Source: Rhizomonospora bruguierae (GTDB taxonomy: Bacteria > Actinomycetota > Actinomycetes > Mycobacteriales > Micromonosporaceae). From it: DNA of 64,000 nucleotides. The notes below the pieces were generated by a model. That model was not told the DNA's origin. It was given only the letters and a program-made list of their open reading frames with translations, and made no database searches. The DNA is taken from positions 135,948-199,947 of the forward strand of contig NZ_BBQH01000017.1 of NCBI RefSeq assembly GCF_018397995.1. Direction: 5' to 3'. This document shows, piece after piece, positions 1 to 64,000 of this stretch (its first letter is position 1; every line of letters begins with the position of its first letter). Both the position numbers and the translations under genes were made by a program.

Positions 1-2524
1 CACCATCCGGGCCCTGGCCGAGCTGGTGGAGACCCCGGTCGAGCAGCGCGGCCCGCGCCGGCTGCTGCACGAGCTGACCAAGCCGTCGGGGCAGCGCGTC
101 GGCACCCTCGTCTGCGTTCCGTACGGCGGCGGCAGCGCGGTGGTGTACCAGCCGCTGGCCGATGCGCTGCAGCCCGGGTGGTCCCTCTACGCCCTGTCGA
201 TCCCCGGTCAGGACGTCGGGGTGCAGGAGCAGGCGCTGCCCTTCGACGAGCTGGCCGCCCGGTGCGCGGCCGAGGTGCTCGACCGGGTGGACGGCCCACT
301 CGTCCTCTATGGGCACTGCGTCGGCTCCGCGCTGCTCGTCGAGGTCGCCCGCCGGCTTGAGGCGGCCGGCCGGACGATCGACGCGGTCTACCTGGGCGCC
401 ACCTTCCCCTTCGCCCGGCCGACCGGGCGGGCGATGGTGCTGCTGTCCAAACTGGCCCGCCGCGACCGGCTGCGCGGCAACCGGGGCTACGAGAACTGGC
501 TGCGCTCGATGGGCGTGGACCTGGCCGAGCTGGACCCGGCCGAGGCGAACGCGATCGTGCGGACGATGCGGCAGCAGGCCGTGGCGGCCGAGGAGTACTT
601 CACCGGGCTGTTCGCCGAGCAGGTGGAGCCGCTGCGGGCGCCGGTGGTCTCCGTGGTGGGGGAGCGGGACTCCGAGACCGAGTTCTACCGCGAGCGCTAC
701 CGCGAGTGGCACTTCCTCGCCCGGCAGGCCGCGCTGGTCGTGCTCGACGAGGGCGGGCACTACTTCCTGAAGTATCGGGCGGCCGAGCTGGCCGAGATCG
801 TGACCTCGGTGCACCGGACGGACGAGGCGCTCGCGGACCGCGACGGCGGGTGGTCGGTGCTCGCCCGGTCCACCATAGACCCGGCCGAGGCGCAGGGCCG
901 CCCCGCCGCGATGGACCCGGCCGAGGCGCAGAGCCAGCCCACCGCGATTGACTCCGCCGAGGCACAGGGCCGGCCCACGGCGATGGATCCGGCCGAGGCG
1001 CAGGGACCACCGACCGCGGACCCGAAACGAACCACCGCCGGTCCGGACCGGTCCCGGGCGCGGGCCGGTGCGACGGTGCCCCAGCCGAGCATGCGCCGCT
1101 TCCTGCTGGTGGCCTTCGGGCAACTGACCTCCATGATGGGTTCGGCGCTCACCGAGTTCGCCATCCCACTGTGGATATACATGCAGACCGGCTCGATCGT
1201 CCGGTTCGCCGTCTTCGCCGTGCTCGGACTGGTACCGGGCATGCTGGTCGCCCCGATCGCCGGCGCGGTGGTCGACCGGTACGACCGGCGCCGGGTGATG
1301 CTGTTCGGTGACATCGCGGCCGGCGGCAGCCAGGCGGTGCTGCTCGGCATCGTGCTGACCGGGCACCTCGCGGTCGGCCACATCTACGTCCTGCTGGTCG
1401 CGCTGTCGGTGTCGCTGACCTTCCAGCGGCTGGCGTACAACGCGGCGGTCCCGCAGTTGGTGCCCAAGCGGTACCTCGGCCACGCCAACGGCGTGGTGCA
1501 GATGACCCAGGGCGCCGGGCAGTTCGTCGTCCCGATCATCGCCGCCGGCCTGATGGCCGCGGTCGGCCTGCGCGGCGTGCTGGTGCTGGACGTGGCGAGC
1601 TACCTGTTCGCGACCACCGTGACCCTGCTGGTCCGGTTCCCCAACACGATGCCGTGGCGGCGCCGCGAACCGTTCCTCACCGAGGTCGCCGGCGGCTGGC
1701 GGTACGCGCTGGGCGACAGCGGCCTGCGGCCGGTGCTGATCTTCTTCGCGGTGCTCAACCTGTTCATGACGGCGCTGTTCCTGCTCGTCTCGCCGCTGGT
1801 GCTCTCCTTCGCGGATCTCAACGCGGTCGCCCGCGTCAGCATGGCGACCGGGCTCGGCGGGATCGTCGCCGGGCTGCTGATGAGCCTGTGGGGCGGGCCC
1901 CGGATCCGCCGCGTGCGCGGCATGCTCTGGGCGGTCCTGGTGCTCGCGGTCTCCAGCGCGGTGCCGGGCCTGCGGGCCAACGAGGCGGTGGTGGCGGTCG
2001 GCGCGTTCGGCATGTTCTTCGGGCTGACCCTGGCGAATGGGATCTACGCCACCGTGGTCCAGGTGAAGGTGCCGCAGCGCTTCCACGCCCGGGTGTTCGC
2101 GGTCAACACGGTCATCGCGTTCTCCACGATCCCGATCGGGTACGCGGTGGTGGCCCCGCTGGGCAGCCGGGTCTTCGAACCGCTGCTGGCCCCGGGCGGA
2201 GCGCTCGCCGGCACGGTCGGCGCGGTCATCGGCACCGGCCCGGGTCGCGGTACCGCGCTGCTCTTCCTGGTCCTGTCCGCCGTCATGGTGATCCAGGTGC
2301 TGATCAGCCTGCGGCTGCCGAACCTGGTGCGCTTCGACGAGCGGGTGCCCGACGCGATGCCTGACGACCTGGTCGGCGCCCGGGCGCGCGAGGCGAAGGT
2401 GCGGCGGCGACGCGCGGCCGCGGACCCGGCGGCGCCCGCGGACCCGGCGGCGCCCGCGAACCGGGTCGCGCCGGTGGGAACGGCGGCGCGACCGGTGGTC
2501 ACATCCGGCGAGAAGGAAAGGTGA
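1..2524 (+). CDS. NRPS C-terminal end: carrier tail, thioesterase, MFS transporter fusion (5' partial)
   Basis: The frame is open from base 2, and its first residues (TIRALAELVE) look like the last helix of a peptidyl carrier domain, so this is the 3' end of a larger NRPS gene. Next comes an alpha/beta-hydrolase thioesterase (about bases 90-800). Its nucleophile motif reads GHCVG, so the usual Ser is Cys (codon 317-319). The Asp lies in GERDSE and the His in GGHYF. A linker of four 12-residue repeats (875-1018) leads to about 12 membrane segments of an MFS permease starting near RRFLLVAFGQ (1092). The MFS signature DRYDRRR follows segment 2. The thioesterase would release the peptide and the permease would export it; this is inferred. 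The stop overlaps the MbtH start. A GTG at 26 could start a separate protein, but it lies inside the carrier-like stretch and has no ribosome site. Confidence 0.85.
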   Translation, partial: TIRALAELVETPVEQRGPRRLLHELTKPSGQRVGTLVCVPYGGGSAVVYQPLADALQPGWSLYALSIPGQDVGVQEQALPFDELAARCAAEVLDRVDGPLVLYGHCVGSALLVEVARRLEAAGRTIDAVYLGATFPFARPTGRAMVLLSKLARRDRLRGNRGYENWLRSMGVDLAELDPAEANAIVRTMRQQAVAAEEYFTGLFAEQVEPLRAPVVSVVGERDSETEFYRERYREWHFLARQAALVVLDEGGHYFLKYRAAELAEIVTSVHRTDEALADRDGGWSVLARSTIDPAEAQGRPAAMDPAEAQSQPTAIDSAEAQGRPTAMDPAEAQGPPTADPKRTTAGPDRSRARAGATVPQPSMRRFLLVAFGQLTSMMGSALTEFAIPLWIYMQTGSIVRFAVFAVLGLVPGMLVAPIAGAVVDRYDRRRVMLFGDIAAGGSQAVLLGIVLTGHLAVGHIYVLLVALSVSLTFQRLAYNAAVPQLVPKRYLGHANGVVQMTQGAGQFVVPIIAAGLMAAVGLRGVLVLDVASYLFATTVTLLVRFPNTMPWRRREPFLTEVAGGWRYALGDSGLRPVLIFFAVLNLFMTALFLLVSPLVLSFADLNAVARVSMATGLGGIVAGLLMSLWGGPRIRRVRGMLWAVLVLAVSSAVPGLRANEAVVAVGAFGMFFGLTLANGIYATVVQVKVPQRFHARVFAVNTVIAFSTIPIGYAVVAPLGSRVFEPLLAPGGALAGTVGAVIGTGPGRGTALLFLVLSAVMVIQVLISLRLPNLVRFDERVPDAMPDDLVGARAREAKVRRRRAAADPAAPADPAAPANRVAPVGTAARPVVTSGEKER
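875..1018 (+). repeat. Four tandem 36-bp in-frame repeats in the TE-MFS linker
   Basis: Four consecutive 36-base units (875-910, 911-946, 947-982, 983-1018) encode variants of a 12-residue unit close to MDPAEAQGRPTA. They join the thioesterase to the first membrane segment of the transporter and probably form a flexible tether. The units differ by several substitutions each, so the expansion is not recent. Confidence 0.9.
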
Positions 2525-2721
2525 GACCGGTGGAAGCTGACGAGGGGAGCTACCAGGTCGTGCTCAACGACGAGGAGCAGTACTCCATCTGGCCGGCCGG
2601 CGAGCAGCCGCCCGCCGGATGGCGCCCCGACGGCACGGTCGGCTCGAAGCAGCACTGCCTCGACCGCATCGACGAGGTCTGGACGGACATGCGCCCACGC
2701 AGCGCCCGGAGGCCGAGATGA
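2521..2721 (+). CDS. MbtH-like protein
   Basis: This 66-residue protein has the MbtH family core: NDEEQYSIWP near residue 18, PAGW near residue 30, and a C-terminal CLDRIDEVWTDMRP segment. MbtH proteins bind and activate or stabilise NRPS adenylation domains, so the upstream NRPS very likely contains an adenylation domain that depends on it. The GTG at 2521 overlaps the preceding stop (GTGA). A second GTG at 2530 has the better spacing from the AAGGAAAGG ribosome site at 2513-2521, and starting there removes only three residues. The stop overlaps the ATG of the carrier protein gene, which points to translational coupling. Confidence 0.95.
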   Translation: MRPVEADEGSYQVVLNDEEQYSIWPAGEQPPAGWRPDGTVGSKQHCLDRIDEVWTDMRPRSARRPR

Positions 2722-3065
2722 GCGAGCCCGCCACGCCCGACGGGGCGGACGCCACGGCGGCGGCCGTCTTACGCATGTGGACAGAGCTCGGGCTGAGGCC
2801 GGGCTCGGCGGCCGACGACTTCTTCGCCGCCGGTGGCCAGTCCCTGACGCTGGTCCGGTTCCTGGCCCAGGTCCAGGAGGCGTACGGCGTGGAGCTTCCC
2901 GTCGACCGGCTCTTCGACGAGGACCTCACCGCCGCCGTGGCCGCCCGTCTGATCACCGAGGCCCAGCTCGACGCCGCCGACGAGGGGGACCTGGCGGCGA
3001 TCCTGGCCGAGGTGGAGGGGCTGTCCGAGACCGAACTGGCGGCGCTGCTCGCCGAGGCGGAGTGA
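2718..3065 (+). CDS. Free-standing acyl/peptidyl carrier protein
   Basis: A 115-residue protein with one carrier domain. The phosphopantetheine attachment motif is FFAAGGQSL (Ser in GGQS, residue about 41), preceded by the D-D-F-F spacing typical of PCPs. After the carrier helices comes a C-terminal segment (LAEVEGLSETELAALLAE) that resembles the tail found after the last carrier domain of NRPS subunits and may dock with a partner. Being discrete, it must be loaded in trans. The E1/E2 dehydrogenase genes just downstream are candidates for supplying its acyl group. It overlaps the mbtH-like stop by four bases. Confidence 0.9.
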   Translation: MSEPATPDGADATAAAVLRMWTELGLRPGSAADDFFAAGGQSLTLVRFLAQVQEAYGVELPVDRLFDEDLTAAVAARLITEAQLDAADEGDLAAILAEVEGLSETELAALLAEAE

Positions 3066-3070
3066 GCCGG

Positions 3071-4384
3071 ATGCGCGTGCTGCTCGCCCAGAACATGCGC
3101 TACCTGCCCAGCCACGGCGGCGCCAACAAGTCCAACCGGATCATGTTGGAGGGGCTCGCCGCCCGCGGCCACCGGTGCGTCGCGGTCGCGCCGCTGCACG
3201 CCACCGAGCACCGGATGTCCGAGGCCGACCTGGTCGCCCACCTGGTCCGCCTCGGCGCCCCGCCGCCCCGCCGCAGCGGTGACGCGCTCGTCTTCGAGCA
3301 CCGTGGCGTCCAGGTGCACGTGGTCACGGAGCCGGCCCGACTGGCCCCGTACGCCCGGCAGCTCACCGACGCGCTCCAACCCGACCGCACGCTCGTCCCC
3401 TCCGACGATCCCGGGCTGCTCATGCTGGGTACGGCGCTGCGTGCCAGCCCCGACCGGGTGGTGTACCTGGTGCACACGCTGCAGCAGGTGCCCTTCGGCC
3501 CGCGGACGTTCTACCCCGGCGCGTCCGGCCTGCGGCTGGTGCGCCGGTGCGCCGGCGTCGTCGCGGTCAGCCGGGCCGCCCGCGACTACGCCGTCCGGTG
3601 GGGCGGGCTCGACCCCGCGCTGATCTACCCACCGGTGTACGGTCCGGGCCCGCACCCGGACCTCGGCCGCCCGGACTCCGGCGCGGTCACGATGATCAAC
3701 CCGTGTGGCTACAAGGGAGTGTCCGTTCTGCTCGGTCTCGCGGACGCCCGACCGGAGGTCCGGTTCCTGGCCGTCCCCACCTGGGGGACGACCGACGCGG
3801 ACCGGACGGAGCTGGCCCGCCGGCCCAACATCGAGGTGGCCGATCCGGTGGACGACATCGTCGAGCTGCTGCGGCGCACCCGGGTCCTGCTGATGCCCTC
3901 GCTGTGGGACGAGACGTTCGGGTACGCGGCGGTGGAGGCGATGCTGCACGGCATACCGGTGCTCGCCAGCGATGTCGGCGGGCTCACCGAGGCCAAGCTC
4001 GGCGTGCCGTACCTGCTGCCGGTCCGCCCGATCAGCGAGTATCGCCCGCAGCGCGACGACGAACCGTACCCCGCCCCGGTCGTACCCCCGCAGGATCTTG
4101 ACCCGTGGCTGGCCGCCCTGGACCGGCTGCTCGGCGAGCCGGAGCACTACCGGGACATCGCGACCCGCGGCCGGCGAGTGGCGACCGACTTCGCCGGCCG
4201 GCTCGACCCGGCGGAGCTGGAGCACTATTTGTCCAACCTGGACGCACCGGCGACGCCCGGCCCGGTCACGGCCGAGGCCGGCATCGCCGGCGCGGAGCGG
4301 GTCGCCCGGCTCAGCCCGGAGCGCCGCGCGGCGCTGGTCAAGCTGGCCGCCCGCCGGGCCGGTGCGCGGGACGGTGCGCGGTGA
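3071..4384 (+). CDS. GT4-family glycosyltransferase of the NRPS cluster
   Basis: A 437-residue GT-B fold glycosyltransferase. The N-terminal Rossmann half starts MRVLLAQNMRYLPSHGGANK, the acceptor-side G-rich loop. The C-terminal nucleotide-sugar half has the GT4 pattern PSLWDETFGYAAVEAMLHG (E-x7-E) near residue 278 and VLASDVGGLTE after it. The donor and acceptor are unknown; its place between carrier protein and E1alpha suggests it glycosylates the peptide product. The last 25 residues (RLSPERRAALVKLAARR) are not part of the GT fold and resemble the linker helices found between NRPS modules. ATG 3071 is preferred; a GTG at 3062 overlaps the upstream stop. The stop overlaps the next start (GTGA). 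Confidence 0.85.
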   Translation: MRVLLAQNMRYLPSHGGANKSNRIMLEGLAARGHRCVAVAPLHATEHRMSEADLVAHLVRLGAPPPRRSGDALVFEHRGVQVHVVTEPARLAPYARQLTDALQPDRTLVPSDDPGLLMLGTALRASPDRVVYLVHTLQQVPFGPRTFYPGASGLRLVRRCAGVVAVSRAARDYAVRWGGLDPALIYPPVYGPGPHPDLGRPDSGAVTMINPCGYKGVSVLLGLADARPEVRFLAVPTWGTTDADRTELARRPNIEVADPVDDIVELLRRTRVLLMPSLWDETFGYAAVEAMLHGIPVLASDVGGLTEAKLGVPYLLPVRPISEYRPQRDDEPYPAPVVPPQDLDPWLAALDRLLGEPEHYRDIATRGRRVATDFAGRLDPAELEHYLSNLDAPATPGPVTAEAGIAGAERVARLSPERRAALVKLAARRAGARDGAR

Positions 4385-5337
4385 CCGAACCGACCGACGC
4401 CGACCTGCGCCGGCTGCTGCTGATCCGGCACTTCGAGACCGCGCTGCTGGACCTCTTCGCCGCCGGCCGGCTGGCCGGCACCACGCACACCTGCCTCGGC
4501 CAGGAGCCGGTCGCCGTGGCGCTGGCGGACCTGCTCGACGAGCGGGACTTCGAGTTCAGCAACCACCGCGGCCACGGCCACTACCTGGCCCGGTTCGACG
4601 ACCCGGCCGGGCTGCTCGCCGAGATCATGGGGCGGGCCGGCGGGGTCTGCGCCGGCGTGGGCGGCAGCCAGCACCTGCTGCGCGGGCGGTTCCTCTCCAC
4701 CGGCGTTCAGGGGGAGAGCGTGCCGGTGGCCGCCGGCACGGCCCTGCACCTGGCCCGCACCGAGCCCGGAAAGCTGGCCTGCGCCCACATCGGCGACGGC
4801 ACGTGGGGCGCGGGCGCGGTGTACGAGGCGCTCAACCTGGCCGTCCTGTGGCGGCTGCCGCTCGTGGTGGCCGTCGAACACAACGGCATCGCCCAAAGCA
4901 CCCCGACGGCGGCTCAGCTCGCCGGCACGATCGCCGGCCGGGCCGCCGCGTTCGGTGCCGCCTACCTGCACGTCGCCGACGACGACGTGGCGGCGATGCG
5001 GGATCTGGTCGCCGGTCCGCTCGCCCGGGTCCGTGACGGCGCCGGACCGCTCGTCGTGGAGTTCGCGACCCGGCGGCTCGGCCCGCACAGCAAGGGCGAC
5101 GACGCCCGCCCGCCGCAGCAACTGGCCGCCCTGCGCGAGCACGACTGGTACCCCCGCCACGCCCGGCTCTGCGGCGAGCGCTTCGCGCGCCTCGACGCCG
5201 AACAGCGCGACCGGGTGGCCGAGGTCGTCGCGGAGGTCAGCGCCCGACCGCCGGCCACCCCACCGGCACCGTCCCCGGCGGCGCTGTCCCCATCCGACAA
5301 TCCAGCGGAGTCGCCGTGGCAGCTCGTCAACGCGTAG
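4381..5337 (+). CDS. 2-oxoacid dehydrogenase-type E1 component, alpha subunit
   Basis: A 318-residue thiamine diphosphate enzyme subunit of the PDH/acetoin dehydrogenase E1alpha family. The ThDP/Mg motif GDG-x~26-N is seen as GDGTWGAGAVYEALNLA followed by VAVEHN. The upstream segment SNHRGHGHYLA carries the His residues that line the active site, and GGSQHLL is the conserved glycine loop. With E1beta it decarboxylates a 2-oxoacid, or cleaves a ketose, and passes the acyl unit to the E2 lipoyl arm. The last 40 residues are Pro/Ala-rich and variable. It overlaps the GT stop by four bases and E1beta by 22, so the cassette is translationally coupled. The substrate cannot be told from sequence. 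Confidence 0.9.
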   Translation: MTEPTDADLRRLLLIRHFETALLDLFAAGRLAGTTHTCLGQEPVAVALADLLDERDFEFSNHRGHGHYLARFDDPAGLLAEIMGRAGGVCAGVGGSQHLLRGRFLSTGVQGESVPVAAGTALHLARTEPGKLACAHIGDGTWGAGAVYEALNLAVLWRLPLVVAVEHNGIAQSTPTAAQLAGTIAGRAAAFGAAYLHVADDDVAAMRDLVAGPLARVRDGAGPLVVEFATRRLGPHSKGDDARPPQQLAALREHDWYPRHARLCGERFARLDAEQRDRVAEVVAEVSARPPATPPAPSPAALSPSDNPAESPWQLVNA

Positions 5338-6329
5338 CCGAAAGCCTCAACGCGGCGCTGGCCACGGCGCTGGCCGACGATCCGCGGCTGTACCTGCTGG
5401 GCGAGGACATCCTCGACCCCTACGGCGGCGCGTTCAAGGTGACCCGGGGTCTGTCCACCCGGTTTCCCCGGCAGGTGCTCGGCACGCCGATCAGCGAGGC
5501 CGGCATCGTCGGGCTCGCCGGCGGGCTGGCCCTCGCCGGCGACCGGGCGATCGTCGAGATCATGTTCGGTGACTTCGCCACCCTCGCCTTCGACCAGGTG
5601 GTCAACTTCGCGGCGAAGTCGGTGACGATGTACGGGCGGCGGGTGCCGATGCCCGTCGTGCTGCGCTGCCCGACCGGGGGCAACCGCGGGTACGGCCCGA
5701 CGCACAGCCAGAGCCTGCAGAAGCACTTCGTCGGCGTGCCCTCGCTGGCCGTCTACGAGCTGACCCCGTACCACGACACGACGGATCTGTTGCGTGGCAT
5801 CCTGGCGGCGGGCGAACCGGCCGTCCTCTTCGAGGACAAGGTGCTCTACACCGACTGGATGCGCCGCGACGGCGCGGCCGACGACCTGTTCCGGTACGAC
5901 GTGGTCGGTGACTGGCCCGGCGTCGCCCGCGTCCGGCTGGACGACGCGCCGCCGGAGTGCATTGTGGTCGCTCCGGGCGGCGTCGCCGATCGGGCGCTGG
6001 CCGCGATGCGCCGCCTGCTGCTGGAGTCCGAGATCGTCACCGAGCTGCACGTGCCGGCCCGGCTGTATCCGGTGGACCTCTCGCCCGTCCTGGACGGTGC
6101 CGGGCGGGCCGGCCGGGTGCTGGTCGTGGAGGACAGCACCGCCGGCGGGACCTGGGGCGCCGAGGTCGCCCACACGCTGCACACCGAGCTGTGGGGCCGC
6201 CTGCGCCGGCCGGTGCGGCTCCTGCACGCCGCCGACAGCGTGGTGCCCGCGGCGCCGCACCTGGAGCGCGCGGTGCTCCCGCAGGACGGTTCCATCGCCG
6301 GCGCGGTCGAGGAGATGTGCCATGGGTAG
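5316..6329 (+). CDS. 2-oxoacid dehydrogenase-type E1 component, beta subunit
   Basis: A 337-residue transketolase-like E1beta. It has the pyrimidine-binding half (LLGEDILDPYGGAFKVTRGL, then ISEAGIVGLAGGLAL with the Glu that activates ThDP) and the C-terminal transketolase domain (VARLYPVDLSPV, VLVVEDSTAGG). It pairs with the E1alpha encoded directly upstream; the GTG start at 5316 lies inside the end of that gene. The stop overlaps the E2 start (ATGGGTAG). The EDI and PTGG loops are as in acetoin and pyruvate dehydrogenase E1beta. Placement inside an NRPS operon argues for a biosynthetic acyl-donor role rather than central metabolism. Confidence 0.92.
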   Translation: MAARQRVAESLNAALATALADDPRLYLLGEDILDPYGGAFKVTRGLSTRFPRQVLGTPISEAGIVGLAGGLALAGDRAIVEIMFGDFATLAFDQVVNFAAKSVTMYGRRVPMPVVLRCPTGGNRGYGPTHSQSLQKHFVGVPSLAVYELTPYHDTTDLLRGILAAGEPAVLFEDKVLYTDWMRRDGAADDLFRYDVVGDWPGVARVRLDDAPPECIVVAPGGVADRALAAMRRLLLESEIVTELHVPARLYPVDLSPVLDGAGRAGRVLVVEDSTAGGTWGAEVAHTLHTELWGRLRRPVRLLHAADSVVPAAPHLERAVLPQDGSIAGAVEEMCHG

Positions 6330-7497
6330 CGTCGAGATCCGGGTTCCGCAGCTCACCAGCAACGACGCCACCTGCATCCTGGTCGAGTGGCTGGTGGCAC
6401 CCGGGGCGCGGGTCAGCACCGGTGATGCCGTGGTGACCGTGGAGACGGCGAAGGCGGCCGAGGAGCTGACCTGCGCCGGCGACGGTGTGCTGCATCCGCT
6501 GTTCGAGGCCGGCGCGGAGTGCGCCGTGGGCGAGCTGATCGGGGTGGTCGTCGCCGACGAAGCCCAACGGCAGCGATACATCGAGTCGGGTCGTATGCCC
6601 ACTGTAGAGACAGCTGCGGCTGACCCGGCCACCGCGCCCGGTCAACCGGGCCAGGTGGTCACCGAGCCGGCGCGGCGCCGGATGGCTGAGCTTGGTGTCG
6701 ACCCGGCGGCGGTCAGCGCGCTGGACCGCAAGGTGATCCGCGTCGCCGACATCGAGTCCCTTGCCCAGGCGCGACCGGCTCCCGGCGCCGCGGTTGCCTC
6801 GCCTGCCGGCGGGTCGGACCTGGTGGCGTTGTCGCCCGTCCAACGCGCCGTGGCGGCGGTCGTCGCCGAGTCGCACCGCACCGTGCCCGCCGCGTTCGTC
6901 GCGGTCAAGGTGCGCGTCGACGCGGCGCTGGCGCACGCCCGCGAGCTGACCCGCCAGCACCGCTGCCTGATCGGCCTGACCGAACTCGTCGTCAAGGCGC
7001 TTGGTGAGCTGCGTCCGCGGTTCCCGCTCTGTTTCGCCGGGCCGGTCGACGACGGCACCGTGCGGGTCACCGACCAGGTCAACGTCGGCATCACCATCGA
7101 CGTGGGTAACGGCCTGCACGTACCGGTGATCCCCGATGTCGCCGCCCGGCCGCTGCCCGCCGTCGCGAAGGACCTGATGCGCCTGCGGGCCAGGGCGCTG
7201 TCCGGCGGCTTCCGTGCCGGCGAGCTGACCGGGGCGACCATCGTCCTCGCGCTGCACACCGAGGACGACGTGAGCGTGGCCGTGCCGGTGGTGCTCCCCG
7301 GTACGGTCTGCGCCGTGTCGCTGGCCGGCCGCCAGTACGAAGTGGACCTGGACGGCTCCGCGGTGGTGCGCCGTACGGTGGTGCAGCTCGGGCTGGCGTA
7401 CGACCATCGGGTGGTCAACGGCCGGGAGGCGGTGGCGCTGCTGGTCGCCGTGCGGGAGCTGGTGGAGCATCCCGAACGGATACCGGTCGGCATTTGA
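6322..7497 (+). CDS. Dihydrolipoyl acyltransferase-type E2 component
   Basis: A 391-residue E2 with three parts. The lipoyl domain (residues 1-75) has its lipoylated Lys in VETAKAAEE. A peripheral-subunit-binding domain (about 112-148) contains EPARRRMAELGVDP and VIRVADIE. The acyltransferase domain (about 170-391) ends with the active-site motif DHRVVNG (bases 7402-7422). The catalytic His is present, but the position four residues later, normally Asp in DHRxxDG, is Asn. No E3 (lipoamide dehydrogenase) gene follows; either a housekeeping E3 serves, or none is needed if the reaction is redox-neutral. The acyl acceptor may be the discrete carrier protein rather than CoA. This is the last gene of the operon. 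Confidence 0.9.
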   Translation: MGSVEIRVPQLTSNDATCILVEWLVAPGARVSTGDAVVTVETAKAAEELTCAGDGVLHPLFEAGAECAVGELIGVVVADEAQRQRYIESGRMPTVETAAADPATAPGQPGQVVTEPARRRMAELGVDPAAVSALDRKVIRVADIESLAQARPAPGAAVASPAGGSDLVALSPVQRAVAAVVAESHRTVPAAFVAVKVRVDAALAHARELTRQHRCLIGLTELVVKALGELRPRFPLCFAGPVDDGTVRVTDQVNVGITIDVGNGLHVPVIPDVAARPLPAVAKDLMRLRARALSGGFRAGELTGATIVLALHTEDDVSVAVPVVLPGTVCAVSLAGRQYEVDLDGSAVVRRTVVQLGLAYDHRVVNGREAVALLVAVRELVEHPERIPVGI

Positions 7498-7515
7498 CTG
7501 CTTCCACGTGGCCGT

Positions 7516-7538
7516 GGGGCCGCCGTTCGGGCGGCCCC
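7516..7538 (+). terminator. Hairpin terminator after the E2 gene
   Basis: A perfect 9-bp stem GGGGCCGCC / GGCGGCCCC with the loop GTTCG starts 18 bases after the E2 stop. There is no U tract, as is usual in actinomycetes. It closes the biosynthetic operon. Confidence 0.75.
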
Positions 7539-7668
7539 GGTGACCTTCGCCCCCGTTCTCCTTTATGCGGCGCGGCGGGCGCATCCCGCAGATGGCACGG
7601 GGAAGGGTCGACCGTCGTCCTCGCCCAGGTCGGGACGCGCCGACCTGCCTGACCGCGGTGCGGCTGGC

Positions 7669-8328
7669 CTAACGCGTCGCGGGCGGTCCGGTTGCACCCT
7701 CGGCGATACCGGCCAGGACCGCTTCCAACATCCGCTCGAACTCGGCGGCACCGCCGAACCCCGCTTGCAGGGGAGCCAGCGCGGCCAGGGTCGGATACCG
7801 GGCCGGATCGAACGCGGGTGGCGTCGCGGGGGCGTCGCTCCCGCCGGGATCCGTGCTCAAGGTGGCGAGCAGGTACCCGTTGAGGAACCCGAAGAGCACC
7901 AGGGGCGCGTCCGCGACCGCCCGGTCTGCGAGCGTGGCGCGACGCATCGCCGCGGTCAGCCGCTCGAGCGCCGCGAGGGCCACCGCCGAGGTCTGCGCCC
8001 GGGTCGCCAGCAACGGGAAGATCCGGGGGTGGCGCACCGCCATGTCGCGGTAGCCGTGGGCCATCGCGCGCGCGATGTCTAGCCAGTCGTCCGGCCACTG
8101 CGTGGCGGGGGCCGAGACCTCGGTCAGGACGGCCTCGGAGACGGCGTCCAGCAGCGCGGCCTTGCCCTTGATGTGGTTGTAGATGGACATCGGATCGACG
8201 CCGAGTTCGGATGCCAGACGTCGTACCCCGAACGATTCCAGCCCCTGGCGATCGACGAGGTCCACGGCCGCGGCGGCAATCCGCTCGCGGCTCAGCCCGG
8301 CCGGTCTGCCCTGTGTGCGCTTCGCCAC
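7669..8328 (-). CDS. TetR/AcrR-family transcriptional regulator
   Basis: A 219-residue repressor. The N-terminal helix-turn-helix is in LSRERIAAAAVDLVDRQG through VRRLASELGVDPMSIYNHIKGK (residues 12-58). The C-terminal half resembles the ligand-binding domain of TetR-class repressors. The GTG at 8326-8328 is preferred because an AAAGGGCG ribosome site precedes it and the HTH then begins about 12 residues in; longer versions would add sequence unlike the family. It is divergent from a small membrane protein gene, and two palindromes in the intergenic region (8353-8383) are its likely operators. The ligand is unknown. Confidence 0.92.
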   Translation of the reverse strand: MAKRTQGRPAGLSRERIAAAAVDLVDRQGLESFGVRRLASELGVDPMSIYNHIKGKAALLDAVSEAVLTEVSAPATQWPDDWLDIARAMAHGYRDMAVRHPRIFPLLATRAQTSAVALAALERLTAAMRRATLADRAVADAPLVLFGFLNGYLLATLSTDPGGSDAPATPPAFDPARYPTLAALAPLQAGFGGAAEFERMLEAVLAGIAEGATGPPATR

Positions 8329-8352
8329 TGGTCGCCCTTTCGTCGCGTTCAA

Positions 8353-8384
8353 CCTACACCGTAGGCTACGATCTACACCGTAGG
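8353..8384. promoter_or_regulatory. Double palindromic operator between tetR-like gene and membrane protein gene
   Basis: The inverted repeat CCTAC-ACC-GTAGG (8353-8365) recurs as CTAC-ACC-GTAG (8373-8383), with centres 19 bases apart, almost two helical turns. The pair lies 25 bases upstream of the regulator start and 47 bases upstream of the divergent gene. This is the expected layout for a TetR-type protein controlling itself and its neighbour. Confidence 0.8.
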
Positions 8385-8430
8385 TATGCAGAATGACGCG
8401 GTGCATTTCGGGCAAAAGGAGATAAATATC

Positions 8431-8889
8431 ATGACCAAGACGCGTCATGCCCCAGCGGCGATCGGCGCGATGTACGCGGGTCTCGCGCTTACCGTTGTCG
8501 CGGCGATCGTCCCGTACATCGACCGCGCCAACGGCAACATGCTGGCCGGCCACATCCGGGCCGGCTACCCAGCGTACGCGCAGGACCGCATCGACACCGC
8601 CGCCACGACGTACCTTGTCTACCTGTCGGTTCTGGGGGCAATCGGCGTCGTTTGCTGGTTCGGCACCATCTGGGCGGTCAAGGCCGGCAAGCGGTGGGCC
8701 CGCGTCGTCGCGACCCTGATGCTCGCGCTCGCCGCTAGCATCGGCCTGTTCAACCTGCTCGTGAAGGACACCTCGGGAGATACCGGCCTGCCGCCACTGT
8801 TCGGTTGGGTCGGGATGCTGCCGTGCCTGGCCGGCCTCCTGGCGGTCACGCTCCTGTGGCGGAGAGTGGGCTCGACGCCGCGGGCGTGA
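8431..8889 (+). CDS. Small four-helix membrane protein, TetR-controlled
   Basis: A 152-residue integral membrane protein with four predicted helices (near residues 10-28, 62-84, 92-112, 126-145) and a short soluble loop containing PAYAQDRIDTAATTY after the first helix. The ATG at 8431 has an AAAAGGAGAT ribosome site seven bases upstream, which decides the start. No enzymatic motif is visible. Divergence from a TetR gene through a double operator suggests an inducible envelope or efflux-accessory protein, but function is not recognised. Confidence 0.8.
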   Translation: MTKTRHAPAAIGAMYAGLALTVVAAIVPYIDRANGNMLAGHIRAGYPAYAQDRIDTAATTYLVYLSVLGAIGVVCWFGTIWAVKAGKRWARVVATLMLALAASIGLFNLLVKDTSGDTGLPPLFGWVGMLPCLAGLLAVTLLWRRVGSTPRA

Positions 8890-9126
8890 CCAGACGCGAT
8901 CTCGGTCCTACCCGGTGTGGGTGCTGGTCGCTGGCCCTTTTGCGATTGGCTCGCGTCGACGGCAGGTAAGATCGCCCAGTGCTACGGCGGCCCGCTGACC
9001 GGCCCGGCCGAGGCAGGTCGAAGGTCCCGGGTGGAACGGGGGGTTTGGCCCTGCTGAAGGAGGTGCCCAGGCCGGAGACAATGGGACCGTCATCGAGCAG
9101 AACTCACCACCCATACGGGAGCAGTC

Positions 9127-9765
9127 ATGAAACGCCGGACCTTGGATCTGCTGTTCAGCATCGGCGGGCTGGGCCTCGCGGTCCTGCTGCTTGTTGTCGG
9201 CATCGTCCTGACGACGAACGCCAACTTCGCGAACGACTACGTGCGCGACCAACTCGCTGAGCAGCACATCACCTTCAAGCCGGCCGACACGTTGACCGCC
9301 GAGGAGCAGAAGTCGGACTGCCTGCGCGAGAACGCCGGCAAGCCGATGACCACCGGCAAGCAGGCCGAGTGCTACGCCAACGAGTTCATCGGGTTGCACC
9401 TGAAGACGATGTCCGGTGGCAAGACCTACGCCGAGCTCGGTGATCCGGAGTCGGCGCTGAAGGCACAGGTCGCCGAGGCCGAGAAGACCAACGCCGCGAA
9501 CCTGGAGGACCTGAAGCAGCAGCTCGCCCAGGCCAGCGCGCTGCGGGAGACCGTGTTCAAGGGCGAGTCGCTGCGCGGCATGCTGCTCACCTCGTACGGC
9601 TTCAGCGAGTTCGGCCGCAAGGCCGAGCAGGGCGCCCTGGCCATGTACCTGGGCGCGGGGCTGCTCCTGCTGCTGTCGATCGCCGGCCTGGTCCACGCGT
9701 CCCGCACCCCGGCCAGCGAGACGTTCGCCGCGCCGGAGCGGACCAAGGAACCCGCCAACACCTGA
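9127..9765 (+). CDS. Uncharacterised two-TM membrane protein
   Basis: A 212-residue protein with a helix at residues 9-31, an extracytoplasmic domain of about 130 residues, and a second helix at about 174-192. The external part has two Cys residues (KSDCLREN and QAECYANEF, 19 residues apart) that could form a disulfide, and a helical AQVAEAEKTNAANLEDLKQQLAQA stretch with coiled-coil character. No named domain is recognised. It stands alone, with a strong hairpin after it. The 237 bases before it (8890-9126) contain no gene I can support. Confidence 0.75.
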   Translation: MKRRTLDLLFSIGGLGLAVLLLVVGIVLTTNANFANDYVRDQLAEQHITFKPADTLTAEEQKSDCLRENAGKPMTTGKQAECYANEFIGLHLKTMSGGKTYAELGDPESALKAQVAEAEKTNAANLEDLKQQLAQASALRETVFKGESLRGMLLTSYGFSEFGRKAEQGALAMYLGAGLLLLLSIAGLVHASRTPASETFAAPERTKEPANT

Positions 9766-9787
9766 CCCCCCGATATCCCCCCCGGAT

Positions 9788-9829
9788 CCGATCGCTCCCG
9801 GTCTCCCCGCTGAGGCCGGGAGCGATCGG
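9788..9829 (+). terminator. Long hairpin terminator
   Basis: A perfect 14-bp stem (9788-9801 pairing with 9816-9829, CCGATCGCTCCCGG and its complement) with a 14-base loop begins 23 bases after the stop at 9765. Confidence 0.8.
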
Positions 9830-9915
9830 CTTTCCGGCGCGGGGCGGCGGGGTACGGCATCGATCGGTAGGCTCCGCTCCCGGCCGTTCGTCGATATGAG
9901 CCGAGGGAGCAGTAC

Positions 9916-10518
9916 ATGACATTGCCCGGTAATGGGCCCGAGGAGTTCCGGGCCTCGTGGCGGCAGACCTGGCACACGCACATCAAGCCGTTCCTGGTCT
10001 CCAACATCCTGATCGCGCTCGTCACCTGGGTGCTCGGCTACGTGTTCGGCGGCCCGGTCCTGTCCGTGCTGCTGCCGGTCGGGCTGGTCGGCCTGGTCAC
10101 GCTGCTGCAGCGGGGCGCCAGCCGTGGGTACGTCCTGCGGCTGTCCGCCAACGGTGTCGAGTTCCTGCGCCGCCACGGCGTTGTCGTGCGCATGAAGTGG
10201 GCCGACATCCAGGCAATCACCGTGCTGACGCAGGGCCGCACCGGTATCGTCATCGCACCCACCGGCGCCGCCCGGTCCATCGTCGCTGCCGACTCCGCGG
10301 CGTTCGCCGCCGCCAACACCGGATACGGGATCGTCGGGGTCGGCGAGGTGCTGACCCCGCTGCAGGCGGCGCAGCAGCGCCGGGCCGGCCCGGCGTGGCA
10401 GCCGGCCGGCACGGTCCGCGAGGCATCCCTGCGCCTCGCGGCCGTCGACCACGACTGGCGCACCGGCCGCATCGGCGAATGGTTCCGGGTGTACCGGCCC
10501 GACCTCCTCACGCCGTAG
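9916..10518 (+). CDS. Membrane protein with a YcxB/PH-like cytoplasmic domain
   Basis: A 200-residue protein with two closely spaced helices (about residues 26-44 and 46-64) followed by a beta-rich domain: YVLRLSANGVEFLRRHGVVVRMKWADIQAITVL. This pattern (Gly-Val turn, then a W-x-D-I strand) is typical of the YcxB-like/PH fold in small membrane proteins. The start at 9916 is preceded by GAGGGAGCAG. No catalytic residues are seen and the role is unknown. Confidence 0.7.
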   Translation: MTLPGNGPEEFRASWRQTWHTHIKPFLVSNILIALVTWVLGYVFGGPVLSVLLPVGLVGLVTLLQRGASRGYVLRLSANGVEFLRRHGVVVRMKWADIQAITVLTQGRTGIVIAPTGAARSIVAADSAAFAAANTGYGIVGVGEVLTPLQAAQQRRAGPAWQPAGTVREASLRLAAVDHDWRTGRIGEWFRVYRPDLLTP

Positions 10519-10589
10519 CCGAGCAACCCGCGCGGCGGCCGAGCTTCGTCGAGCGGGCGCTCGCGCGGCGCCGGGCGGCCGTCAGCGGC

Positions 10590-11897
10590 TCAGACCGCCT
10601 TGGCCAGGGCGTCGGCGACGGCGACCCGGGTGGGATCGGGGTCGGCCCAACTCCAGTTCGGGTGGGCGCGGTTCGTGAGCAGGGCCAGCACGAGCCTCCG
10701 CCCGGGATCCACCACCAGCGTGGTTCCGGTGAAGCCGGTGTGACCGAAGGTGCCCGGCGACGACAGGCGACCCATGAACCACGGCTGGTTGAGGACCACA
10801 CCGAGGCCGTGCGCCGAGGTGCGGGTGGGGTGGTCCGGGTCGATGGCGGGCTTGCCGGCGTTGGCGTTGACGAGCATCTTCCGGACGGTGGCGGCTTCGA
10901 GGACGCGCGTGCCGCCGTAGGTGCCGGCGTCGAGCAGCAGCCGGCCGATCGCGGCGACATCGGCGGCGCTGGCGAACACGCCCGCGTGGCCGGCGACGCC
11001 GCCGAGGAGGTTGGCCACGTCGTCGTGCACCACCCCGCGCAGCAGCCCGCGCGACGAGCGGGCGTCGGTGGCGACCAGCCGGGTCTTGCGGTCGCTGGCG
11101 CTCAGCCACGCGTTCGGGGTGAACCCGGTCTCCGTCAGCCCGAGCGGGCCGGTCAGGTTGGACCTGAGCGCCTGGTCGAGGCGCTGCCCGGTGACCTTCT
11201 CCACGATCCTGCCGGCGATCATGAGGCCCACGCTCGAGTACCGGAACGTGGTGCCGGGGGTGGCACCGGCCACGAGCGGGGTGGCCAGGACGGCGTTCCA
11301 CCGCGCGGCCTCGTCCGGCAGCCCGGTGACGGTCGCGCCCACGGGCAGGCCGCTGGTGTGCGTGAGGAGCATCCCGACCGTGACGGCCGCCTTGCCGGCA
11401 CCGGTGAACCCGGGCAGGTACTCGACGACCGGCGCGTCGAGCCGCACCCGCCCCCGCTCGACCTGTTGCAGGAGCAGGATCGCGGTGTAGACCTTGGTCA
11501 CCGACGCCAGGTCGAAGATCGAATCCGGGCGCATGGCGACCCGCTCGCCGAGGGGCAGCAGGGTTGGGCCGGCCCCGTAGCGCAGCGCCTCGCCGACCGC
11601 CACGCGCACGGTCGGCTCACCGTCGACCAGGACCAGCGCGACCGCGCCGGGAAAGCCGTTGTGCCGCAGCGTCTGCGGTGCCGGAACGTACCGCTCGAGA
11701 ACCTGGTGCACGTCAACCGCGTACCGGGCCTGACCGAGGATACGACGCACTGCGAGGCCGGCACCCGGGCTGAAGGACGGCCGCGGCAACGGGCCCGCCG
11801 GGTCCACCGATGCCGGGCCGCCGGCCTTGGCGCAACCGGTGAGCGTGGCGGCGGCGGCCAGGCCGGCGCCGAGCAGGGTACGGCGGGCGACGCGCAT
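10590..11897 (-). CDS. Serine hydrolase lipoprotein, beta-lactamase/esterase (class C) family
   Basis: A 435-residue exported protein. The N-terminus MRVARRTLLGAG has a twin-arginine pattern and a lipobox LTGC at about residue 20, so it is probably a Tat-exported lipoprotein. The penicillin-binding fold follows: the nucleophile motif SVTK (S-x-x-K), a YSS at the position of the YxN motif, and HTGFTG near the C-terminus in place of the KTG triad. Such proteins are D,D-peptidases or esterases; the substrate is not predictable. An in-frame ATG at 11907-11909 gives four more residues. A start at 11897 places the RR motif as expected. Confidence 0.85.
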   Translation of the reverse strand: MRVARRTLLGAGLAAAATLTGCAKAGGPASVDPAGPLPRPSFSPGAGLAVRRILGQARYAVDVHQVLERYVPAPQTLRHNGFPGAVALVLVDGEPTVRVAVGEALRYGAGPTLLPLGERVAMRPDSIFDLASVTKVYTAILLLQQVERGRVRLDAPVVEYLPGFTGAGKAAVTVGMLLTHTSGLPVGATVTGLPDEAARWNAVLATPLVAGATPGTTFRYSSVGLMIAGRIVEKVTGQRLDQALRSNLTGPLGLTETGFTPNAWLSASDRKTRLVATDARSSRGLLRGVVHDDVANLLGGVAGHAGVFASAADVAAIGRLLLDAGTYGGTRVLEAATVRKMLVNANAGKPAIDPDHPTRTSAHGLGVVLNQPWFMGRLSSPGTFGHTGFTGTTLVVDPGRRLVLALLTNRAHPNWSWADPDPTRVAVADALAKAV

Positions 11898-11960
11898 GGC
11901 AGGGATCATCCCCCACGCCGCCCGGTTCGCGCCATCGATGGGCCGTCCACGCCGCACTGG

Positions 11961-12056
11961 TCAGCCGGTGGTCCAGGGCCGGAGTTTGTCGGGGTTGAGG
12001 ACCGCCCAGATGCGCCTGATCCGGTCGCCGGCGATGTCGAACGCGTACACCGTCGT
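11961..12056 (-). pseudogene. C-terminal remnant of an ECF41-type (SigJ-like) sigma factor
   Basis: On the minus strand, 31 codons before the TGA at 11961-11963 read VYAFDIAGDRIRRIWAVLNP and then DKLRPW. This is the characteristic end of the SnoaL-like C-terminal extension of ECF41 sigma factors, which usually finish with a V-x-NPDKL motif. The rest of the gene (sigma regions 2 and 4) is missing: upstream the similarity stops near 12056, where a different gene remnant begins on the other strand. Confidence 0.7.
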
Positions 12057-12058
12057 AC

Positions 12059-12190
12059 GACTACACGGCGCAGTGGCTGAGCGTCCTCGGCCCGGACACG
12101 CCGGTGCTGCGGGTGCCCGGCGACCACTACTCGTTCCTCCAGCCGCCACACGTGCACGACCTGGCCGCGGCGGTGCGCCGGCACCTCTGA
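12059..12190 (+). pseudogene. C-terminal remnant of an NRPS/PKS-type thioesterase
   Basis: Reading from 12059, 43 codons before the TGA at 12188-12190 give DYTAQWLSVLGPDTP, then VLRVPGDHYSFLQPPHVHDL and AAAVRRHL. GDHYSF is the motif around the catalytic His of polyketide/peptide thioesterases, and the rest is the usual last helix. There is no start codon or preceding domain, because the sequence immediately upstream is the oppositely oriented sigma-factor remnant. It is therefore a truncated relic. Confidence 0.7.
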
Positions 12191-12204
12191 CCGAACATTG
12201 TGGA

Positions 12205-12242
12205 CCCTCCCCGGCGCGGCCGTTCGGCCGCGCCGGGGAGGG
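12205..12242 (+). terminator. Very strong hairpin terminator behind the thioesterase remnant
   Basis: A perfect 17-bp stem (CCCTCCCCGGCGCGGCC at 12205-12221 pairing with 12226-12242) and a GTTC tetraloop follow the remnant's stop by 14 bases. It is probably the original terminator of the lost thioesterase gene or operon. Confidence 0.85.
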
Positions 12243-12442
12243 CCTGATCATTGGTCCCGTCGGGCCGGGACCAATGACCCTATGGCGCGGGTCGGTGACC
12301 CGGCAGGCTCACGGCGGGCGACGACTGCGATCCGAGCCCACGGCGGCGTGCGACCCCCCTCGTGGTCGCGGGCCGGGGCCGGCGGCCACATCGGTGCCGG
12401 CCGACCGGTTGCCGGCGGTCCGTGACCAGGAGGAGGCAGCGG

Positions 12443-13156
12443 GTGAGCAAGCGAGTGGCACGCGAGCGAGCCGCGCGGGCGGCGCGCGAACGGATGGCGC
12501 GGCAGCGCCGCCGGCGGCGCACCGTCTGGGGGTCCGTGGCCGCCGTCTCGGCACTGGTCCTGGCCGGGGTGGTGGGCTGGGTGGTGGTCTCCGCCCAGAA
12601 GCCCGCCGACGGCTTCCCGGTGCCGGCCACGGCGACCACCGACCGCACCGGGCTCACCGTCGGCTCGGGCCCCACCAAGGTGGAGATCTACCTGGACTAC
12701 CTGTGCCCGGCGTGCCGGGCCTTCGAGCAGGACGCGGCCGCGACGATCGAGCGGCTCGTGGCCGACCAGCGGATCACCGTGGTGTACCACCCGGTGGCGA
12801 TCCTCGACCGCTACTCGACCAACGGCTACTCGTCCCGCTCGGCCGCCGGCGCCGGCTGCGCGGCCGACGCCGGAAAGCTCTCCGAGTACACCAAGGCCCT
12901 GTACGGCAACCAGCCGGCCGAGGGCGGCGCCGGGCACACCGACGACCAGTTGATCGACCTCGCCGCCGGTGCCGGGGTGCCGCGCGAACCGTTCGGGCAG
13001 TGCCTGCGCGATCGCCGCTACGCCGACTTCGTCGCCGGGGTCACCGACGCGATGGCCGCCCGCGGGGTCAACGGCACCCCGACGGTGTTCGTCAACGGCC
13101 GGCAGCTGCCGAACCCGTCGGCGACGACCCTCGAAGCGGCCGTCCAGCAACCGTGA
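12443..13156 (+). CDS. Membrane-anchored DsbA-family thiol oxidoreductase
   Basis: A 237-residue protein. The basic N-terminus is followed by one helix (about residues 32-53) and an extracytoplasmic thioredoxin-fold domain with the active site YLCPACRAF and the cis-Pro loop NGTPTVFVNG. Two further Cys residues (GAGC and GQC) are present. This is the actinobacterial DSBA-like family that forms or isomerises disulfides outside the membrane. The GTG at 12443 has an AGGAGG site eight bases upstream. It sits 128 bases before narG in the same orientation; whether it serves respiratory proteins is inference. Confidence 0.85.
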   Translation: MSKRVARERAARAARERMARQRRRRRTVWGSVAAVSALVLAGVVGWVVVSAQKPADGFPVPATATTDRTGLTVGSGPTKVEIYLDYLCPACRAFEQDAAATIERLVADQRITVVYHPVAILDRYSTNGYSSRSAAGAGCAADAGKLSEYTKALYGNQPAEGGAGHTDDQLIDLAAGAGVPREPFGQCLRDRRYADFVAGVTDAMAARGVNGTPTVFVNGRQLPNPSATTLEAAVQQP

Positions 13157-13252
13157 CCAGCGCCCGCCCACCGGCCCGGCCCGCGGCGGCACGGGCCGGC
13201 GCGCGGGGAACTCGGGCTCGGGTTGCGGATCCGGGTCGATGGGGTGAGGGTG

Positions 13253-13265
13253 TTGACAAGGTCAA
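13253..13265. promoter_or_regulatory. Palindrome TTGAC-AAG-GTCAA just upstream of narG
   Basis: A perfect 5-3-5 inverted repeat lies 19 bases before the narG ATG, and a GGGGGAT ribosome site lies between them. Its first half also reads TTGACA. It is too close to the ribosome site to be a normal -35 for this start, so an operator near or downstream of the transcription start is the simpler reading. The regulator is unknown; it does not match the FNR/CRP consensus as I know it. Confidence 0.4.
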
Positions 13266-13284
13266 CTTTGGGGGATAAAAGCGC

Positions 13285-16200
13285 ATGACGGGCACGATCG
13301 AGAATGCCGGCCGGGCCCTGCTGGCGGTCGGCGGCCTGGTCCGCCGGGCCGAGGTGTCGCCGGACGGGCGGGCGCTGTACCAGATCGGCGGCCGGGAGGC
13401 GGACGCCTTCTACCGGGACCGCTGGTCCTACGACAAGGTGGTGCGCTCCACCCATGGCGTCAACTGCACCGGGTCGTGCTCCTGGAAGGTGTACGTCCGG
13501 GACGGGATCATCACCTGGGAGCAGCAGCAGGTCGACTACCCGACCGCGGGGCCGGACCGGCCCGAGTACGAGCCGCGGGGCTGCCCGCGCGGGGCGGCGT
13601 TCTCCTGGTACACCTACTCGCCGACCCGGGTGCGGTACCCGTACGCGCGCGGCGTGCTGGTCGAGATGTACCGGGAGGCCAAGCGGCGACTCGGTGACCC
13701 GGTCGCCGCCTGGGCGGACATCCAGGCCGACCAGGAGCGCCGGCGCCGGTACCAGCGGGCGCGCGGCAAGGGCGGCCTGGTCCGGGTGTCCTGGGACGAG
13801 GCGCAGGAGATCGTGGCCGCCGCGCACGTGCACGCGATCAAGCGGTACGGGCCGGACCGGGTGGCCGGCTTCTCGCCGATCCCCGCGATGTCGATGGTGT
13901 CGCACGCGGTCGGGGCCCGGTTCCTGTCGCTGATCGGCGGGCCGATGCTGTCGTTCTACGACTGGTACGCGGACCTGCCGGTGGCCTCGCCGCAGGTGTT
14001 CGGCGACCAGACCGACGTGCCGGAGTCCGGCGACTGGTGGGACGCGACCTACCTGGTCATGTGGGGCTCCAACGTGCCGGTCACCCGGACCCCGGACGCG
14101 CACTGGATGGCGGAGGCCCGGTACCGGGGCCAGAAGGTCATCGTGGTCAGCCCGGACTACGCGGACAACGTGAAGTTCGCCGACGAGTGGCTGCCCGCCC
14201 AGCCCGGCACGGACGGCGCGCTGGCGATGGCGATGGGCCACGTCGTGCTGCGCGAGTTCTTTGTGGACCGTCGCACCCCGCGCTTCGTGGACTACGTGCG
14301 CCGCTTCACCGACCTGCCGTTCCTGGTCGCGCTGGAGCCCGCCGCCGACGGCAGGTACCGGCCGGGCAAGTTCCTCACCGCCGAGGACCTGGGCGACGCG
14401 GGCGCGGAGGCGGCGTTCAAGCCGGCGCTGTGGGACTCGACGGCTGATGCGCCCGCCGTGCCGCGCGGCACCCTCGGCCACCGCTGGCAGGAGCGACCCG
14501 GCGAGTGGAACCTCGACCTGGGCGCCCTGGAGCCCGCGCTGACCTGCCTGGACGGCGACGGCCCGGCCGTGACGGTGGAACTGCCGCGCTTCGACACGGA
14601 CACCCCGGGCGTGCTGCACCGCGGCGTGCCCACCCGGCGGATCGGTGACACCCTGGTCACCACCGTCTTCGACCTGATGCTGGCCCAGTACGGGGTGGGC
14701 CGCGACGGGTTGCCGGGGCAGTGGCCCACCGGCTACGACGACCCGACCACCCCGTGCACCCCGGCCTGGCAGGAGCCGATCACCGGCGTACCGGCCGCCC
14801 AGGTGGCCCGGGTGGCGCGGGAGTTCGCCGACAACGCCGACCGCTCCGGCGGCCGGTCGATGATCCTGCTCGGCGCCGGCACCAACCACTGGTTCCACTC
14901 CGACGCCACCTACCGGGCGATCCTGGCGCTCGTCACGCTGACCGGCTGCCAGGGGGTCAACGGCGGCGGGTGGGCGCACTACGTCGGGCAGGAGAAGTGC
15001 CGCCCGGTCACCGGCTGGCAGCAACTGGCGTTCGCGCTGGACTGGTGCCGGCCGCCGCGCCAGATGATCGGCACCGCCTACTGGTACACGCACACCGACC
15101 AGTGGCGGTACGACACCTACTCCGCCGACGTCGTCGCGGCGCCCACCGGCAGCGGCGCGTTCGCCGGTAAGCACACCATGGACCTGCTGGCCCAGTCGGC
15201 GCGGCTGGGCTGGATGCCGTCGGCGCCCACGTTCGACCGCAACCCGCTGGACCTGGCCGACGAGGCCGTGGCCGCGGCGCCGGACGACCCCACCGGCTGG
15301 GTGGCCGGCGAGGTCGGCGCGGGCCGCCTCGGCTTCGCCTGCACCGACCCGGACGCCCCGGAGAACTGGCCGCGGGTGCTGACCGTGTGGCGGGCCAACC
15401 TGCTCGGCTCGTCCGCGAAGGGCAACGAGTACTTCCTGCGGCACCTGCTGGGCACCGACGCGAACCTGCGCGCCACCGAGGCCGACCCGTCGCTGCGGCC
15501 GCGGGACGTGACCTGGCCGGAACGGGCCCCGGAGGGCAAGCTGGACCTGCTGCTCTCGCTGGACTTCCGGATGACGTCCACGACGCTGTTCTCCGACATC
15601 GTGCTGCCCGCCGCCACCTGGTACGAGAAGCACGACCTGAACAGCACGGACATGCACCCGTTCGTGCACGCGTTCACCCCGGCGATCAACCCGCCGTGGC
15701 AGACCCGCACCGACTTCGACGCCTTCCACGGCATCGCCCGCGCCTTCGCCGGTCTGGCCCGCACCCACCTGGGCGTGCGCCGGGACCTGGTCGCCACGCC
15801 ACTGCTGCACGACACCGCCGACGCGATGGCCACCCCGCACGGGGTGGTCCGCGACTGGCGCGACACCGGCGAGGTGCCCGTGCCGGGCCGCACCATGCCG
15901 CGACTGACCATTGTGGAGCGTGACTACGGCGCGGTCGCGGAGAAGATGGCCGCGCTCGGCCCGCTGCTGGACCGGCTGGGCACCACCGGCAAGGGCGTGC
16001 ACACCGACGTCACCCCGGAGATCGAGTACCTGCGCCGCAAGAACGGCCAGGTCCGCGGCGGGGTCGCCGACGGCCGGCCGTCGCTGGCCCGGGACGTGCA
16101 CGCCTGCGAGGCGATCCTGGCGCTGTCCGGCACCACCAACGGCCGGGTCGCCACCGCCGGCTTCCGCGACGTGGAGCGGCGCACCGGGGTACGCCTGGCC

Positions 16201-16953
16201 GACCTGGCCGCCGAGCACGAGGGCAAGCAGATCACCTTCGCCGACACCCAGTCCCGGCCGGTACCGGTGATCACCAGTCCGGAGTGGTCCGGCAGCGAGC
16301 ACGGCGGCCGCCGGTACTCGCCGTTCACCATCAACACCGAGCGGCTCAAGCCCTGGCACACGCTCACCGGCCGGCAGCACTTCTACCTGGACCACGACTG
16401 GATGCAGGAGGCCGGCGAGGCGCTGCCGGTGTTCCGCCCGCCGCTGGACATGCACCGGCTGTTCGGCGAGCCCCGCCTCGGCCGCAACGGCGAGCTGGAG
16501 ATCACCCTGCGCTACCTGACCCCGCACTCGAAGTGGTCCATCCACTCCGAGTACCAGGACAACCTCATCATGCTGACGCTGTCCCGGGGCGGCCCGACGA
16601 TGTGGATGAGCGAGGCCGACGCCGCGAAGATCGGGGTGCGGGACAACGACTGGATCGAGGCGGTCAACCGCAACGGCGTCGTGGTCTGCCGCGCCGTGGT
16701 GACCCACAAGATGCCCGAGGGCACCGTCTACATGTATCACGCGCAGGAGCGGGTGATCGACGTGCCGAAGTCCGAGCGGACCGGCCGGCGCGGCGGGATC
16801 CACAACTCGCTGACCCGCCTGCTGGTCAAGCCCACCCACCTGATCGGCGGGTACGCCCAGCTGTCGTTCGCGTTCAACTACCTGGGCCCGACCGGCAACC
16901 AGCGCGACGAGGTGACGGTCATCCGCCGTCGGTCGCAGGAGGTGACCTACTGA
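13285..16953 (+). CDS. narG: Respiratory nitrate reductase, alpha (catalytic) subunit
   Basis: A 1222-residue molybdopterin subunit, the family's usual length. The N-terminal FS0 iron-sulfur site is seen in THGVNCTGSCSWKVY (H-x3-C-x3-C) with the last Cys in RGCPRGAAFSWY. The nitrate-reductase signature around the Mo ligand (MLSFYDWYADLP, with the Asp that binds molybdenum) follows at about residue 215, as do long stretches typical of NarG (GTNHWFHSDATYRAIL, CQGVNGGGWAHYVGQEK). It reduces nitrate to nitrite on the inner face of the membrane, taking electrons from NarH. No Tat signal is present, as expected for NarG. It is the first gene of narGHJIK, and its stop overlaps narH (TGATG). Confidence 0.98.
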   Translation: MTGTIENAGRALLAVGGLVRRAEVSPDGRALYQIGGREADAFYRDRWSYDKVVRSTHGVNCTGSCSWKVYVRDGIITWEQQQVDYPTAGPDRPEYEPRGCPRGAAFSWYTYSPTRVRYPYARGVLVEMYREAKRRLGDPVAAWADIQADQERRRRYQRARGKGGLVRVSWDEAQEIVAAAHVHAIKRYGPDRVAGFSPIPAMSMVSHAVGARFLSLIGGPMLSFYDWYADLPVASPQVFGDQTDVPESGDWWDATYLVMWGSNVPVTRTPDAHWMAEARYRGQKVIVVSPDYADNVKFADEWLPAQPGTDGALAMAMGHVVLREFFVDRRTPRFVDYVRRFTDLPFLVALEPAADGRYRPGKFLTAEDLGDAGAEAAFKPALWDSTADAPAVPRGTLGHRWQERPGEWNLDLGALEPALTCLDGDGPAVTVELPRFDTDTPGVLHRGVPTRRIGDTLVTTVFDLMLAQYGVGRDGLPGQWPTGYDDPTTPCTPAWQEPITGVPAAQVARVAREFADNADRSGGRSMILLGAGTNHWFHSDATYRAILALVTLTGCQGVNGGGWAHYVGQEKCRPVTGWQQLAFALDWCRPPRQMIGTAYWYTHTDQWRYDTYSADVVAAPTGSGAFAGKHTMDLLAQSARLGWMPSAPTFDRNPLDLADEAVAAAPDDPTGWVAGEVGAGRLGFACTDPDAPENWPRVLTVWRANLLGSSAKGNEYFLRHLLGTDANLRATEADPSLRPRDVTWPERAPEGKLDLLLSLDFRMTSTTLFSDIVLPAATWYEKHDLNSTDMHPFVHAFTPAINPPWQTRTDFDAFHGIARAFAGLARTHLGVRRDLVATPLLHDTADAMATPHGVVRDWRDTGEVPVPGRTMPRLTIVERDYGAVAEKMAALGPLLDRLGTTGKGVHTDVTPEIEYLRRKNGQVRGGVADGRPSLARDVHACEAILALSGTTNGRVATAGFRDVERRTGVRLADLAAEHEGKQITFADTQSRPVPVITSPEWSGSEHGGRRYSPFTINTERLKPWHTLTGRQHFYLDHDWMQEAGEALPVFRPPLDMHRLFGEPRLGRNGELEITLRYLTPHSKWSIHSEYQDNLIMLTLSRGGPTMWMSEADAAKIGVRDNDWIEAVNRNGVVVCRAVVTHKMPEGTVYMYHAQERVIDVPKSERTGRRGGIHNSLTRLLVKPTHLIGGYAQLSFAFNYLGPTGNQRDEVTVIRRRSQEVTY

Positions 16954-18626
16954 TGCGCGTCATGGCCCAGATGGCGATGGTGATGAACCTCGACAAGTGC
17001 ATCGGGTGCCACACCTGCTCGGTCACCTGCAAGCAGGCGTGGACCAACCGGTCCGGCGTCGAGTACGTCTGGTTCAACAACGTCGAGTCCCGGCCCGGGC
17101 AGGGCTACCCGCGCACCTACCAGGACCAGGAGCGCTGGCAGGGCGGCTGGGTGCGCACCCGCTCCGGGCGGCTCAAGCCCCGTGCCGGCGGGCGGCTCCG
17201 GAAGCTGTTGGGTATCTTCGCCAACCCGAAGCTGCCGGCCATGCGGGACTACTACGAGCCCTGGACGTACGACTACGAGCACCTGCTGAGCGCGCCGGCC
17301 GGCGAGGACACCCCGGTGGCCCGGCCGAAGTCGCTGCTGACCGGCCAGGACACCAAGGTGACCTGGTCGGCCAACTGGGACGACTCGCTGGCCGGCGGCA
17401 ACGAGATCGCCGCCGGCGACCCGGTGCTGCGGCAGGTCGCGGACCGGGTGCGCCAGGAGTACGAGAAGGCGTTCCTGTTCTTCCTGCCGCGCATCTGCGA
17501 GCACTGCCTCAACCCGTCCTGCGCCGCCTCCTGCCCGTCCGGCGCGATCTACAAGCGGGCCGAGGACGGCATCGTGCTGGTCGACCAGGACCGCTGCCGG
17601 GGCTGGCGGATGTGCGTGACCGGCTGCCCGTACAAGAAGGTGTACTTCAACCACCGCACCGGCAAGGCGGAGAAGTGCACGTTCTGCTTCCCCCGCATCG
17701 AGATCGGGCAGCCGACGATCTGCTCCGAGACGTGCGTCGGCCGGCTGCGGTACATCGGCCTGATGCTGTACGACGCGGACGCCGTCGCCGCGGCGGCCGC
17801 CGTGAAGGACGAGACGGACCTGTACGCCGCCCAGCGTTCGGTCTTCCTCGACCCGCGCGACCCGCGGGTGGCGGCCGAGGCCCGCGCCGCCGGCATCCCC
17901 GACGACTGGATCGAGGCGGCGGCGCGGTCGCCGGTGTGGGACCTCATCATGCGGTACGAGGTGGCGCTGCCGCTGCACCCGGAGTACCGCACCATGCCGA
18001 TGGTCTGGTACATCCCGCCGCTGTCACCGGTCGTGGACGTGCTGCGCGACACCGGGCACGACGGCGAGAACGCGGGCAACCTGTTCGGCGCCGTCGACGC
18101 GCTGCGGATCCCGGTCGAGTACCTGGCCGGACTGTTCACCGCGGGCGACCCGGCGCCGGTCCGGGCCGTGCTGAACCGGCTCGCCGCCATGCGCGCCTAC
18201 CAGCGCCGGATCAACCTCGGCGAGCCGCGCAACGAGTCCATCGCCACCGCCGTCGGGATGACCGGCGCGCAGCTGGACGACATGTACCGGCTGCTGGCGA
18301 TCGCCAAGTACGAGGAGCGGTACGTCATCCCGGCCGCGCACGCCGAGGACGCGCACCGGCTGGAGCAACTCGGCACCGAGTGCAGTCTCGACTACGACGG
18401 CGGCCCGGGCATGTACCAGACCGGCCCGTTCGGCGAGGCGTCCGGCACGGCGGTGCCCGTGCAGGTGGAGACGTTCCACATGCTGCGGTCGCGGCAGACC
18501 GCCGACGCCGGCACCGACCCCGGCGACCAGCCGCGCCGGGTCAACCTGCTCAACTGGGACGGCAAGGGCCGTCCGGCGGGCCTGTTCCCGCCCCGCCGGG
18601 ACCCCGACGATGGGGGCGGGCAGTGA
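16953..18626 (+). CDS. narH: Respiratory nitrate reductase, beta (iron-sulfur) subunit
   Basis: A 557-residue electron-transfer subunit with four Cys clusters in the standard order: CIGCHTCSVTC, CEHCLNPSCAASC, CRGWRMCVTGC and CTFCFPRIEIGQPTICSETC. The Trp in CRGWRMC replaces a Cys and marks the [3Fe-4S] centre, as in E. coli NarH. It carries electrons from NarI haem to NarG. The start is the ATG at 16953, overlapping the narG stop, and the end overlaps narJ (GTGA). Confidence 0.98.
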   Translation: MRVMAQMAMVMNLDKCIGCHTCSVTCKQAWTNRSGVEYVWFNNVESRPGQGYPRTYQDQERWQGGWVRTRSGRLKPRAGGRLRKLLGIFANPKLPAMRDYYEPWTYDYEHLLSAPAGEDTPVARPKSLLTGQDTKVTWSANWDDSLAGGNEIAAGDPVLRQVADRVRQEYEKAFLFFLPRICEHCLNPSCAASCPSGAIYKRAEDGIVLVDQDRCRGWRMCVTGCPYKKVYFNHRTGKAEKCTFCFPRIEIGQPTICSETCVGRLRYIGLMLYDADAVAAAAAVKDETDLYAAQRSVFLDPRDPRVAAEARAAGIPDDWIEAAARSPVWDLIMRYEVALPLHPEYRTMPMVWYIPPLSPVVDVLRDTGHDGENAGNLFGAVDALRIPVEYLAGLFTAGDPAPVRAVLNRLAAMRAYQRRINLGEPRNESIATAVGMTGAQLDDMYRLLAIAKYEERYVIPAAHAEDAHRLEQLGTECSLDYDGGPGMYQTGPFGEASGTAVPVQVETFHMLRSRQTADAGTDPGDQPRRVNLLNWDGKGRPAGLFPPRRDPDDGGGQ

Positions 18627-19246
18627 GCGCCGGGCCGGGCTGGCGGTCGGTGGCCGCCCGCGCCGCCTCGCTGCTGCTGCGCTACCCGGACGAGCCGGTG
18701 CTCGACGCACTGCCCCTGGTGGCCGCCGCGCTCGCCGACCTGCCCGCCCCGGTCGCCGGGCCCCTCGGCGCCGTCGCGGCGCACCGGGCCGGCGCCGACC
18801 CGATCCGGCTGCGCGCCGACTACGTGGAGCTGTTCGACTTCCGCCGCCGCTGCTGCCTGCACCTGACGTACTACACGTGCGGCGACACCCGCCGCCGCGG
18901 CGAGGCGCTGGTCGGCTTCGCCGCCGGATACCGGGCCGCCGGGCTGGCGGTGGTCGACGGCGAGCTGCCCGACTACCTGCCCGCCGTGCTGGACCTGGCC
19001 GCCGCCGACCGCGGCGGGTGGCGGCTGCTGCGCGAGAACCGCATCGGCCTGGACCTGCTCGCCGAGGCCCTGACCCGGGAGCAGTCCGTGTACCGGCACG
19101 CCATCGAGGCGGTGCGGGAGACGCTGCCCGCCGCCCGCCCCGCGGACCTGGCCGCCGCCGCCCGCCTGGCCCGCACCGGCCCACCCGACGAACAGGTCGG
19201 CCTGGAACCATACGGACCCCTGAACCCGACCGGGAGCCGCGCGTGA
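18623..19246 (+). CDS. narJ: Nitrate reductase assembly chaperone
   Basis: A 207-residue protein of the NarJ/TorD chaperone family: N-terminal LLLRYPDEPVLDALP, and the family signature YVELFDFRRRCCLHLTYYTCGDTRRRGEAL in the middle. NarJ guides insertion of the molybdenum cofactor into NarG and docking of NarGH to NarI. It sits between narH and narI as in most nar operons, coupled to both by four-base overlaps. Confidence 0.95.
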   Translation: MSAGPGWRSVAARAASLLLRYPDEPVLDALPLVAAALADLPAPVAGPLGAVAAHRAGADPIRLRADYVELFDFRRRCCLHLTYYTCGDTRRRGEALVGFAAGYRAAGLAVVDGELPDYLPAVLDLAAADRGGWRLLRENRIGLDLLAEALTREQSVYRHAIEAVRETLPAARPADLAAAARLARTGPPDEQVGLEPYGPLNPTGSRA

Positions 19247-20031
19247 ACACGAACGTCCTGCTCTGGGTGGTCTACCCGTACCTCGCCATCGCCGTGCTGG
19301 TCGGCGGGCTGATCTGGCGGTACCGGTACGACAAGTTCGGCTGGACCACCCGCTCGTCCCAGCTCTACGAGAGCGCCGTGCTGCGCTGGGGCAGCCCGAT
19401 GTTCCACTTCGGAGTACTGCTCGTCCTGATCGGACACGTCGGCGGCCTGCTCGTGCCGAAGTCGTGGACGGAGGCGGTCGGGGTCACCGAGCACACCTAC
19501 CACCTGACGGCCGTCTTCGTCGGGACCGTGGCCGGGCTGTGCACGCTGATCGGGATGGCGATCCTCATCGCCCGCCGCCGCCTCACCGGGCCGGTCTTCG
19601 CCGCCACGACCCGCAACGACAAGGCGATGTACGTGGTGCTCGCCGCCGTGATCGTGCTCGGGCTGTGGGCGACGGTCAAGGCCAATGTCGCCGGCGACGG
19701 CTACGACTACCGGCAGACCGTCTCGCCGTGGTTCCGGTCGCTGTTCTACCTCAGCCCGGACCCGGAGCTGATGGCCGGGGTGCCGGCGAGTTTCCAGGCG
19801 CACGTCCTCGCCGCGTTCGCCCTGTTCGCGTTCTGGCCGTTCACCCGGTTGGTGCACGCCTTCAGCGCACCCGTCGGGTACCTCACCCGGCCGTACGTGG
19901 TCTACCGCAGCCGCGACGCCCGCCCCGGCCTGCGGCCCGCTCGCCGGGGCTGGGGCGGCCCGCCGAGCGCCCCCACCACCCGCCGCGGCACACCGGCCCG
20001 GCCGACCGAGCGCTCGCGAGGTGGACGATGA
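19243..20031 (+). CDS. narI: Respiratory nitrate reductase, gamma (cytochrome b) subunit
   Basis: A 262-residue membrane protein with five helices that oxidises quinol and holds two haems b. Candidate axial His residues are in MFHFGVLLVLIGHVGG (helix 2), EHTYHLTAV (helix 3) and LVHAFSAPVGY (last helix). SAPVGYLTRPYVVYRSR is the well-conserved cytoplasmic end. The C-terminal 40 residues after it are basic and unconserved. GTG start 19243 overlaps the narJ stop. Confidence 0.96.
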   Translation: MNTNVLLWVVYPYLAIAVLVGGLIWRYRYDKFGWTTRSSQLYESAVLRWGSPMFHFGVLLVLIGHVGGLLVPKSWTEAVGVTEHTYHLTAVFVGTVAGLCTLIGMAILIARRRLTGPVFAATTRNDKAMYVVLAAVIVLGLWATVKANVAGDGYDYRQTVSPWFRSLFYLSPDPELMAGVPASFQAHVLAAFALFAFWPFTRLVHAFSAPVGYLTRPYVVYRSRDARPGLRPARRGWGGPPSAPTTRRGTPARPTERSRGGR

Positions 20032-21269
20032 GCACCGCGGCCGGCCCTGCCGCCCGCACCGGGGGGCAGGCCGCCGCCCCGGCGGCACCGCCCGGCGCCG
20101 CGCGCAACCTGACCCTCGCGACCGTCGGCTTCCTGGTGAACTTCTGGGCATGGGCGCTGCTCGGCCCGCTCGGCCCCGGGATCAAGGAGCGCCTCGGGCT
20201 CAGCTTCGCGGCGCAGTCGCTGCTGGTCGCCGTGCCGGTGGTGGTCGGCTCGCTGGGCCGCATCCCGGTCGGCGCCCTGACCGACCGGCTCGGTGCCCGG
20301 GTCATGTTCCCCGCCGTCAGCCTGCTGACCATCGTGCCCGTCCTCGCCCTCACCGTGGTCTCCAGCTACCCGGCGCTGATCGTCGCCGGGTTCTTCCTCG
20401 GCATCGGCGGCACCGCGTTCGCCGTCGGCGTGCCGGTGGTCTCCGGCTGGTACCCGCCGGCCCGCAAGGGCTTCGCCCTGGGCGTGTTCGGCATCGGCAT
20501 GGGCGGCACGGCCGTCAGCAACTTCACCACCGTCCGGCTCGCCGACGCGTACGGTGCGGACACCCCCTTCTACCTGGTGGCGGCGATCCTCGCGGGGTAC
20601 GCCGTGGTCGCGGTCCTGCTGCTGCGCGATCCGCCCGGCCGCACCCGCCCGGCCGGCTCCGCGTGGGCGCGCACTGCCGGCGTCGCCCGGCTGGCCGTCA
20701 CCTGGCAACTCTGCTTCCTGTACGCGGTCGGGTTCGGGGGCTTCGTCGCCTTCAGCGTCTACCTGCCGGCGTACCTGCGCACCGCCTACCAGCTGAGCGC
20801 CAACGACGCCGCGCTGCGCACCGCCGGCTTCGTGGTCCTCGCCGTCGTCGCCCGCCCGATCGGCGGCTGGCTGTCCGACCGGCTCCACCCGGTGCCCGTG
20901 CTGGTCTGGTGCTTCGGCGGGACCGCCGTGTTCGCCGTCGCCCAGGCGTTCCAGCTCGCGCTGATGCCGGTGGCGACCGCCGCCTTCCTCGGCATGGCCG
21001 CCCTGCTCGGTGCCGCCAGCGGCGCCGTGTTCGCCCTGGTCGGCAAGGTCGCGCCGGCCGACAAGGTCGGCACCGTCACCGGCGTCGTCGGCGCCGCCGG
21101 CGGGCTCGGCGGCTTCGTCCCCCCGCTGATCATGGGCTGGGTGTACGGCGTGGAAGGCTCGTACGCCATCGGCCTCATGCTGCTCTCCGACGTGGCCCTG
21201 GCCGCCGCCGTCTACACCGCCATCAAGATGCGCGGGGTCGCCCCCGCCTCCAGCCGGGCGGCAACCTAG
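20028..21269 (+). CDS. narK: NarK-type nitrate/nitrite transporter (MFS)
   Basis: A 413-residue MFS permease with 12 helices. NarK hallmarks are visible: LVNFWAWALLGPLGPGIKERLGLS at the N-terminus, the nitrate-binding Arg in GSLGRIPVGALTDRLGAR, and glycine-rich signature segments GVFGIGMGGTAVSNF and VVGAAGGLGGFVPP. It imports nitrate and/or exports nitrite. It is the last gene of the nar operon, overlapping narI by four bases. Confidence 0.95.
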   Translation: MSTAAGPAARTGGQAAAPAAPPGAARNLTLATVGFLVNFWAWALLGPLGPGIKERLGLSFAAQSLLVAVPVVVGSLGRIPVGALTDRLGARVMFPAVSLLTIVPVLALTVVSSYPALIVAGFFLGIGGTAFAVGVPVVSGWYPPARKGFALGVFGIGMGGTAVSNFTTVRLADAYGADTPFYLVAAILAGYAVVAVLLLRDPPGRTRPAGSAWARTAGVARLAVTWQLCFLYAVGFGGFVAFSVYLPAYLRTAYQLSANDAALRTAGFVVLAVVARPIGGWLSDRLHPVPVLVWCFGGTAVFAVAQAFQLALMPVATAAFLGMAALLGAASGAVFALVGKVAPADKVGTVTGVVGAAGGLGGFVPPLIMGWVYGVEGSYAIGLMLLSDVALAAAVYTAIKMRGVAPASSRAAT

Positions 21270-21305
21270 CCGGGCGGCAAGCTGGCCCGGGCCGGCCCGG
21301 GCGGG

Positions 21306-22730
21306 TCAGGGCTGGGCGGCGGCCGGGCGTCGGTACAGCCGCCGCGGAATGTGGTACGCGAGGTCGATCGCCGTCTCGATCGCCTCGTCCAGGTCCAGCA
21401 GGTGGCCGGCGACGAGTTCGGCGAGGTAGCCGGCGTCGACCCGGCGGGCCAGGTCGTGCCGGGCCGGGATCGAGGCGAACGCCCTGGTGTCGTCCACGAA
21501 GCCGGCCGTGCGGTAGAAGCCCGCCGTCTCGGTGACCGCCTGCCGGAACCGGTGCAGGCCGTGCGGGCTGTCCAGGAACCACCACGGCGCGCCCAGGTGC
21601 AGGGCGGGGTAGACGCCCGCGAGGGGGGCGAGTTCCCGGCTGTAGGTGGTCTCGTCCACGGTGAACGCCACCATCCGGAACCGCGGCTCGTGGCCGAACG
21701 CCGCCAGCAGCGGCCGCAGCGACCGGGTGAACTCGACCGGGACGGGAATGTCGAAGCCGCGGTCCGGGCCGTGGCGGCGCAGCACGGCCGGGTCGTGGTC
21801 GCGCAGCACACCGGGGTGCAGCTGCATGACCAGACCGTCCTCAGCGGACATGCGGGCCAGCTCGAACAGCATGTGCCCGGCGAAGGCTTGCACCTGCCCC
21901 GGCTCGGCGGTGCCGGCCCGCGCCGCGGCGTAGACCCGCGCCGCCTCCGCCTCGGGCAGCGGCTGCGCCGCGGCGGACTCGTGCCCGTGGTCGGTGGCCA
22001 GCGCGCCGGCGGCGATGAAGTCGAGCCGGCGCCGCCGCAGCGCCGCCAGGTAGCCCCGGTAGTCGCCGGTGTCGAGGTCGGTCAGCCGGCCGAGGTCGGC
22101 CACCTCCGCCCGCCAGCCGGCGTGCCCGACGTGCACCAGGGAGTCCGGGCGGAAGGTCGGTATGACCTGCTCGCCCCACCCCTCGGCGGCCAGCCGCCGG
22201 TGCGCGGCCAGGTCGGCCAGCGGCGAATCGGTCGTGGCGAGGACCTCGATGCCGAAGTGTTTGAACAGCGCCCGCGGGCGGAACTCCGGCTCGGCCAGGC
22301 GCGCGGCCAGCTCGTCGTAGAGCCGGTCGGCCGTCTCGGCGGACGGGGCGAGCGTGACGCCGAAGACGTCGACGAGTTCGTGGGTGAGCCAGTACCGCGA
22401 CGGCGTGCCGCGGAACAGGTGCCAGTGCGCGCAGAACCGGCGCCAGATCCGGCGGGGGTCGCGCTCGACCCCGGGGCCCTCGCCCACGCCGAGCGCCTCC
22501 AGCGGCACGCCGGCGGCGTGGACGAGCCGGGTGACGTAGTGGTCGAGCGTGATGAGCATGCGGGCCGGGTCCGGGAACGGGGTGTCGTCGGCGAGTACCG
22601 CGGCGTCCACGTGGCCGTGCATGCACACCAGCGGCAGCGACCGCGTCTCGGCGTACACCGCGCGGGCGACGTCCCGGGTCGCGGGATCGAGCGGGAGCGC
22701 GCGGTCCTCGTGCAGGTGCAGGTGCTTCAC
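21306..22730 (-). CDS. uxaC: Glucuronate (uronate) isomerase
   Basis: A 474-residue protein of the UxaC family in the amidohydrolase superfamily. The N-terminal metal motif is CMHGHVD, and other family blocks are DHYVTRLVHAAGVP, FRGTPSRYWLTHELVDVFGV, ATTDSPLADLAAHRRL and MQLHPGVLRDHD. It converts D-glucuronate to D-fructuronate (and galacturonate to tagaturonate). The GTG start at 22730 has an AAGGGGA site upstream. It is divergent from the LacI gene, and the mannonate dehydratase at 27958 acts later in the same pathway. Convergent with narK, with only 36 bases between stops. Confidence 0.95.
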   Translation of the reverse strand: MKHLHLHEDRALPLDPATRDVARAVYAETRSLPLVCMHGHVDAAVLADDTPFPDPARMLITLDHYVTRLVHAAGVPLEALGVGEGPGVERDPRRIWRRFCAHWHLFRGTPSRYWLTHELVDVFGVTLAPSAETADRLYDELAARLAEPEFRPRALFKHFGIEVLATTDSPLADLAAHRRLAAEGWGEQVIPTFRPDSLVHVGHAGWRAEVADLGRLTDLDTGDYRGYLAALRRRRLDFIAAGALATDHGHESAAAQPLPEAEAARVYAAARAGTAEPGQVQAFAGHMLFELARMSAEDGLVMQLHPGVLRDHDPAVLRRHGPDRGFDIPVPVEFTRSLRPLLAAFGHEPRFRMVAFTVDETTYSRELAPLAGVYPALHLGAPWWFLDSPHGLHRFRQAVTETAGFYRTAGFVDDTRAFASIPARHDLARRVDAGYLAELVAGHLLDLDEAIETAIDLAYHIPRRLYRRPAAAQP

Positions 22731-22814
22731 CGGTCCCCTTCCCGCATCCTACAAACCTTTTCATTACTGTGCTGGCGCCTGCCCGCGAGGTCAAGGCCGA
22801 CCATGCGGAAACTC

Positions 22815-22844
22815 TTGACAACGTTCTGCAAAGGATTTCAGACT
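22815..22844 (+). promoter_or_regulatory. Promoter with embedded LacI-type site before the LacI gene
   Basis: TTGACA (22815-22820) and CAGACT (22839-22844) with an 18-base spacer form a plausible promoter 30 bases upstream of the regulator ATG. An AACGTT core (22820-22825), the CG-centred half-site arrangement typical of LacI-family operators, overlaps the -35 box, so autorepression is likely. The flanks are only partly symmetric. Confidence 0.5.
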
Positions 22845-22873
22845 CATCGGCAGGCACGGACAGGAGGCCGCGG

Positions 22874-23863
22874 ATGCCCGTCACGATCAAGGACGTCGCC
22901 CGGGCGGCCGGCGTCTCGCCGTCGACGGTCAGCCGGGCCCTGTCCACGCCGGGGCTCGTCCAGGCCGCGACCCGCGAGCGGGTGCGGCGGGCGGTGGCCG
23001 AGCTCGGCTACCACCCCAACCGGGCCGCGCGGGGACTCATCACCGGCCGGACCGGCAACATCGGGCTCATCGTCCCGGACCTGACCAACCCGTTCTTCCC
23101 CGGCGTCGTCAAGGGGGTGCAGGAGCGGGCCCGCGAGTCCGACTACTCGGTGTTCCTCGCCGACACCGACGAGCGGGCCCCCCTCGAGGCCGACCTGGTC
23201 CGCGCCCTCGGCAAGCAGGTCGACGGCATCGTGCTGTGCTCGCCGCGGATGAGCGAGGCCGAGGTGCGCTCGGTCGCGGGGGAGACGCCGATCGTCATGC
23301 TCAACCGGCGCGTCGGGCGCATCCCGGCGGTGACCATCGACAACGGCGAGGCGATCCGGCAGGCGGTCGCGCACCTCGTGGCGCTCGGTCACCACCGGCT
23401 CGGCTACGTCGCGGGGCCGCGCGTCTCGTGGTCCAACCGGGAGCGGCTGCGCGCGCTGCGGTCCACCACCGCGGCGACCGGCGTCGAGCTGCTGGAGGTC
23501 GCGACCGTCGTGCCGCAGTTCTCCGGCGGCGTGGCCGCCGCCGACCTCGTCCTCGCGGCCGGGGTCACCGCCGTCGTGGCCTACAACGACCTCGTGGCGC
23601 TCGGCCTGCTCAACCGGTTCGCCGCCCGAGGGCTGGCCATCCCCGGCGACATCAGCGTCCTCGGCTTCGACGACATCGTCTTCGCCGAGATGGTGAACCC
23701 CGCCCTGACCACCGTCGCGCAACCGAAGGAGGCGGCCGGCCGGGCCGGCGTCGAACTCCTGCTCCACCTCATGGAAGAACCCGATCGCGCCGGCACCGCC
23801 CGGCGCGACCTGACCGCCCAGCTTCTGGTCCGCGGATCCACCGGTCCACCGCGGACGGCGTGA
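22874..23863 (+). CDS. LacI-family regulator of the hexuronate genes
   Basis: A 329-residue repressor. The HTH and hinge (residues 1-60) read MPVTIKDVARAAGVSPSTVSRAL and LGYHPNRAARGLITGRT. A periplasmic-binding-protein-like effector domain follows (NIGLIVPDLTNPFFPGVVKG, GFDDIVFAEMVNPALTTV). The ATG at 22874 has AGGAGG at 22862-22867. It is divergent from uxaC and leads the transporter/manD genes, so it probably represses both arms until a uronate or a pathway intermediate binds. Confidence 0.93.
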   Translation: MPVTIKDVARAAGVSPSTVSRALSTPGLVQAATRERVRRAVAELGYHPNRAARGLITGRTGNIGLIVPDLTNPFFPGVVKGVQERARESDYSVFLADTDERAPLEADLVRALGKQVDGIVLCSPRMSEAEVRSVAGETPIVMLNRRVGRIPAVTIDNGEAIRQAVAHLVALGHHRLGYVAGPRVSWSNRERLRALRSTTAATGVELLEVATVVPQFSGGVAAADLVLAAGVTAVVAYNDLVALGLLNRFAARGLAIPGDISVLGFDDIVFAEMVNPALTTVAQPKEAAGRAGVELLLHLMEEPDRAGTARRDLTAQLLVRGSTGPPRTA

Positions 23864-23935
23864 CACGCGCCGGACGCGAACACCACCACAGGGGGCGGCG
23901 ACGTGCCGACGCGCCAGCCCCGGAGAGGAACCGCC

Positions 23936-25147
23936 ATGCCCTCCACCCGCCGCGCATTCTGTACCGCAGCCGGTCTCCTGGCCCTCGGCCTGCTGGCCGG
24001 GTGCGGCGCACCCGAGAAGGCGAGCCCGGCCGGCACCAGCGGCCCCGTGCCGGACAAGCCCGGCTCGCCGGTGACGCTCAACATCCTCGACGTCGCGGGC
24101 AACCTGCAACTGACCCAGGGGATGATCGACGAGTTCGTCGCGAACAACCCGTCGATCATCAGCAAGGTCACCTACTCCAAGGCCACGGCGCCGGAGCTCG
24201 CCGGCAAGGTGAAGGCGCAGCAGGACGCCGGTCGCATCGACATCGACCTGGTCCTCACCGGCGTCGACGGCCTCGCCGCGGGCGTCGACCAGGGCCTGTG
24301 GCAGCCGCTGCTGCCCACCTACGCGGACCGGCTCCCCGGCATGCGGGAGTACCTACCCGGCGCCGCCGCGATGCAGAACCTCGCCGGCGACTTCGGCGTC
24401 ACCGTCACCTACTACCCGTCGGGCCCGCTCATCGAGTACCTGCCGGACAAGGTGCCCAACCCGCCCACCACCGCGCAGGCGCTGCTGGAGTTCGCCAAGG
24501 CGAACCCGGGCGCGGTGCAGTATGCCCGGCCGTCCAACTCCGGCCCCGGGCGCACCTTCCTGATGGGCCTGCCGTACCTGCTCGGCGACAAGGACCCGAA
24601 GGACCCGGTCAACGGCTGGGAGAAGACCTGGGCCTACCTCAAGGAGCTGAACCAGTACGTCACGCTCTACCCGTCCGCGACGAGCGAGACGATGAAGAAC
24701 CTCGCCAACGGCTCGGCGAAGATCATCGTGAGCACCACCGGCTGGGACATCAACCCGCGGGTGCTCGGCCAGGTGCCGAAGGAGGCGAAGATCGGCACGC
24801 TCGACGGGTTCCACTGGGTCACCGACGCGCACTACGCCGTCGTGCCCAAGGGGGTCGGCAACGACAAGCAGAGCGCGATCCTCACCCTGCTCCAGTCCAT
24901 GCTCACCCCGCAGCAGCAGGCCAAGGCGTACGACAAGGGCTACTTCTACCCCGGGCCGGCGGTCAAGGGCGTCGACCTGTCGATGGCCCCGGCGGACAGC
25001 CAGCAGGCGCTCGGCGAGTACGGCCGCGCCGAGTACGAGACGCTCATCGCCGACCACCCGCTCGAGGTGCCGCTGGACGCCAAGGCGCTGGTCACCGCGT
25101 TCGACACGTGGGACCGCGAGGTGGGCGGCGCGAAGGTGAAGAAGTGA
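23936..25147 (+). CDS. ABC transporter substrate-binding lipoprotein
   Basis: A 403-residue lipoprotein: signal peptide ending in the lipobox LLAGC (about residue 22), then a type 2 periplasmic-binding fold with FVANNP and AAAMQNLAGDFGVTVTYYPSGP. The overall architecture resembles the iron/thiamine/polyamine-type binding proteins rather than the common sugar (CUT1) binding proteins. Its position between the LacI gene and mannonate dehydratase makes a uronate or aldonate the likely ligand; that is inferred. Ribosome site GGAGAGGAA. The stop overlaps the ATPase start. Confidence 0.85.
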   Translation: MPSTRRAFCTAAGLLALGLLAGCGAPEKASPAGTSGPVPDKPGSPVTLNILDVAGNLQLTQGMIDEFVANNPSIISKVTYSKATAPELAGKVKAQQDAGRIDIDLVLTGVDGLAAGVDQGLWQPLLPTYADRLPGMREYLPGAAAMQNLAGDFGVTVTYYPSGPLIEYLPDKVPNPPTTAQALLEFAKANPGAVQYARPSNSGPGRTFLMGLPYLLGDKDPKDPVNGWEKTWAYLKELNQYVTLYPSATSETMKNLANGSAKIIVSTTGWDINPRVLGQVPKEAKIGTLDGFHWVTDAHYAVVPKGVGNDKQSAILTLLQSMLTPQQQAKAYDKGYFYPGPAVKGVDLSMAPADSQQALGEYGRAEYETLIADHPLEVPLDAKALVTAFDTWDREVGGAKVKK

Positions 25148-26211
25148 CCACCGGCTTCACCGATCTGCGGCTGGAGGGCGTGACCCGGCGCTTCGCCGGG
25201 CACGACGCCCTGACCGGCCTCACCATGACGATCCGCCGCGGCGAGTTCATCGCCCTGCTCGGCCCCTCCGGCTGCGGCAAGTCCACGGCGCTGAACTGCC
25301 TGGCCGGGCTGCTGCCGCTCACCGACGGCAGCATCTGGCAGGACGAGACGCGGCTGGACACCGTCCCGCCGGAGAAGCGCGGCTTCGGCATGGTGTTCCA
25401 GAGCTACGCGCTGTTCCCGCACCTGTCGGTGCGCCGCAACATCGCCTTCGGGCTGCAGATGCGCCGCCTGCCCCGGGCCGAGATCCGGCGGCGCACGGAC
25501 GAGGCGATCCGCCTGGTCCGCCTCGAGGAGCACGCGGCGAAGCTGCCCGGGCAGCTGTCCGGCGGGCAGCAGCAGCGGGTGGCGATCGCCCGGGCCGTGG
25601 TCCTCGAACCGGCGCTGGTCCTCATGGACGAGCCGCTGTCCAACCTGGACGCCAAGCTGCGGCTGGAGATGCGCACCGAGATCCGCCGCCTGCACCAGTC
25701 GCTGGGGCTGACCACCGTCTACGTGACGCACGACCAGGAGGAGGCGCTGTCGCTGGCCGACCGCCTGGTCGTGCTGCGGGCCGGGCGGGTACAGCAGATC
25801 GGCACGCCCGAGGAACTGCACACCACCCCCGCCAACCGGCACGTCGCCGACTTCATGGGTTTCCGCAACCTGCTGCCCATGCGGGTCGCCGAACTGGCCG
25901 GCGACAAGGCCGTCGTCGAGGGCGACGGGATGCGCCTGCACGGCACCGCCGTGGGCGCGCTGCGGCCGGGCGACCCCGTGGTGGCGGCCGCCCGGCCGGA
26001 GAGCCTCCGGCTGGACGCGGCCGGCGGCGTCCCGGCCACCGTGGAGGTGGTGGAGTACCAGGGCCGCGAGGCGGCCGTCGAGGTCGTCACCGCGCAGGGG
26101 GTGCGGCTGCACGCGCGCGCCGGGCAGCGGCCGGCGGTCGGTGAGCCGGTCACCGTCGGCGTCGACCCGGCCGACCTGCTGGTCTTCCCGGCGGACGAGG
26201 ACGAACCATGA
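25144..26211 (+). CDS. ABC transporter ATP-binding protein
   Basis: A 355-residue importer ATPase: Walker A GPSGCGKST, Q-loop VFQSYALFPHLSV, signature LSGGQQQRVAIARA, Walker B LVLMDEPLSNLD, switch VTHDQEEA. Residues 240-355 form a TOBE-type regulatory domain (VVAAARPESLRL). This class usually serves sugar, polyamine or iron importers. It is coupled to its neighbours by four-base overlaps on both sides. Confidence 0.95.
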   Translation: MTTGFTDLRLEGVTRRFAGHDALTGLTMTIRRGEFIALLGPSGCGKSTALNCLAGLLPLTDGSIWQDETRLDTVPPEKRGFGMVFQSYALFPHLSVRRNIAFGLQMRRLPRAEIRRRTDEAIRLVRLEEHAAKLPGQLSGGQQQRVAIARAVVLEPALVLMDEPLSNLDAKLRLEMRTEIRRLHQSLGLTTVYVTHDQEEALSLADRLVVLRAGRVQQIGTPEELHTTPANRHVADFMGFRNLLPMRVAELAGDKAVVEGDGMRLHGTAVGALRPGDPVVAAARPESLRLDAAGGVPATVEVVEYQGREAAVEVVTAQGVRLHARAGQRPAVGEPVTVGVDPADLLVFPADEDEP

Positions 26212-27086
26212 GCCGACCGGCCCTGACACACCGGCTGGCCGAACGCGGCATCGACCGCCAGATCCTGCTGCTCGTCCCGGCGGCCGTGTTCGTGCTGGTG
26301 CTGTTCGTCTACCCGTTCTGCTACGGCCTCGGCCTGTCCTTCCAGCCGGAGCGGGGCGGCCCGCTCGGCGCCTACCGCGCGTTCTTCACGGATCCGTACG
26401 AGCGGAACACGATCTGGACCACGCTCAAGCTGTCGCTGCCGGTGGCCCTGCTCAACGTCGGCGTGTCGGTGCCGATCGCCTACCGCATGCGGGGCCGGTT
26501 CCGCGGCAAGCGGCTGCTCACGACGCTGCTCGTCGTCCCGATCACGCTCGGCACCGTGCTCACCGCGCAGGGCCTGCTGAACTTCCTCGGCCCCGCCGGC
26601 TGGTTCAACCGCATCCTGATCGGAGCCGGGCTCACCGACGCGCCGGTGCGCTTGACGAACAACTACTGGGGCGTCTTCTTCTCCCTGCTCATCACCGGGT
26701 TCCCGTTCGCGTTCCTGCTGGTGCTGTCGTACCTGTCCGGCATCGATCCCACCCTGGAACGCGCCGCGGCGACCCTCGGCGCGAGCCGCACCCAACGGTT
26801 CCGGCGCATCACCCTGCCGCTGCTGGCCCCCGGGCTGGCGACCACCTTCTGCCTGACCTTCGTGCTGGCGTTCAGCGTCTTCCCCTCCGCCGTGCTCGTC
26901 GGCGACCCGGCGGGCGAGACCCGGGTCATCTCCATCGCCGCCTGGCACGCCGGCTACGAGCAGTACGACTACGCCAAGGCGTCCGCCATCGCGATCGTCA
27001 TGGGGCTGGTCGAACTGGTCGTCATCGCCATCACGCTCGGGTGGCGTGCCACGCTGTTCACCGGCTCCACGGGAGGCAAGGGATGA
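26208..27086 (+). CDS. ABC importer permease 1
   Basis: A 292-residue permease with six helices and the ATPase-contact loop [26 protein letters not shown] (EAA motif) at about residue 184. It begins with a polar N-terminus and a first helix at residues 19-42. It pairs with the following permease as a heterodimer. The EAA and LP residues resemble polyamine/iron-type permeases. It overlaps both neighbours by four bases. Confidence 0.93.
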
Positions 27087-27961
27087 CCGCGCCGACGATC
27101 GCCCGAACGACCGCGACCCGCCCCCGCCCCGTCCGGGCCATCCGGGCGCGCCCGGCCGCCTGGCTCGTCTGGGGCCTGGTCATCTTCTTCTTCGTCAACC
27201 TCGCCGGTGTGATCGGGTCGGTGGTGGTCAGCTCGTTCGGGGAGCGCTGGTTCGACACCTGGCTGCCCCAGGGCTGGACCGGCCGGTGGTACGGCGAGGC
27301 CTGGCGCGACTTCGGCCTGCTGCCCGTGCTGGTCACCACCGTCGAGGTATCGCTGTCGGTCGTGGCGATCTCGGTGCTGGTCGGCGTGCCGGCCTCCTAC
27401 GTGCTGGCCCGCCGGTCGTTCCCCGGCCGCCGCCTGCTCTACCTGCTGTTCCTGCTGCCGATCCTGATGCCGCCGATCACCTACGGCATCCCGCTGGCCA
27501 CGGTGCTGTACAAGTACGGGTTTGCCGGGCACTTCAGCGGCGTGGTGCTGGCCAACCTGGTGCCGTCGGTGCCGTTCGTGATCCTCACCATGACCCCGTT
27601 CATCGAGCAGATCGACCCGGCCATCGAGCGGGCCGCGCGGATGTGCGGCGCCGGTACCGGCCGGATCTTCACGCGCATCCTCGCGCCGCTGCTCGTGCCC
27701 GGCATGCTCGCCGCCTCGATCCTGGTGCTGGTGCGCACCGTCGGCATGTTCGAGCTGACCTTCCTCACCGCCGGCCCCGACTCCACCACCCTCGTCGTCG
27801 CGCTCTACAACTCCATGTCGGCCGCCGGCATCCGCGCCCAGCAGTCCGTCGACGCGATGGCCGTCATCTACACCGGCACCATGCTCGTCCTGCTGGTGCT
27901 CGCGCTGCGCGTGGTGAACCCGACGCAGCTGGTTGCCCGAGTCAAGGAAGAACCGGAATGA
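27083..27961 (+). CDS. ABC importer permease 2
   Basis: A 292-residue permease with six helices and the EAA-type loop [26 protein letters not shown] near residue 188. The Arg-rich first 30 residues are followed by a helix at about 31-54 and a periplasmic loop, as in second permeases of this importer class. It overlaps the upstream permease and the mannonate dehydratase start (AATGA). Confidence 0.93.
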
Positions 27962-29166
27962 GAATCACGGACGCCCGGGTCATCGTCACCTGCCCGGACC
28001 GCAACTTCGTCACCCTCAAGATCGTCACCGACGAGGGGGTGTACGGGCTGGGCGACGCCACGCTCAACGGGCGTGAACTCGCGGTCGCGGCGTACCTGCG
28101 CGACCACGTCGCCCCGCTGCTCATCGGCCGGGACCCGAGTCGGATCGAGGACACCTGGCAGTACCTGTACAAGGGCGCATACTGGCGGCGCGGTCCGGTG
28201 ACGATGACCGCCGTCGCGGCCGTCGACACCGCGCTGTGGGACATCCTCGGCAAGGTCGCCGGCCTGCCGGTCTACCGGCTGCTCGGCGGCCGCTCGCGGG
28301 CGGGCGTGACGGTCTACGGGCACGCCAACGGCGAGTCGGTCGACGACGTGCTGACCGAGGTGGCCAGGTACGTCGAACTGGGCTACCGCGCGGTGCGGGT
28401 GCAGACCGGCGTGCCCGGGCTGGCCAGCACCTACGGGGTCAGCACCAACAAGATGTTCTACGAGCCGGCCGACGCGGCGATCCCGACCGAGAACGTCTGG
28501 TCGACCGAGCGCTACCTCGCGCACGTGCCGTCGGTGTTCGCCCGCGTCCGCGAGGAGTTCGGCCCGGCGCTGAAGCTGCTGCACGACGTGCACCACCGGC
28601 TCACCCCCATCGAGGCCGCCCGGCTCGGCAGGTCCCTGGAACCCTTCGCGCTGACCTGGATGGAGGATCCGGTCCCGGCCGAGTCGCAGGACGGCTTCCG
28701 GCTCATCCGCCAGCACACCACCACACCGATCGCGGTCGGCGAGGTGTTCAACACGGTCTGGGACTGCGAGCAGCTCATCCGGGAGCAGCTCATCGACTAC
28801 ATCCGCACCACCGTCGTGCACGCCGGCGGCATCAGCCACCTGCGCCGCATCTTCGACCTGGCCGCCCTGCACCACGTCCGCAGCGGCTCGCACGGCGCCA
28901 CCGACCTGTCGCCGGTGTGCATGGCCGCCGCGCTGCACGTGGACATCGCCATCCCCAACTTCGGCCTCCAGGAGTACATGCGGCACACCGACGCCACCGA
29001 CGCGGTCTTCCCGCACGGCTACCGCTACGCCGACGGGTACCTGCACCCGTCGGAGGAGCCCGGCCTCGGCGTGGACATCGACGAGGACCTGGCCGCCAAA
29101 TACCCCTACCGGCCGGCGTCGCTGCCGGTGAACCGCCTCGAGGACGGCACGATGCACAGCTGGTGA
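27958..29166 (+). CDS. manD: D-mannonate dehydratase, enolase superfamily (ManD type)
   Basis: A 402-residue enolase-superfamily enzyme. The N-terminal capping domain starts [22 protein letters not shown]. The barrel carries the metal ligands in LLHDVHHRL (Asp), WMEDPVPAE (Glu) and VGEVFN (Glu), plus the ManD-type RVQTGVPG and [13 protein letters not shown] segments. [19 protein letters not shown] carries the active-site His, and LQEYM is the C-terminal motif. It dehydrates D-mannonate to 2-keto-3-deoxygluconate. UxaC makes fructuronate, but the reductase linking the two (UxuB) is not in this window. It is the last gene of the unit. Confidence 0.93.
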
Positions 29167-29595
29167 CCGGGCTCTCGGCGGGCTGCATCGCGCGACCCGA
29201 CCACGCGCGCGGCCGGCGGTCCGATCGGGCGGGGTTCACGTACTCCCGCGGGCTCCTGGTTTCGCCGGTCACGGGGCCGACTCAAGATCGAACCACGGGT
29301 GGGTGGGGCGGCCGGCGAGGTGGAAATGCCGGGAAATGGGCGTGTTAGTACCAAGATCTTACCGCCCCTGCATCGGTGCCGGGATGGGCCGCGAGATCGA
29401 GCGTGCGGCCGCTATGGACGGTTGTGTTGGCTTTCCCGGCGGTTGCCGCCCCGGCGTAGCCGGTGCGGGTGCGTCGAGCGGGTGACCGCCGCCGGGCCGC
29501 CAGCCGCCCGCACGGCGCCGCCGCTGCCGGACGGCTCCGCGGCTGAGTCTGGGTTCCACTACTCGGGAGGGTGGGCGTCGGCGCTTGCCGAATAG

Positions 29596-29615
29596 CCTAT
29601 CTAGACGGTAGGAAA
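29596..29615 (+). promoter_or_regulatory. CCTAT-N7-GTAGGAAA element upstream of ssuD
   Basis: This inverted repeat (CCTAT at 29596-29600, GTAGG at 29608-29612) is followed by AAA. The same pattern with the same spacing occurs at 33756-33775 before the flavin reductase gene. The right half (TAGGAA) could serve as a -10 box, so binding would block transcription. It is a candidate operator of a sulfur-responsive regulator that is not encoded in the window. Confidence 0.6.
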
Positions 29616-29673
29616 GATGGGTGTTCCTTCCGGCGCGGCTGACCGGTCGACCCGGCGTCGACCCGGGTCACCG

Positions 29674-29713
29674 GGCCGCCATGTCCTGTCGGCGCTGACC
29701 GGACATGGCGGCC
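29674..29713 (+). promoter_or_regulatory. Hairpin in the ssuD leader
   Basis: A perfect 13-bp stem (GGCCGCCATGTCC at 29674-29686 and its complement at 29701-29713) with a 14-base loop lies between the CCTAY element and ssuD. The left arm contains an ATG that opens a five-codon frame MSCRR (29681-29698, stop in the loop). It could be an attenuator or a coupling hairpin; it is not a match to any riboswitch I know. Confidence 0.45.
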
Positions 29714-29806
29714 ATCGCCCGCCGCCCGCCCGTCCCCGTCCCGCCCGCCGGTCGCCGCCCGCGCCGGCGGCGGTGACGAACGCCCGAGACGATCCGAGGT
29801 GACCCG

Positions 29807-31006
29807 ATGGCTCTGACGTTCCACTGGTTCCTGCCCACCTACGGCGACAGTCGCGACATCGTCGACGGCGGCCACGGTGTCCCGGTGGGCAGCGCCGGCG
29901 GCTCCCGCCCGCCGACCGTGGCGTACCTCGGGCAGATCGCCCGCACGGCGGAGCAGCTGGGTTTCGTCGGCGCGCTGACGCCCACCGGCGCGTGGTGCGA
30001 GGACGCCTGGCTGACCACCGCCATGCTGACCGGGGTCACGGAGCGCCTGAAGTTCCTGGTGGCGTTCCGTCCCGGCCTGCTCTCGCCGACCCTGGCCGCC
30101 CAGATGGCCGCCACCTTCCAGCGGCAGTCCCAGGGTCGGCTGCTGCTCAACGTCGTCACCGGCGGGGAGGGCGCCGAGCAGCGGGCGTACGGCGACCTGC
30201 TGGACAAGGACGCCCGGTACGCGCGCACGGACGAGTTCCTGCGGGTGGTCCGCGCGCTGTGGCGGGGCGAGACGGTGACCTTCACCGGCGCGCACCTGCG
30301 GGTTGAACAGGCCCGGCTGCACCAGGTTCCCGACCCGGTGCCCCCGGTGTACTTCGGCGGCTCCTCCGCGCCCGCGCTCGCGGTCGCCGGGCGGCACGCC
30401 GACGTGTACCTGACCTGGGGCGAGCCGCCCGAGCAGGTGGCCGGGAAGCTGGCCGCCACCCGCGCCGCGTACGCCGACGCCGGGCGGGTGCCCCGCTTCG
30501 GCATCCGGCTGCACGTGATCGCCCGGGACACCGCGGCCGAGGGCTGGGCCCAGGCGCGGCGGCTGCTCGACCGGATCAGCGACGTCGACATCCGGCGCGT
30601 CCAGGAGGGACTGCGGCGCAGCGAGTCCGAGGGGCAGCGCCGGATGTTGGAGCTGCACGGGGGCAGCCGGGACCGGCTCGAGATCTCGCCCAACCTGTGG
30701 GCCGGCTTCGGGCTGGTCCGTGGCGGCGCCGGCACCGCCCTGGTCGGCAGCCACACCGAGGTGGCCGAGCGGATCGCCGAATACGCCGAGCTGGGCATCA
30801 CCGAGTTCGTCCTCTCCGGACACCCGCACGTGGAGGAGGCGTACTGGTTCGGCGAGGGGGTGCTGCCGATCCTGGCCCGGCGCGGGCTCTGGCGGCACCC
30901 GGCCGGGCCGGCGGCCCCGGGTGCGACGCCGGTGCCGTTCGCCCCGGCGCGTCCCGCCCCACCGGCGTCCGTCGCGGCGCAGCCCGCCGCGGTCGGGTCC
31001 CACTGA
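29807..31006 (+). CDS. ssuD: FMNH2-dependent alkanesulfonate monooxygenase
   Basis: A 399-residue LLM-class flavin-dependent oxygenase of the SsuD type: FHWFLPTYGDSR at the N-terminus, VTERLKFLVAFRPGLLSP, and NVVTGG with QRAYGDLLDKDARYARTDEFLRVV. VLSGHPHVEEAYWFGEGVLP is the C-terminal family signature. It releases sulfite from alkanesulfonates using FMNH2 and O2. The last 40 residues are an Ala/Pro-rich tail longer than usual. It begins the ssuD-ssuA-ssuC-ssuB unit; the reductase supplying FMNH2 is probably that at 33938. Confidence 0.95.
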   Translation: MALTFHWFLPTYGDSRDIVDGGHGVPVGSAGGSRPPTVAYLGQIARTAEQLGFVGALTPTGAWCEDAWLTTAMLTGVTERLKFLVAFRPGLLSPTLAAQMAATFQRQSQGRLLLNVVTGGEGAEQRAYGDLLDKDARYARTDEFLRVVRALWRGETVTFTGAHLRVEQARLHQVPDPVPPVYFGGSSAPALAVAGRHADVYLTWGEPPEQVAGKLAATRAAYADAGRVPRFGIRLHVIARDTAAEGWAQARRLLDRISDVDIRRVQEGLRRSESEGQRRMLELHGGSRDRLEISPNLWAGFGLVRGGAGTALVGSHTEVAERIAEYAELGITEFVLSGHPHVEEAYWFGEGVLPILARRGLWRHPAGPAAPGATPVPFAPARPAPPASVAAQPAAVGSH

Positions 31007-31033
31007 AACAGCGACGGCGAAGGAGCAACCACG

Positions 31034-32011
31034 ATGCGTGCCCGGTCCTGGCGATGGACCGACACCGCCCTGACTCTGGCGCTCGTCGCCGCGCTCGGCG
31101 TCACCTCCGGCTGCGCCGGCGCCGCCGGTTCCGGTTCGTCCGGCGGTGGCTCCGGTGGCGAACAGCCGCTGCGGGTGGGCTACCAGCGCTACGGCAGCGA
31201 AAGCCTGGTCAAGGCCCGCGAGGCCGGCGGCGACCTGGCGTGGTCGCTGTTCGAGAGCGGCCCGGCACTGACCGAGGCGCTGCGGGCCGGCTCCATCGAC
31301 ATCGGGGAGACCGGCGAGGCGCCGCCGGTGTTCGCCGCCGCCGCCCGGACCGACTTCCGGATCGTCGCCACCTCCGCCGAGGTGCCCGAGGGTGAGGCCG
31401 TGCTGGTGCACTCCGACAGCGGCTTCTCCTCCTTCGCGGATCTCAAGGGCCGCACGATCGCGCTGAACAAGGGCTCGAACGTCAACTGGTTGCTGCTGCG
31501 CCTGCTGGCGGCCAACGGCATGACGCTCGACGACGTGACCGTGCGGTACCTCAAGCCGGCCGAGGCCCGGCCGGCGTTCGACAGCCGCCAGGTCGACGCG
31601 TGGATCGTCTGGGATCCGTACTTCGCGCTGGCCGAGGGGCCCGGCGTGAAGGTGCTCGTCGACGCGACCGGGCTGGCCGGCAACCGGGAGTACATCCTGG
31701 TCTCGACGAAGGCGCTGGACACCAAGTCCGAGCAGATCAAGCGGTTCCTGACGACGCTGCGGGAGACCACCGACTGGGGCATCGCCCACCCCGACGAGCG
31801 GGCCGGCGTGCTGGCGCCGGAGTTGCGGATCCCGCTGGACGTGACGAAGCGCTCGCTGGAGCGCAGCGCGAAGCCGCTCGCCCCGGTCACCCCGGCGATC
31901 GGCGAGGAACTGCAACGCATCGCGGACGGGTTCGCCGATCTGAAGCTGATTCCCGGCCCGGTGGACATGCGGTCCCTGATCGACGACCGGTACACCGAGG
32001 TGCTGCGGTGA
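31034..32011 (+). CDS. ssuA: Sulfonate ABC transporter substrate-binding lipoprotein
   Basis: A 325-residue lipoprotein with lipobox VTSGC near residue 25 and a Gly/Ser-rich spacer, then the SsuA/TauA-type binding fold: [74 protein letters not shown]. It captures sulfonates for the SsuBC importer. A ribosome site AAGGAG lies before the ATG. Its stop overlaps ssuC. Confidence 0.94.
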
Positions 32012-32865
32012 CCGTCACCGAGGACGCGGCTCCCCGGACGGGCACGGCAGCGGGCGCGGCCCCGAAAGCGGTGGCGACGGTGCCCGTCCGGGCGCGCCGC
32101 GGTCCGCGGGTCCGTCGGTGGCGGCGCTTGGTCAGCCCGGTGGTCCTCGTGCTGGCGTGGGAACTGGTCAGCCGCGCCGGCCTCGTGTCGCCGGACAAGC
32201 TGCCCGCGCCCAGCGACGTGCTGGCCGTCGGATGGCGGCTGGCCCGGGACGGCGCGCTCGGCGCCCACCTGGCCCAGTCGCTGACCCGCGCCGTGATCGG
32301 GCTGGCGGTGGGCGGGGGCGTCGGCCTGCTCGCCGGCGCGGTGGCGGGGCTGCTGCGCCTGGGCGACGACCTGATCGACCCGCCGGTCCAGATGGCGCGC
32401 ATGCTGCCCCACCTGGGGCTGCTCCCGCTGCTGCTGATCTGGCTCGGGATCGGCGAGTCGCTGAAGATCTCGCTGGTCGCGCTCGGCGCGTTCTTCCCGA
32501 TCTACCTCAACACGTACGCGGGCATCCGGGACATCGACGAACGCCTGGTGGAGGCGGCGCGCACCTGCGGGCTGTCCGCGGCGGCGCGGCTGCGGCACGT
32601 CGTGCTGCCCGGCGCGCTGCCGGCGCTGTTCATCGGGCTCCGGCTGGCGTTCGCCGCGGGCTGGCTCAGCCTGGTGGTCAGCGAGCAGGTGAACGCGCAG
32701 GTGGGGATCGGCTTCATGATGATGGAGGCCCGCGAGTTCAGCCAGACCGACGTGGTCGTGCTCGGCCTGGTCGTCTACGCCCTGCTCGGGCTGGCCTCCG
32801 ATCTGCTGCTGCGGGTGGCCGAACGGAGGGCGCTGGCGTGGCGACGCGGCCTACGGGCGACCTGA
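32008..32865 (+). CDS. ssuC: Sulfonate ABC transporter permease
   Basis: A 285-residue permease with six helices. The SsuC family pattern is clear: [43 protein letters not shown], the EAA loop [36 protein letters not shown], and [18 protein letters not shown] near the end. It has a 40-residue basic N-terminal extension. It overlaps ssuA by four bases and ssuB by 28. Confidence 0.94.
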
Positions 32866-33599
32866 CCGGTGCCGCCACCGCGGTGACCCCGGTCGCCGTG
32901 GTGCGCGCTGTCGGCGTGCGGCGGGCGTTCGGCCCGGTGCCGGTACTCAACGGTGTCGACCTGACGATCGCCGCGGGCGAGGTGGTGGCCCTGCTGGGGT
33001 CCAGCGGCTCCGGCAAGAGCACGCTGCTGCGCGTCCTGGCGGGGCTCGACGGCGACGCGTGCGGCGAGGTCACGGTGCCGGCCCGGTCCGCCGTGGTGTT
33101 CCAGGAGCACCGGCTGTTGCCGTGGAAACGGGTCGCCGACAACGTGGCGCTGGGCGTCGCCGGTCGGGACGTCGCCGGCCGGGTGGCCGCCGCGCTGGCC
33201 GAGGTCGGCCTGGCCGGGCGGGAACGGGCCTGGCCGGCCGAGCTGTCCGGCGGGCAGTCGCAGCGGGTGGCGGTGGCCCGGGCGCTGGTCCGCCAGCCCG
33301 AACTGCTGCTGCTGGACGAGCCGTTCGGCGCGCTGGACGCGCTCACCCGGCTGCGGATGCAGGCGCTGTTCCAGCGGCTGCGCGCCGAGCACCGGTTCGC
33401 CGCCCTGCTGGTCACGCACGACGTGGACGAGGCCCTGCTGCTGGCCGACCGGGTGCTGCTGTTGGACGGTGGCGTGCTCGTCGAGGACGTGCCGATCACC
33501 GTGGCGCATCCCCGTACCACCGACGCGCCCGGGTTCGGCCCGCTGCGCCGCCGGCTGCTCGCCCTGCTCGGCGTACCGGCCGGCCCCGACGCGCAGTGA
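32838..33599 (+). CDS. ssuB: Sulfonate ABC transporter ATP-binding protein
   Basis: A 253-residue ATPase: Walker [12 protein letters not shown]-loop [18 protein letters not shown] (the NitT/TauT-family HRLLPW variant), signature [14 protein letters not shown], Walker [21 protein letters not shown], switch [10 protein letters not shown]. The GTG at 32838 lies inside the end of ssuC with GGAGGG at 32825-32830, which decides the start. It is the last gene of the unit. Confidence 0.94.
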
Positions 33600-33937
33600 G
33601 CGAACCGTTGGCCGGTCACGCGGGCGCGTCGGCGGCTCAGTCCACTGTGGTCCACAGCCGTGCCGGCGGCGTGAACTGATCGGTGCCGACCACGGGCCGG
33701 GGGGCACAGTAACCGCCGGGCGCGGGAGACGGCCGGGTGTCCCAAGCCGTGAAATCCTACTTGTCCTATAGGAAATACGGCGCCAGGATGTAGGCATATC
33801 AAGAGAGAGCGGCCCGCTCGACGGCACCGTGATCGCGGTGTCGCGGGGCTGCTGTCGCGGGTGGGCGACCGCGCGCGACCGCGTCCCGCTTGAGCCGGGT
33901 CGAGACGCTCAGGCCCGTCCACGAGGAGGCGAGAGCC
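33600..33937. other. 338-base intergenic region between ssuB and the flavin reductase gene
   Basis: It holds no convincing gene. The second half carries the CCTAC-N7-ATAGGAAA element (33756-33775) and, at 33829, an open frame starting with GTG that includes a Cys-Cys pair (SRGCCRGW) but runs on past the reductase start. No clear terminator for ssuB is visible. Confidence 0.55.
33756..33775 (+). promoter_or_regulatory. CCTAC-N7-ATAGGAAA element upstream of the flavin reductase gene
   Basis: CCTAC (33756-33760) and ATAGG (33768-33772) are separated by seven bases and followed by AAA, matching the element before ssuD in arm sequence, spacing and trailing A tract. An internal perfect palindrome TCCTATAGGA (33764-33773) is also present. 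The site is 182 bases before the start codon, against 211 at ssuD. Confidence 0.6.
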
Positions 33938-34483
33938 ATGACCGTGACCCTCGAACCGAGCGGCCCCGTCGAGCCGGAGGCGCTGCGCGCGCTGCTGCGC
34001 CAGCAGGCGGCCGCGGTGAGCGTCGTGACCGCCGCGGGCCGCCCGCCGGTGGGCTTCACCGCGACGTCCTTCACGTCCGTGTCGCTGCGCCCGCCGCTGG
34101 TCTCCTTCTGCGTCGCCCACTCGGCGTCCACCTGGCCGGGCGTCGCCGAGGCGGCCCACGTCGGGGTCCACCTGCTCACCCGCGGCCAGCAGCGGGTCGC
34201 CGGCATCTTCGCCACCAGCGGCATCGACCGGTTCGCCAGCCACTCCGGCTGGAGCCCCGGGCCGCACGGGGTGCCGGTCCTGCACGACGTGCTGGCCTGG
34301 CTGGTCTGCCGGGTCGTCCGGCGGATCACCGCCGGCGACCACGACATCGTCCTGGCCGAGCCGGTGGCGGCGAACCAGACCGGCGACGGCGAGCCGCTGC
34401 TGTACCACCGGGGCCGCTACACCGCGCTGCGCACCGACGCCGCACCCCGGCCGCCGTCGGGGTGGAGCGGCGAGCGCGGTTAA
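33938..34483 (+). CDS. Flavin reductase (HpaC/DIM6-type), likely SsuD partner
   Basis: A 181-residue flavin reductase-like protein: LLRQQAAAVSVVTAAGRPPVGFTATSFTSVSLRPPLVSFCV is the family's FMN-binding block, and FA-x10-F with YHRGRY near the C-terminus are standard. It would use NAD(P)H to supply reduced FMN to SsuD; this is inferred from the shared upstream element and from adjacency. ATG 33938 is preceded by GAGGAGGCG. E. coli SsuE belongs to a different fold, so the symbol is withheld. Confidence 0.88.
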   Translation: MTVTLEPSGPVEPEALRALLRQQAAAVSVVTAAGRPPVGFTATSFTSVSLRPPLVSFCVAHSASTWPGVAEAAHVGVHLLTRGQQRVAGIFATSGIDRFASHSGWSPGPHGVPVLHDVLAWLVCRVVRRITAGDHDIVLAEPVAANQTGDGEPLLYHRGRYTALRTDAAPRPPSGWSGERG

Positions 34484-34515
34484 CGGCGCCGAACGCGGCA
34501 GGTGCGCCGGGTCGG

Positions 34516-35343
34516 TCAGACCTTGGTCAGTTCGCCGGCGGTCCGCGGGGAGCGGGGCACGTTGCGCAGCCCGAGCAGGGCGCGCAGGTCCCGCCCCTTG
34601 AGGAGCCAGGAGATGCCGAACGCCCACACCGAGACGACCTCGCCGACGTAGAGCGGCGTCAGTTCCCAGACGGTCAGGTCGACGATGAAGCCCAGGACGG
34701 CCCAGGCGATCGCGGCGATGATCGCCCAGCCGCAGATCTGCTGCACCAGAGCCATCCCCGGGTTGATCCCGAACCTCTTTTCCCGGTACCCGAACAGGAA
34801 CGCGATGGCGGCGAGGCTGAGCATGAAGACCGCGGCGCAGGTGAAGTGGATGACCGCGGTGGTGGTCTCGCCCAGCGCCTGCTGCATCGGTGCGCACCCG
34901 GCCGGCACCGGTTGACCGCCGCAGGGCGGGGCGCCGGACGCCAGACCGGGGCGGCGGGTCGGGAAGAAGGCGACCCCGACGACGGCGATCCCGGCGACGA
35001 GGCTCAGCCAGAAGTCCCAGGTCCTCGTCTGCGCCGACATGTAGGTCATCAACAGGAAGCCGATGACGCAGAGCCCGGCGACGAAGAGGTCCCGCATCGG
35101 CGTGTGGTAGTACGCGCTGATCGAGCCGCGGATCTGGACGCTGCCGCGCAGGTAGAACGCCTCGCCGACGATGAACGCGATCGGCAGCAGGATGCCGAGG
35201 AAGCCGACCACGGTCCGGGTGATCAGGTAGGACAGCACGTAGAGGACCGCGGGGTCGCTGCGGTCGTCGAGGCGCTGCGGCTGGCGGAAGGTGCCGGGGG
35301 TGGGCATGAACGGCACGGTCCGCTGCCGGCGCCATCCGCGCAA
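34516..35343 (-). CDS. Uncharacterised polytopic membrane protein with SAYYHTPMRDLFV motif
   Basis: A 275-residue protein (263 if it starts at the ATG at 35305-35307) with about seven helices. The best conserved-looking stretch is RGSISAYYHTPMRDLFVAGLCVIGFLL, a pattern I associate with a widespread family of hypothetical membrane proteins without known function. An extracytoplasmic loop contains two Cys (APPCGG and AGCAPMQQ). It is convergent with the flavin reductase gene (32 bases apart) and divergent from the MerR gene. Confidence 0.75.
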   Translation of the reverse strand: MRGWRRQRTVPFMPTPGTFRQPQRLDDRSDPAVLYVLSYLITRTVVGFLGILLPIAFIVGEAFYLRGSVQIRGSISAYYHTPMRDLFVAGLCVIGFLLMTYMSAQTRTWDFWLSLVAGIAVVGVAFFPTRRPGLASGAPPCGGQPVPAGCAPMQQALGETTTAVIHFTCAAVFMLSLAAIAFLFGYREKRFGINPGMALVQQICGWAIIAAIAWAVLGFIVDLTVWELTPLYVGEVVSVWAFGISWLLKGRDLRALLGLRNVPRSPRTAGELTKV

Positions 35344-35456
35344 GACCCCGCACCGCGGCGGGTGAACCGGCGCTGCTCGCGCGCTGTCCGGCCCACCAGC
35401 GAGGGCTACCGGGCGTCAGGCGGTGACCGCCCCGGTTCGCAGAGACCGGGCTCGAT

Positions 35457-35487
35457 TTGACTGTGACGTAACGTCACACCTGAGACT
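35457..35487 (+). promoter_or_regulatory. MerR-type promoter: TTGACT, 19-base spacer, GAGACT, with perfect palindrome
   Basis: A -35 box TTGACT (35457-35462) and a -10-like GAGACT (35482-35487) are 19 bases apart, the overlong spacer that MerR proteins untwist. The spacer holds TGTGACGTAACGTCACA (35462-35478), a perfect 17-base palindrome. The -10 is seven bases from the ATG at 35494 and no ribosome site is present, so the transcript is probably leaderless. Confidence 0.75.
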
Positions 35488-35493
35488 TGTCCC

Positions 35494-36315
35494 ATGCGCA
35501 TCAAGGAGCTGGCGGCCCTCACCGGCTCCACGGTCCGAACCATCCGGTACTACCACCAGATCGGGCTGCTGCCGGTGCCCGGGCGGCGGGACGGCGCCCG
35601 CGACTACGACATGTCGCACCTGGCCCGGCTGGTCCGGGTGCGGTGGCTCGCCCAGGCGGGCATCCCGCTGGCGACGATCGCCACCGTCCTCGACGACCAG
35701 CCCGGCATCGACCCGCCCGGCCAGGGAGCGAGTCGGGAGTCCGTCCTGGCCGACCTGCGGGCGAGCGTCGTCGCGGTCGACGAGCAACTCGCCGAGCTAC
35801 GCGGGCAGCGGGAACGCATCACGGGCCTGATCGCCGCGGTCGAGGCCGGCGGCGGCCTGTCCCCGATGCCGCCGGTCGTCGCCCGGTTCTACGACGAGAT
35901 GGAGGCGCGCGCCGGCGACGGGAAGGCGCGCCGCCTGATCCGCCGCGAGCGCGACTTCATGGAGGTGGCCTTCTACCGGGGTGAGATGCCGCCCGAGTCG
36001 GCGCTGCTCTACCAGGGGCTCACCGAGGCCGCGATGGCCCGCAGTCTCGACCAGTTCCGGGCGATCGCCGACCGCGCGGAGCAGGTCCACCTGCTCGACG
36101 ACCGGGAGATCGCTCAGATCGCCGACGGCGTGGTCGAGCGGATCACCCGGCACCTGGGGCCCGACCTGCCCCGGCTGATGAAGGCGGTCGACCTCGACCT
36201 CGCCCGCCGGGCGGCCGACCTCTACCTCGGGCTCGCCGACCCGCGCCACCGCCGGATCGACCGCGCCATCGCCGATGCCCTGCTGACCGCCATCGAGAAA
36301 GGCCAAGTCCAATGA
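35494..36315 (+). CDS. MerR-family transcriptional regulator
   Basis: A 273-residue regulator. The winged helix MRIKELAALTGSTVRTIRYYHQIGLLPVP is at the very N-terminus, followed by the coiled-coil dimer helix (residues 85-118) and an all-helical C-terminal domain of about 150 residues. This suggests a drug- or ligand-sensing MerR rather than a short metal sensor; no metal-binding Cys are seen. It overlaps the ABC ATPase by four bases and presumably activates its own operon through the palindrome at 35462. Confidence 0.93.
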   Translation: MRIKELAALTGSTVRTIRYYHQIGLLPVPGRRDGARDYDMSHLARLVRVRWLAQAGIPLATIATVLDDQPGIDPPGQGASRESVLADLRASVVAVDEQLAELRGQRERITGLIAAVEAGGGLSPMPPVVARFYDEMEARAGDGKARRLIRRERDFMEVAFYRGEMPPESALLYQGLTEAAMARSLDQFRAIADRAEQVHLLDDREIAQIADGVVERITRHLGPDLPRLMKAVDLDLARRAADLYLGLADPRHRRIDRAIADALLTAIEKGQVQ

Positions 36316-37214
36316 CCGAACCCGCCGTCGACATCGAGGGGCTGGTGAAACGGTTCGGCGCCTTCGCCGCCGTGGACGGCCTCGACCTCAGCGTCGCGCC
36401 GGGCACCGTGCACGGCTTCCTGGGGCCCAACGGCGCGGGCAAGTCGACGACGATCCGGGTCCTGCTCGGCCTGTACCGCGCGACCGCCGGCCGGGTCCGC
36501 GTGCTCGGACTGGACCCGGCCACACACGCCGCCGAGGCGACGAGGCGGATCTCGTACGTTCCGGGCGAGGTCCGGCTCTGGTCCACCCTGACCGGGCAGG
36601 AGGTGCTCGACGCGCTGGCCGCCCTGCGCGGCCGCCGGAACGCGGCGGCGGAGCAGCGCCTGGTCAACGACTTCGCGCTGGACACCCGGCGGCGGGTGGG
36701 GACGTACTCCAAGGGCAACCGGCAGAAGGTCGCGCTGATCGCCGCGTTCGCGGCGCCCACCGACCTGCTCGTGCTGGACGAGCCGACCTCCGGCCTCGAC
36801 CCGCTCATGGAGGAGCTGTTCCAGCGCTGCGTGCGCGAGGCGGCCGCGGCCGGGCGCACCGTGCTGCTGTCCAGCCACATCCTCGCCGAGGTCGAGAAGC
36901 TCTGCGAGACGGTGACCATCATCAAGGACGGGCGGCTGGTGGAGTCCGGACGCCTGGCCGACATGCGCTACCTGGCCGCCTCGACCATCACCGCACGCCC
37001 GCCGGGCGGGCAGGCCGACGCCGTCACCGACCGGTTGCGCAGCCTGGGGGTGGAGGTCGAGCGCGACGGCGCGCGGCTGCGCCTCAGCGTGCCCCGCCCG
37101 CTGGTGCCCGCCGTCCTCGGCGTGCTGTCCGATGTGGAATCAGACGACATCACCTGCACCCCCGCCAAGCTGGAGGACCTCTTCCTGCGGCACTACGCGG
37201 TGGCCGCCCGATGA
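36312..37214 (+). CDS. ABC-2 exporter ATP-binding protein
   Basis: A 300-residue ATPase: Walker A GPNGAGKST, Q-loop-region ISYVPGEVRLW, Walker B LLVLDEPTSGLDPLMEELF and switch SSHILAEVEKL. The signature segment reads YSKGNRQKVALIAA, with the KGN variant common in ABC-2 drug exporters instead of SGG. A C-terminal domain of about 80 residues follows. It works with the two-part permease directly downstream, to which it is coupled by a four-base overlap. Confidence 0.93.
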   Translation: MTEPAVDIEGLVKRFGAFAAVDGLDLSVAPGTVHGFLGPNGAGKSTTIRVLLGLYRATAGRVRVLGLDPATHAAEATRRISYVPGEVRLWSTLTGQEVLDALAALRGRRNAAAEQRLVNDFALDTRRRVGTYSKGNRQKVALIAAFAAPTDLLVLDEPTSGLDPLMEELFQRCVREAAAAGRTVLLSSHILAEVEKLCETVTIIKDGRLVESGRLADMRYLAASTITARPPGGQADAVTDRLRSLGVEVERDGARLRLSVPRPLVPAVLGVLSDVESDDITCTPAKLEDLFLRHYAVAAR

Positions 37215-38794
37215 GCCTCACCCGCCTGCTGGTCCGCCGCCACCGGATGACGCTCGGCGCGTGGCTGCTGATGCTGATCGGCCTCTGCGCCGGTACCGTC
37301 CCGTCGTACCAGAACACATACGACACCGAGCAGCAGCGCCGCGGCGTCGTCGAGCTGGCGCAGAACAACCCGGCCACCACCCTGCTGTACGGGCGGCTGC
37401 CCGACCCGGGCACGCCCGCGCAGATGTTCGCCTGGGAACTGGGGGCCATCGTCACCATCCTGGCGGCCGTCATGGCCGTGCTGCTCACCGTCTCGGTGAC
37501 CCGGGCGGCCGAGGACGACGGCACCCTCGAACTGCTGCGCGGCTGCGGCGTCGCACCCCGGCGGCCGCTGCGCAGCGCGCTGGCCCTGCTGGCCGGCCTG
37601 GCCGTCGTCCTCGCGCTCGGCTGCGGCGCCGCCGTCGGCCTGGCGACCGGGCACGTCGACGCGGTGACCTGGGCCGGGGCGATGGCCTTCGGCACCACGA
37701 TCGGGCTGACCTTCCTGCTGGTCAGCGCCCTCACGGCGGTCCTGGCCCAGATCGCGGCCACCGGCGGGCAGGCGCGGGCGCTCGGCTTCGTCGCGGTCGG
37801 TGCCGCGTTCGCGCTGCGGGCCTTCGGCGACGTCAAGCGGGTCGACCCGCTCGCCTGGTCCAGCCCGCTCGGCCTGCGCGCCGCCATCGAACCGTTCACC
37901 GCCGACCGGTGGTGGGCGTCCGCGCCCGCCCTGCTGGTCGCGGTCGCCCTGGCCGTCCTGGCCGAGGTGCTGTCCGGCCGGCGGGAGTTCGGCGCCGGTC
38001 TCGTCACCCGGCGTGCCGCCCGCGACAGCCGCCTGCGCCTGCGCACCCCGGTCGGGCTCGCGGCCCGGCTCGGCCGCTCGTCGCTGCTGGCCTGGACGGT
38101 CGGGGTCGCCGCGATCGGAACCCTCTTCTCGACGATGGGCTCCGCCGCCGTCAAGCAGAGCCGCTCCGGGGACCTCGGCGGCTTCCTCGAGTCACAGCTC
38201 GGCACCGGCGACCCCGCGGCCGCGTACCTCGCCTACAGCGACACCGTCATCGGGATCGTCGTCTGCGCGTACGCGGTGCTGTCGGTGTTGGCCAGCCGGC
38301 GCTCCGAGGTCGACGGCGTGACCGATCTCGTGCTGGCGACCGGTGTGCGCCGCTGGCTGCCGCTGGCCGCCCAGGTTCTCGTCACCGCGGCCGTCAGCGC
38401 GGCCGTCCTGGTGGCGACCGGGGCGCTCGGCGCGCTGATCACGCCCGTGGCCATCGAGGGAGACGACATCGCCGCCCGGGCCTTCGCGTACGCGGTCGGC
38501 CAGTGGCCCGCCGCCGTCGCGACCGCCGGTTGCGCCGCGCTGCTGATCGGCATCAGCCCGCGCCTGGCGCCCCTGGCCTGGCTGCCGCTGGGCGCGAGCG
38601 CCCTGCTGGCCCTGCTCGGCAACCTGCTCGACGTCCCGCAACGGGTCCAGGATCTCGGATTCTTCCGGCACATGCCGGACGTCGCGGGCCCCGATCCCCG
38701 GTTCGGCGCCCCGCTCGTCCTCATCGGACTGGGCGTCGCGCTCTCCCTGGCCGGCATCGTCGCCACCACCCGGCGCGACATCGCCACCGGGTGA
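37211..38794 (+). CDS. ABC-2 exporter permease, polyketide-antibiotic-exporter type
   Basis: A 527-residue permease with about 12 helices in two similar halves; the second half starts near GRSSLLAWTVGVAAIGTLFS. Motifs QNTYDTEQQRRGVVELAQNNPATTLLYG and AEDDGTLELLRGCGVAPRR belong to the family of antibiotic-resistance exporters related to the tetronasin transporter. With the ATPase it forms an efflux pump under the MerR regulator. The substrate is unknown. It is convergent with the debranching-enzyme gene. Confidence 0.9.
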   Translation: MSLTRLLVRRHRMTLGAWLLMLIGLCAGTVPSYQNTYDTEQQRRGVVELAQNNPATTLLYGRLPDPGTPAQMFAWELGAIVTILAAVMAVLLTVSVTRAAEDDGTLELLRGCGVAPRRPLRSALALLAGLAVVLALGCGAAVGLATGHVDAVTWAGAMAFGTTIGLTFLLVSALTAVLAQIAATGGQARALGFVAVGAAFALRAFGDVKRVDPLAWSSPLGLRAAIEPFTADRWWASAPALLVAVALAVLAEVLSGRREFGAGLVTRRAARDSRLRLRTPVGLAARLGRSSLLAWTVGVAAIGTLFSTMGSAAVKQSRSGDLGGFLESQLGTGDPAAAYLAYSDTVIGIVVCAYAVLSVLASRRSEVDGVTDLVLATGVRRWLPLAAQVLVTAAVSAAVLVATGALGALITPVAIEGDDIAARAFAYAVGQWPAAVATAGCAALLIGISPRLAPLAWLPLGASALLALLGNLLDVPQRVQDLGFFRHMPDVAGPDPRFGAPLVLIGLGVALSLAGIVATTRRDIATG

Positions 38795-38882
38795 CCGCCG
38801 CGCGACTTGCCCTTGCCTCGGCCGTCCCGTAGCTCACCGAACTTGTCGGCCACCTCGGGCGCCCGGAACAGGGGCCCCGGCC

Positions 38883-40910
38883 TCAGCTCCGGTCGTCAGC
38901 GTCGACGCGTGCCGGCAGGCCGTCCAGGGTCACCGACCAGGACTTCCCGTCGACCAGCACGTCCCGCCGCACATGGGCTGGGCACGCCGGTTCGAGGCCG
39001 ATCAGCAGGCGCAGGAGCAGCAGCACCGAGCCGCTGGCCCACGCCTGCGGGGAGCACGCCTCGGGGTACCGGATCGGCCGGGCGGTCTCCCGGCGGTCCT
39101 GGCCCGTCAGGCACTCCGGCAGCGAGTACCCGAAGCTGGCGGACGCCTCCAGCAGGCTGCCGGCGATGCGGTTCGCCTCGGCGTGCCGCCCGTACCGGGC
39201 CAGCCCGGCGGCGATCAGCGAATTGTCGTGCGGCCAGACGGTGCCGTTGTGGTACGCGACCGGGTTGTACACGGCCTGCCCGGTCGCCACCGTGCGGATC
39301 CCCCAGCCGGAGAACAGCGCGTCGCCCATGAGGTGGCCCACCAGGGGGTCGACCCGCTCCGGGGGGACGATCCCGCTCCACAGCAACTGCCCGAAGTTGG
39401 ACGCGAGCGTGGGCACCAGGCGCCGGTCGCCGTCGATGGCCAGGGCGTAGTAGCCGCCGGCGGCGAGCCAGAAGTCGGTGTTGAACCGGTCCCGGAAGGC
39501 GGCGGCGTCCCGCTCCAGCCGGTCGGCGAGGCCGGCGTCGCCCCAGACGGCGCGGGCCAGCCGGGCGCACCGGAGCCGGGCGTCGTAGGCGTACCCCTGC
39601 AACTCGCACGTGCCCCGGGGAAGCGGCGCGAGCCGGCCGTCGGGGTACAGCACGGAGACCGGCGAGTCCTTCCAGCACTGGTTGGCCAGGCCCTGCTCGG
39701 GGTTGCGGGTCTGGTACTTGATATACCCGGAGCCGTCCAGGTCGCCGAACTCCTCCACCCAGCGCAGGGCGGCGCGGGCCGCCGGTTCCAACTCCCGGAC
39801 CAGCGCGGCGTCGCCGGTCCATCGGTGGTACTCGTCCAGCACGATGAGGAACAGGCTGGTGGCGTCGGCGCTGCCGTAGTACGGCGACTGGGGGCGCCGG
39901 CCGCTGTAGGCGGCGGGACCGTGCCGCAGCTCGTGGAGGATCTTGCCGGGCTCGGCGTCCCGCTCGTCGTCCCGGTGCTGGGCCTGCCGGCTGGCCAGGG
40001 CGTGCAGCGTGGTGCGGCACAGCCCGGGCAGGAACGGCAGGGTCTGGTAGCTGGTGATGAGGCTGTCCCGGCCGAACAGCGTCATGTACCACGGCACGCC
40101 GGCGCCGGGCATCCACGAGCGGGCCACGACATCCGGGTGGAACCGCAGGGCGGCGAAGTCCGCCAGGCAGCGCCGGTAGGCCCGGTCGAGGTCCGGCCAG
40201 TCCGTCGTCAGGCGGGGCGTGTCGGCCAGCCAGTCCTGCGCCTCGCTGGCCGGGTCGGACAGGTTCGGGCCGGGCCAGGTGTGCCCGTGCGCCTCGGCCA
40301 GCATGTCCACCCGCACCTCGGTCGTCCACCGGCCGCCCGGCGGCAGCCGGATCCGGTAACTGGCTGACTCGCCGGTCAGTTCGGCATCCGGCGCGCACAC
40401 CGTGGTGGTCCGGCAGAAGTCGCCCTGCCGATACGCGAACCTGACCCGGTCGCCGCTGACCGTGCGGGTGACCGGCTGGTCCTGGGCCTGGCCGTGCGAG
40501 ATGTCGAGCAGGTCGGCGAAGTCCGCGTCGAAGGTCAGGCAGAGCACCAGTTCGCGCTCGCGCGGCGCGTGGTTGGTGACGGTGAACCGCTCGGACATCG
40601 CGGCGCCCAGGCGCCGCTCGCGGGTAAGGATCGCGTCGATGCCGTCGATCCCGTCGCCGATGGCGCCGCCGAGGGTGAACACCGCCCGGTTGTAGCCCAC
40701 CGCGTCCGCGTCGAGCGGCTCCCAGGTCCGGCCGTCCACGTGCAGCCGCCACCGCGACAGGTGCCGCGCGTCCCGGAAGAACAGCCCCTGCATGGTGCCC
40801 CGCTCGCGCCGGCCCCGCGTGTCCACGTCGCCCCGCTCGTCGCTGTCGGCGAACGCGCCCCCGAACACCAGGCGGATCCGTTCGGCCACCCGTACCCGGT
40901 ACCCCGGCAA
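38883..40910 (-). CDS. Glycogen-debranching-type enzyme (amylo-alpha-1,6-glucosidase family)
   Basis: A 675-residue protein. The N-terminal domain has the bacterial GDE_N pattern (VFGGAFADSDERGD, GLFFRDARHLSRWRL). The C-terminal (alpha/alpha)6 glucosidase-like domain has GAGVPWYMTLFGRDSLITSYQ, SGYIKYQTRNPEQGLANQCWKDS, and VAYHNGTVWPHDNSLIAAGL, including likely catalytic acids. The start is uncertain: TTG at 40908-40910 is the longest, and GTG at 40887-40889 is possible; neither has a good ribosome site. It follows qcrB closely in the same orientation. A sugar enzyme in a respiratory operon is odd; a shared transcript is inferred from spacing only. Confidence 0.87.
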   Translation of the reverse strand: MPGYRVRVAERIRLVFGGAFADSDERGDVDTRGRRERGTMQGLFFRDARHLSRWRLHVDGRTWEPLDADAVGYNRAVFTLGGAIGDGIDGIDAILTRERRLGAAMSERFTVTNHAPRERELVLCLTFDADFADLLDISHGQAQDQPVTRTVSGDRVRFAYRQGDFCRTTTVCAPDAELTGESASYRIRLPPGGRWTTEVRVDMLAEAHGHTWPGPNLSDPASEAQDWLADTPRLTTDWPDLDRAYRRCLADFAALRFHPDVVARSWMPGAGVPWYMTLFGRDSLITSYQTLPFLPGLCRTTLHALASRQAQHRDDERDAEPGKILHELRHGPAAYSGRRPQSPYYGSADATSLFLIVLDEYHRWTGDAALVRELEPAARAALRWVEEFGDLDGSGYIKYQTRNPEQGLANQCWKDSPVSVLYPDGRLAPLPRGTCELQGYAYDARLRCARLARAVWGDAGLADRLERDAAAFRDRFNTDFWLAAGGYYALAIDGDRRLVPTLASNFGQLLWSGIVPPERVDPLVGHLMGDALFSGWGIRTVATGQAVYNPVAYHNGTVWPHDNSLIAAGLARYGRHAEANRIAGSLLEASASFGYSLPECLTGQDRRETARPIRYPEACSPQAWASGSVLLLLRLLIGLEPACPAHVRRDVLVDGKSWSVTLDGLPARVDADDRS

Positions 40911-40917
40911 TCGGCGG

Positions 40918-42681
40918 TCACTCGCGCGCCGCCGGTTCCCGTGCCCGCTCGCCCGGGTCCTCGGGTGGCTCCTCGCCCGGCTCCGCCGGTGGTCCGTCGG
41001 GCGGGCCCGGCCGGCGCCGGCGCCCGAGCAGGAACAGGGCCAGCCATCCGGTGACCCCCGCGGCCCGGGTGGCCGCCGGGTGGCGGTGGCGCGGCGGTGG
41101 CAGGGGGACGCCCGCTGGCGGCCGGACCTGCTCCAGCCGGACGCCCGCGAAGGCCACCCGCGCGGCGGTGAGCGCCTCGTCCCGGCTCAGGTACGCCTCG
41201 TTGCTGAGCAGTTCCTCGCCCGGTCCGCGCCACCGCCACCGCCAAGTGCCGGCCGGGTTGCGCCACATCTGCACCACCTGATCCGGCGGTGGCACGAGGG
41301 GCGGCTCCCGCCCGGCCGGGTGGCGCGCCCTGTGCGGCGTCAGCCCGGCCCGCATGTCCTCCCGCGTCAGTTCGGTGACCCCGCTGCCCGTGCTGCGCCG
41401 CAGCGCGTTGGTGATGAGGTATGCGATCACCGCGGCGGCGACGGGCAGCACCAGGATGGCGATCCGCAGGGCCGTCACCAGCGCGGTGACCGGGACGCGG
41501 GTGAGCCGGGCGATGATGTCGTCGGCCGCCGCGACCAGCAGCACCGCGAAGAAGGTCAGGGCGTACGCGCCGACCGCCACCCGGCCCGGCCGCTCGCGGG
41601 GCCGCTCCAGCACGTGGTGGAACGCCCGGTCGCCGGTCCGCCACCGTTCCAGCCACGGCCAGGCGTACAGCAGCAGGAACGTGATCGTGCCCAGGCCCAC
41701 CGAGGGCCAGAACGGCGACGGGACGAGGCGGCCGAAGATGCGGAAGTCGGCCGGCGGGAACAGCCGCAGCGCCCCGTCGCCCCAGGCGACGTACCAGTCC
41801 GGCTGCGCCGGCGAGGTCGCCTTGGCCGGGTTGAACGGACCGTAGATCCAGATGGGGTTGATCTGCACCAGCCCGCCCAGCGCGAACGCCACCGCGAGGA
41901 CCCCGAGCAGCAGGCTCACCGAGCGCAGCGTGTACGCCGGCCAGAACCGGGAGCCGACGACGTTGCGGTCGCGGCGGCCCGGTCCGGGGAACTGGGTGTG
42001 CTTCTGCACCACGATGATCACCAGGTGTACCGAGATCAGCGCGGCGAACGCGGCGGGCACCAGCAGGACGTGGCTGATGTACAGGCGCGGCAGCAGTTGC
42101 GCGGTCGGGAACTCGCCGCCGAACAGCAGCATCGCCAGCCACGACCCGGCCACCGGTATCGACAGCACGACCGAGTAGATGATCCGCAGCCCGATGCCGG
42201 ACAGCAGATCGTCCGGCATCGAGTAGCCGGTGAAGCCGTTCAGCAGCGCCAGCGCCAGCATGGTCACCCCGACCACCCAGTTGATCTCGCGGGGGCGGCG
42301 GAACGCGCCGGTGAAGAAGATCCGCGACAGGTGCAGCACGATCGCGGCGACGAACAGCAGCGCCGACCAGTGGTGCGCCTGGCGGAACAGCAGACCCGCC
42401 CGCACGTCGTAGCTGAGCGCCACGGTCGAGGCGAACGCGCTGGACACCCGGGAGCCGGACAGCGCCTCGTAGCCGCCCCGGTACACCTGCTCGGCGGTGC
42501 TCGGCTCGAAGAACAGGGTCAGGAAGACGCCGGTGAGCACCAGCGTGACGAACGAGTACAGCGCGATCTCGCCGAACATGAACGTCCAGTGGTCCGGGAA
42601 GACCTTGACCAGGGACTTGCGCAGCAGCGGCGTGCTGCCCACCCGTTCGTCCAGCGACCGGTACAGGCGACGGGTGATCAC
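40918..42681 (-). CDS. qcrB: Menaquinol-cytochrome c reductase cytochrome b subunit with DUF1508-like tail
   Basis: A 587-residue cytochrome b. Haem-ligand helices are seen in FRQAHHWSALLFVAAIVLHLSRIFFTGAF and LYISHVLLVPAAFAALISVHL. The quinol-site loop reads PDWY, as in actinobacterial QcrB, not PEWY. Nine helices end near residue 455. The tail is unusual: residues about 472-515 read GTWRWRWRGPGEELLSNEAYLSRDEALTAARVAF, which looks like a YegP/DUF1508 domain, followed by a possible helix and an acidic Pro-rich end. The GTG at 42681 overlaps the qcrA stop. It is part of the bc1 complex that passes electrons to the QcrC-type haems and the caa3 oxidase encoded upstream. Confidence 0.93.
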   Translation of the reverse strand: MITRRLYRSLDERVGSTPLLRKSLVKVFPDHWTFMFGEIALYSFVTLVLTGVFLTLFFEPSTAEQVYRGGYEALSGSRVSSAFASTVALSYDVRAGLLFRQAHHWSALLFVAAIVLHLSRIFFTGAFRRPREINWVVGVTMLALALLNGFTGYSMPDDLLSGIGLRIIYSVVLSIPVAGSWLAMLLFGGEFPTAQLLPRLYISHVLLVPAAFAALISVHLVIIVVQKHTQFPGPGRRDRNVVGSRFWPAYTLRSVSLLLGVLAVAFALGGLVQINPIWIYGPFNPAKATSPAQPDWYVAWGDGALRLFPPADFRIFGRLVPSPFWPSVGLGTITFLLLYAWPWLERWRTGDRAFHHVLERPRERPGRVAVGAYALTFFAVLLVAAADDIIARLTRVPVTALVTALRIAILVLPVAAAVIAYLITNALRRSTGSGVTELTREDMRAGLTPHRARHPAGREPPLVPPPDQVVQMWRNPAGTWRWRWRGPGEELLSNEAYLSRDEALTAARVAFAGVRLEQVRPPAGVPLPPPRHRHPAATRAAGVTGWLALFLLGRRRRPGPPDGPPAEPGEEPPEDPGERAREPAARE

Positions 42682-43565
42682 GGAACGCCCCCGGGGGGAA
42701 GGTCCCAGAAACCGGCGCCGGGCGGCGCGGTGAAATCGCCGGAGGCCCGCAGGTACCCGTCGGGGCCGACCTCGATCGGCAGGCCGGGCAGCGGCCGCGC
42801 CGCCGGCCCCGCCACCGCCCGCGCGGCGTTCCACAGGTCGAAGGCGGACTGGTGGCAGGGGCACAGCATCCGCCCGGTGCCCTTCTCGTACAGCGCGACC
42901 GGGCACCCGGCGTGCGTGCACAGCACGGAGAACGCGGCGAGGTCACCGACCGTGGCGGCCGGTGGCCCCTTGCGCAGCCGTCGCACGTCCAGCCGGACCA
43001 GGAAGGCGGGCGCGTCGCCGTCGTCGGCGTGCCCCTCCGGGACGACGATCTGGACGGTGCCCGGGCTGATGTCGCCGGGCCGCACCGGCTTCCCCTCCGG
43101 GGTCACCAGCCGGATGCCCCCGGCCCGCCAGACGGTGTGCCGGACCATGCCGATCGGCCGGTTGCCCGGGCGGAACTCCAGCAGGGACCGCAGCGGGAAC
43201 AGCAGGGCCAGCCCGAGGGCGCCCCCGGCGGTGACCAGCGCCCCCACCAGCCCTCGCCGCCGGATGGGGCTCTCCGCGCCGCCCGCCGTCTCGGCGAGCA
43301 CCCGCCGCTCCTCGCGGTGCCGGCCGAGGATGGGGCGTTCCTCGACGTAACCGCCGCTGGGCAGCAGCCCCCGGCCCCACACGGCGAGCCCGGCGGCCAG
43401 CCCGCCGAAGGCGACGGCGAGGGCGACGCCCAGCAACTGGGTGTTGCCGCCCGCCGTGTACGCGGCCGCGAAGCCGGCGGCGCCGAGCACGGTCAGCGCG
43501 AAGAAGGCGCGTACCCACCGTGCCCGGCCCCGCTGGCCGGCGAACGGGTCCCGGGGACCGCTCAT
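42678..43565 (-). CDS. qcrA: Rieske iron-sulfur subunit of the bc1 complex
   Basis: A 295-residue protein with three N-terminal helices, the actinobacterial layout, and a C-terminal Rieske domain with CTHAGC (first Cys-His pair) and CPCHQS (second pair) about 20 residues apart. It moves electrons from quinol to cytochrome c. The two Cys not used as ligands can form the Rieske disulfide. It overlaps qcrC and qcrB by four bases each. Confidence 0.96.
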   Translation of the reverse strand: MSGPRDPFAGQRGRARWVRAFFALTVLGAAGFAAAYTAGGNTQLLGVALAVAFGGLAAGLAVWGRGLLPSGGYVEERPILGRHREERRVLAETAGGAESPIRRRGLVGALVTAGGALGLALLFPLRSLLEFRPGNRPIGMVRHTVWRAGGIRLVTPEGKPVRPGDISPGTVQIVVPEGHADDGDAPAFLVRLDVRRLRKGPPAATVGDLAAFSVLCTHAGCPVALYEKGTGRMLCPCHQSAFDLWNAARAVAGPAARPLPGLPIEVGPDGYLRASGDFTAPPGAGFWDLPPGGVP

Positions 43566-44617
43566 CCGGCCCGGCTCCCGAGCCGGCGGACCAGCAGCAC
43601 GATCAGCCCCATCCCGATCAGCCAGCCGACCGCGCCCTCGGGGAACGGACCGAGCCGCCCCAGCGACCAGCCGCCCCTGTCCAGCCGGCCGCGCCCGTTC
43701 CGCAGTACCTGGACGTAGCTGGCGACGGCGTCCACGTCGCCGTCGCTGAGCACCCCCTCCGGGAACGCCGGCATCAGCCCCGGGCCCACCCGGATCGCCT
43801 CGCCGATCTGGGTCGGGGTGGAGTTGGCCAGCGACGGCGCCACCCGCCCGTTGTTCAGCGTCGCCCCGACCCCGGCGGAGGAGTGGCAGGCGGCGCAGTG
43901 GGTCAGGTAAAGCTCCCGGCCGGACCGGGCGTCGCCGTCGCCCACCCGCGGGATCGGCGGGCCGCCGCCCGGCGGCAGGGCGGCGACGTACCGCACGATC
44001 GCGGCGATGTCCGGCGGCGAGAACGCGGGCGTGCGGTGGGTGTCCGCGTACGGCTCGTCGCGCAGCGGCATGCGGCCGGTGCTCAGCTGGAAGTCGACCG
44101 AGGCGGCGCCGACCGCGTTGATCGACGGCCCGCGCGCGCTGCCCTGGCCCGTCACGCCGTGGCAGCTCGCGCAGCTCTGCCGGTACAACTGGTCGCCCCG
44201 AGGGTTGGCGGCGGCCAGCCCCGGCGGCGGCCCGCTGGCCTCCGCGCTCGCCGGGGCGCCGGGCGAAGCACCGGGCGAGGCATTGGGTGAAGCGCCGGAC
44301 GAAGCACCGGGCGGGGCGGTGGGCGAGGCGCCCGCCGGGGCGGTGGGTGCCGGCACCGAAGCGCCGGGCGTCGCGGCGACAGAGGCCGTGGGCGCCGCCT
44401 GGACAGCGGTGGTGGAGGTCGTGGGCGCCGCCCGGACAACGGCGGCGGAGTGGGTGGAGGGGCCGGCCGTGGCCGGCGGGGTGGCCGCCGGGGCGGCCAG
44501 CGCCGGCAGGCCGATCAGCCCGAGACCGGCCGCCGCCGCGACCACCCGGCGACGGGAAGGGGCGCGGCGGGGCCGGTCCGCGCCCGGTGGCTTGCCCGTC
44601 ACCCGCGTCCCCCTCAC
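43562..44617 (-). CDS. qcrC: Dihaem cytochrome c subunit of the bc1 complex
   Basis: A protein of 351 residues (346 from the GTG at 44600-44602, which has a better GAGGGGG site). A signal-type N-terminus (PSRRRVVAAAAGLGLIGLPALA) is followed by about 100 residues of Ala/Pro/Ser/Gly-rich linker, then two haem c domains with CASCH and CAACH and distal Met candidates in TGRMPL and GLMPAF. A C-terminal helix (VGWLIGMGLIVLLVRR) anchors it. This matches actinobacterial QcrC, except that the linker is unusually long. It overlaps qcrA and the upstream monohaem cytochrome gene. Confidence 0.92.
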   Translation of the reverse strand: MRGTRVTGKPPGADRPRRAPSRRRVVAAAAGLGLIGLPALAAPAATPPATAGPSTHSAAVVRAAPTTSTTAVQAAPTASVAATPGASVPAPTAPAGASPTAPPGASSGASPNASPGASPGAPASAEASGPPPGLAAANPRGDQLYRQSCASCHGVTGQGSARGPSINAVGAASVDFQLSTGRMPLRDEPYADTHRTPAFSPPDIAAIVRYVAALPPGGGPPIPRVGDGDARSGRELYLTHCAACHSSAGVGATLNNGRVAPSLANSTPTQIGEAIRVGPGLMPAFPEGVLSDGDVDAVASYVQVLRNGRGRLDRGGWSLGRLGPFPEGAVGWLIGMGLIVLLVRRLGSRAG

Positions 44618-45003
44618 TTCATCGTGAACAGGTAGGCGGCGATGTCCTGCGCGTCGGTCGCGTTCACGCCCAGATCCGGCATGGCGGTACCCGGGTCCAC
44701 CTGCTGCGGGTGCTGGATCCACCGCTGGAGGTTGGCGCCGTTGTTGACCAGCTTGCCGGCGATGTAGGAGCGCGACCCGAACCGGACCAGCGGCGGCCCG
44801 ACGAGCCCGTCGGCGCCCGCGACCCCGGGCACGGTGTGGCAGGAGCCGCAGCCGTACTGGCTGATCAGGCCGGCGCCCCGGCCCGGGTCCCCGGCGGGAA
44901 CCTGGGGCGGCGCGGCGGGGGAGACGGTCACGCAGCCACCGGGCAGGGCGACCAGGGCCCCGGCCGCGAGCATCGGCCACAGCCACCGCAGTCGGCCAGT
45001 CAT
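44614..45003 (-). CDS. Monohaem cytochrome c lipoprotein
   Basis: A 129-residue exported protein with a lipobox-like LPGGC and one haem c site, YGCGSCHTVPG, with a Met candidate in GTAMPDLG. LGVNATDAQDIAAYLFTMK is the standard last helix of class I cytochromes c. It probably shuttles electrons between the bc1 complex and the oxidase. It overlaps ctaG upstream and qcrC downstream by four bases. Confidence 0.92.
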   Translation of the reverse strand: MTGRLRWLWPMLAAGALVALPGGCVTVSPAAPPQVPAGDPGRGAGLISQYGCGSCHTVPGVAGADGLVGPPLVRFGSRSYIAGKLVNNGANLQRWIQHPQQVDPGTAMPDLGVNATDAQDIAAYLFTMK

Positions 45004-45905
45004 GCGGGCACCTCCTCCTGCCTGGGTGAGCCGGTGTCGGGCGGTTTCAGGTCGCGTTCGGGCGGGGCGGACCGGTCCAGCCGGACCAGCCAGCGCAGGA
45101 ACACGGCGACCGCGACCAGCAGCACGATCACGTCCATCGGAACCCACATGACCAGCCCGGCCAGTTGCTGGTCGGCCAGCGGGTGAGCGGCGGCCAGCAC
45201 ACCGTCCGGGTACAGCGGGACCGGCGCCAGCGTCAGCACCGCGCCCAGGGCGGCGGCCGGCATCCCGGTGGCGAACAGCAGCAGGAAGCCGACCGGGGCG
45301 CTCAGCCCGGCCCCGCGCGGCGCGAACACGGTCGACCACAGCAGCCACGCCGCGCCGACGAACGTGGCGTGCTCGACGGCGTGGACCACCTCGTCACCCT
45401 CGGCCAGCAGGTACGGGGTGGGCAGGTGCCACGCCCACAGCACGACGGTGTGCGCGCCGGCGGCCAGCAGGGCCAGGTTGGTGGGGGCGCGCAGCCAGCG
45501 CGCGGCCGGCGTGGCCCGCCCCCGGCCGGCCCACCGGCGCAGCCGGCGCGGGCCGGCCAGGGTCAGGGGCAGCCCGGCGCCGCCGGCGGCCAGCAGCGGG
45601 CCGGCCACCACCAGCAGCAGCATGTGCTGCGTCATGTGACCGGCGAACGAGCGCTCGGCCAGCGCGTGCACCGGGTCCTGCCCGGCCAGGGCCAGGACGA
45701 ACAGGCCGGCGCCGAACGACGCCGCCCGCCAGCGGGGGACGACCGCCCCGACGCCGCGCCGGGACCACAGCTCGTGCACGCCCCGCCCGTACCCGGCGGC
45801 CAGCGCGGCGATGAGCAGGACGCCGGCGATCTGCGTCCACGCGGCGGCCGTGCCGCCCCCGGGGTACGCGAGCGGCGGGCCGAGCGGATCGGGCCGGGCG
45901 GTCAT
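45000..45905 (-). CDS. ctaG: Caa3-type oxidase assembly protein, CtaG family
   Basis: A 301-residue membrane protein with about seven helices. The caa3_CtaG family motif is GHMTQHMLLLVVAGPLLAAGG near residue 84, and further family His residues lie in GAHTVVLWAWHLPTPY and DEVVHAVEHATFVGAAW. It is needed for maturation of Bacillus-type caa3 oxidase, probably copper delivery. This is not the proteobacterial CtaG/Cox11 fold. It overlaps both neighbours. Confidence 0.9.
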   Translation of the reverse strand: MTARPDPLGPPLAYPGGGTAAAWTQIAGVLLIAALAAGYGRGVHELWSRRGVGAVVPRWRAASFGAGLFVLALAGQDPVHALAERSFAGHMTQHMLLLVVAGPLLAAGGAGLPLTLAGPRRLRRWAGRGRATPAARWLRAPTNLALLAAGAHTVVLWAWHLPTPYLLAEGDEVVHAVEHATFVGAAWLLWSTVFAPRGAGLSAPVGFLLLFATGMPAAALGAVLTLAPVPLYPDGVLAAAHPLADQQLAGLVMWVPMDVIVLLVAVAVFLRWLVRLDRSAPPERDLKPPDTGSPRQEEVPA

Positions 45906-46300
45906 CGCTGGCACGCCGAGAAGACCAGCAGGCTCACGCCGCCCGCGATGATGATGGCCAGGAACAGGGTGTTGGCGGCCAGCCCGACCACCGCGAGCAG
46001 GGCGGCCCGGCCCATCCGCGGGTCGTCCTCGCCCGCCGCGGCGGAGGTGCGCCGCCACGCGAGCCAGGCCGTCGCCAGCGCCGCGGCGGCGACCAGCGCC
46101 GGCAGTACGACGCCGATCGTGACCACCCCCTTGACCGGGAACCCGGCCAGCGTGGTGTGCCCCGACGCGCAGGCCAGTTCGTCGGTGGCCCAGGCCACGA
46201 ACAGGTGCACCGTCCAGGACAGCGCGCCGCCGAGCGCGGCGAACCACAACAGCCCGCCGCCGACGCGGCGGGCCCGGGGCGAGGTCTCGGTCGGGTCCAT
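45902..46300 (-). CDS. Small membrane protein of the caa3 operon
   Basis: A 132-residue protein with three or four helices: LLWFAALGGALSWTVHLFVAWATDELAC, VTIGVVLPALVAAAALATAWLAW and LLAVVGLAANTLFLAIIIAGGVSLLVF. Similar short proteins are commonly found between subunit III and CtaG genes; no function is established that I can name. It overlaps ctaE and ctaG, so it is made together with the oxidase. Confidence 0.8.
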   Translation of the reverse strand: MDPTETSPRARRVGGGLLWFAALGGALSWTVHLFVAWATDELACASGHTTLAGFPVKGVVTIGVVLPALVAAAALATAWLAWRRTSAAAGEDDPRMGRAALLAVVGLAANTLFLAIIIAGGVSLLVFSACQR

Positions 46301-46935
46301 CACAACCTCGGCGACAGGTAGAGGCTCATGAAGATGAAGGCCCACACGATGTCCACGAAGTGCCAGTAGAGGGCGACGATGGTGACCCGGTCGTGGTGCC
46401 GGGCGCCGAAACTGCCGCGCAGCGAGGCGGCCAGCAGCCAGGCCACCATCACCAGGCCGATGGTCACGTGGAAGCCGTGGAAGCCGGTGGTGGCGTAGAA
46501 CAGCGACCCGTACACGTCGGTGGTGATCGTGAACTTCTTCAGGTTGGTGGCGTACTCGGACGCCTGGACGGAGAGGAACAGCAGGCCCTGGATGAGCGTC
46601 AGGCTCAGCCCCAGGCGCAGCCGCCACGGCTGCCCCCTGCGGATGCCGCGCTCCGCCCAGACGACCGGCAGGCTGCTGGGCAGCAGCAGGATCGTCATGA
46701 TGATCGCCTTGGTCAGCTCCGGCTTCTCGATGCCCGGCGGCGGCCAGTGCCGGCCGGACTGGAACCGGAGGTAGAAGTAGCTGCCCAGCAGCAGCGCGAA
46801 CACCGTCGCCTCGGTGGCGATCAGGAAGACCATGCCCCACCAGCCGCGGGTGCGCCCCACGGGCATCTCGGTCGCCAGCGCGTCGGCCCGGGTGGCCTGC
46901 CGCAGCGTTCCGGGCGGGGGCGGGGAGGCGGTCAC
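46300..46935 (-). CDS. ctaE: Cytochrome c oxidase subunit III
   Basis: A 211-residue protein with five helices. The family blocks are WWGMVFLIATEATVFALLLGSYFYLRF (Glu in helix 1), LYWHFVDIVWAFIFMSLYL at the C-terminus, and the ATTGFHGFHVTIGLVM segment with two His. The short five-helix form is typical of bacterial oxidases. The GTG start overlaps the ctaD stop. Confidence 0.95.
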   Translation of the reverse strand: MTASPPPPGTLRQATRADALATEMPVGRTRGWWGMVFLIATEATVFALLLGSYFYLRFQSGRHWPPPGIEKPELTKAIIMTILLLPSSLPVVWAERGIRRGQPWRLRLGLSLTLIQGLLFLSVQASEYATNLKKFTITTDVYGSLFYATTGFHGFHVTIGLVMVAWLLAASLRGSFGARHHDRVTIVALYWHFVDIVWAFIFMSLYLSPRL

Positions 46936-48854
46936 GGGGCCCGGCCTTCCCTCGCCACGCCCGCTTCCTCCGGCGTGCGGTGGGGCGGCCAGAGCCACCG
47001 GGCCAGCGTGATGAAGACCGCGAACGCGGCCAGCACGGCGAGCCAGTACTGGCCCCAGAGCAGGCCCAGCACCACGAACAGCAGCCCGAGCGCCGCCGCG
47101 AACGGCAGCAGCGACGATTCCGGCATCTCCACCGGGCCCTCCCGGTCGCCGTCCAGTTCGCTGGTGAGCACGGCACGGTGCCCGGCCAGCACGTCGCCGG
47201 TGGCCATCGCTTCGCGGCTGCGCTCGTCCCACACCGGGTGCAGGCTGTGCACCTGGGGGATGACCGCGAAGTTGTACGGCCGCGGTGGGGAGGAGGTCGC
47301 CCACTCCAGGGTGTCCGCGCCCCACGGATCGTCCGGCGCCGCCGGGCCGCGCCGGATCGCCTGCACGACGCCCGTGGCGACCAGGATCAGCCCGAGGGCG
47401 AGGACGTACGCGCCGATCGTGGCCAGCAGGTTCCACGGGTCCCAGCCGAGGCCCGTGGGGTAGGTGTAGACCCGGCGCGGCATGCCGAGCAGCCCGGAGA
47501 CGTGCATCGGGAAGAACGTGGTGTTGAACCCGATGAACACCAGCCAGAACGCCCACTTGCCGAGCCCGTTGTGGAACATCCGCCCGGTGAACTTGGGCAG
47601 CCAGTAGTACACGCCGGCCAGCAGGGGGAAGACGGCGCCGCCGAACAGCACGTAGTGGAAGTGCGCGACCACGAAGTAGGAGTCGGTGACCTGCTGGTCG
47701 AACACGGTCATGGCGAACATGACGCCGGTGAAGCCGCCCAGCACGAAGTTGACGATGAAGCCGACGGCGAACAGGAACGGCACCCCCGCGATGATCCGTC
47801 CGCGCAGCATGGTCGCCAGCCAGGCGAAGATCTGAATGCCGGACGGGATGGTGATCAGCGTGCTGGCCGCGCTGAAGAAGCTGTACGACAGGAACGGCAG
47901 CCCGGTGGCGAACATGTGGTGCACCCACACGCCGAACGAGATGATCGCGATGGTCACCAGCGCCAGGACCATCAGCGGGTAGGCGGCCACGCCGCGCCGG
48001 CAGAACCCGGGCAGCACCGACGAGACGATGCCCAGCGCCGGCATCACGATGATGTACACGTCCGGGTGCCCGAAGACCCAGAACAGGTGCTGCCACAGCA
48101 GGCTGTTGCCGCCGTGCGTGGGATCGAAGAAGTGGGTGCCGAAGCGCCGGTCCAGGAACAGCATCGCGTTGGCGAGGTTCAGCGCCGGCAGCGCGAAGAC
48201 CACCATGAACGAGGTGCCGACCATCGCCCACACGAACAGCGGCACCCGGTTCAGCGACATGCCCGGCGCCCGCATCTTCAGCGCCGTGACGATGAAGTTG
48301 ATCGCGCCGATCGTGGTCGACACGCCCAGGAACAGCAGGCCCAGCGCGTAGACGTCGAGGTTCCGGCCGGGCGAGTACGGCCGGTCGGTCAGCGGCACGT
48401 ACGCGAACCAGCCACCGTCCGGCGCGGCGCCGGCGAACTGGCTGATGAACATCACCGAGCCGGCGCCGAGGAACACCCAGTACCCGAAGGCGTTGAGCCG
48501 GGGGAACGCCATGTCCCGGGCGCCGACCATCAGGGGTACCAGAAAGTTGCCGAACCCGAAGAACATCGGCGTGGCGAACAGGAAGATCATCGCCGTGCCG
48601 TGCATGGTGAACAGCTGGTTGAACTCCTCCGGCGTCACCAGCCCGTTGTTCGGCCGGGACAGCTGGGTACGCATGATGATCGCGTCGACGCCGGCGATGG
48701 CGAAGAAGACCCCGGCGGTGACCATGTACCGCCGGCCGATCCGCTTGTGGTCCACGGTGCTCAGCCAGGTGCGCAGCGAGGGCCGCTCGTGCCAGGCGTG
48801 CTCGAGTTCGGCGACCTCCGGCCGGCGCTGGTCTGGTTCGGTCTGGACCGTCAT
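46932..48854 (-). CDS. ctaD: Cytochrome c oxidase subunit I
   Basis: A 640-residue haem-copper oxidase subunit. Haem a ligand His in FTMHGTAMIFLFATP, the CuB/Tyr loop in WVFGHPDVYIIVMP, VWVHHMFATG for the next two CuB His, and DSYFVVAHFHYVLFGG for the two haem ligands. The D-channel Glu of HPEVY is Asp here (HPDVY). About 80 residues beyond the 12-helix core include two extra helices (LGLLFVVLGLLWGQYWLAVLAAFAVFITLA), as in fused subunit I/IV-like forms. ATG 48854, eight bases after the ctaC stop. Confidence 0.95.
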   Translation of the reverse strand: MTVQTEPDQRRPEVAELEHAWHERPSLRTWLSTVDHKRIGRRYMVTAGVFFAIAGVDAIIMRTQLSRPNNGLVTPEEFNQLFTMHGTAMIFLFATPMFFGFGNFLVPLMVGARDMAFPRLNAFGYWVFLGAGSVMFISQFAGAAPDGGWFAYVPLTDRPYSPGRNLDVYALGLLFLGVSTTIGAINFIVTALKMRAPGMSLNRVPLFVWAMVGTSFMVVFALPALNLANAMLFLDRRFGTHFFDPTHGGNSLLWQHLFWVFGHPDVYIIVMPALGIVSSVLPGFCRRGVAAYPLMVLALVTIAIISFGVWVHHMFATGLPFLSYSFFSAASTLITIPSGIQIFAWLATMLRGRIIAGVPFLFAVGFIVNFVLGGFTGVMFAMTVFDQQVTDSYFVVAHFHYVLFGGAVFPLLAGVYYWLPKFTGRMFHNGLGKWAFWLVFIGFNTTFFPMHVSGLLGMPRRVYTYPTGLGWDPWNLLATIGAYVLALGLILVATGVVQAIRRGPAAPDDPWGADTLEWATSSPPRPYNFAVIPQVHSLHPVWDERSREAMATGDVLAGHRAVLTSELDGDREGPVEMPESSLLPFAAALGLLFVVLGLLWGQYWLAVLAAFAVFITLARWLWPPHRTPEEAGVAREGRAP

Positions 48855-48861
48855 CCGTGTC

Positions 48862-49902
48862 CTAACGCAGCGATTGCAGGTAGGTGAGCAGGTCGGGCAG
48901 GTCGCTGGCGGGCACCGGCTGCGGCGGCATGTAGTTGCCCGGCTTGACCGTCTGCGAGTTGGCGACCCAGCCGCCCAGGTGGCCCCGGTCGTTGGGCACG
49001 GCACCGGCGCCGATGCTCCACCGGGAACCGATGGTCGTCAGGTCCGGGCCGACCGTCCCGTGCGCCGTGGTGCCCCGGACGGTGTGGCACGAGGCGCAGG
49101 CACCGCCCTCGAAGACCGCCCGCCCCCGCTGCTCCGCCTGGCTCGTCGGGGCGGGTGCGGGAGCCGCCGCGCGGGCCAGCCACGCCTCGAACCGGTCCAC
49201 CGGGTCCGCGGTGACCACCAGCGCCATGAACGCGTGCTGCTTGCCGCAGTACTCGGCGCACTGGGCGCGGTAGGTACCCGGCCGGTCGGCGTGCAGCAGG
49301 GTCTGGTTCACCTTCCCGGCGATCAGGTCCGTCTTCGGCATGAGCTGGGGGACCCAGAAGCTGTGCTGCACGTCGGCCGTCCGCAGCAGGACCCGGACCG
49401 TCCGCCCGGCCGGAATGTGCATCTCGTTGGCGGTCACCGCGCCGGGCCGCTCCGGGTACCGCACCTCCCACCACCACTGGTGACCGATCAGTTCGACGGT
49501 GGTCGCCGGCGCGCCGGGCGGCCGGGCCAGCGCGTCGAGGTCGGCCAGGTTCCGTCCGTAGACGGGCAGCAGGATCACCGCCGGGATGGCGACGCCGAGC
49601 ACGACGACGAAGCCGGTGGCATCGCCCCCGCCCGCCCGTACGGTGTGTCGGCGCCGCCGCAGCAGCGCCCAGCCGAGGAACGCCAGCACCTCCACGAAGA
49701 CCGCCATCGAGATCCAGAACATCAGCCAGAACAGGCCCTCGGCGCGGCGCGCCCCGAAGCCGACGCTGTCCAGAGTGGACTGGGGGCCGCCCGTGGAGCA
49801 GCCGGCCAGCACCGTGGCGGCCGACGCCAGCGACGCCAGCGCCAGGGCCGCCGCCCCTCGTGGCGGCGGTGGTGTACCGCGTCGTCGCGCGGGCCAACGC
49901 AT
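48862..49902 (-). CDS. ctaC: Cytochrome c oxidase subunit II with fused haem c domain (caa3 type)
   Basis: A 346-residue lipoprotein-like subunit: signal with VLAGC, two membrane helices (about 57-79 and 95-114), then the CuA domain with CAEYCGKQHAFM, the typical C-x3-C-x3-H-x2-M site, and HQWWWEVRYP as the electron entry motif. A C-terminal cytochrome c domain follows (GGACASCHTV, Met in NYMPPQPV). The fusion defines a caa3 oxidase. It is the first gene of the minus-strand operon; the 167 bases between it and ccmC must hold both divergent promoters. Confidence 0.95.
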   Translation of the reverse strand: MRWPARRRGTPPPPRGAAALALASLASAATVLAGCSTGGPQSTLDSVGFGARRAEGLFWLMFWISMAVFVEVLAFLGWALLRRRRHTVRAGGGDATGFVVVLGVAIPAVILLPVYGRNLADLDALARPPGAPATTVELIGHQWWWEVRYPERPGAVTANEMHIPAGRTVRVLLRTADVQHSFWVPQLMPKTDLIAGKVNQTLLHADRPGTYRAQCAEYCGKQHAFMALVVTADPVDRFEAWLARAAAPAPAPTSQAEQRGRAVFEGGACASCHTVRGTTAHGTVGPDLTTIGSRWSIGAGAVPNDRGHLGGWVANSQTVKPGNYMPPQPVPASDLPDLLTYLQSLR

Positions 49903-50069
49903 CGCACTCCCTTCGTCGGCCCGACGCCTTCCCGGCAGCCCGGCCCCGAAACGCCCCGGCGGGGGGACCGCGGGACCGATCGGGTGGATGCGCGCCGCCG
50001 GCGTTTGTGGGCGCGGGCGCGGGGAAGGCGTCGGTCGGCCATGAGACCCCGCCCCGGAGGGAAACCCAC

Positions 50070-50987
50070 ATGCCGACCAGTCAGCCGACGCCGTTGCTCG
50101 GCGGGCGCAGGGCCGCCGCCGACCGCCGCACCGTCGGCTGGGCCGGCGCGGGCCTCGGCGCGGCGGGGCTCGTCACCGGCCTGTCCGTGGCGCCCACCGA
50201 CGCCGTCCAGGGCCCGGCGCAGCGGCTGATGTACCTGCACGTGCCGGCCGCGTGGACGGCGTACCTGGCCTTCTTCGCCGTGCTGGTGTCCAGTGTGGCG
50301 TACCTGGCCTGGCGCGATCCCCGGTGGGACCGGGCGGCGCGGGCGGCGGCCGAACTGGGCGTCGGCGCCACCGTCCTCACCGTCGTCCTGGGCGCCATCT
50401 GGGGCCGGGCCGCCTGGGATGTCTGGTGGGCGTGGGACCCGCGCCTGGTCAGCACGGTGGCCCTGGCGGCGGTCTACCTGGGCCAGTTGGCGCTGCGGTG
50501 GACCCACGGCGATCCCGCCCGGGGCGCCCGGAGCGCGGCGGTGCTCGGCATCGCCGGGTTCGCGCTCGTACCCGTGGTCCACTTCTCGGTCGTGTGGTGG
50601 CGCTCCCTGCACCAGCAGGCGACGATCCTGGCGCCGCGCACCAGCCCCCCGATCGACGCGGTGATGCTGGCCGCCCTGCTGCTCTGCCTGGCCGCCGCCA
50701 CGGTCACCGGCGCCTGGCTGTTCCTACGTCGGTTGGCGATCCTCGAGTCGCACACTGAGCCCCGCACTGCTGGCGAGGCCCGCACCGAGTCTTGCGGCGA
50801 GGCCCGCACTGAGCCCTGCGGCGAGGCCCGCGCCGAAGCTCGCGCTGACTCGTACGCCGAGGCTCGCGGTGGCTCCCGCGCTGAGGCTCGCGGTGACTCC
50901 CACACTGAGCCCTGCACCGAGGCCGGGGTCGCTGGCGCGGCCCCGGCGGGGGAGCGGTCCGCGCCGGCGCGGGTGCCGGCGCGATGA
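50070..50987 (+). CDS. ccmC: Cytochrome c maturation protein CcmC (haem handling)
   Basis: A 305-residue membrane protein with six helices. The CcmC tryptophan-rich motif reads WGRAAWDVWWAWDPRLVS, flanked by His candidates in LMYLHVPAAW and PVVHFSVVWWRSLHQ. CcmC holds haem for transfer to CcmE. The usual protein ends near residue 230; here about 70 residues of Glu/Ala/Arg-rich degenerate repeats follow (bases 50750-50935). ATG 50070 has a GGAGGG site. It overlaps ccmD. Confidence 0.93.
   Translation: MPTSQPTPLLGGRRAAADRRTVGWAGAGLGAAGLVTGLSVAPTDAVQGPAQRLMYLHVPAAWTAYLAFFAVLVSSVAYLAWRDPRWDRAARAAAELGVGATVLTVVLGAIWGRAAWDVWWAWDPRLVSTVALAAVYLGQLALRWTHGDPARGARSAAVLGIAGFALVPVVHFSVVWWRSLHQQATILAPRTSPPIDAVMLAALLLCLAAATVTGAWLFLRRLAILESHTEPRTAGEARTESCGEARTEPCGEARAEARADSYAEARGGSRAEARGDSHTEPCTEAGVAGAAPAGERSAPARVPAR
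50750..50935 (+). repeat. Degenerate repeats in the ccmC tail
   Basis: Units of roughly 24-27 bases of the form gaggcccgcactgagccctg recur about seven times, encoding variants of GEARTEPC. They fall after the last membrane helix of CcmC, so the product would be a flexible cytoplasmic tail. Confidence 0.75.
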
Positions 50988-51073
50988 GCGGCTGGGCCGC
51001 GGTGCTCGCCGGGCTCGCCGTCACCGGGGTGGCCGTGCTGGCCGGCGCCTGGTGGACCGGGCGGCGTCCGTGA
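50984..51073 (+). CDS. ccmD: CcmD-like single-helix peptide
   Basis: A 29-codon gene between ccmC and ccmE: MSGWAAVLAGLAVTGVAVLA, then GAWWTGRRP. One membrane helix with a basic end and this exact position are the features of CcmD, which helps release holo-CcmE from CcmC. It overlaps both neighbours by four bases, which supports it as a real gene. CcmD sequences are poorly conserved, so the assignment rests on position and topology. Confidence 0.75.
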   Translation: MSGWAAVLAGLAVTGVAVLAGAWWTGRRP

Positions 51074-51479
51074 CGCCCCGCCGGGCCAGGCTGCTGGTGG
51101 CGGCCGTCGCGGTCGCCGCCGCCGCCCTGCTCGTGGCCGCCGGCATGCAGGGCACGCTCACGTTCTACCGCACCCCCGCGGAGGTCCTGCACGATCCCGC
51201 GCCCGCCGGGCAACGGGTGCGCCTGGGCGGCACGGTGGTACCGGGTTCGCTGCGTTCCGAGGGCGGCCGGACCCGGTTCCTGCTGCGCGACGGCGCCGCC
51301 GAGATCACGGTGGAGCAGTCCGCGAGCCTGCCCGGGACCGTGCGGGAGGGGCAGGACGCCGTCGTCGAGGGCGTCCTCGACGCGCACGGCGTGTTCCGTT
51401 CGGACACCGTGATGGCCAAGCACGGCAACGAGTACCGCCCGGCCGGGCCGGGGGAGGCGGCGGACGGCGGGGCGGCGCG

Positions 51480-51483
<4 letters not shown>
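51070..51483 (+). CDS. ccmE: Haem chaperone CcmE
   Basis: A 137-residue protein with one N-terminal helix and a small beta-barrel (OB fold): VRLGGTVVPGSLRSEGGRTRFLLRDG, then VEGVLDAHGVFRSDTVMAKHGNEYRP. The His of AKHGNEY, with Tyr four residues later, matches the His that binds haem covalently in the classical (HxxxY) form of CcmE, not the CxxxY form. It carries haem from CcmC to CcmF/H. Confidence 0.94.
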
Positions 51484-53596
<2,113 letters not shown>

Positions 53597-53600
<4 letters not shown>

Positions 53601-54265
53601 CCGGCCGCAGGGTCGCGTCGACCTGGGCGAAGGCGGCGAGCCGCCGGTGCCCGGCGGTGGAGGGCGGCGAAGGGGACCGGCGGCGCCGGCCGGTGCGCAG
53701 GCGGCTGCTCTGGTCGGTCGCGGCGGTGCTCGTCCTGGCCGGGTTGGGTGCGATGCTGGCCGCTGGCGTCCGGTCCACCGCCGGACAGGACCCGACCGCA
53801 CCGGAAGCCGCCGCCGGCCCGGCCACCGTCGTGCGGGACGATCCCGCGCCGCCGCTGGCCGGGCGGACGCTGGCCGGCGACGGGTTCGACGCGGCGACGC
53901 TGCGCGGGCGCGTGGTCCTGGTCAACGTGTGGGCCTCCTGGTGCGGGCCCTGCCGCCAGGAGTTGCCCGCGCTGGCGCTGGCCGAACGCCGCTGGGGCGG
54001 GCAGGGGCTGTCCGTCGTCGGCATCGACATGCGCGACAACCCCGAATCGGCGCGCGGGCTGCTGGCGGAGGTTGGGGCGCGTGGCCTGCCGACGATCGTC
54101 GACCCACAGGGGACGCTCGCGGTGGCGTGGGGAGCGCGGGGCGTCCCGGAGACCTTCGTGGTGGACCGCTCCGGGCGGGTCCGGCTGTGGGTCCGGGGCG
54201 CGGTGGACGCCGCCTGGTTGCAGCGGTGGATACCGCCGCTGCTGGCTGACCGGTCGGCACCGTGA
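53597..54265 (+). CDS. ccmG: Thioredoxin-like CcmG/DsbE protein
   Basis: A 222-residue membrane-anchored thioredoxin: basic N-terminus, helix at about residues 37-57, then VVLVNVWASWCGPCRQELPAL with the WCGPC active site and GVPETFVVDRSGRV with the cis-Pro and the GVPET loop typical of CcmG/ResA proteins. It keeps the CxxCH Cys residues of apocytochromes reduced for haem attachment. It overlaps ccmF and ccmH by four bases. Confidence 0.93.
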
Positions 54266-55269
54266 GGCTCCGCCGGCTGGCCGCCCTGGCCGTGCTGGCC
54301 CTGCTGCTGCTCGCCGCCGGGGCGGCCGCCTGGCGCTCGGTACGCCCGCAGCCGGAGACCCCCGCCACCGTCGCCGCGAGCCTGCTGTGCCCCTCGTGCC
54401 AGGGCGAGACCGTCGCCCAGTCGCAGTCACCGATGGCGGCCGCAATGCGCGACACCATCGCGGAGCAACTGGCCGCCGGCCGCACCGGCGCGCAGGTGCG
54501 GCAGTGGTTCGTGGAGCGGTACGGCCCGGCGGTGCTGGCCGAGCCGCCGCCGGGCGGGCTGGGCGTCGTGCTGTGGGTCGTGCCGGGGTGCGTGGCCGCT
54601 GCCGCGCTGGCGTTCGCCATCCGGGCCCGCCGGCGGCGGGCCGCCCCGGCAGCCCGTGTCACCGCTCGCACGCACCCCGGTGAGCCGCGGGATGGTGGCC
54701 GACCGGCGGCAGCTCACGGTGCAGGCCGTGTCACCGCTCGCGCGCACCCCGGTGAGCTGCGGGAGGAGCGGTTCACCGCACGCGCGCGACCCGGTGGGGG
54801 AGGGCGGCGGGCCAGCCGGGCCTGGGACGCGGCGGCCGTCGGCGTGGTCGGGCTGGTGGCGGCCGTCGCCCTCGCCAGCCCGTCGCACCGTCCACAGGAG
54901 ACGCCCGCCCGGCCGGTGGCCGATCGGGCGGCCACGCTGGTCACGCTTGCCCGGTCGCTGGAGGACAAGGGTCGCTACGCCGAGGCCGCCCAGATCTACC
55001 GGGACGCGCTGCGCGAGCGGCCGGACGACCGGACCACCCTGCGCCTGGCCTTCACGCTGCTGCGCTCGCAGCGGCCGGCGGAGGCGGAGAAGGCGGTGCG
55101 CCGGGTGCTCGGCAACGCACCCGACGACCCGAACGCCGTGCTGCTGCTCGGGCTGGCCCAGCGGGGGCAGGGCTCCCCGGCCGCCACCGCGACGCTACGC
55201 CGGTTCCTGACCCTCGCCCCGGACGCCCCGGCCGCCGCCGAGGTCCGCCGGATGCTGCGCGCCGACTGA
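54262..55269 (+). CDS. ccmH: CcmH with fused TPR (CcmI-like) domain
   Basis: A 335-residue protein. Residues 1-120 are a CcmH domain: signal/helix, AASLLCPSCQGETVAQSQSPMAAAMR (the LxCPxCQ redox motif), GAQVRQWFVERYGPAVLAEPP, and a second helix. A variable repeat-containing stretch follows (54655-54800), then another helix and TPR repeats (LEDKGRYAEAAQIYRDALRERPDD, NAVLLLGLAQRGQGS). This is the CcmH-CcmI fused form that binds apocytochrome c. Its 3' end overlaps the convergent nrfD-like gene by 75 bases. Confidence 0.9.
   Translation: MRLRRLAALAVLALLLLAAGAAAWRSVRPQPETPATVAASLLCPSCQGETVAQSQSPMAAAMRDTIAEQLAAGRTGAQVRQWFVERYGPAVLAEPPPGGLGVVLWVVPGCVAAAALAFAIRARRRRAAPAARVTARTHPGEPRDGGRPAAAHGAGRVTARAHPGELREERFTARARPGGGGRRASRAWDAAAVGVVGLVAAVALASPSHRPQETPARPVADRAATLVTLARSLEDKGRYAEAAQIYRDALRERPDDRTTLRLAFTLLRSQRPAEAEKAVRRVLGNAPDDPNAVLLLGLAQRGQGSPAATATLRRFLTLAPDAPAAAEVRRMLRAD
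54655..54800 (+). repeat. 72-base direct repeat in the ccmH linker
   Basis: The stretch cgtgtcaccgctcgc continuing to about 54691 recurs at 54727-54763 with few changes, each encoding RVTAR-x-HPGE; a third, weaker copy follows at about 54768. It lies in the loop between two membrane helices. Confidence 0.75.
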
Positions 55270-56322
55270 TCCGGCCCGGTCGGCCCGCTCGCGCTGCGGC
55301 ACGACCGTGTACCGCGGGTCGGTCGCCGAGGCGTTGCCGGCGTGGAAGTAGCCGAAGCGGGCCAGCAGCGAACTGGCGGCCAGTGCCAGCCCGCCGGCCA
55401 CGTCCAGGGCCTTGCTGCGGCGCAGCGCCGAGCCGGCCAGCAGCACCGCCCCGGCCCGACCGGCCAGCCGGGACGCGCGCATCAGCCGGCCCGGGTACCC
55501 CTGGTCCAGTGGCTCCGCCACCATGCCGAGGCGCTTGTGGATCCTGCGGTCCAGGGCCTGCTCCATCAGCACACCGGCGATCCCGGCGGCGCGGGCCGGA
55601 CCCGCCTCGTCCACCGCCGTCGAGGCCGCCACCAGCCCACCGGCCCCGGCCAGCGCGCTGGCCCCGAACAGGTACGGCAGTTCGCGGTGGGCGTCGTGCC
55701 ACAGCGGCACCGCGGTGTTGGCGATCAGCACGCCCGTGTAGGTGGTGAGGGCGGGCGCGACCAGGCTCGCCGCCAGCCCGCTCGACCGGCCCAGCGCCCG
55801 GACCGCGGCGCCCGCGGACGGCGGCAGCGCGCCGGACACCCCCGCCGCGGTCGCCGCCCCGACGAGCTCCGCCGCGGCCGCGGCCCCGACGAGCGGGCCG
55901 AAGCCGCCGAGCAGCCAGGTGCCGACGGACATGGGCGAGGTGGGCTTGAGCACCCGCAGCATGTGCGCGAAGCGCGCCGGCCGGCCGAGGTCGTGGATCA
56001 GGGCGGCCAGCCCCAGCCCGGTCGCCCCGGCCGAGATCAGCCGCCCCGCCCGGCGCATGGACCCGCGGCCGGTCAGGTCCCCGCCGGCCGCGAGCAGGGC
56101 CGCACCGCCCGCCACGCCGCCCAGGAACAGGTACCCGGCGATGTCCCGGGCCGACCACACGGGCGGCTTCAGCACCGACCGCCCGTAGTACGAGCGGAAT
56201 TCGGCCGGCGGCACCATCTCGCCGCCGCGTCCGGGCCGCCGCCCGCCCTTCGCGCCGATCAGCGCCTCCCGCTCCGGCGTCTCGTCACGCAGCCCGTCGC
56301 GGCGGACCTCGTGGCGGGTCAT
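55195..56322 (-). CDS. NrfD/polysulfide-reductase-like membrane subunit of formate dehydrogenase
   Basis: A 375-residue membrane protein with eight or nine helices of the NrfD family: AEFRSYYGRSVLKPPVWSARDIAGYLFLGGVAGGAALLA at the N-terminus and LIHDLGRPARFAHMLRVLKPTSPMSVGTW, both family signatures. It takes electrons from the iron-sulfur subunit to menaquinone, in place of a haem b subunit. The last 30 residues are of low similarity and their codons run across the end of ccmH on the other strand. It overlaps the iron-sulfur subunit gene by four bases. Confidence 0.9.
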   Translation of the reverse strand: MTRHEVRRDGLRDETPEREALIGAKGGRRPGRGGEMVPPAEFRSYYGRSVLKPPVWSARDIAGYLFLGGVAGGAALLAAGGDLTGRGSMRRAGRLISAGATGLGLAALIHDLGRPARFAHMLRVLKPTSPMSVGTWLLGGFGPLVGAAAAAELVGAATAAGVSGALPPSAGAAVRALGRSSGLAASLVAPALTTYTGVLIANTAVPLWHDAHRELPYLFGASALAGAGGLVAASTAVDEAGPARAAGIAGVLMEQALDRRIHKRLGMVAEPLDQGYPGRLMRASRLAGRAGAVLLAGSALRRSKALDVAGGLALAASSLLARFGYFHAGNASATDPRYTVVPQRERADRAGSVGAQHPADLGGGRGVRGEGQEPA

Positions 56323-57302
56323 CGCCGGGCGCCGGTGACGAACGCGGCCAGGACGGTGGCCGCCACGCCGGCCGCCGCCAGCGCGGCGTGCCGCCACATG
56401 CGGGGCAGGTCCCGCGTGGTGACCACCGGGTCGGGCGGGAAGCCGTACACCTCGGGCTCGTCGAGCAGCAGGAAGAACGCGCCGGTGCCGCCCACCCCGT
56501 CGTCCGGGTCGGCCCCGTAGAGCCGGGCCTCGGGCATCCCGACCCCGTGCAACTGCTCCACCCGGCGCGCCGCGCGCTCGCGAAGTTCGTCGAGCGGTCC
56601 GAACTGGATGGAGTCGGTCGGGCACGCCTTGGCGCAGGCCGGCTCCTGCCCGTCGGTCATCCGGTCGTAGCACAGGGTGCACTTCCACACCCGCCCGTCC
56701 CGTTCCCGCCGGTCGATGACGCCGTACGGGCAGGCGGGCACGCAGTACCCGCAGCCGTTGCAGATGTCCTCCTGCACCACGACGGTGCCGAACTCGGTGC
56801 GGATGAGACTGCCGGTGGGGCACACGTCGAGGCAGGCCGCGTGGGTGCAGTGCTTGCACACGTCGCTGGCCATCAGCCAGCGCAGTTCGGTGCGCCCGCC
56901 GGGGCTCACGTGGCCGTCCGGCGTGGCGTGCGGCTGCGGGCCGGGGTGTACCCGGCCGGTCTGGGTGCCCAGCATCGAACCGTGCTTGTCGCCCAGCCCG
57001 GCCGCCACCACGGCGGCGGTCGACGCGGTCCCGGACGGCCCGGTCGGCATCACCGTCACGCTGTTGTTCTGCCGGCCGAGCGGCCGGTCCTGCTCGATGA
57101 AGGCCACGTGCCGCCAGGTGTCCGCGCCGAGCATGCCGGTGTTGTCGTAGGACATGCCCAGCAGGGACAGGCCGTCGTCCGGGACCTGGTTCCACTCCTT
57201 GCACGCCACCTCGCACGCCTTGCAGCCGATGCAGATGGACGTGTCGGTGAAGAACCCCATCCGCTGCCGCCCGGTGGGCTGCTCCAGCAGGCCGTCACTC
57301 AT
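56319..57302 (-). CDS. Formate dehydrogenase iron-sulfur (beta) subunit
   Basis: A 327-residue ferredoxin-type subunit with four [4Fe-4S] Cys sets: CIGCKACEVAC, CKHCTHAACLDVC, CNGCGYCVPAC and CTLCYDRMTDGQEPACAKAC. The first is preceded by GFFTDTS and followed by KEWNQVP, the usual FdnH/FdhB context. A C-terminal helix (HAALAAAGVAATVLAAFV) anchors it to the membrane. It moves electrons from the selenoprotein subunit to the NrfD-like subunit. It overlaps both neighbours. Confidence 0.93.
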   Translation of the reverse strand: MSDGLLEQPTGRQRMGFFTDTSICIGCKACEVACKEWNQVPDDGLSLLGMSYDNTGMLGADTWRHVAFIEQDRPLGRQNNSVTVMPTGPSGTASTAAVVAAGLGDKHGSMLGTQTGRVHPGPQPHATPDGHVSPGGRTELRWLMASDVCKHCTHAACLDVCPTGSLIRTEFGTVVVQEDICNGCGYCVPACPYGVIDRRERDGRVWKCTLCYDRMTDGQEPACAKACPTDSIQFGPLDELRERAARRVEQLHGVGMPEARLYGADPDDGVGGTGAFFLLLDEPEVYGFPPDPVVTTRDLPRMWRHAALAAAGVAATVLAAFVTGARR

Positions 57303-60300
57303 GCCGTCCCTCCCGGTGACGCGGCGGTGCGGGGCGCGGTACCGGTCTCGGCCGTGATCCCGGCCCGGCGCCGGTACTCCTCGACCAGGGCGATCCGGTC
57401 CGCGCCCCGCGGCCGGCGCCCGGGCCGCACGTCGCAGCTGAGCGCCTTGGTCTCCTGGATGTGCACGTTCGGGTCCAGGCTCAGGTGCGTCAGCTCGTTG
57501 GCCGAGTCGCCGGTGGTCAGGCCGTTGCCGCCCCAGTGGTACGGCACGCCCACCTGGTGGACGATCCGGTCGTGCACCCGGACCGGCACCATCCGGTCGG
57601 TGACCAGCACCCGCGCCTCGATCGCCTCGCGGGCGGTCACCACGGTCGCCCAGCCGAGGTGCTCCAGCCCGGCCTCCCGGGCCAGTTCCGGGGAGACCTC
57701 GCAGAACATCTCCGGCTGCAACTCGGACAGGTACGGCAGCCACCGGCTCATCCCGCCGGCCGTGTGGTGCTCGGTGAGCCGGTAGGTGGTCAGCGCGTAC
57801 GGGAAGACCCCGCTGCCCGGCTCGTCGCCGCTGGGCTGGTACGGGTCCACCGTGCGGCGGCTCGTCTGCCGCGCCGGGTTGTGCTGCTGGCCGTAGAGCA
57901 GGTTGGGCACCGGCGACTCCTGCGGCTCGTAGTGCGTGGGTACCGGGCCGTCCGACAGGCCCGCCGGCACGTACAGCCAGCCCTTCCCGTCCGCCTGCAT
58001 GATGAACGGGTCAATGCCGGACAGCGCGTCCTCGCGCCGGGCGCCGGGCGGCGGCCGGTGGTCGGGGCGCTTCGTGGGCTGGAAGTCCGGCACGTCGTGC
58101 CCCGTCCACCGGCCCTTGCCCTCGTCCCACCAGACGTACGCCTTGCGCTCGCTCCACGGCCGGCCCTCGGGGTCGGCCGAGGCGCGGTTGTAGAGCAGCC
58201 GCCGGTTGGCCGGCCAGGCCCAGCCCCACTCGGGCGCCACCCAGTTCTGTTCGGTGTGCGGCTTGCGCCGCGCCGCCTGGTTGACCCCGTCCGCGTACGC
58301 TCCACAGTAGATCCAGCAGCCGCACGCGGTGGCGCCGTCGTCCGTCAGCTGCTGGTAGGAGGAGAGGCAGGTGCCGTCCGCCGCCCGGCCGTTGATCTCC
58401 CGCAACACCGCCTCCGCGCTGGGCTCGGCGTGCTCGCCCGAGGTCGGGTAGTCCCAGGTGAGGTCGAGGATCGGGCGGTCCCGCTCGGCGGTGGAGCCCG
58501 CCAGCTTCGCCCGGATCCGCCGGCCCAGGTGGAACCAGAACCACAGGTCGCTGCGCGCGTCGCCGGGCGGGTCGACGGCCGCGTGGTGCCACTGGAGCAT
58601 CCGCTGGGTGTTGGTGAAGCTGCCGTCCTTCTCGGTGTGCGCGGCGGCCGGCAGGAAGAACACCTCCGTGCCGACGGTCTCCGGCCGCAGCTCGCCGGAC
58701 TCCACCTCCGGCCCGTCCCGCCACCAGGTGGCGCTCTCGATGAGCGCGAAGTCCCGCACCACCAGCCAGTCGAGGTTGGCCATGCCCAGCCGCTGCGCCT
58801 TGGCGTTGGCCGAGCCGACCGCCGGGTTCTCACCGTTGAGGAAGTACCCCTTGCAGGAACCGTCCAGTTGCGCCTTCACCGTCTGGTAGGTGCTGTGGTC
58901 GCCGGTGATGCGGGGCAGGTAGTCGAAGCAGTAGTCGTTGTCCGCCGTGGCCGCCTCGCCCCAGTACGCCTTGAGCAGGCTGACCGTGTACGCCCGCATG
59001 TTGCCCCAGTACCCGGTGTCCGCGGAGTCGTCGGCGACGTACTCGTCGAGGCTGCCGTGCGCGTCCGGGTGCGGCATCGGCAGGTAGCCGGGCAGCAGGT
59101 CGTACAGCGTGGGGATGTCGGTGCTGCCCTGGATGCTGGCGTGGCCGCGCAGGGCGAGGATCCCCCCGCCGGGCCGGCCGATGTTGCCCAGCAGCAGTTG
59201 CAGCACCGACGCGGCCCGGATGTACTGCACGCCGACGGTGTGCTGCGTCCAGCCCACCGCGTACGCCCAGGCGGTGGTGCGGTCCCGGGTGGAGTTGTCC
59301 GTCACCATCCGGGCCAGCTGCAGGAACACGTCGACCGGGATGCCGCAGACGCGGGCCACCATCTCCGGGGTGTACCGGCTGTAGTGGCGTTTCAGGAGCT
59401 GGAACACGCAGCGCGGGTGCCGGAGGGTCTCGTCACGCCGGATGTTGCTCAGGTCCGACAGGGCGGCGCCGTGGCTGCCGTGCTCGTGGCCCCGGCCGGT
59501 CGCCTGCCGCTCGTGCGAGCGGCCCTGCCCGTCGTGCCGCGCCCGGGTGCCCCGCTCCCGCTTGCCCGCCGAGCTGGCCACGCTGGTGCCCTCGTACTGC
59601 CAGCTGTCCGTGGCGTAGCCGGCCTTGTCGTCCTGCCAGCCGGAGAACAACCCGTCCAGATCCTCGGTGTCCCGGAACTGCTCACCGATGATCGTCGCCG
59701 CGTTGGTGTAGGCCACCACGTACTCGCGGAACTCCAGCCCGTTGCAGAGCACATAGTTGATGAGCCCGCCCAGCAGCGCGATGTCGGTACCGGCGCGTAG
59801 CGGCACGTGCAGGTCGGCCAGCGCGCCGGTGCGGGTCAGCCGCGGATCGACGTGGATCAGCGTGGCGCCGCGCGCCTTCGCCGCCATCACCCACTGGAAG
59901 CCCACCGGGTGGCACTCGGCCATGTTCGAGCCCTGCACCACGATGCAGTCCGAGTTCTGCAGATCCTGCTGGAACGTCGTCGCGCCACCCCGCCCGAACG
60001 AGGTCCCCAGACCGGGGACGGTGGAGGAGTGTCAAATCCGGGCCTGGTTCTCGATCTGCACGGCGCCCAGGGCGGTGCCGAGCTTCTTGATCAGGTAGTT
60101 CTCCTCGTTGTCGAGGGTGGCGCCGCCCAGCGCCGCGAAGCCCATCGTGCGGCGCACCCGGCGACCCTGGGAGTCCTCGTCGGTCCAGGTCGCGTCGCGG
60201 GTGGCGAGTACCCGGTCGGCGATCATGTCCATCGCCGTGTCCAGGTCCAGGTCCTCCCAGTCGGTGCCGTACGGGCGGCGATACCGCACCCGCGTCTGGC

Positions 60301-60628
60301 GCCGGGGATTGGTGACCAGTTGCTTGGTCGCGGCGCCCTTCGGGCACAGCCGTCCCCGGCTGACCGGCGAGGCCGGGTCCCCCTCGATCTGCACGACCCG
60401 CTCGTCCTTGACGTACACGAGCTGCCCGCAGCCGACCGCGCAGTACGGGCACACGCTGGCCACCACCCGGTCGGCGGTGCTCGTGCGGGGCTGGAGCCGG
60501 TCGGTGACCCGCGAGCGGGCGGAGTCGCCCCGGCCGCTGCGGTCACCCCGTCCCGCGCCGGGCAGGCCCGCCACCGCGCGTGCCTGGCGCAGCACCGGCC
60601 AGGGCAGGAACGTCTCCCGCAAGCCCAT
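57299..60628 (-). CDS. fdhA: Formate dehydrogenase catalytic subunit, selenocysteine-containing
   Basis: A 1109-residue molybdopterin oxidoreductase read through an in-frame UGA at 60032-60034, decoded as selenocysteine 199. The residues around it (NQARI-U-HSSTVPGLGTSFGRGG) match the Mo/W-ligand region of FdnG-type formate dehydrogenases, where Sec is at about position 196. The N-terminal [4Fe-4S] site is CPYCAVGCGQLVYV with GRLCPKGAA. Downstream are NMAECHPVGFQW and the MGDQ-family C-terminal domain (GVPYHWGGNGLTTGDSANELT). ATG 60626-60628 has GGGAGG six bases upstream. There is no Tat signal, so the active site may face the cytoplasm. An insertion with RERGTRARHDGQG-like sequence (59440-59590) is not in typical homologues. 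Confidence 0.93.
60003..60034 (-). promoter_or_regulatory. UGA selenocysteine codon and bacterial SECIS hairpin
   Basis: On the minus strand, UGA (60034-60032) is followed after 18 bases by the loop GGTCT (60013-60009), closed by a perfect 6-bp stem GTCCCC / GGGGAC (GTCCCCGGTCTGGGGAC). As I recall E. coli fdhF, its SelB-binding loop is also GGUCU, also 18 bases after UGA. This supports recoding rather than termination. Confidence 0.92.
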
Positions 60629-60729
60629 ACGCACCCTCCCGATCGTGGTCGGCTGGGGCTACCCGGCGGGTCGGGCGGCAAACCCGCGCCGGACGTGTGC
60701 GCCACCCGGATCGGGGGAAGCAGGCAGGT

Positions 60730-62406
60730 GTGAGGCCGCAACGAGCGCGCACCGGCCGGCGGGCACGCCCCGCCCGGTACGACGCCGTGGTGGTCGGCGC
60801 TGGCCACAACGGCCTGGTCGCGGCCAACCTGCTGGCCGACGCCGGCTGGAGCGTGCTGGTCCTGGAGGCCGAGCGGGCGCCGGGCGGTGCCGTGCGCTCC
60901 ACCGACCTGCTCGGCACCGGGTACACCACCGACCTGTTCAGCGCGTTCTACCCGCTCGCCGCCGCGTCGCCGGTCCTGCGGAACCTGAACCTGACCGAGC
61001 ACGGCCTGCGGTGGTCGCACGCGCCCGCGGTGCTGGCGCACCTGACGCCCGACGACCGGTCCGTGGTCATGTCCCGCGACCTCGATCGCACCGCCGCCTC
61101 GGTGGACGCCTTCGCCGCCGGGGACGGGGACGCCTGGCGGGACCTGGTGCACCGCTGGGACCGCACCGGCGACGCGGTGTTGGAGGCCCTGTTCCGGCCG
61201 TTCCCGCCGGTGCGCGCCGGCCTGGATCTGCTGCGCCGCCTCGGCCCCGCCGACGCCGCCCGGTTCGCCCGCTTCGCGGTCCTGCCGGTGCGGCGCTTCG
61301 GCGAGGAGCAGTTCCGCGGCGACGGGGCGCGGCTGCTGCTGGCCGGCACCGCCCTGCACTCCGACATGGCACCCGAGGAGCCGGGCACCGCCATCTTCGG
61401 CTGGCTGATGGCCATGACCGGTCAGCGGCTCGGCTTCCCGGTCCCGCGGGGCGGGTCCGGCATGCTGATCAACGCGCTGGTCCGCCGGCTGCGCGCCGCC
61501 GGCGGCGAACTGCGCTGCGGGGAGCCGGTTGAGCGGGTCCTGGTGCGGGGCGGCCGGGCGCACGGGGTGCGCACGGCCGGCGGCACCGTCGTCCTGGCCC
61601 GGCGCGCGGTGCTCGCCGACGTCGCCGCGCCGACCCTCTACCTCAAGCTGGTCGGCGCGGCGCACCTGCCCGGCCGCCTGCTCGCCGACCTGCGGCGCTT
61701 CGCGTGGGACCCGTCGACGCTGAAGCTGAACTGGGCGCTCTCCGGCCCGATACCGTGGCGCTGCGCCGACGTGAGCGACGCGGGCACCGTGCACCTGGGC
61801 GCCGGGATGGACGGGCTCACGGAGTACGCCGCCGCGCTGACCACCGGCCGCCGGCCGGACAACCCGTTCACCATCCTGGGGCAGATGACGACGACCGACG
61901 CCACCCGGTCACCGGACGGCACGGAGGTGATCTGGGCCTACACCCACCTGCCCCGCAACCTCGACCGCGACCCCGACGCGCTGCGGCGGCAGGCGGAGGC
62001 GGTGGAGGAGCACATCGAACGGCACGCACCCGGCTTCCGCGACCTGGTGACCAACCGGGTGGTGCAGACGCCGGACAGCCTCCGCGCCGCCAACGGCAAC
62101 CTGGTACGCGGGGCCATCAACGGTGGCACCACGAAGCTGTTCCAGGAACTCGTCTTCCGCCCGGTGGCCGGGCTCGGCCGGGCCGAGACGCCGATCCGCG
62201 GCCTCTACCTGTCCGGTGCGGGCGCCCACCCGGGCGGCGGTGTCCACGGTGGACCGGGCGGCAACGCGGCGCGGGCCGCCCTGCTGCACGCGGGGCTGCG
62301 CCACCCCGTCCGCTCCGCCGCCGTACGCCTGGCGCTGCGCGCCCTGTACGCGCAGCCGGACCGGGGTGCGGTGCCGCCGCCGGTCAGCGAGCTACCCGGT
62401 TGCTGA
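60730..62406 (+). CDS. Phytoene-desaturase-like FAD oxidoreductase
   Basis: A 558-residue protein of the NAD(P)/FAD-dependent amine oxidase/phytoene desaturase superfamily. The dinucleotide-binding motif is YDAVVVGAGHNGLVAANLLADAGWSVLVLEAE, followed by GGAVRS, and the C-terminal FAD block reads GLYLSGAGAHPGGGVHGGPGGNAA. Members act on carotenoids, retinol-like or other hydrophobic substrates; no carotenoid genes are nearby, so the substrate is open. GTG 60730 gives a start about 16 residues before the FAD motif, with GGGGGAAG upstream. It is divergent from fdhA, with about 100 bases between the starts. Confidence 0.88.
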   Translation: MRPQRARTGRRARPARYDAVVVGAGHNGLVAANLLADAGWSVLVLEAERAPGGAVRSTDLLGTGYTTDLFSAFYPLAAASPVLRNLNLTEHGLRWSHAPAVLAHLTPDDRSVVMSRDLDRTAASVDAFAAGDGDAWRDLVHRWDRTGDAVLEALFRPFPPVRAGLDLLRRLGPADAARFARFAVLPVRRFGEEQFRGDGARLLLAGTALHSDMAPEEPGTAIFGWLMAMTGQRLGFPVPRGGSGMLINALVRRLRAAGGELRCGEPVERVLVRGGRAHGVRTAGGTVVLARRAVLADVAAPTLYLKLVGAAHLPGRLLADLRRFAWDPSTLKLNWALSGPIPWRCADVSDAGTVHLGAGMDGLTEYAAALTTGRRPDNPFTILGQMTTTDATRSPDGTEVIWAYTHLPRNLDRDPDALRRQAEAVEEHIERHAPGFRDLVTNRVVQTPDSLRAANGNLVRGAINGGTTKLFQELVFRPVAGLGRAETPIRGLYLSGAGAHPGGGVHGGPGGNAARAALLHAGLRHPVRSAAVRLALRALYAQPDRGAVPPPVSELPGC

Positions 62407-62470
62407 GCCGGGTCGGCGGGTTTGCCGGTGGCCTGCGGGGCTACCCCTATCCGGAGGGGGATGAACCACG

Positions 62471-63508
62471 ATGAGACGACGACGTAGGAAGCACCGGGTG
62501 TGGGTGGTCACCGGGGCCTCCGCCGGTATCGGGCGGGCCGTGGTCCGGCGGGTGGCCGCCCGCGGTGACTCGGTGGCCCTGCTGGCGCGGGGCATCGCCG
62601 GGCTGGCGGCAGCGGCGGACGAGGTGCGCGCCGCGGGCGGCCGGGCGCTGCCGATCGAGACCGACATGGCGGACTTCGCCCAGGTGGACGCGGCGGCGCA
62701 GCGCGCCGAGCGGGAACTCGGCCCGATCGACGTGTGGGTCAACGACGCCTTCTCCACCGTGTTCGCGCCGTTCATGGACACCCGGCCGGAGGAGTTCGCC
62801 CGCACCATCCAGGTCACCTGCCTGGGCTACGTGCACGGCACCCGCGCCGCCCTGACCCGGATGCTGCCCCGGGACCGGGGCGCCGTGGTGCAGGTCGGCT
62901 CGACCCTGGCGTACCGCGGCATCCCGCTGCAGAGCGCCTACTGCGCGGCGAAGCACGCGATCCAGGGCTTCACCGAGTCGCTGCGCTGCGAGCTGCTGCA
63001 CGACCGCAGCCGGGTCCGGGTCACGATGGTGCAGCTGCCGGCGGTCAACACGCCCCAGTTCAGTTGGGTGCTGTCCCGCCTGTCCGGGCACCCGCAGCCG
63101 GTGCCGCCCATCTACACGCCGGAGCTGGCGGCCCGGGCCGTCTGCTACGCCGCCGACCACCCGCGCCGCCGCGAGTACTGGGTGGGCGGGTCCACCACGG
63201 CCACCCTGCTCGCGAACGCCGTGGTACCGGGGCTGCTCGACCGGTACCTGGCGCGCACCGGGTACTCGTCGCAGCAGACCTCGCAGCCGGCGGCGCCGGA
63301 CCGGCCGGAGAACCTCTGGCGGCCCGCGGACGACGGCGGCGGCGGTGCCGGGCGCGGCCACGACTTCGGTGCGCACGGCGAATTCGACGACCGGGCCAAG
63401 CACCGCAGCGCCCAGCTCTGGGCCTCGCAACACCACGGCCTGCTGGCCGCGGCGGGCGCCGGCGCGGCGGGCGCGGCGGCCATCGCCCTGGGCCTGCGCC
63501 GGCGGTAA
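62471..63508 (+). CDS. Short-chain dehydrogenase/reductase with extended C-terminus
   Basis: A 345-residue SDR. The cofactor loop is VVTGASAGIGRAVVRR, the DAFSTVF segment replaces the usual NNAG, and the catalytic Ser/Tyr/Lys are in VQVGSTLAYRGIPLQSAYCAAKHA. Residues 265 onward are a polar, glycine-rich tail ending in a membrane-type helix (HHGLLAAAGAGAAGAAAIALGL). A GGAGGGGG site lies 11 bases before ATG 62471. The substrate is unknown. It probably shares a transcript with the FAD oxidoreductase 64 bases upstream. Confidence 0.9.
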   Translation: MRRRRRKHRVWVVTGASAGIGRAVVRRVAARGDSVALLARGIAGLAAAADEVRAAGGRALPIETDMADFAQVDAAAQRAERELGPIDVWVNDAFSTVFAPFMDTRPEEFARTIQVTCLGYVHGTRAALTRMLPRDRGAVVQVGSTLAYRGIPLQSAYCAAKHAIQGFTESLRCELLHDRSRVRVTMVQLPAVNTPQFSWVLSRLSGHPQPVPPIYTPELAARAVCYAADHPRRREYWVGGSTTATLLANAVVPGLLDRYLARTGYSSQQTSQPAAPDRPENLWRPADDGGGGAGRGHDFGAHGEFDDRAKHRSAQLWASQHHGLLAAAGAGAAGAAAIALGLRRR

Positions 63509-63540
63509 CGGTGGGCGCCGTGGCCGCTGCCCTGAGCCGG

Positions 63541-63558
63541 CGCTGGTGATTGCCAGCG
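63541..63558 (+). terminator. Small hairpin after the SDR gene
   Basis: CGCTGG-TGATTG-CCAGCG forms a 6-bp stem 32 bases after the stop. It may end the SDR transcript, but the stem is short. Confidence 0.4.
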
Positions 63559-63559
63559 C

Positions 63560-63614
63560 CCCAGTGGCGCGGCTGAGCGCTGCGGCGTGGCGGCCCAGTG
63601 GCGCGGCTGAGCGC
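63560..63614. repeat. Pair of 21-base direct repeats between convergent genes
   Basis: CCCAGTGGCGCGGCTGAGCGC occurs at 63560-63580 and again, identical, at 63594-63614, in the gap between the SDR gene and the convergent FUSC-type gene. The function is unknown. Confidence 0.85.
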
Positions 63615-63641
63615 CCCGGCAGCGGTCATCCAACCGGCCCG

Positions 63642-64000
63642 TCACGGCCTGGGCGGCTGCGGGCGGGGCGTGCCGGCGACCCGCCGGCCCGCGGCCTCAC
63701 GGATCATCCGGTTCGCCTCGTCCCACGGCAGCCCGGTGGCCTGGAGCAGATCGTGGACCGCGGTGCGGACCTGGGCCACCACCACCTGCCCGGAGAAGCC
63801 GACATCCTCGGCGTACGCGCCGCCCGCCGTGCGCACCGCCCCCAGCGCGCGTTCACGCGTGCGCACCGCCGGGCCGCGGGCCCGGACGTCGCGGTGCAGT
63901 TGCCCGATGGCGTCCGCGAGCTGGGTGAGCGCCTCCGGCAACTGGCGCGGCACCGGCTCCCCGTCGGACACCACCGTGGCGGACCGCCGGATCAGGCCGC
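63642..64000 (-). CDS. FUSC-type membrane protein, C-terminal part (5' end outside window)
   Basis: The frame is open to the edge of the window (GLIRRSATVVSDGEPVPRQL), so the gene continues beyond 64000. The visible 119 residues are soluble and helical. The segment GQVVVAQVRTAVHDLLQATGLPWDEANRMI resembles the C-terminal region of actinobacterial FUSC/aromatic-acid-exporter-like proteins, where a Q-x-R-x3-DLL-x-ATG-(L)-x2-DEA pattern is common. Membrane segments would lie upstream. The family call rests on this short region. Confidence 0.6.
   Translation of the reverse strand, partial: GLIRRSATVVSDGEPVPRQLPEALTQLADAIGQLHRDVRARGPAVRTRERALGAVRTAGGAYAEDVGFSGQVVVAQVRTAVHDLLQATGLPWDEANRMIREAAGRRVAGTPRPQPPRP

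Follow-up and report, generated by a model that had tools for sequence, protein, structure and literature searches.

A probable deletion scar between the remnants of an ECF41 sigma-factor gene and an NRPS gene in Rhizomonospora bruguierae

How did the last codons of two genes, lying on opposite strands, come to adjoin one another in the genome of Rhizomonospora bruguierae? The locus is situated within a stretch of 64,000 nucleotides analysed as a whole and referred to below as the window; its features are collected in Table 1. The initial annotation, made from the sequence alone, recognized here two unrelated gene remnants, and both are real, relatives identifying them as the tails of an ECF41 sigma factor and of an NRPS thioesterase. 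The two identifications rest on relatives because Pfam does not recognize pieces so short: the sigma-factor fragment alone and the thioesterase fragment alone each gave one match, far below the cut-off. The length of 31 codons first given for the sigma-factor tail on the minus strand is correct, whereas the 43 codons given for the thioesterase tail have to be corrected to 45 plus the stop.

Table 1. Coordinates of the features at the scar, numbered from the first nucleotide of the window.
Feature	Position	Strand	Details
3' remnant of an ECF41-type sigma-factor gene	11961-12056	minus	31 codons and stop; NPDKL motif present
Probable deletion join	12052-12055	none	GTCG agrees with either parent gene; putative microhomology, up to ~4 bp
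3' remnant, thioesterase domain of a C-A-PCP-TE-type NRPS	12053-12190	plus	45 codons and stop
Strong GC-rich hairpin	12202-12244	plus	downstream of the thioesterase stop; no T-run; possible terminator

The sigma-factor tail, TTVYAFDIAGDRIRRIWAVLNPDKLRPWTTG followed by the stop, is read in a frame with a GC content of 0.97 at third codon positions. At 13 relative loci it aligns with the end of ~300-residue sigma factors, with 64-87% amino-acid identity, and at the DNA level, in the search of family genomes, it matches G148 with 88% identity over 95 bases (E 2.1e-28). The ECF41 group of sigma factors is described in PMC3426412, and NPDKL and YVGPWLPEP are named among its motifs in PMC7730460. 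Like the members of this group the tail carries the distal NPDKL motif and aligns to the C-termini of the sigma factors of relatives; unlike them it consists of 31 codons without sigma regions or linker motif, and is not a working sigma factor. Sigma region 2, sigma region 4, and the greater part of the C-terminal extension are missing from it; the WLPEP-type sigma2-sigma4 linker motif, which in the relatives reads YVGEWIPEP or similar and is accompanied by a distal motif of the NPEKL/NPDKL type, is gone with the front half. In an intact relative, the L177 protein, both sigma regions are found by Pfam (PF04542, PF08281). With a 303-residue sigma factor as the query, a near-full match was obtained at 23 of 25 distinct relative loci, the 23 including the source of the query itself and the 25 being the strongest or hand-picked matches, i.e., a non-random sample. 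In this comparison the first 51 residues are missing in G035, and G306 retains the last 39 alone, while a 26th locus, in G260, matched the query weakly. In G306 the last ~39 ECF41 codons (L180:5420-5542) lie close after a frame read from its translation as a putative metallopeptidase; this front-less tail is an independent remnant, and such tails thus do survive decay. A search of the window for an ECF41-type promoter (TGTCACA-CGTC) gave 0 matches, with 0.31 expected by chance.

The thioesterase tail, SYDYTAQWLSVLGPDTPVLRVPGDHYSFLQPPHVHDLAAAVRRHL followed by the stop, has a third-position GC content of 0.98. Apart from the genome under study, its best protein relative is found in G113 (64% identity over all 45 residues, E 6.8e-14) and the best DNA relative in G276 (78% over 135 bases, E 4.0e-24); 12 of 250 family genomes, including the own one, match the tail at E <= 1e-4. 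The counterpart in G113 is the extreme C-terminus of a condensation-adenylation-carrier-thioesterase (C-A-PCP-TE) protein of 1,359 residues, and the NRPS loci of G203, G193, G217, and G276 encode proteins 71-85% identical to it. The tail shows homology to NRPS thioesterases at their C-terminal end, GDHYSF included, and resembles the NRPS thioesterase domain (Pfam PF00975) in aligning to the last residues of the G113 protein; it differs from that domain in that the remaining part of it, and all domains upstream, are missing. No NRPS frame closing with a whole thioesterase domain exists here, the open frame being of 56 codons with no in-frame start before the tail. The gene that left this tail is an NRPS gene, not a PKS gene. 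Relatives have counterparts of both genes, i.e., the near-full sigma factors and the 1,359-residue NRPS of G113. The meeting of the remnants is not "tail to head", as it was described there: a broken front meets a broken front, and the tails are kept in both genes.

The hairpin that follows the thioesterase stop had been taken for a strong terminator retained by the gene. The structure is indeed very stable, the segment 12190-12250 folding with -48.3 kcal/mol (z -7.25), and since no T-run follows it, its reading as a terminator is plausible at most. Behind it lies a second inverted repeat (window 12248-12277, CATTGGTCCC ... GGGACCAATG; -21.2 kcal/mol, z -2.23), which overlaps an OsdR-like site. 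This candidate site, CGGGACCAATGACCCT (window 12266-12281), is located about 175 bases before a dsbA-like gene, upstream of presumed nitrate reductase genes, and resembles AGGGACCTTCGGCCCC, which PMC5069765 gives as a predicted OsdR site ahead of narG2 in Streptomyces coelicolor; it is one of three plus-strand matches in the window to a loose pattern of two forms. The dsbA-like gene itself (window 12443-13156, plus strand) is divergent, its matches at 19 relative loci being 43-58% identical. The gene after it is presumably a nitrate reductase gene, as judged from its translation; no narG was found beside the dsbA-like matches at the 19 relative loci, within flanks of ~1.5 kb.

The two remnants were said to touch within a few bases, which is the case: the sigma-factor and thioesterase homologies meet within four bases, at ~12052-12055, and there is no filler between them. 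A query of 240 bases spanning the join was compared with 354 family genomes, two candidates being scored per genome, and at least 150 of the genomes, including the own one, match it at E <= 1e-4. Among the matches listed, most of the strong sigma-factor matches stop at query positions 84-96 (window 12044-12056), and it is at position 92 (window 12052) that G276, G113, G203, and G193 begin to match on the thioesterase side. Nine of the listed matches extend beyond position 96, those from G030, G035, G073, G115, G150, G164, G304, and G372 reaching 101-106 and that from G260 reaching 146; all nine hold gaps, as the query and genome lengths differ in each, and the G260 match, the sole one inspected, is a gapped alignment of 72% identity. 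Apart from the own genome, no match listed from the 354 family genomes contains the join ungapped. No shift in base composition occurs at the join. The GTCG shared by both parent genes is present in all five NRPS relatives; on the sigma-factor side it occurs in G148 and at none of the 13 loci compared, three of which have GTC. A short microhomology at the join is therefore possible, and is weak evidence because the tetranucleotide is constant in the NRPS relatives and found in few sigma-factor relatives; by a rough, uncalculated estimate, the chance of a four-base overlap for a random join at this GC content is ~3%. A palindrome of 10 bp located at the join, GTCGTACGAC, was rejected as a recombination site, since the same ten bases are present in four of the five NRPS relatives, the fifth having GTCGGACGAC in this position, and since the window contains 164 palindromes of this size or larger.

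The best explanation of the scar, with a probability of roughly 0.8, is one past deletion that joined the ends of the ECF41 sigma-factor gene and the NRPS gene. The broken end of either gene is turned towards the join, as expected from one deletion. Such a deletion would have removed everything between the C-terminal parts of the ECF41 gene, on the minus strand, and of the NRPS gene, on the plus strand; the joining would probably have proceeded by end joining, with a microhomology of a few bases at most, and the remaining tails would be non-functional pseudogene ends. If the genes were of the same size as in the relatives, ~273 sigma-factor codons and 1,313 NRPS codons would have been lost, and the deletion would have comprised at least ~4.8 kb plus any DNA between the genes. 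A Ku protein is encoded in the own genome (C56, E 1e-53). Scars of genome rearrangements generated by end joining and illegitimate recombination are described for Streptomyces in PMC5869714, and the present one is similar in that unrelated sequences are joined with a loss of DNA; in the Streptomyces work, as presented there, breaks were induced and followed, whereas here the event is deduced from the sequence alone.

A single event, end joining, and an ancestral order of the sigma-factor gene followed by the NRPS gene are thus what we infer. The order can only be inferred because the partner gene is absent from the stretch compared at 18 sigma-factor loci and five NRPS loci, and because neither tail is found near the beta-lactamase relatives at 39 named loci, a search from which the records closest to the own genome may have been missing. 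None of the loci compared showed the ancestral order; the 60 relatives compared include none of the same genus. A distant ECF41-like gene (37%) is present at two of the 39 beta-lactamase loci. At one of them, in Plantactinospora endophytica (L130:8125-9039), it stops ~1 kb short of the beta-lactamase relative, with which it shares the strand, a placement that parallels the own locus with its sigma-factor tail before the beta-lactamase gene. This locus was rejected as the ancestral state because the encoded protein has a C-terminus without NPDKL and with no match to the tail; it is still the nearest arrangement seen.

The initial annotation spoke of a deletion or inversion end-point, and it is the first part of this proposal that is supported, inversion being unsupported. 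An inversion or translocation, by which the front halves would have been moved and not lost, is quite improbable: the opposite strands of the remnants could result from an inversion join, but an inversion would keep both front halves, and no front half of the expected identity was found in the own genome, a draft assembly of 182 contigs that is 98.2% complete. The sigma-factor query gave ten matches in it, four of them full-length paralogues (38-46%) and five partial (27-48%), and at 72% the tail itself and no other. The NRPS query gave 33 matches, the tail itself being alone at 56%, in an alignment that begins ten residues before the thioesterase tail, inside the sigma-factor remnant, and all others falling at 27-44%. 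The failure to find either front half elsewhere in this draft favours deletion over inversion; with 182 contigs, DNA missing from the assembly could contain these halves.

The same draft state of the assembly makes a chimera conceivable, i.e., a join of two unrelated loci produced by the assembler, which would also agree with the lack of an ungapped join among the matches listed from the 354 family genomes, own one aside. This is very improbable. Assembly chimeras usually form at repeats. Among the 40 scored of 545 first-look candidates, the region 11600-12500 of the window has eight matches in the own genome, one being the window itself and the other seven lying at 11777-11900, within the beta-lactamase gene, or in the hairpin; none of these seven overlaps the join, which makes misassembly less likely. 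Moreover, the join is located ~148 kb into a contig of 205,909 bases, and a chimera would leave the front halves elsewhere in the assembly, where they were not found. Least probable of all is an origin in several steps, whether by separate truncations later brought together or by a segment inserted into the NRPS gene and then lost, since, even if the front-less ECF41 tail of G306 shows one such decay, the two homologies abut here, within four bases and with nothing inserted between them, and neither front half was found.

With deletion as the preferred reading, the surroundings of the scar bear on what may have been lost. The scar is flanked by a gene of the beta-lactamase family on the left and by the DsbA-like gene on the right. 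On the plus strand, the frame at window 2-2524 encodes an entire thioesterase domain and, behind it, an MFS transporter, and appears to belong to a frame of 4,671 codons with NRPS modules in the genome; it represents a fusion of NRPS and transporter, unless a separate start for the transporter lies within the frame. It is followed by genes for a carrier protein, a glycosyltransferase, and the E1 and E2 subunits of a dehydrogenase, up to 7497, and then by a gene for a TetR regulator on the opposite strand. The NRPS-cluster genes, which may form one working cluster, thus extend from the left edge of the window to ~4.5 kb before the scar. The left-edge NRPS frame was dismissed as a candidate for the lost front of the thioesterase remnant, as it has its own complete thioesterase and runs on into the MFS transporter. 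The initial suggestion that a polyketide or peptide cluster was once here is therefore to be narrowed: a further NRPS gene was lost, it was not a PKS gene, and NRPS genes such as the frame ending at 2524 remain beside the scar, so that "once here" fits a further NRPS gene and not a whole cluster. The own genome encodes a counterpart of the ornithine monooxygenase of the G113 NRPS cluster on other contigs only (three matches, the best of 50% on C45), which hence gives no sign of the lost cluster. It is unlikely that the deletion trimmed a longer peptide-antibiotic region. Such a region would have held a second NRPS gene with its own sigma-factor regulator, to the right of the present NRPS cluster, which ends at ~7.5 kb, and to the left of the dsbA-nitrate reductase genes; the loss of the two would have ended the synthesis of one product.

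The scar between the two pseudogene tails is real but ordinary genome decay, with no wider consequence seen. It is the trace of one gene-loss event on the edge of an actinomycete NRPS region, and for annotators it means that no genes are to be called at this place. Should the intact arrangement come to light in a sister species, the scar could serve to polarize the loss of the cluster.
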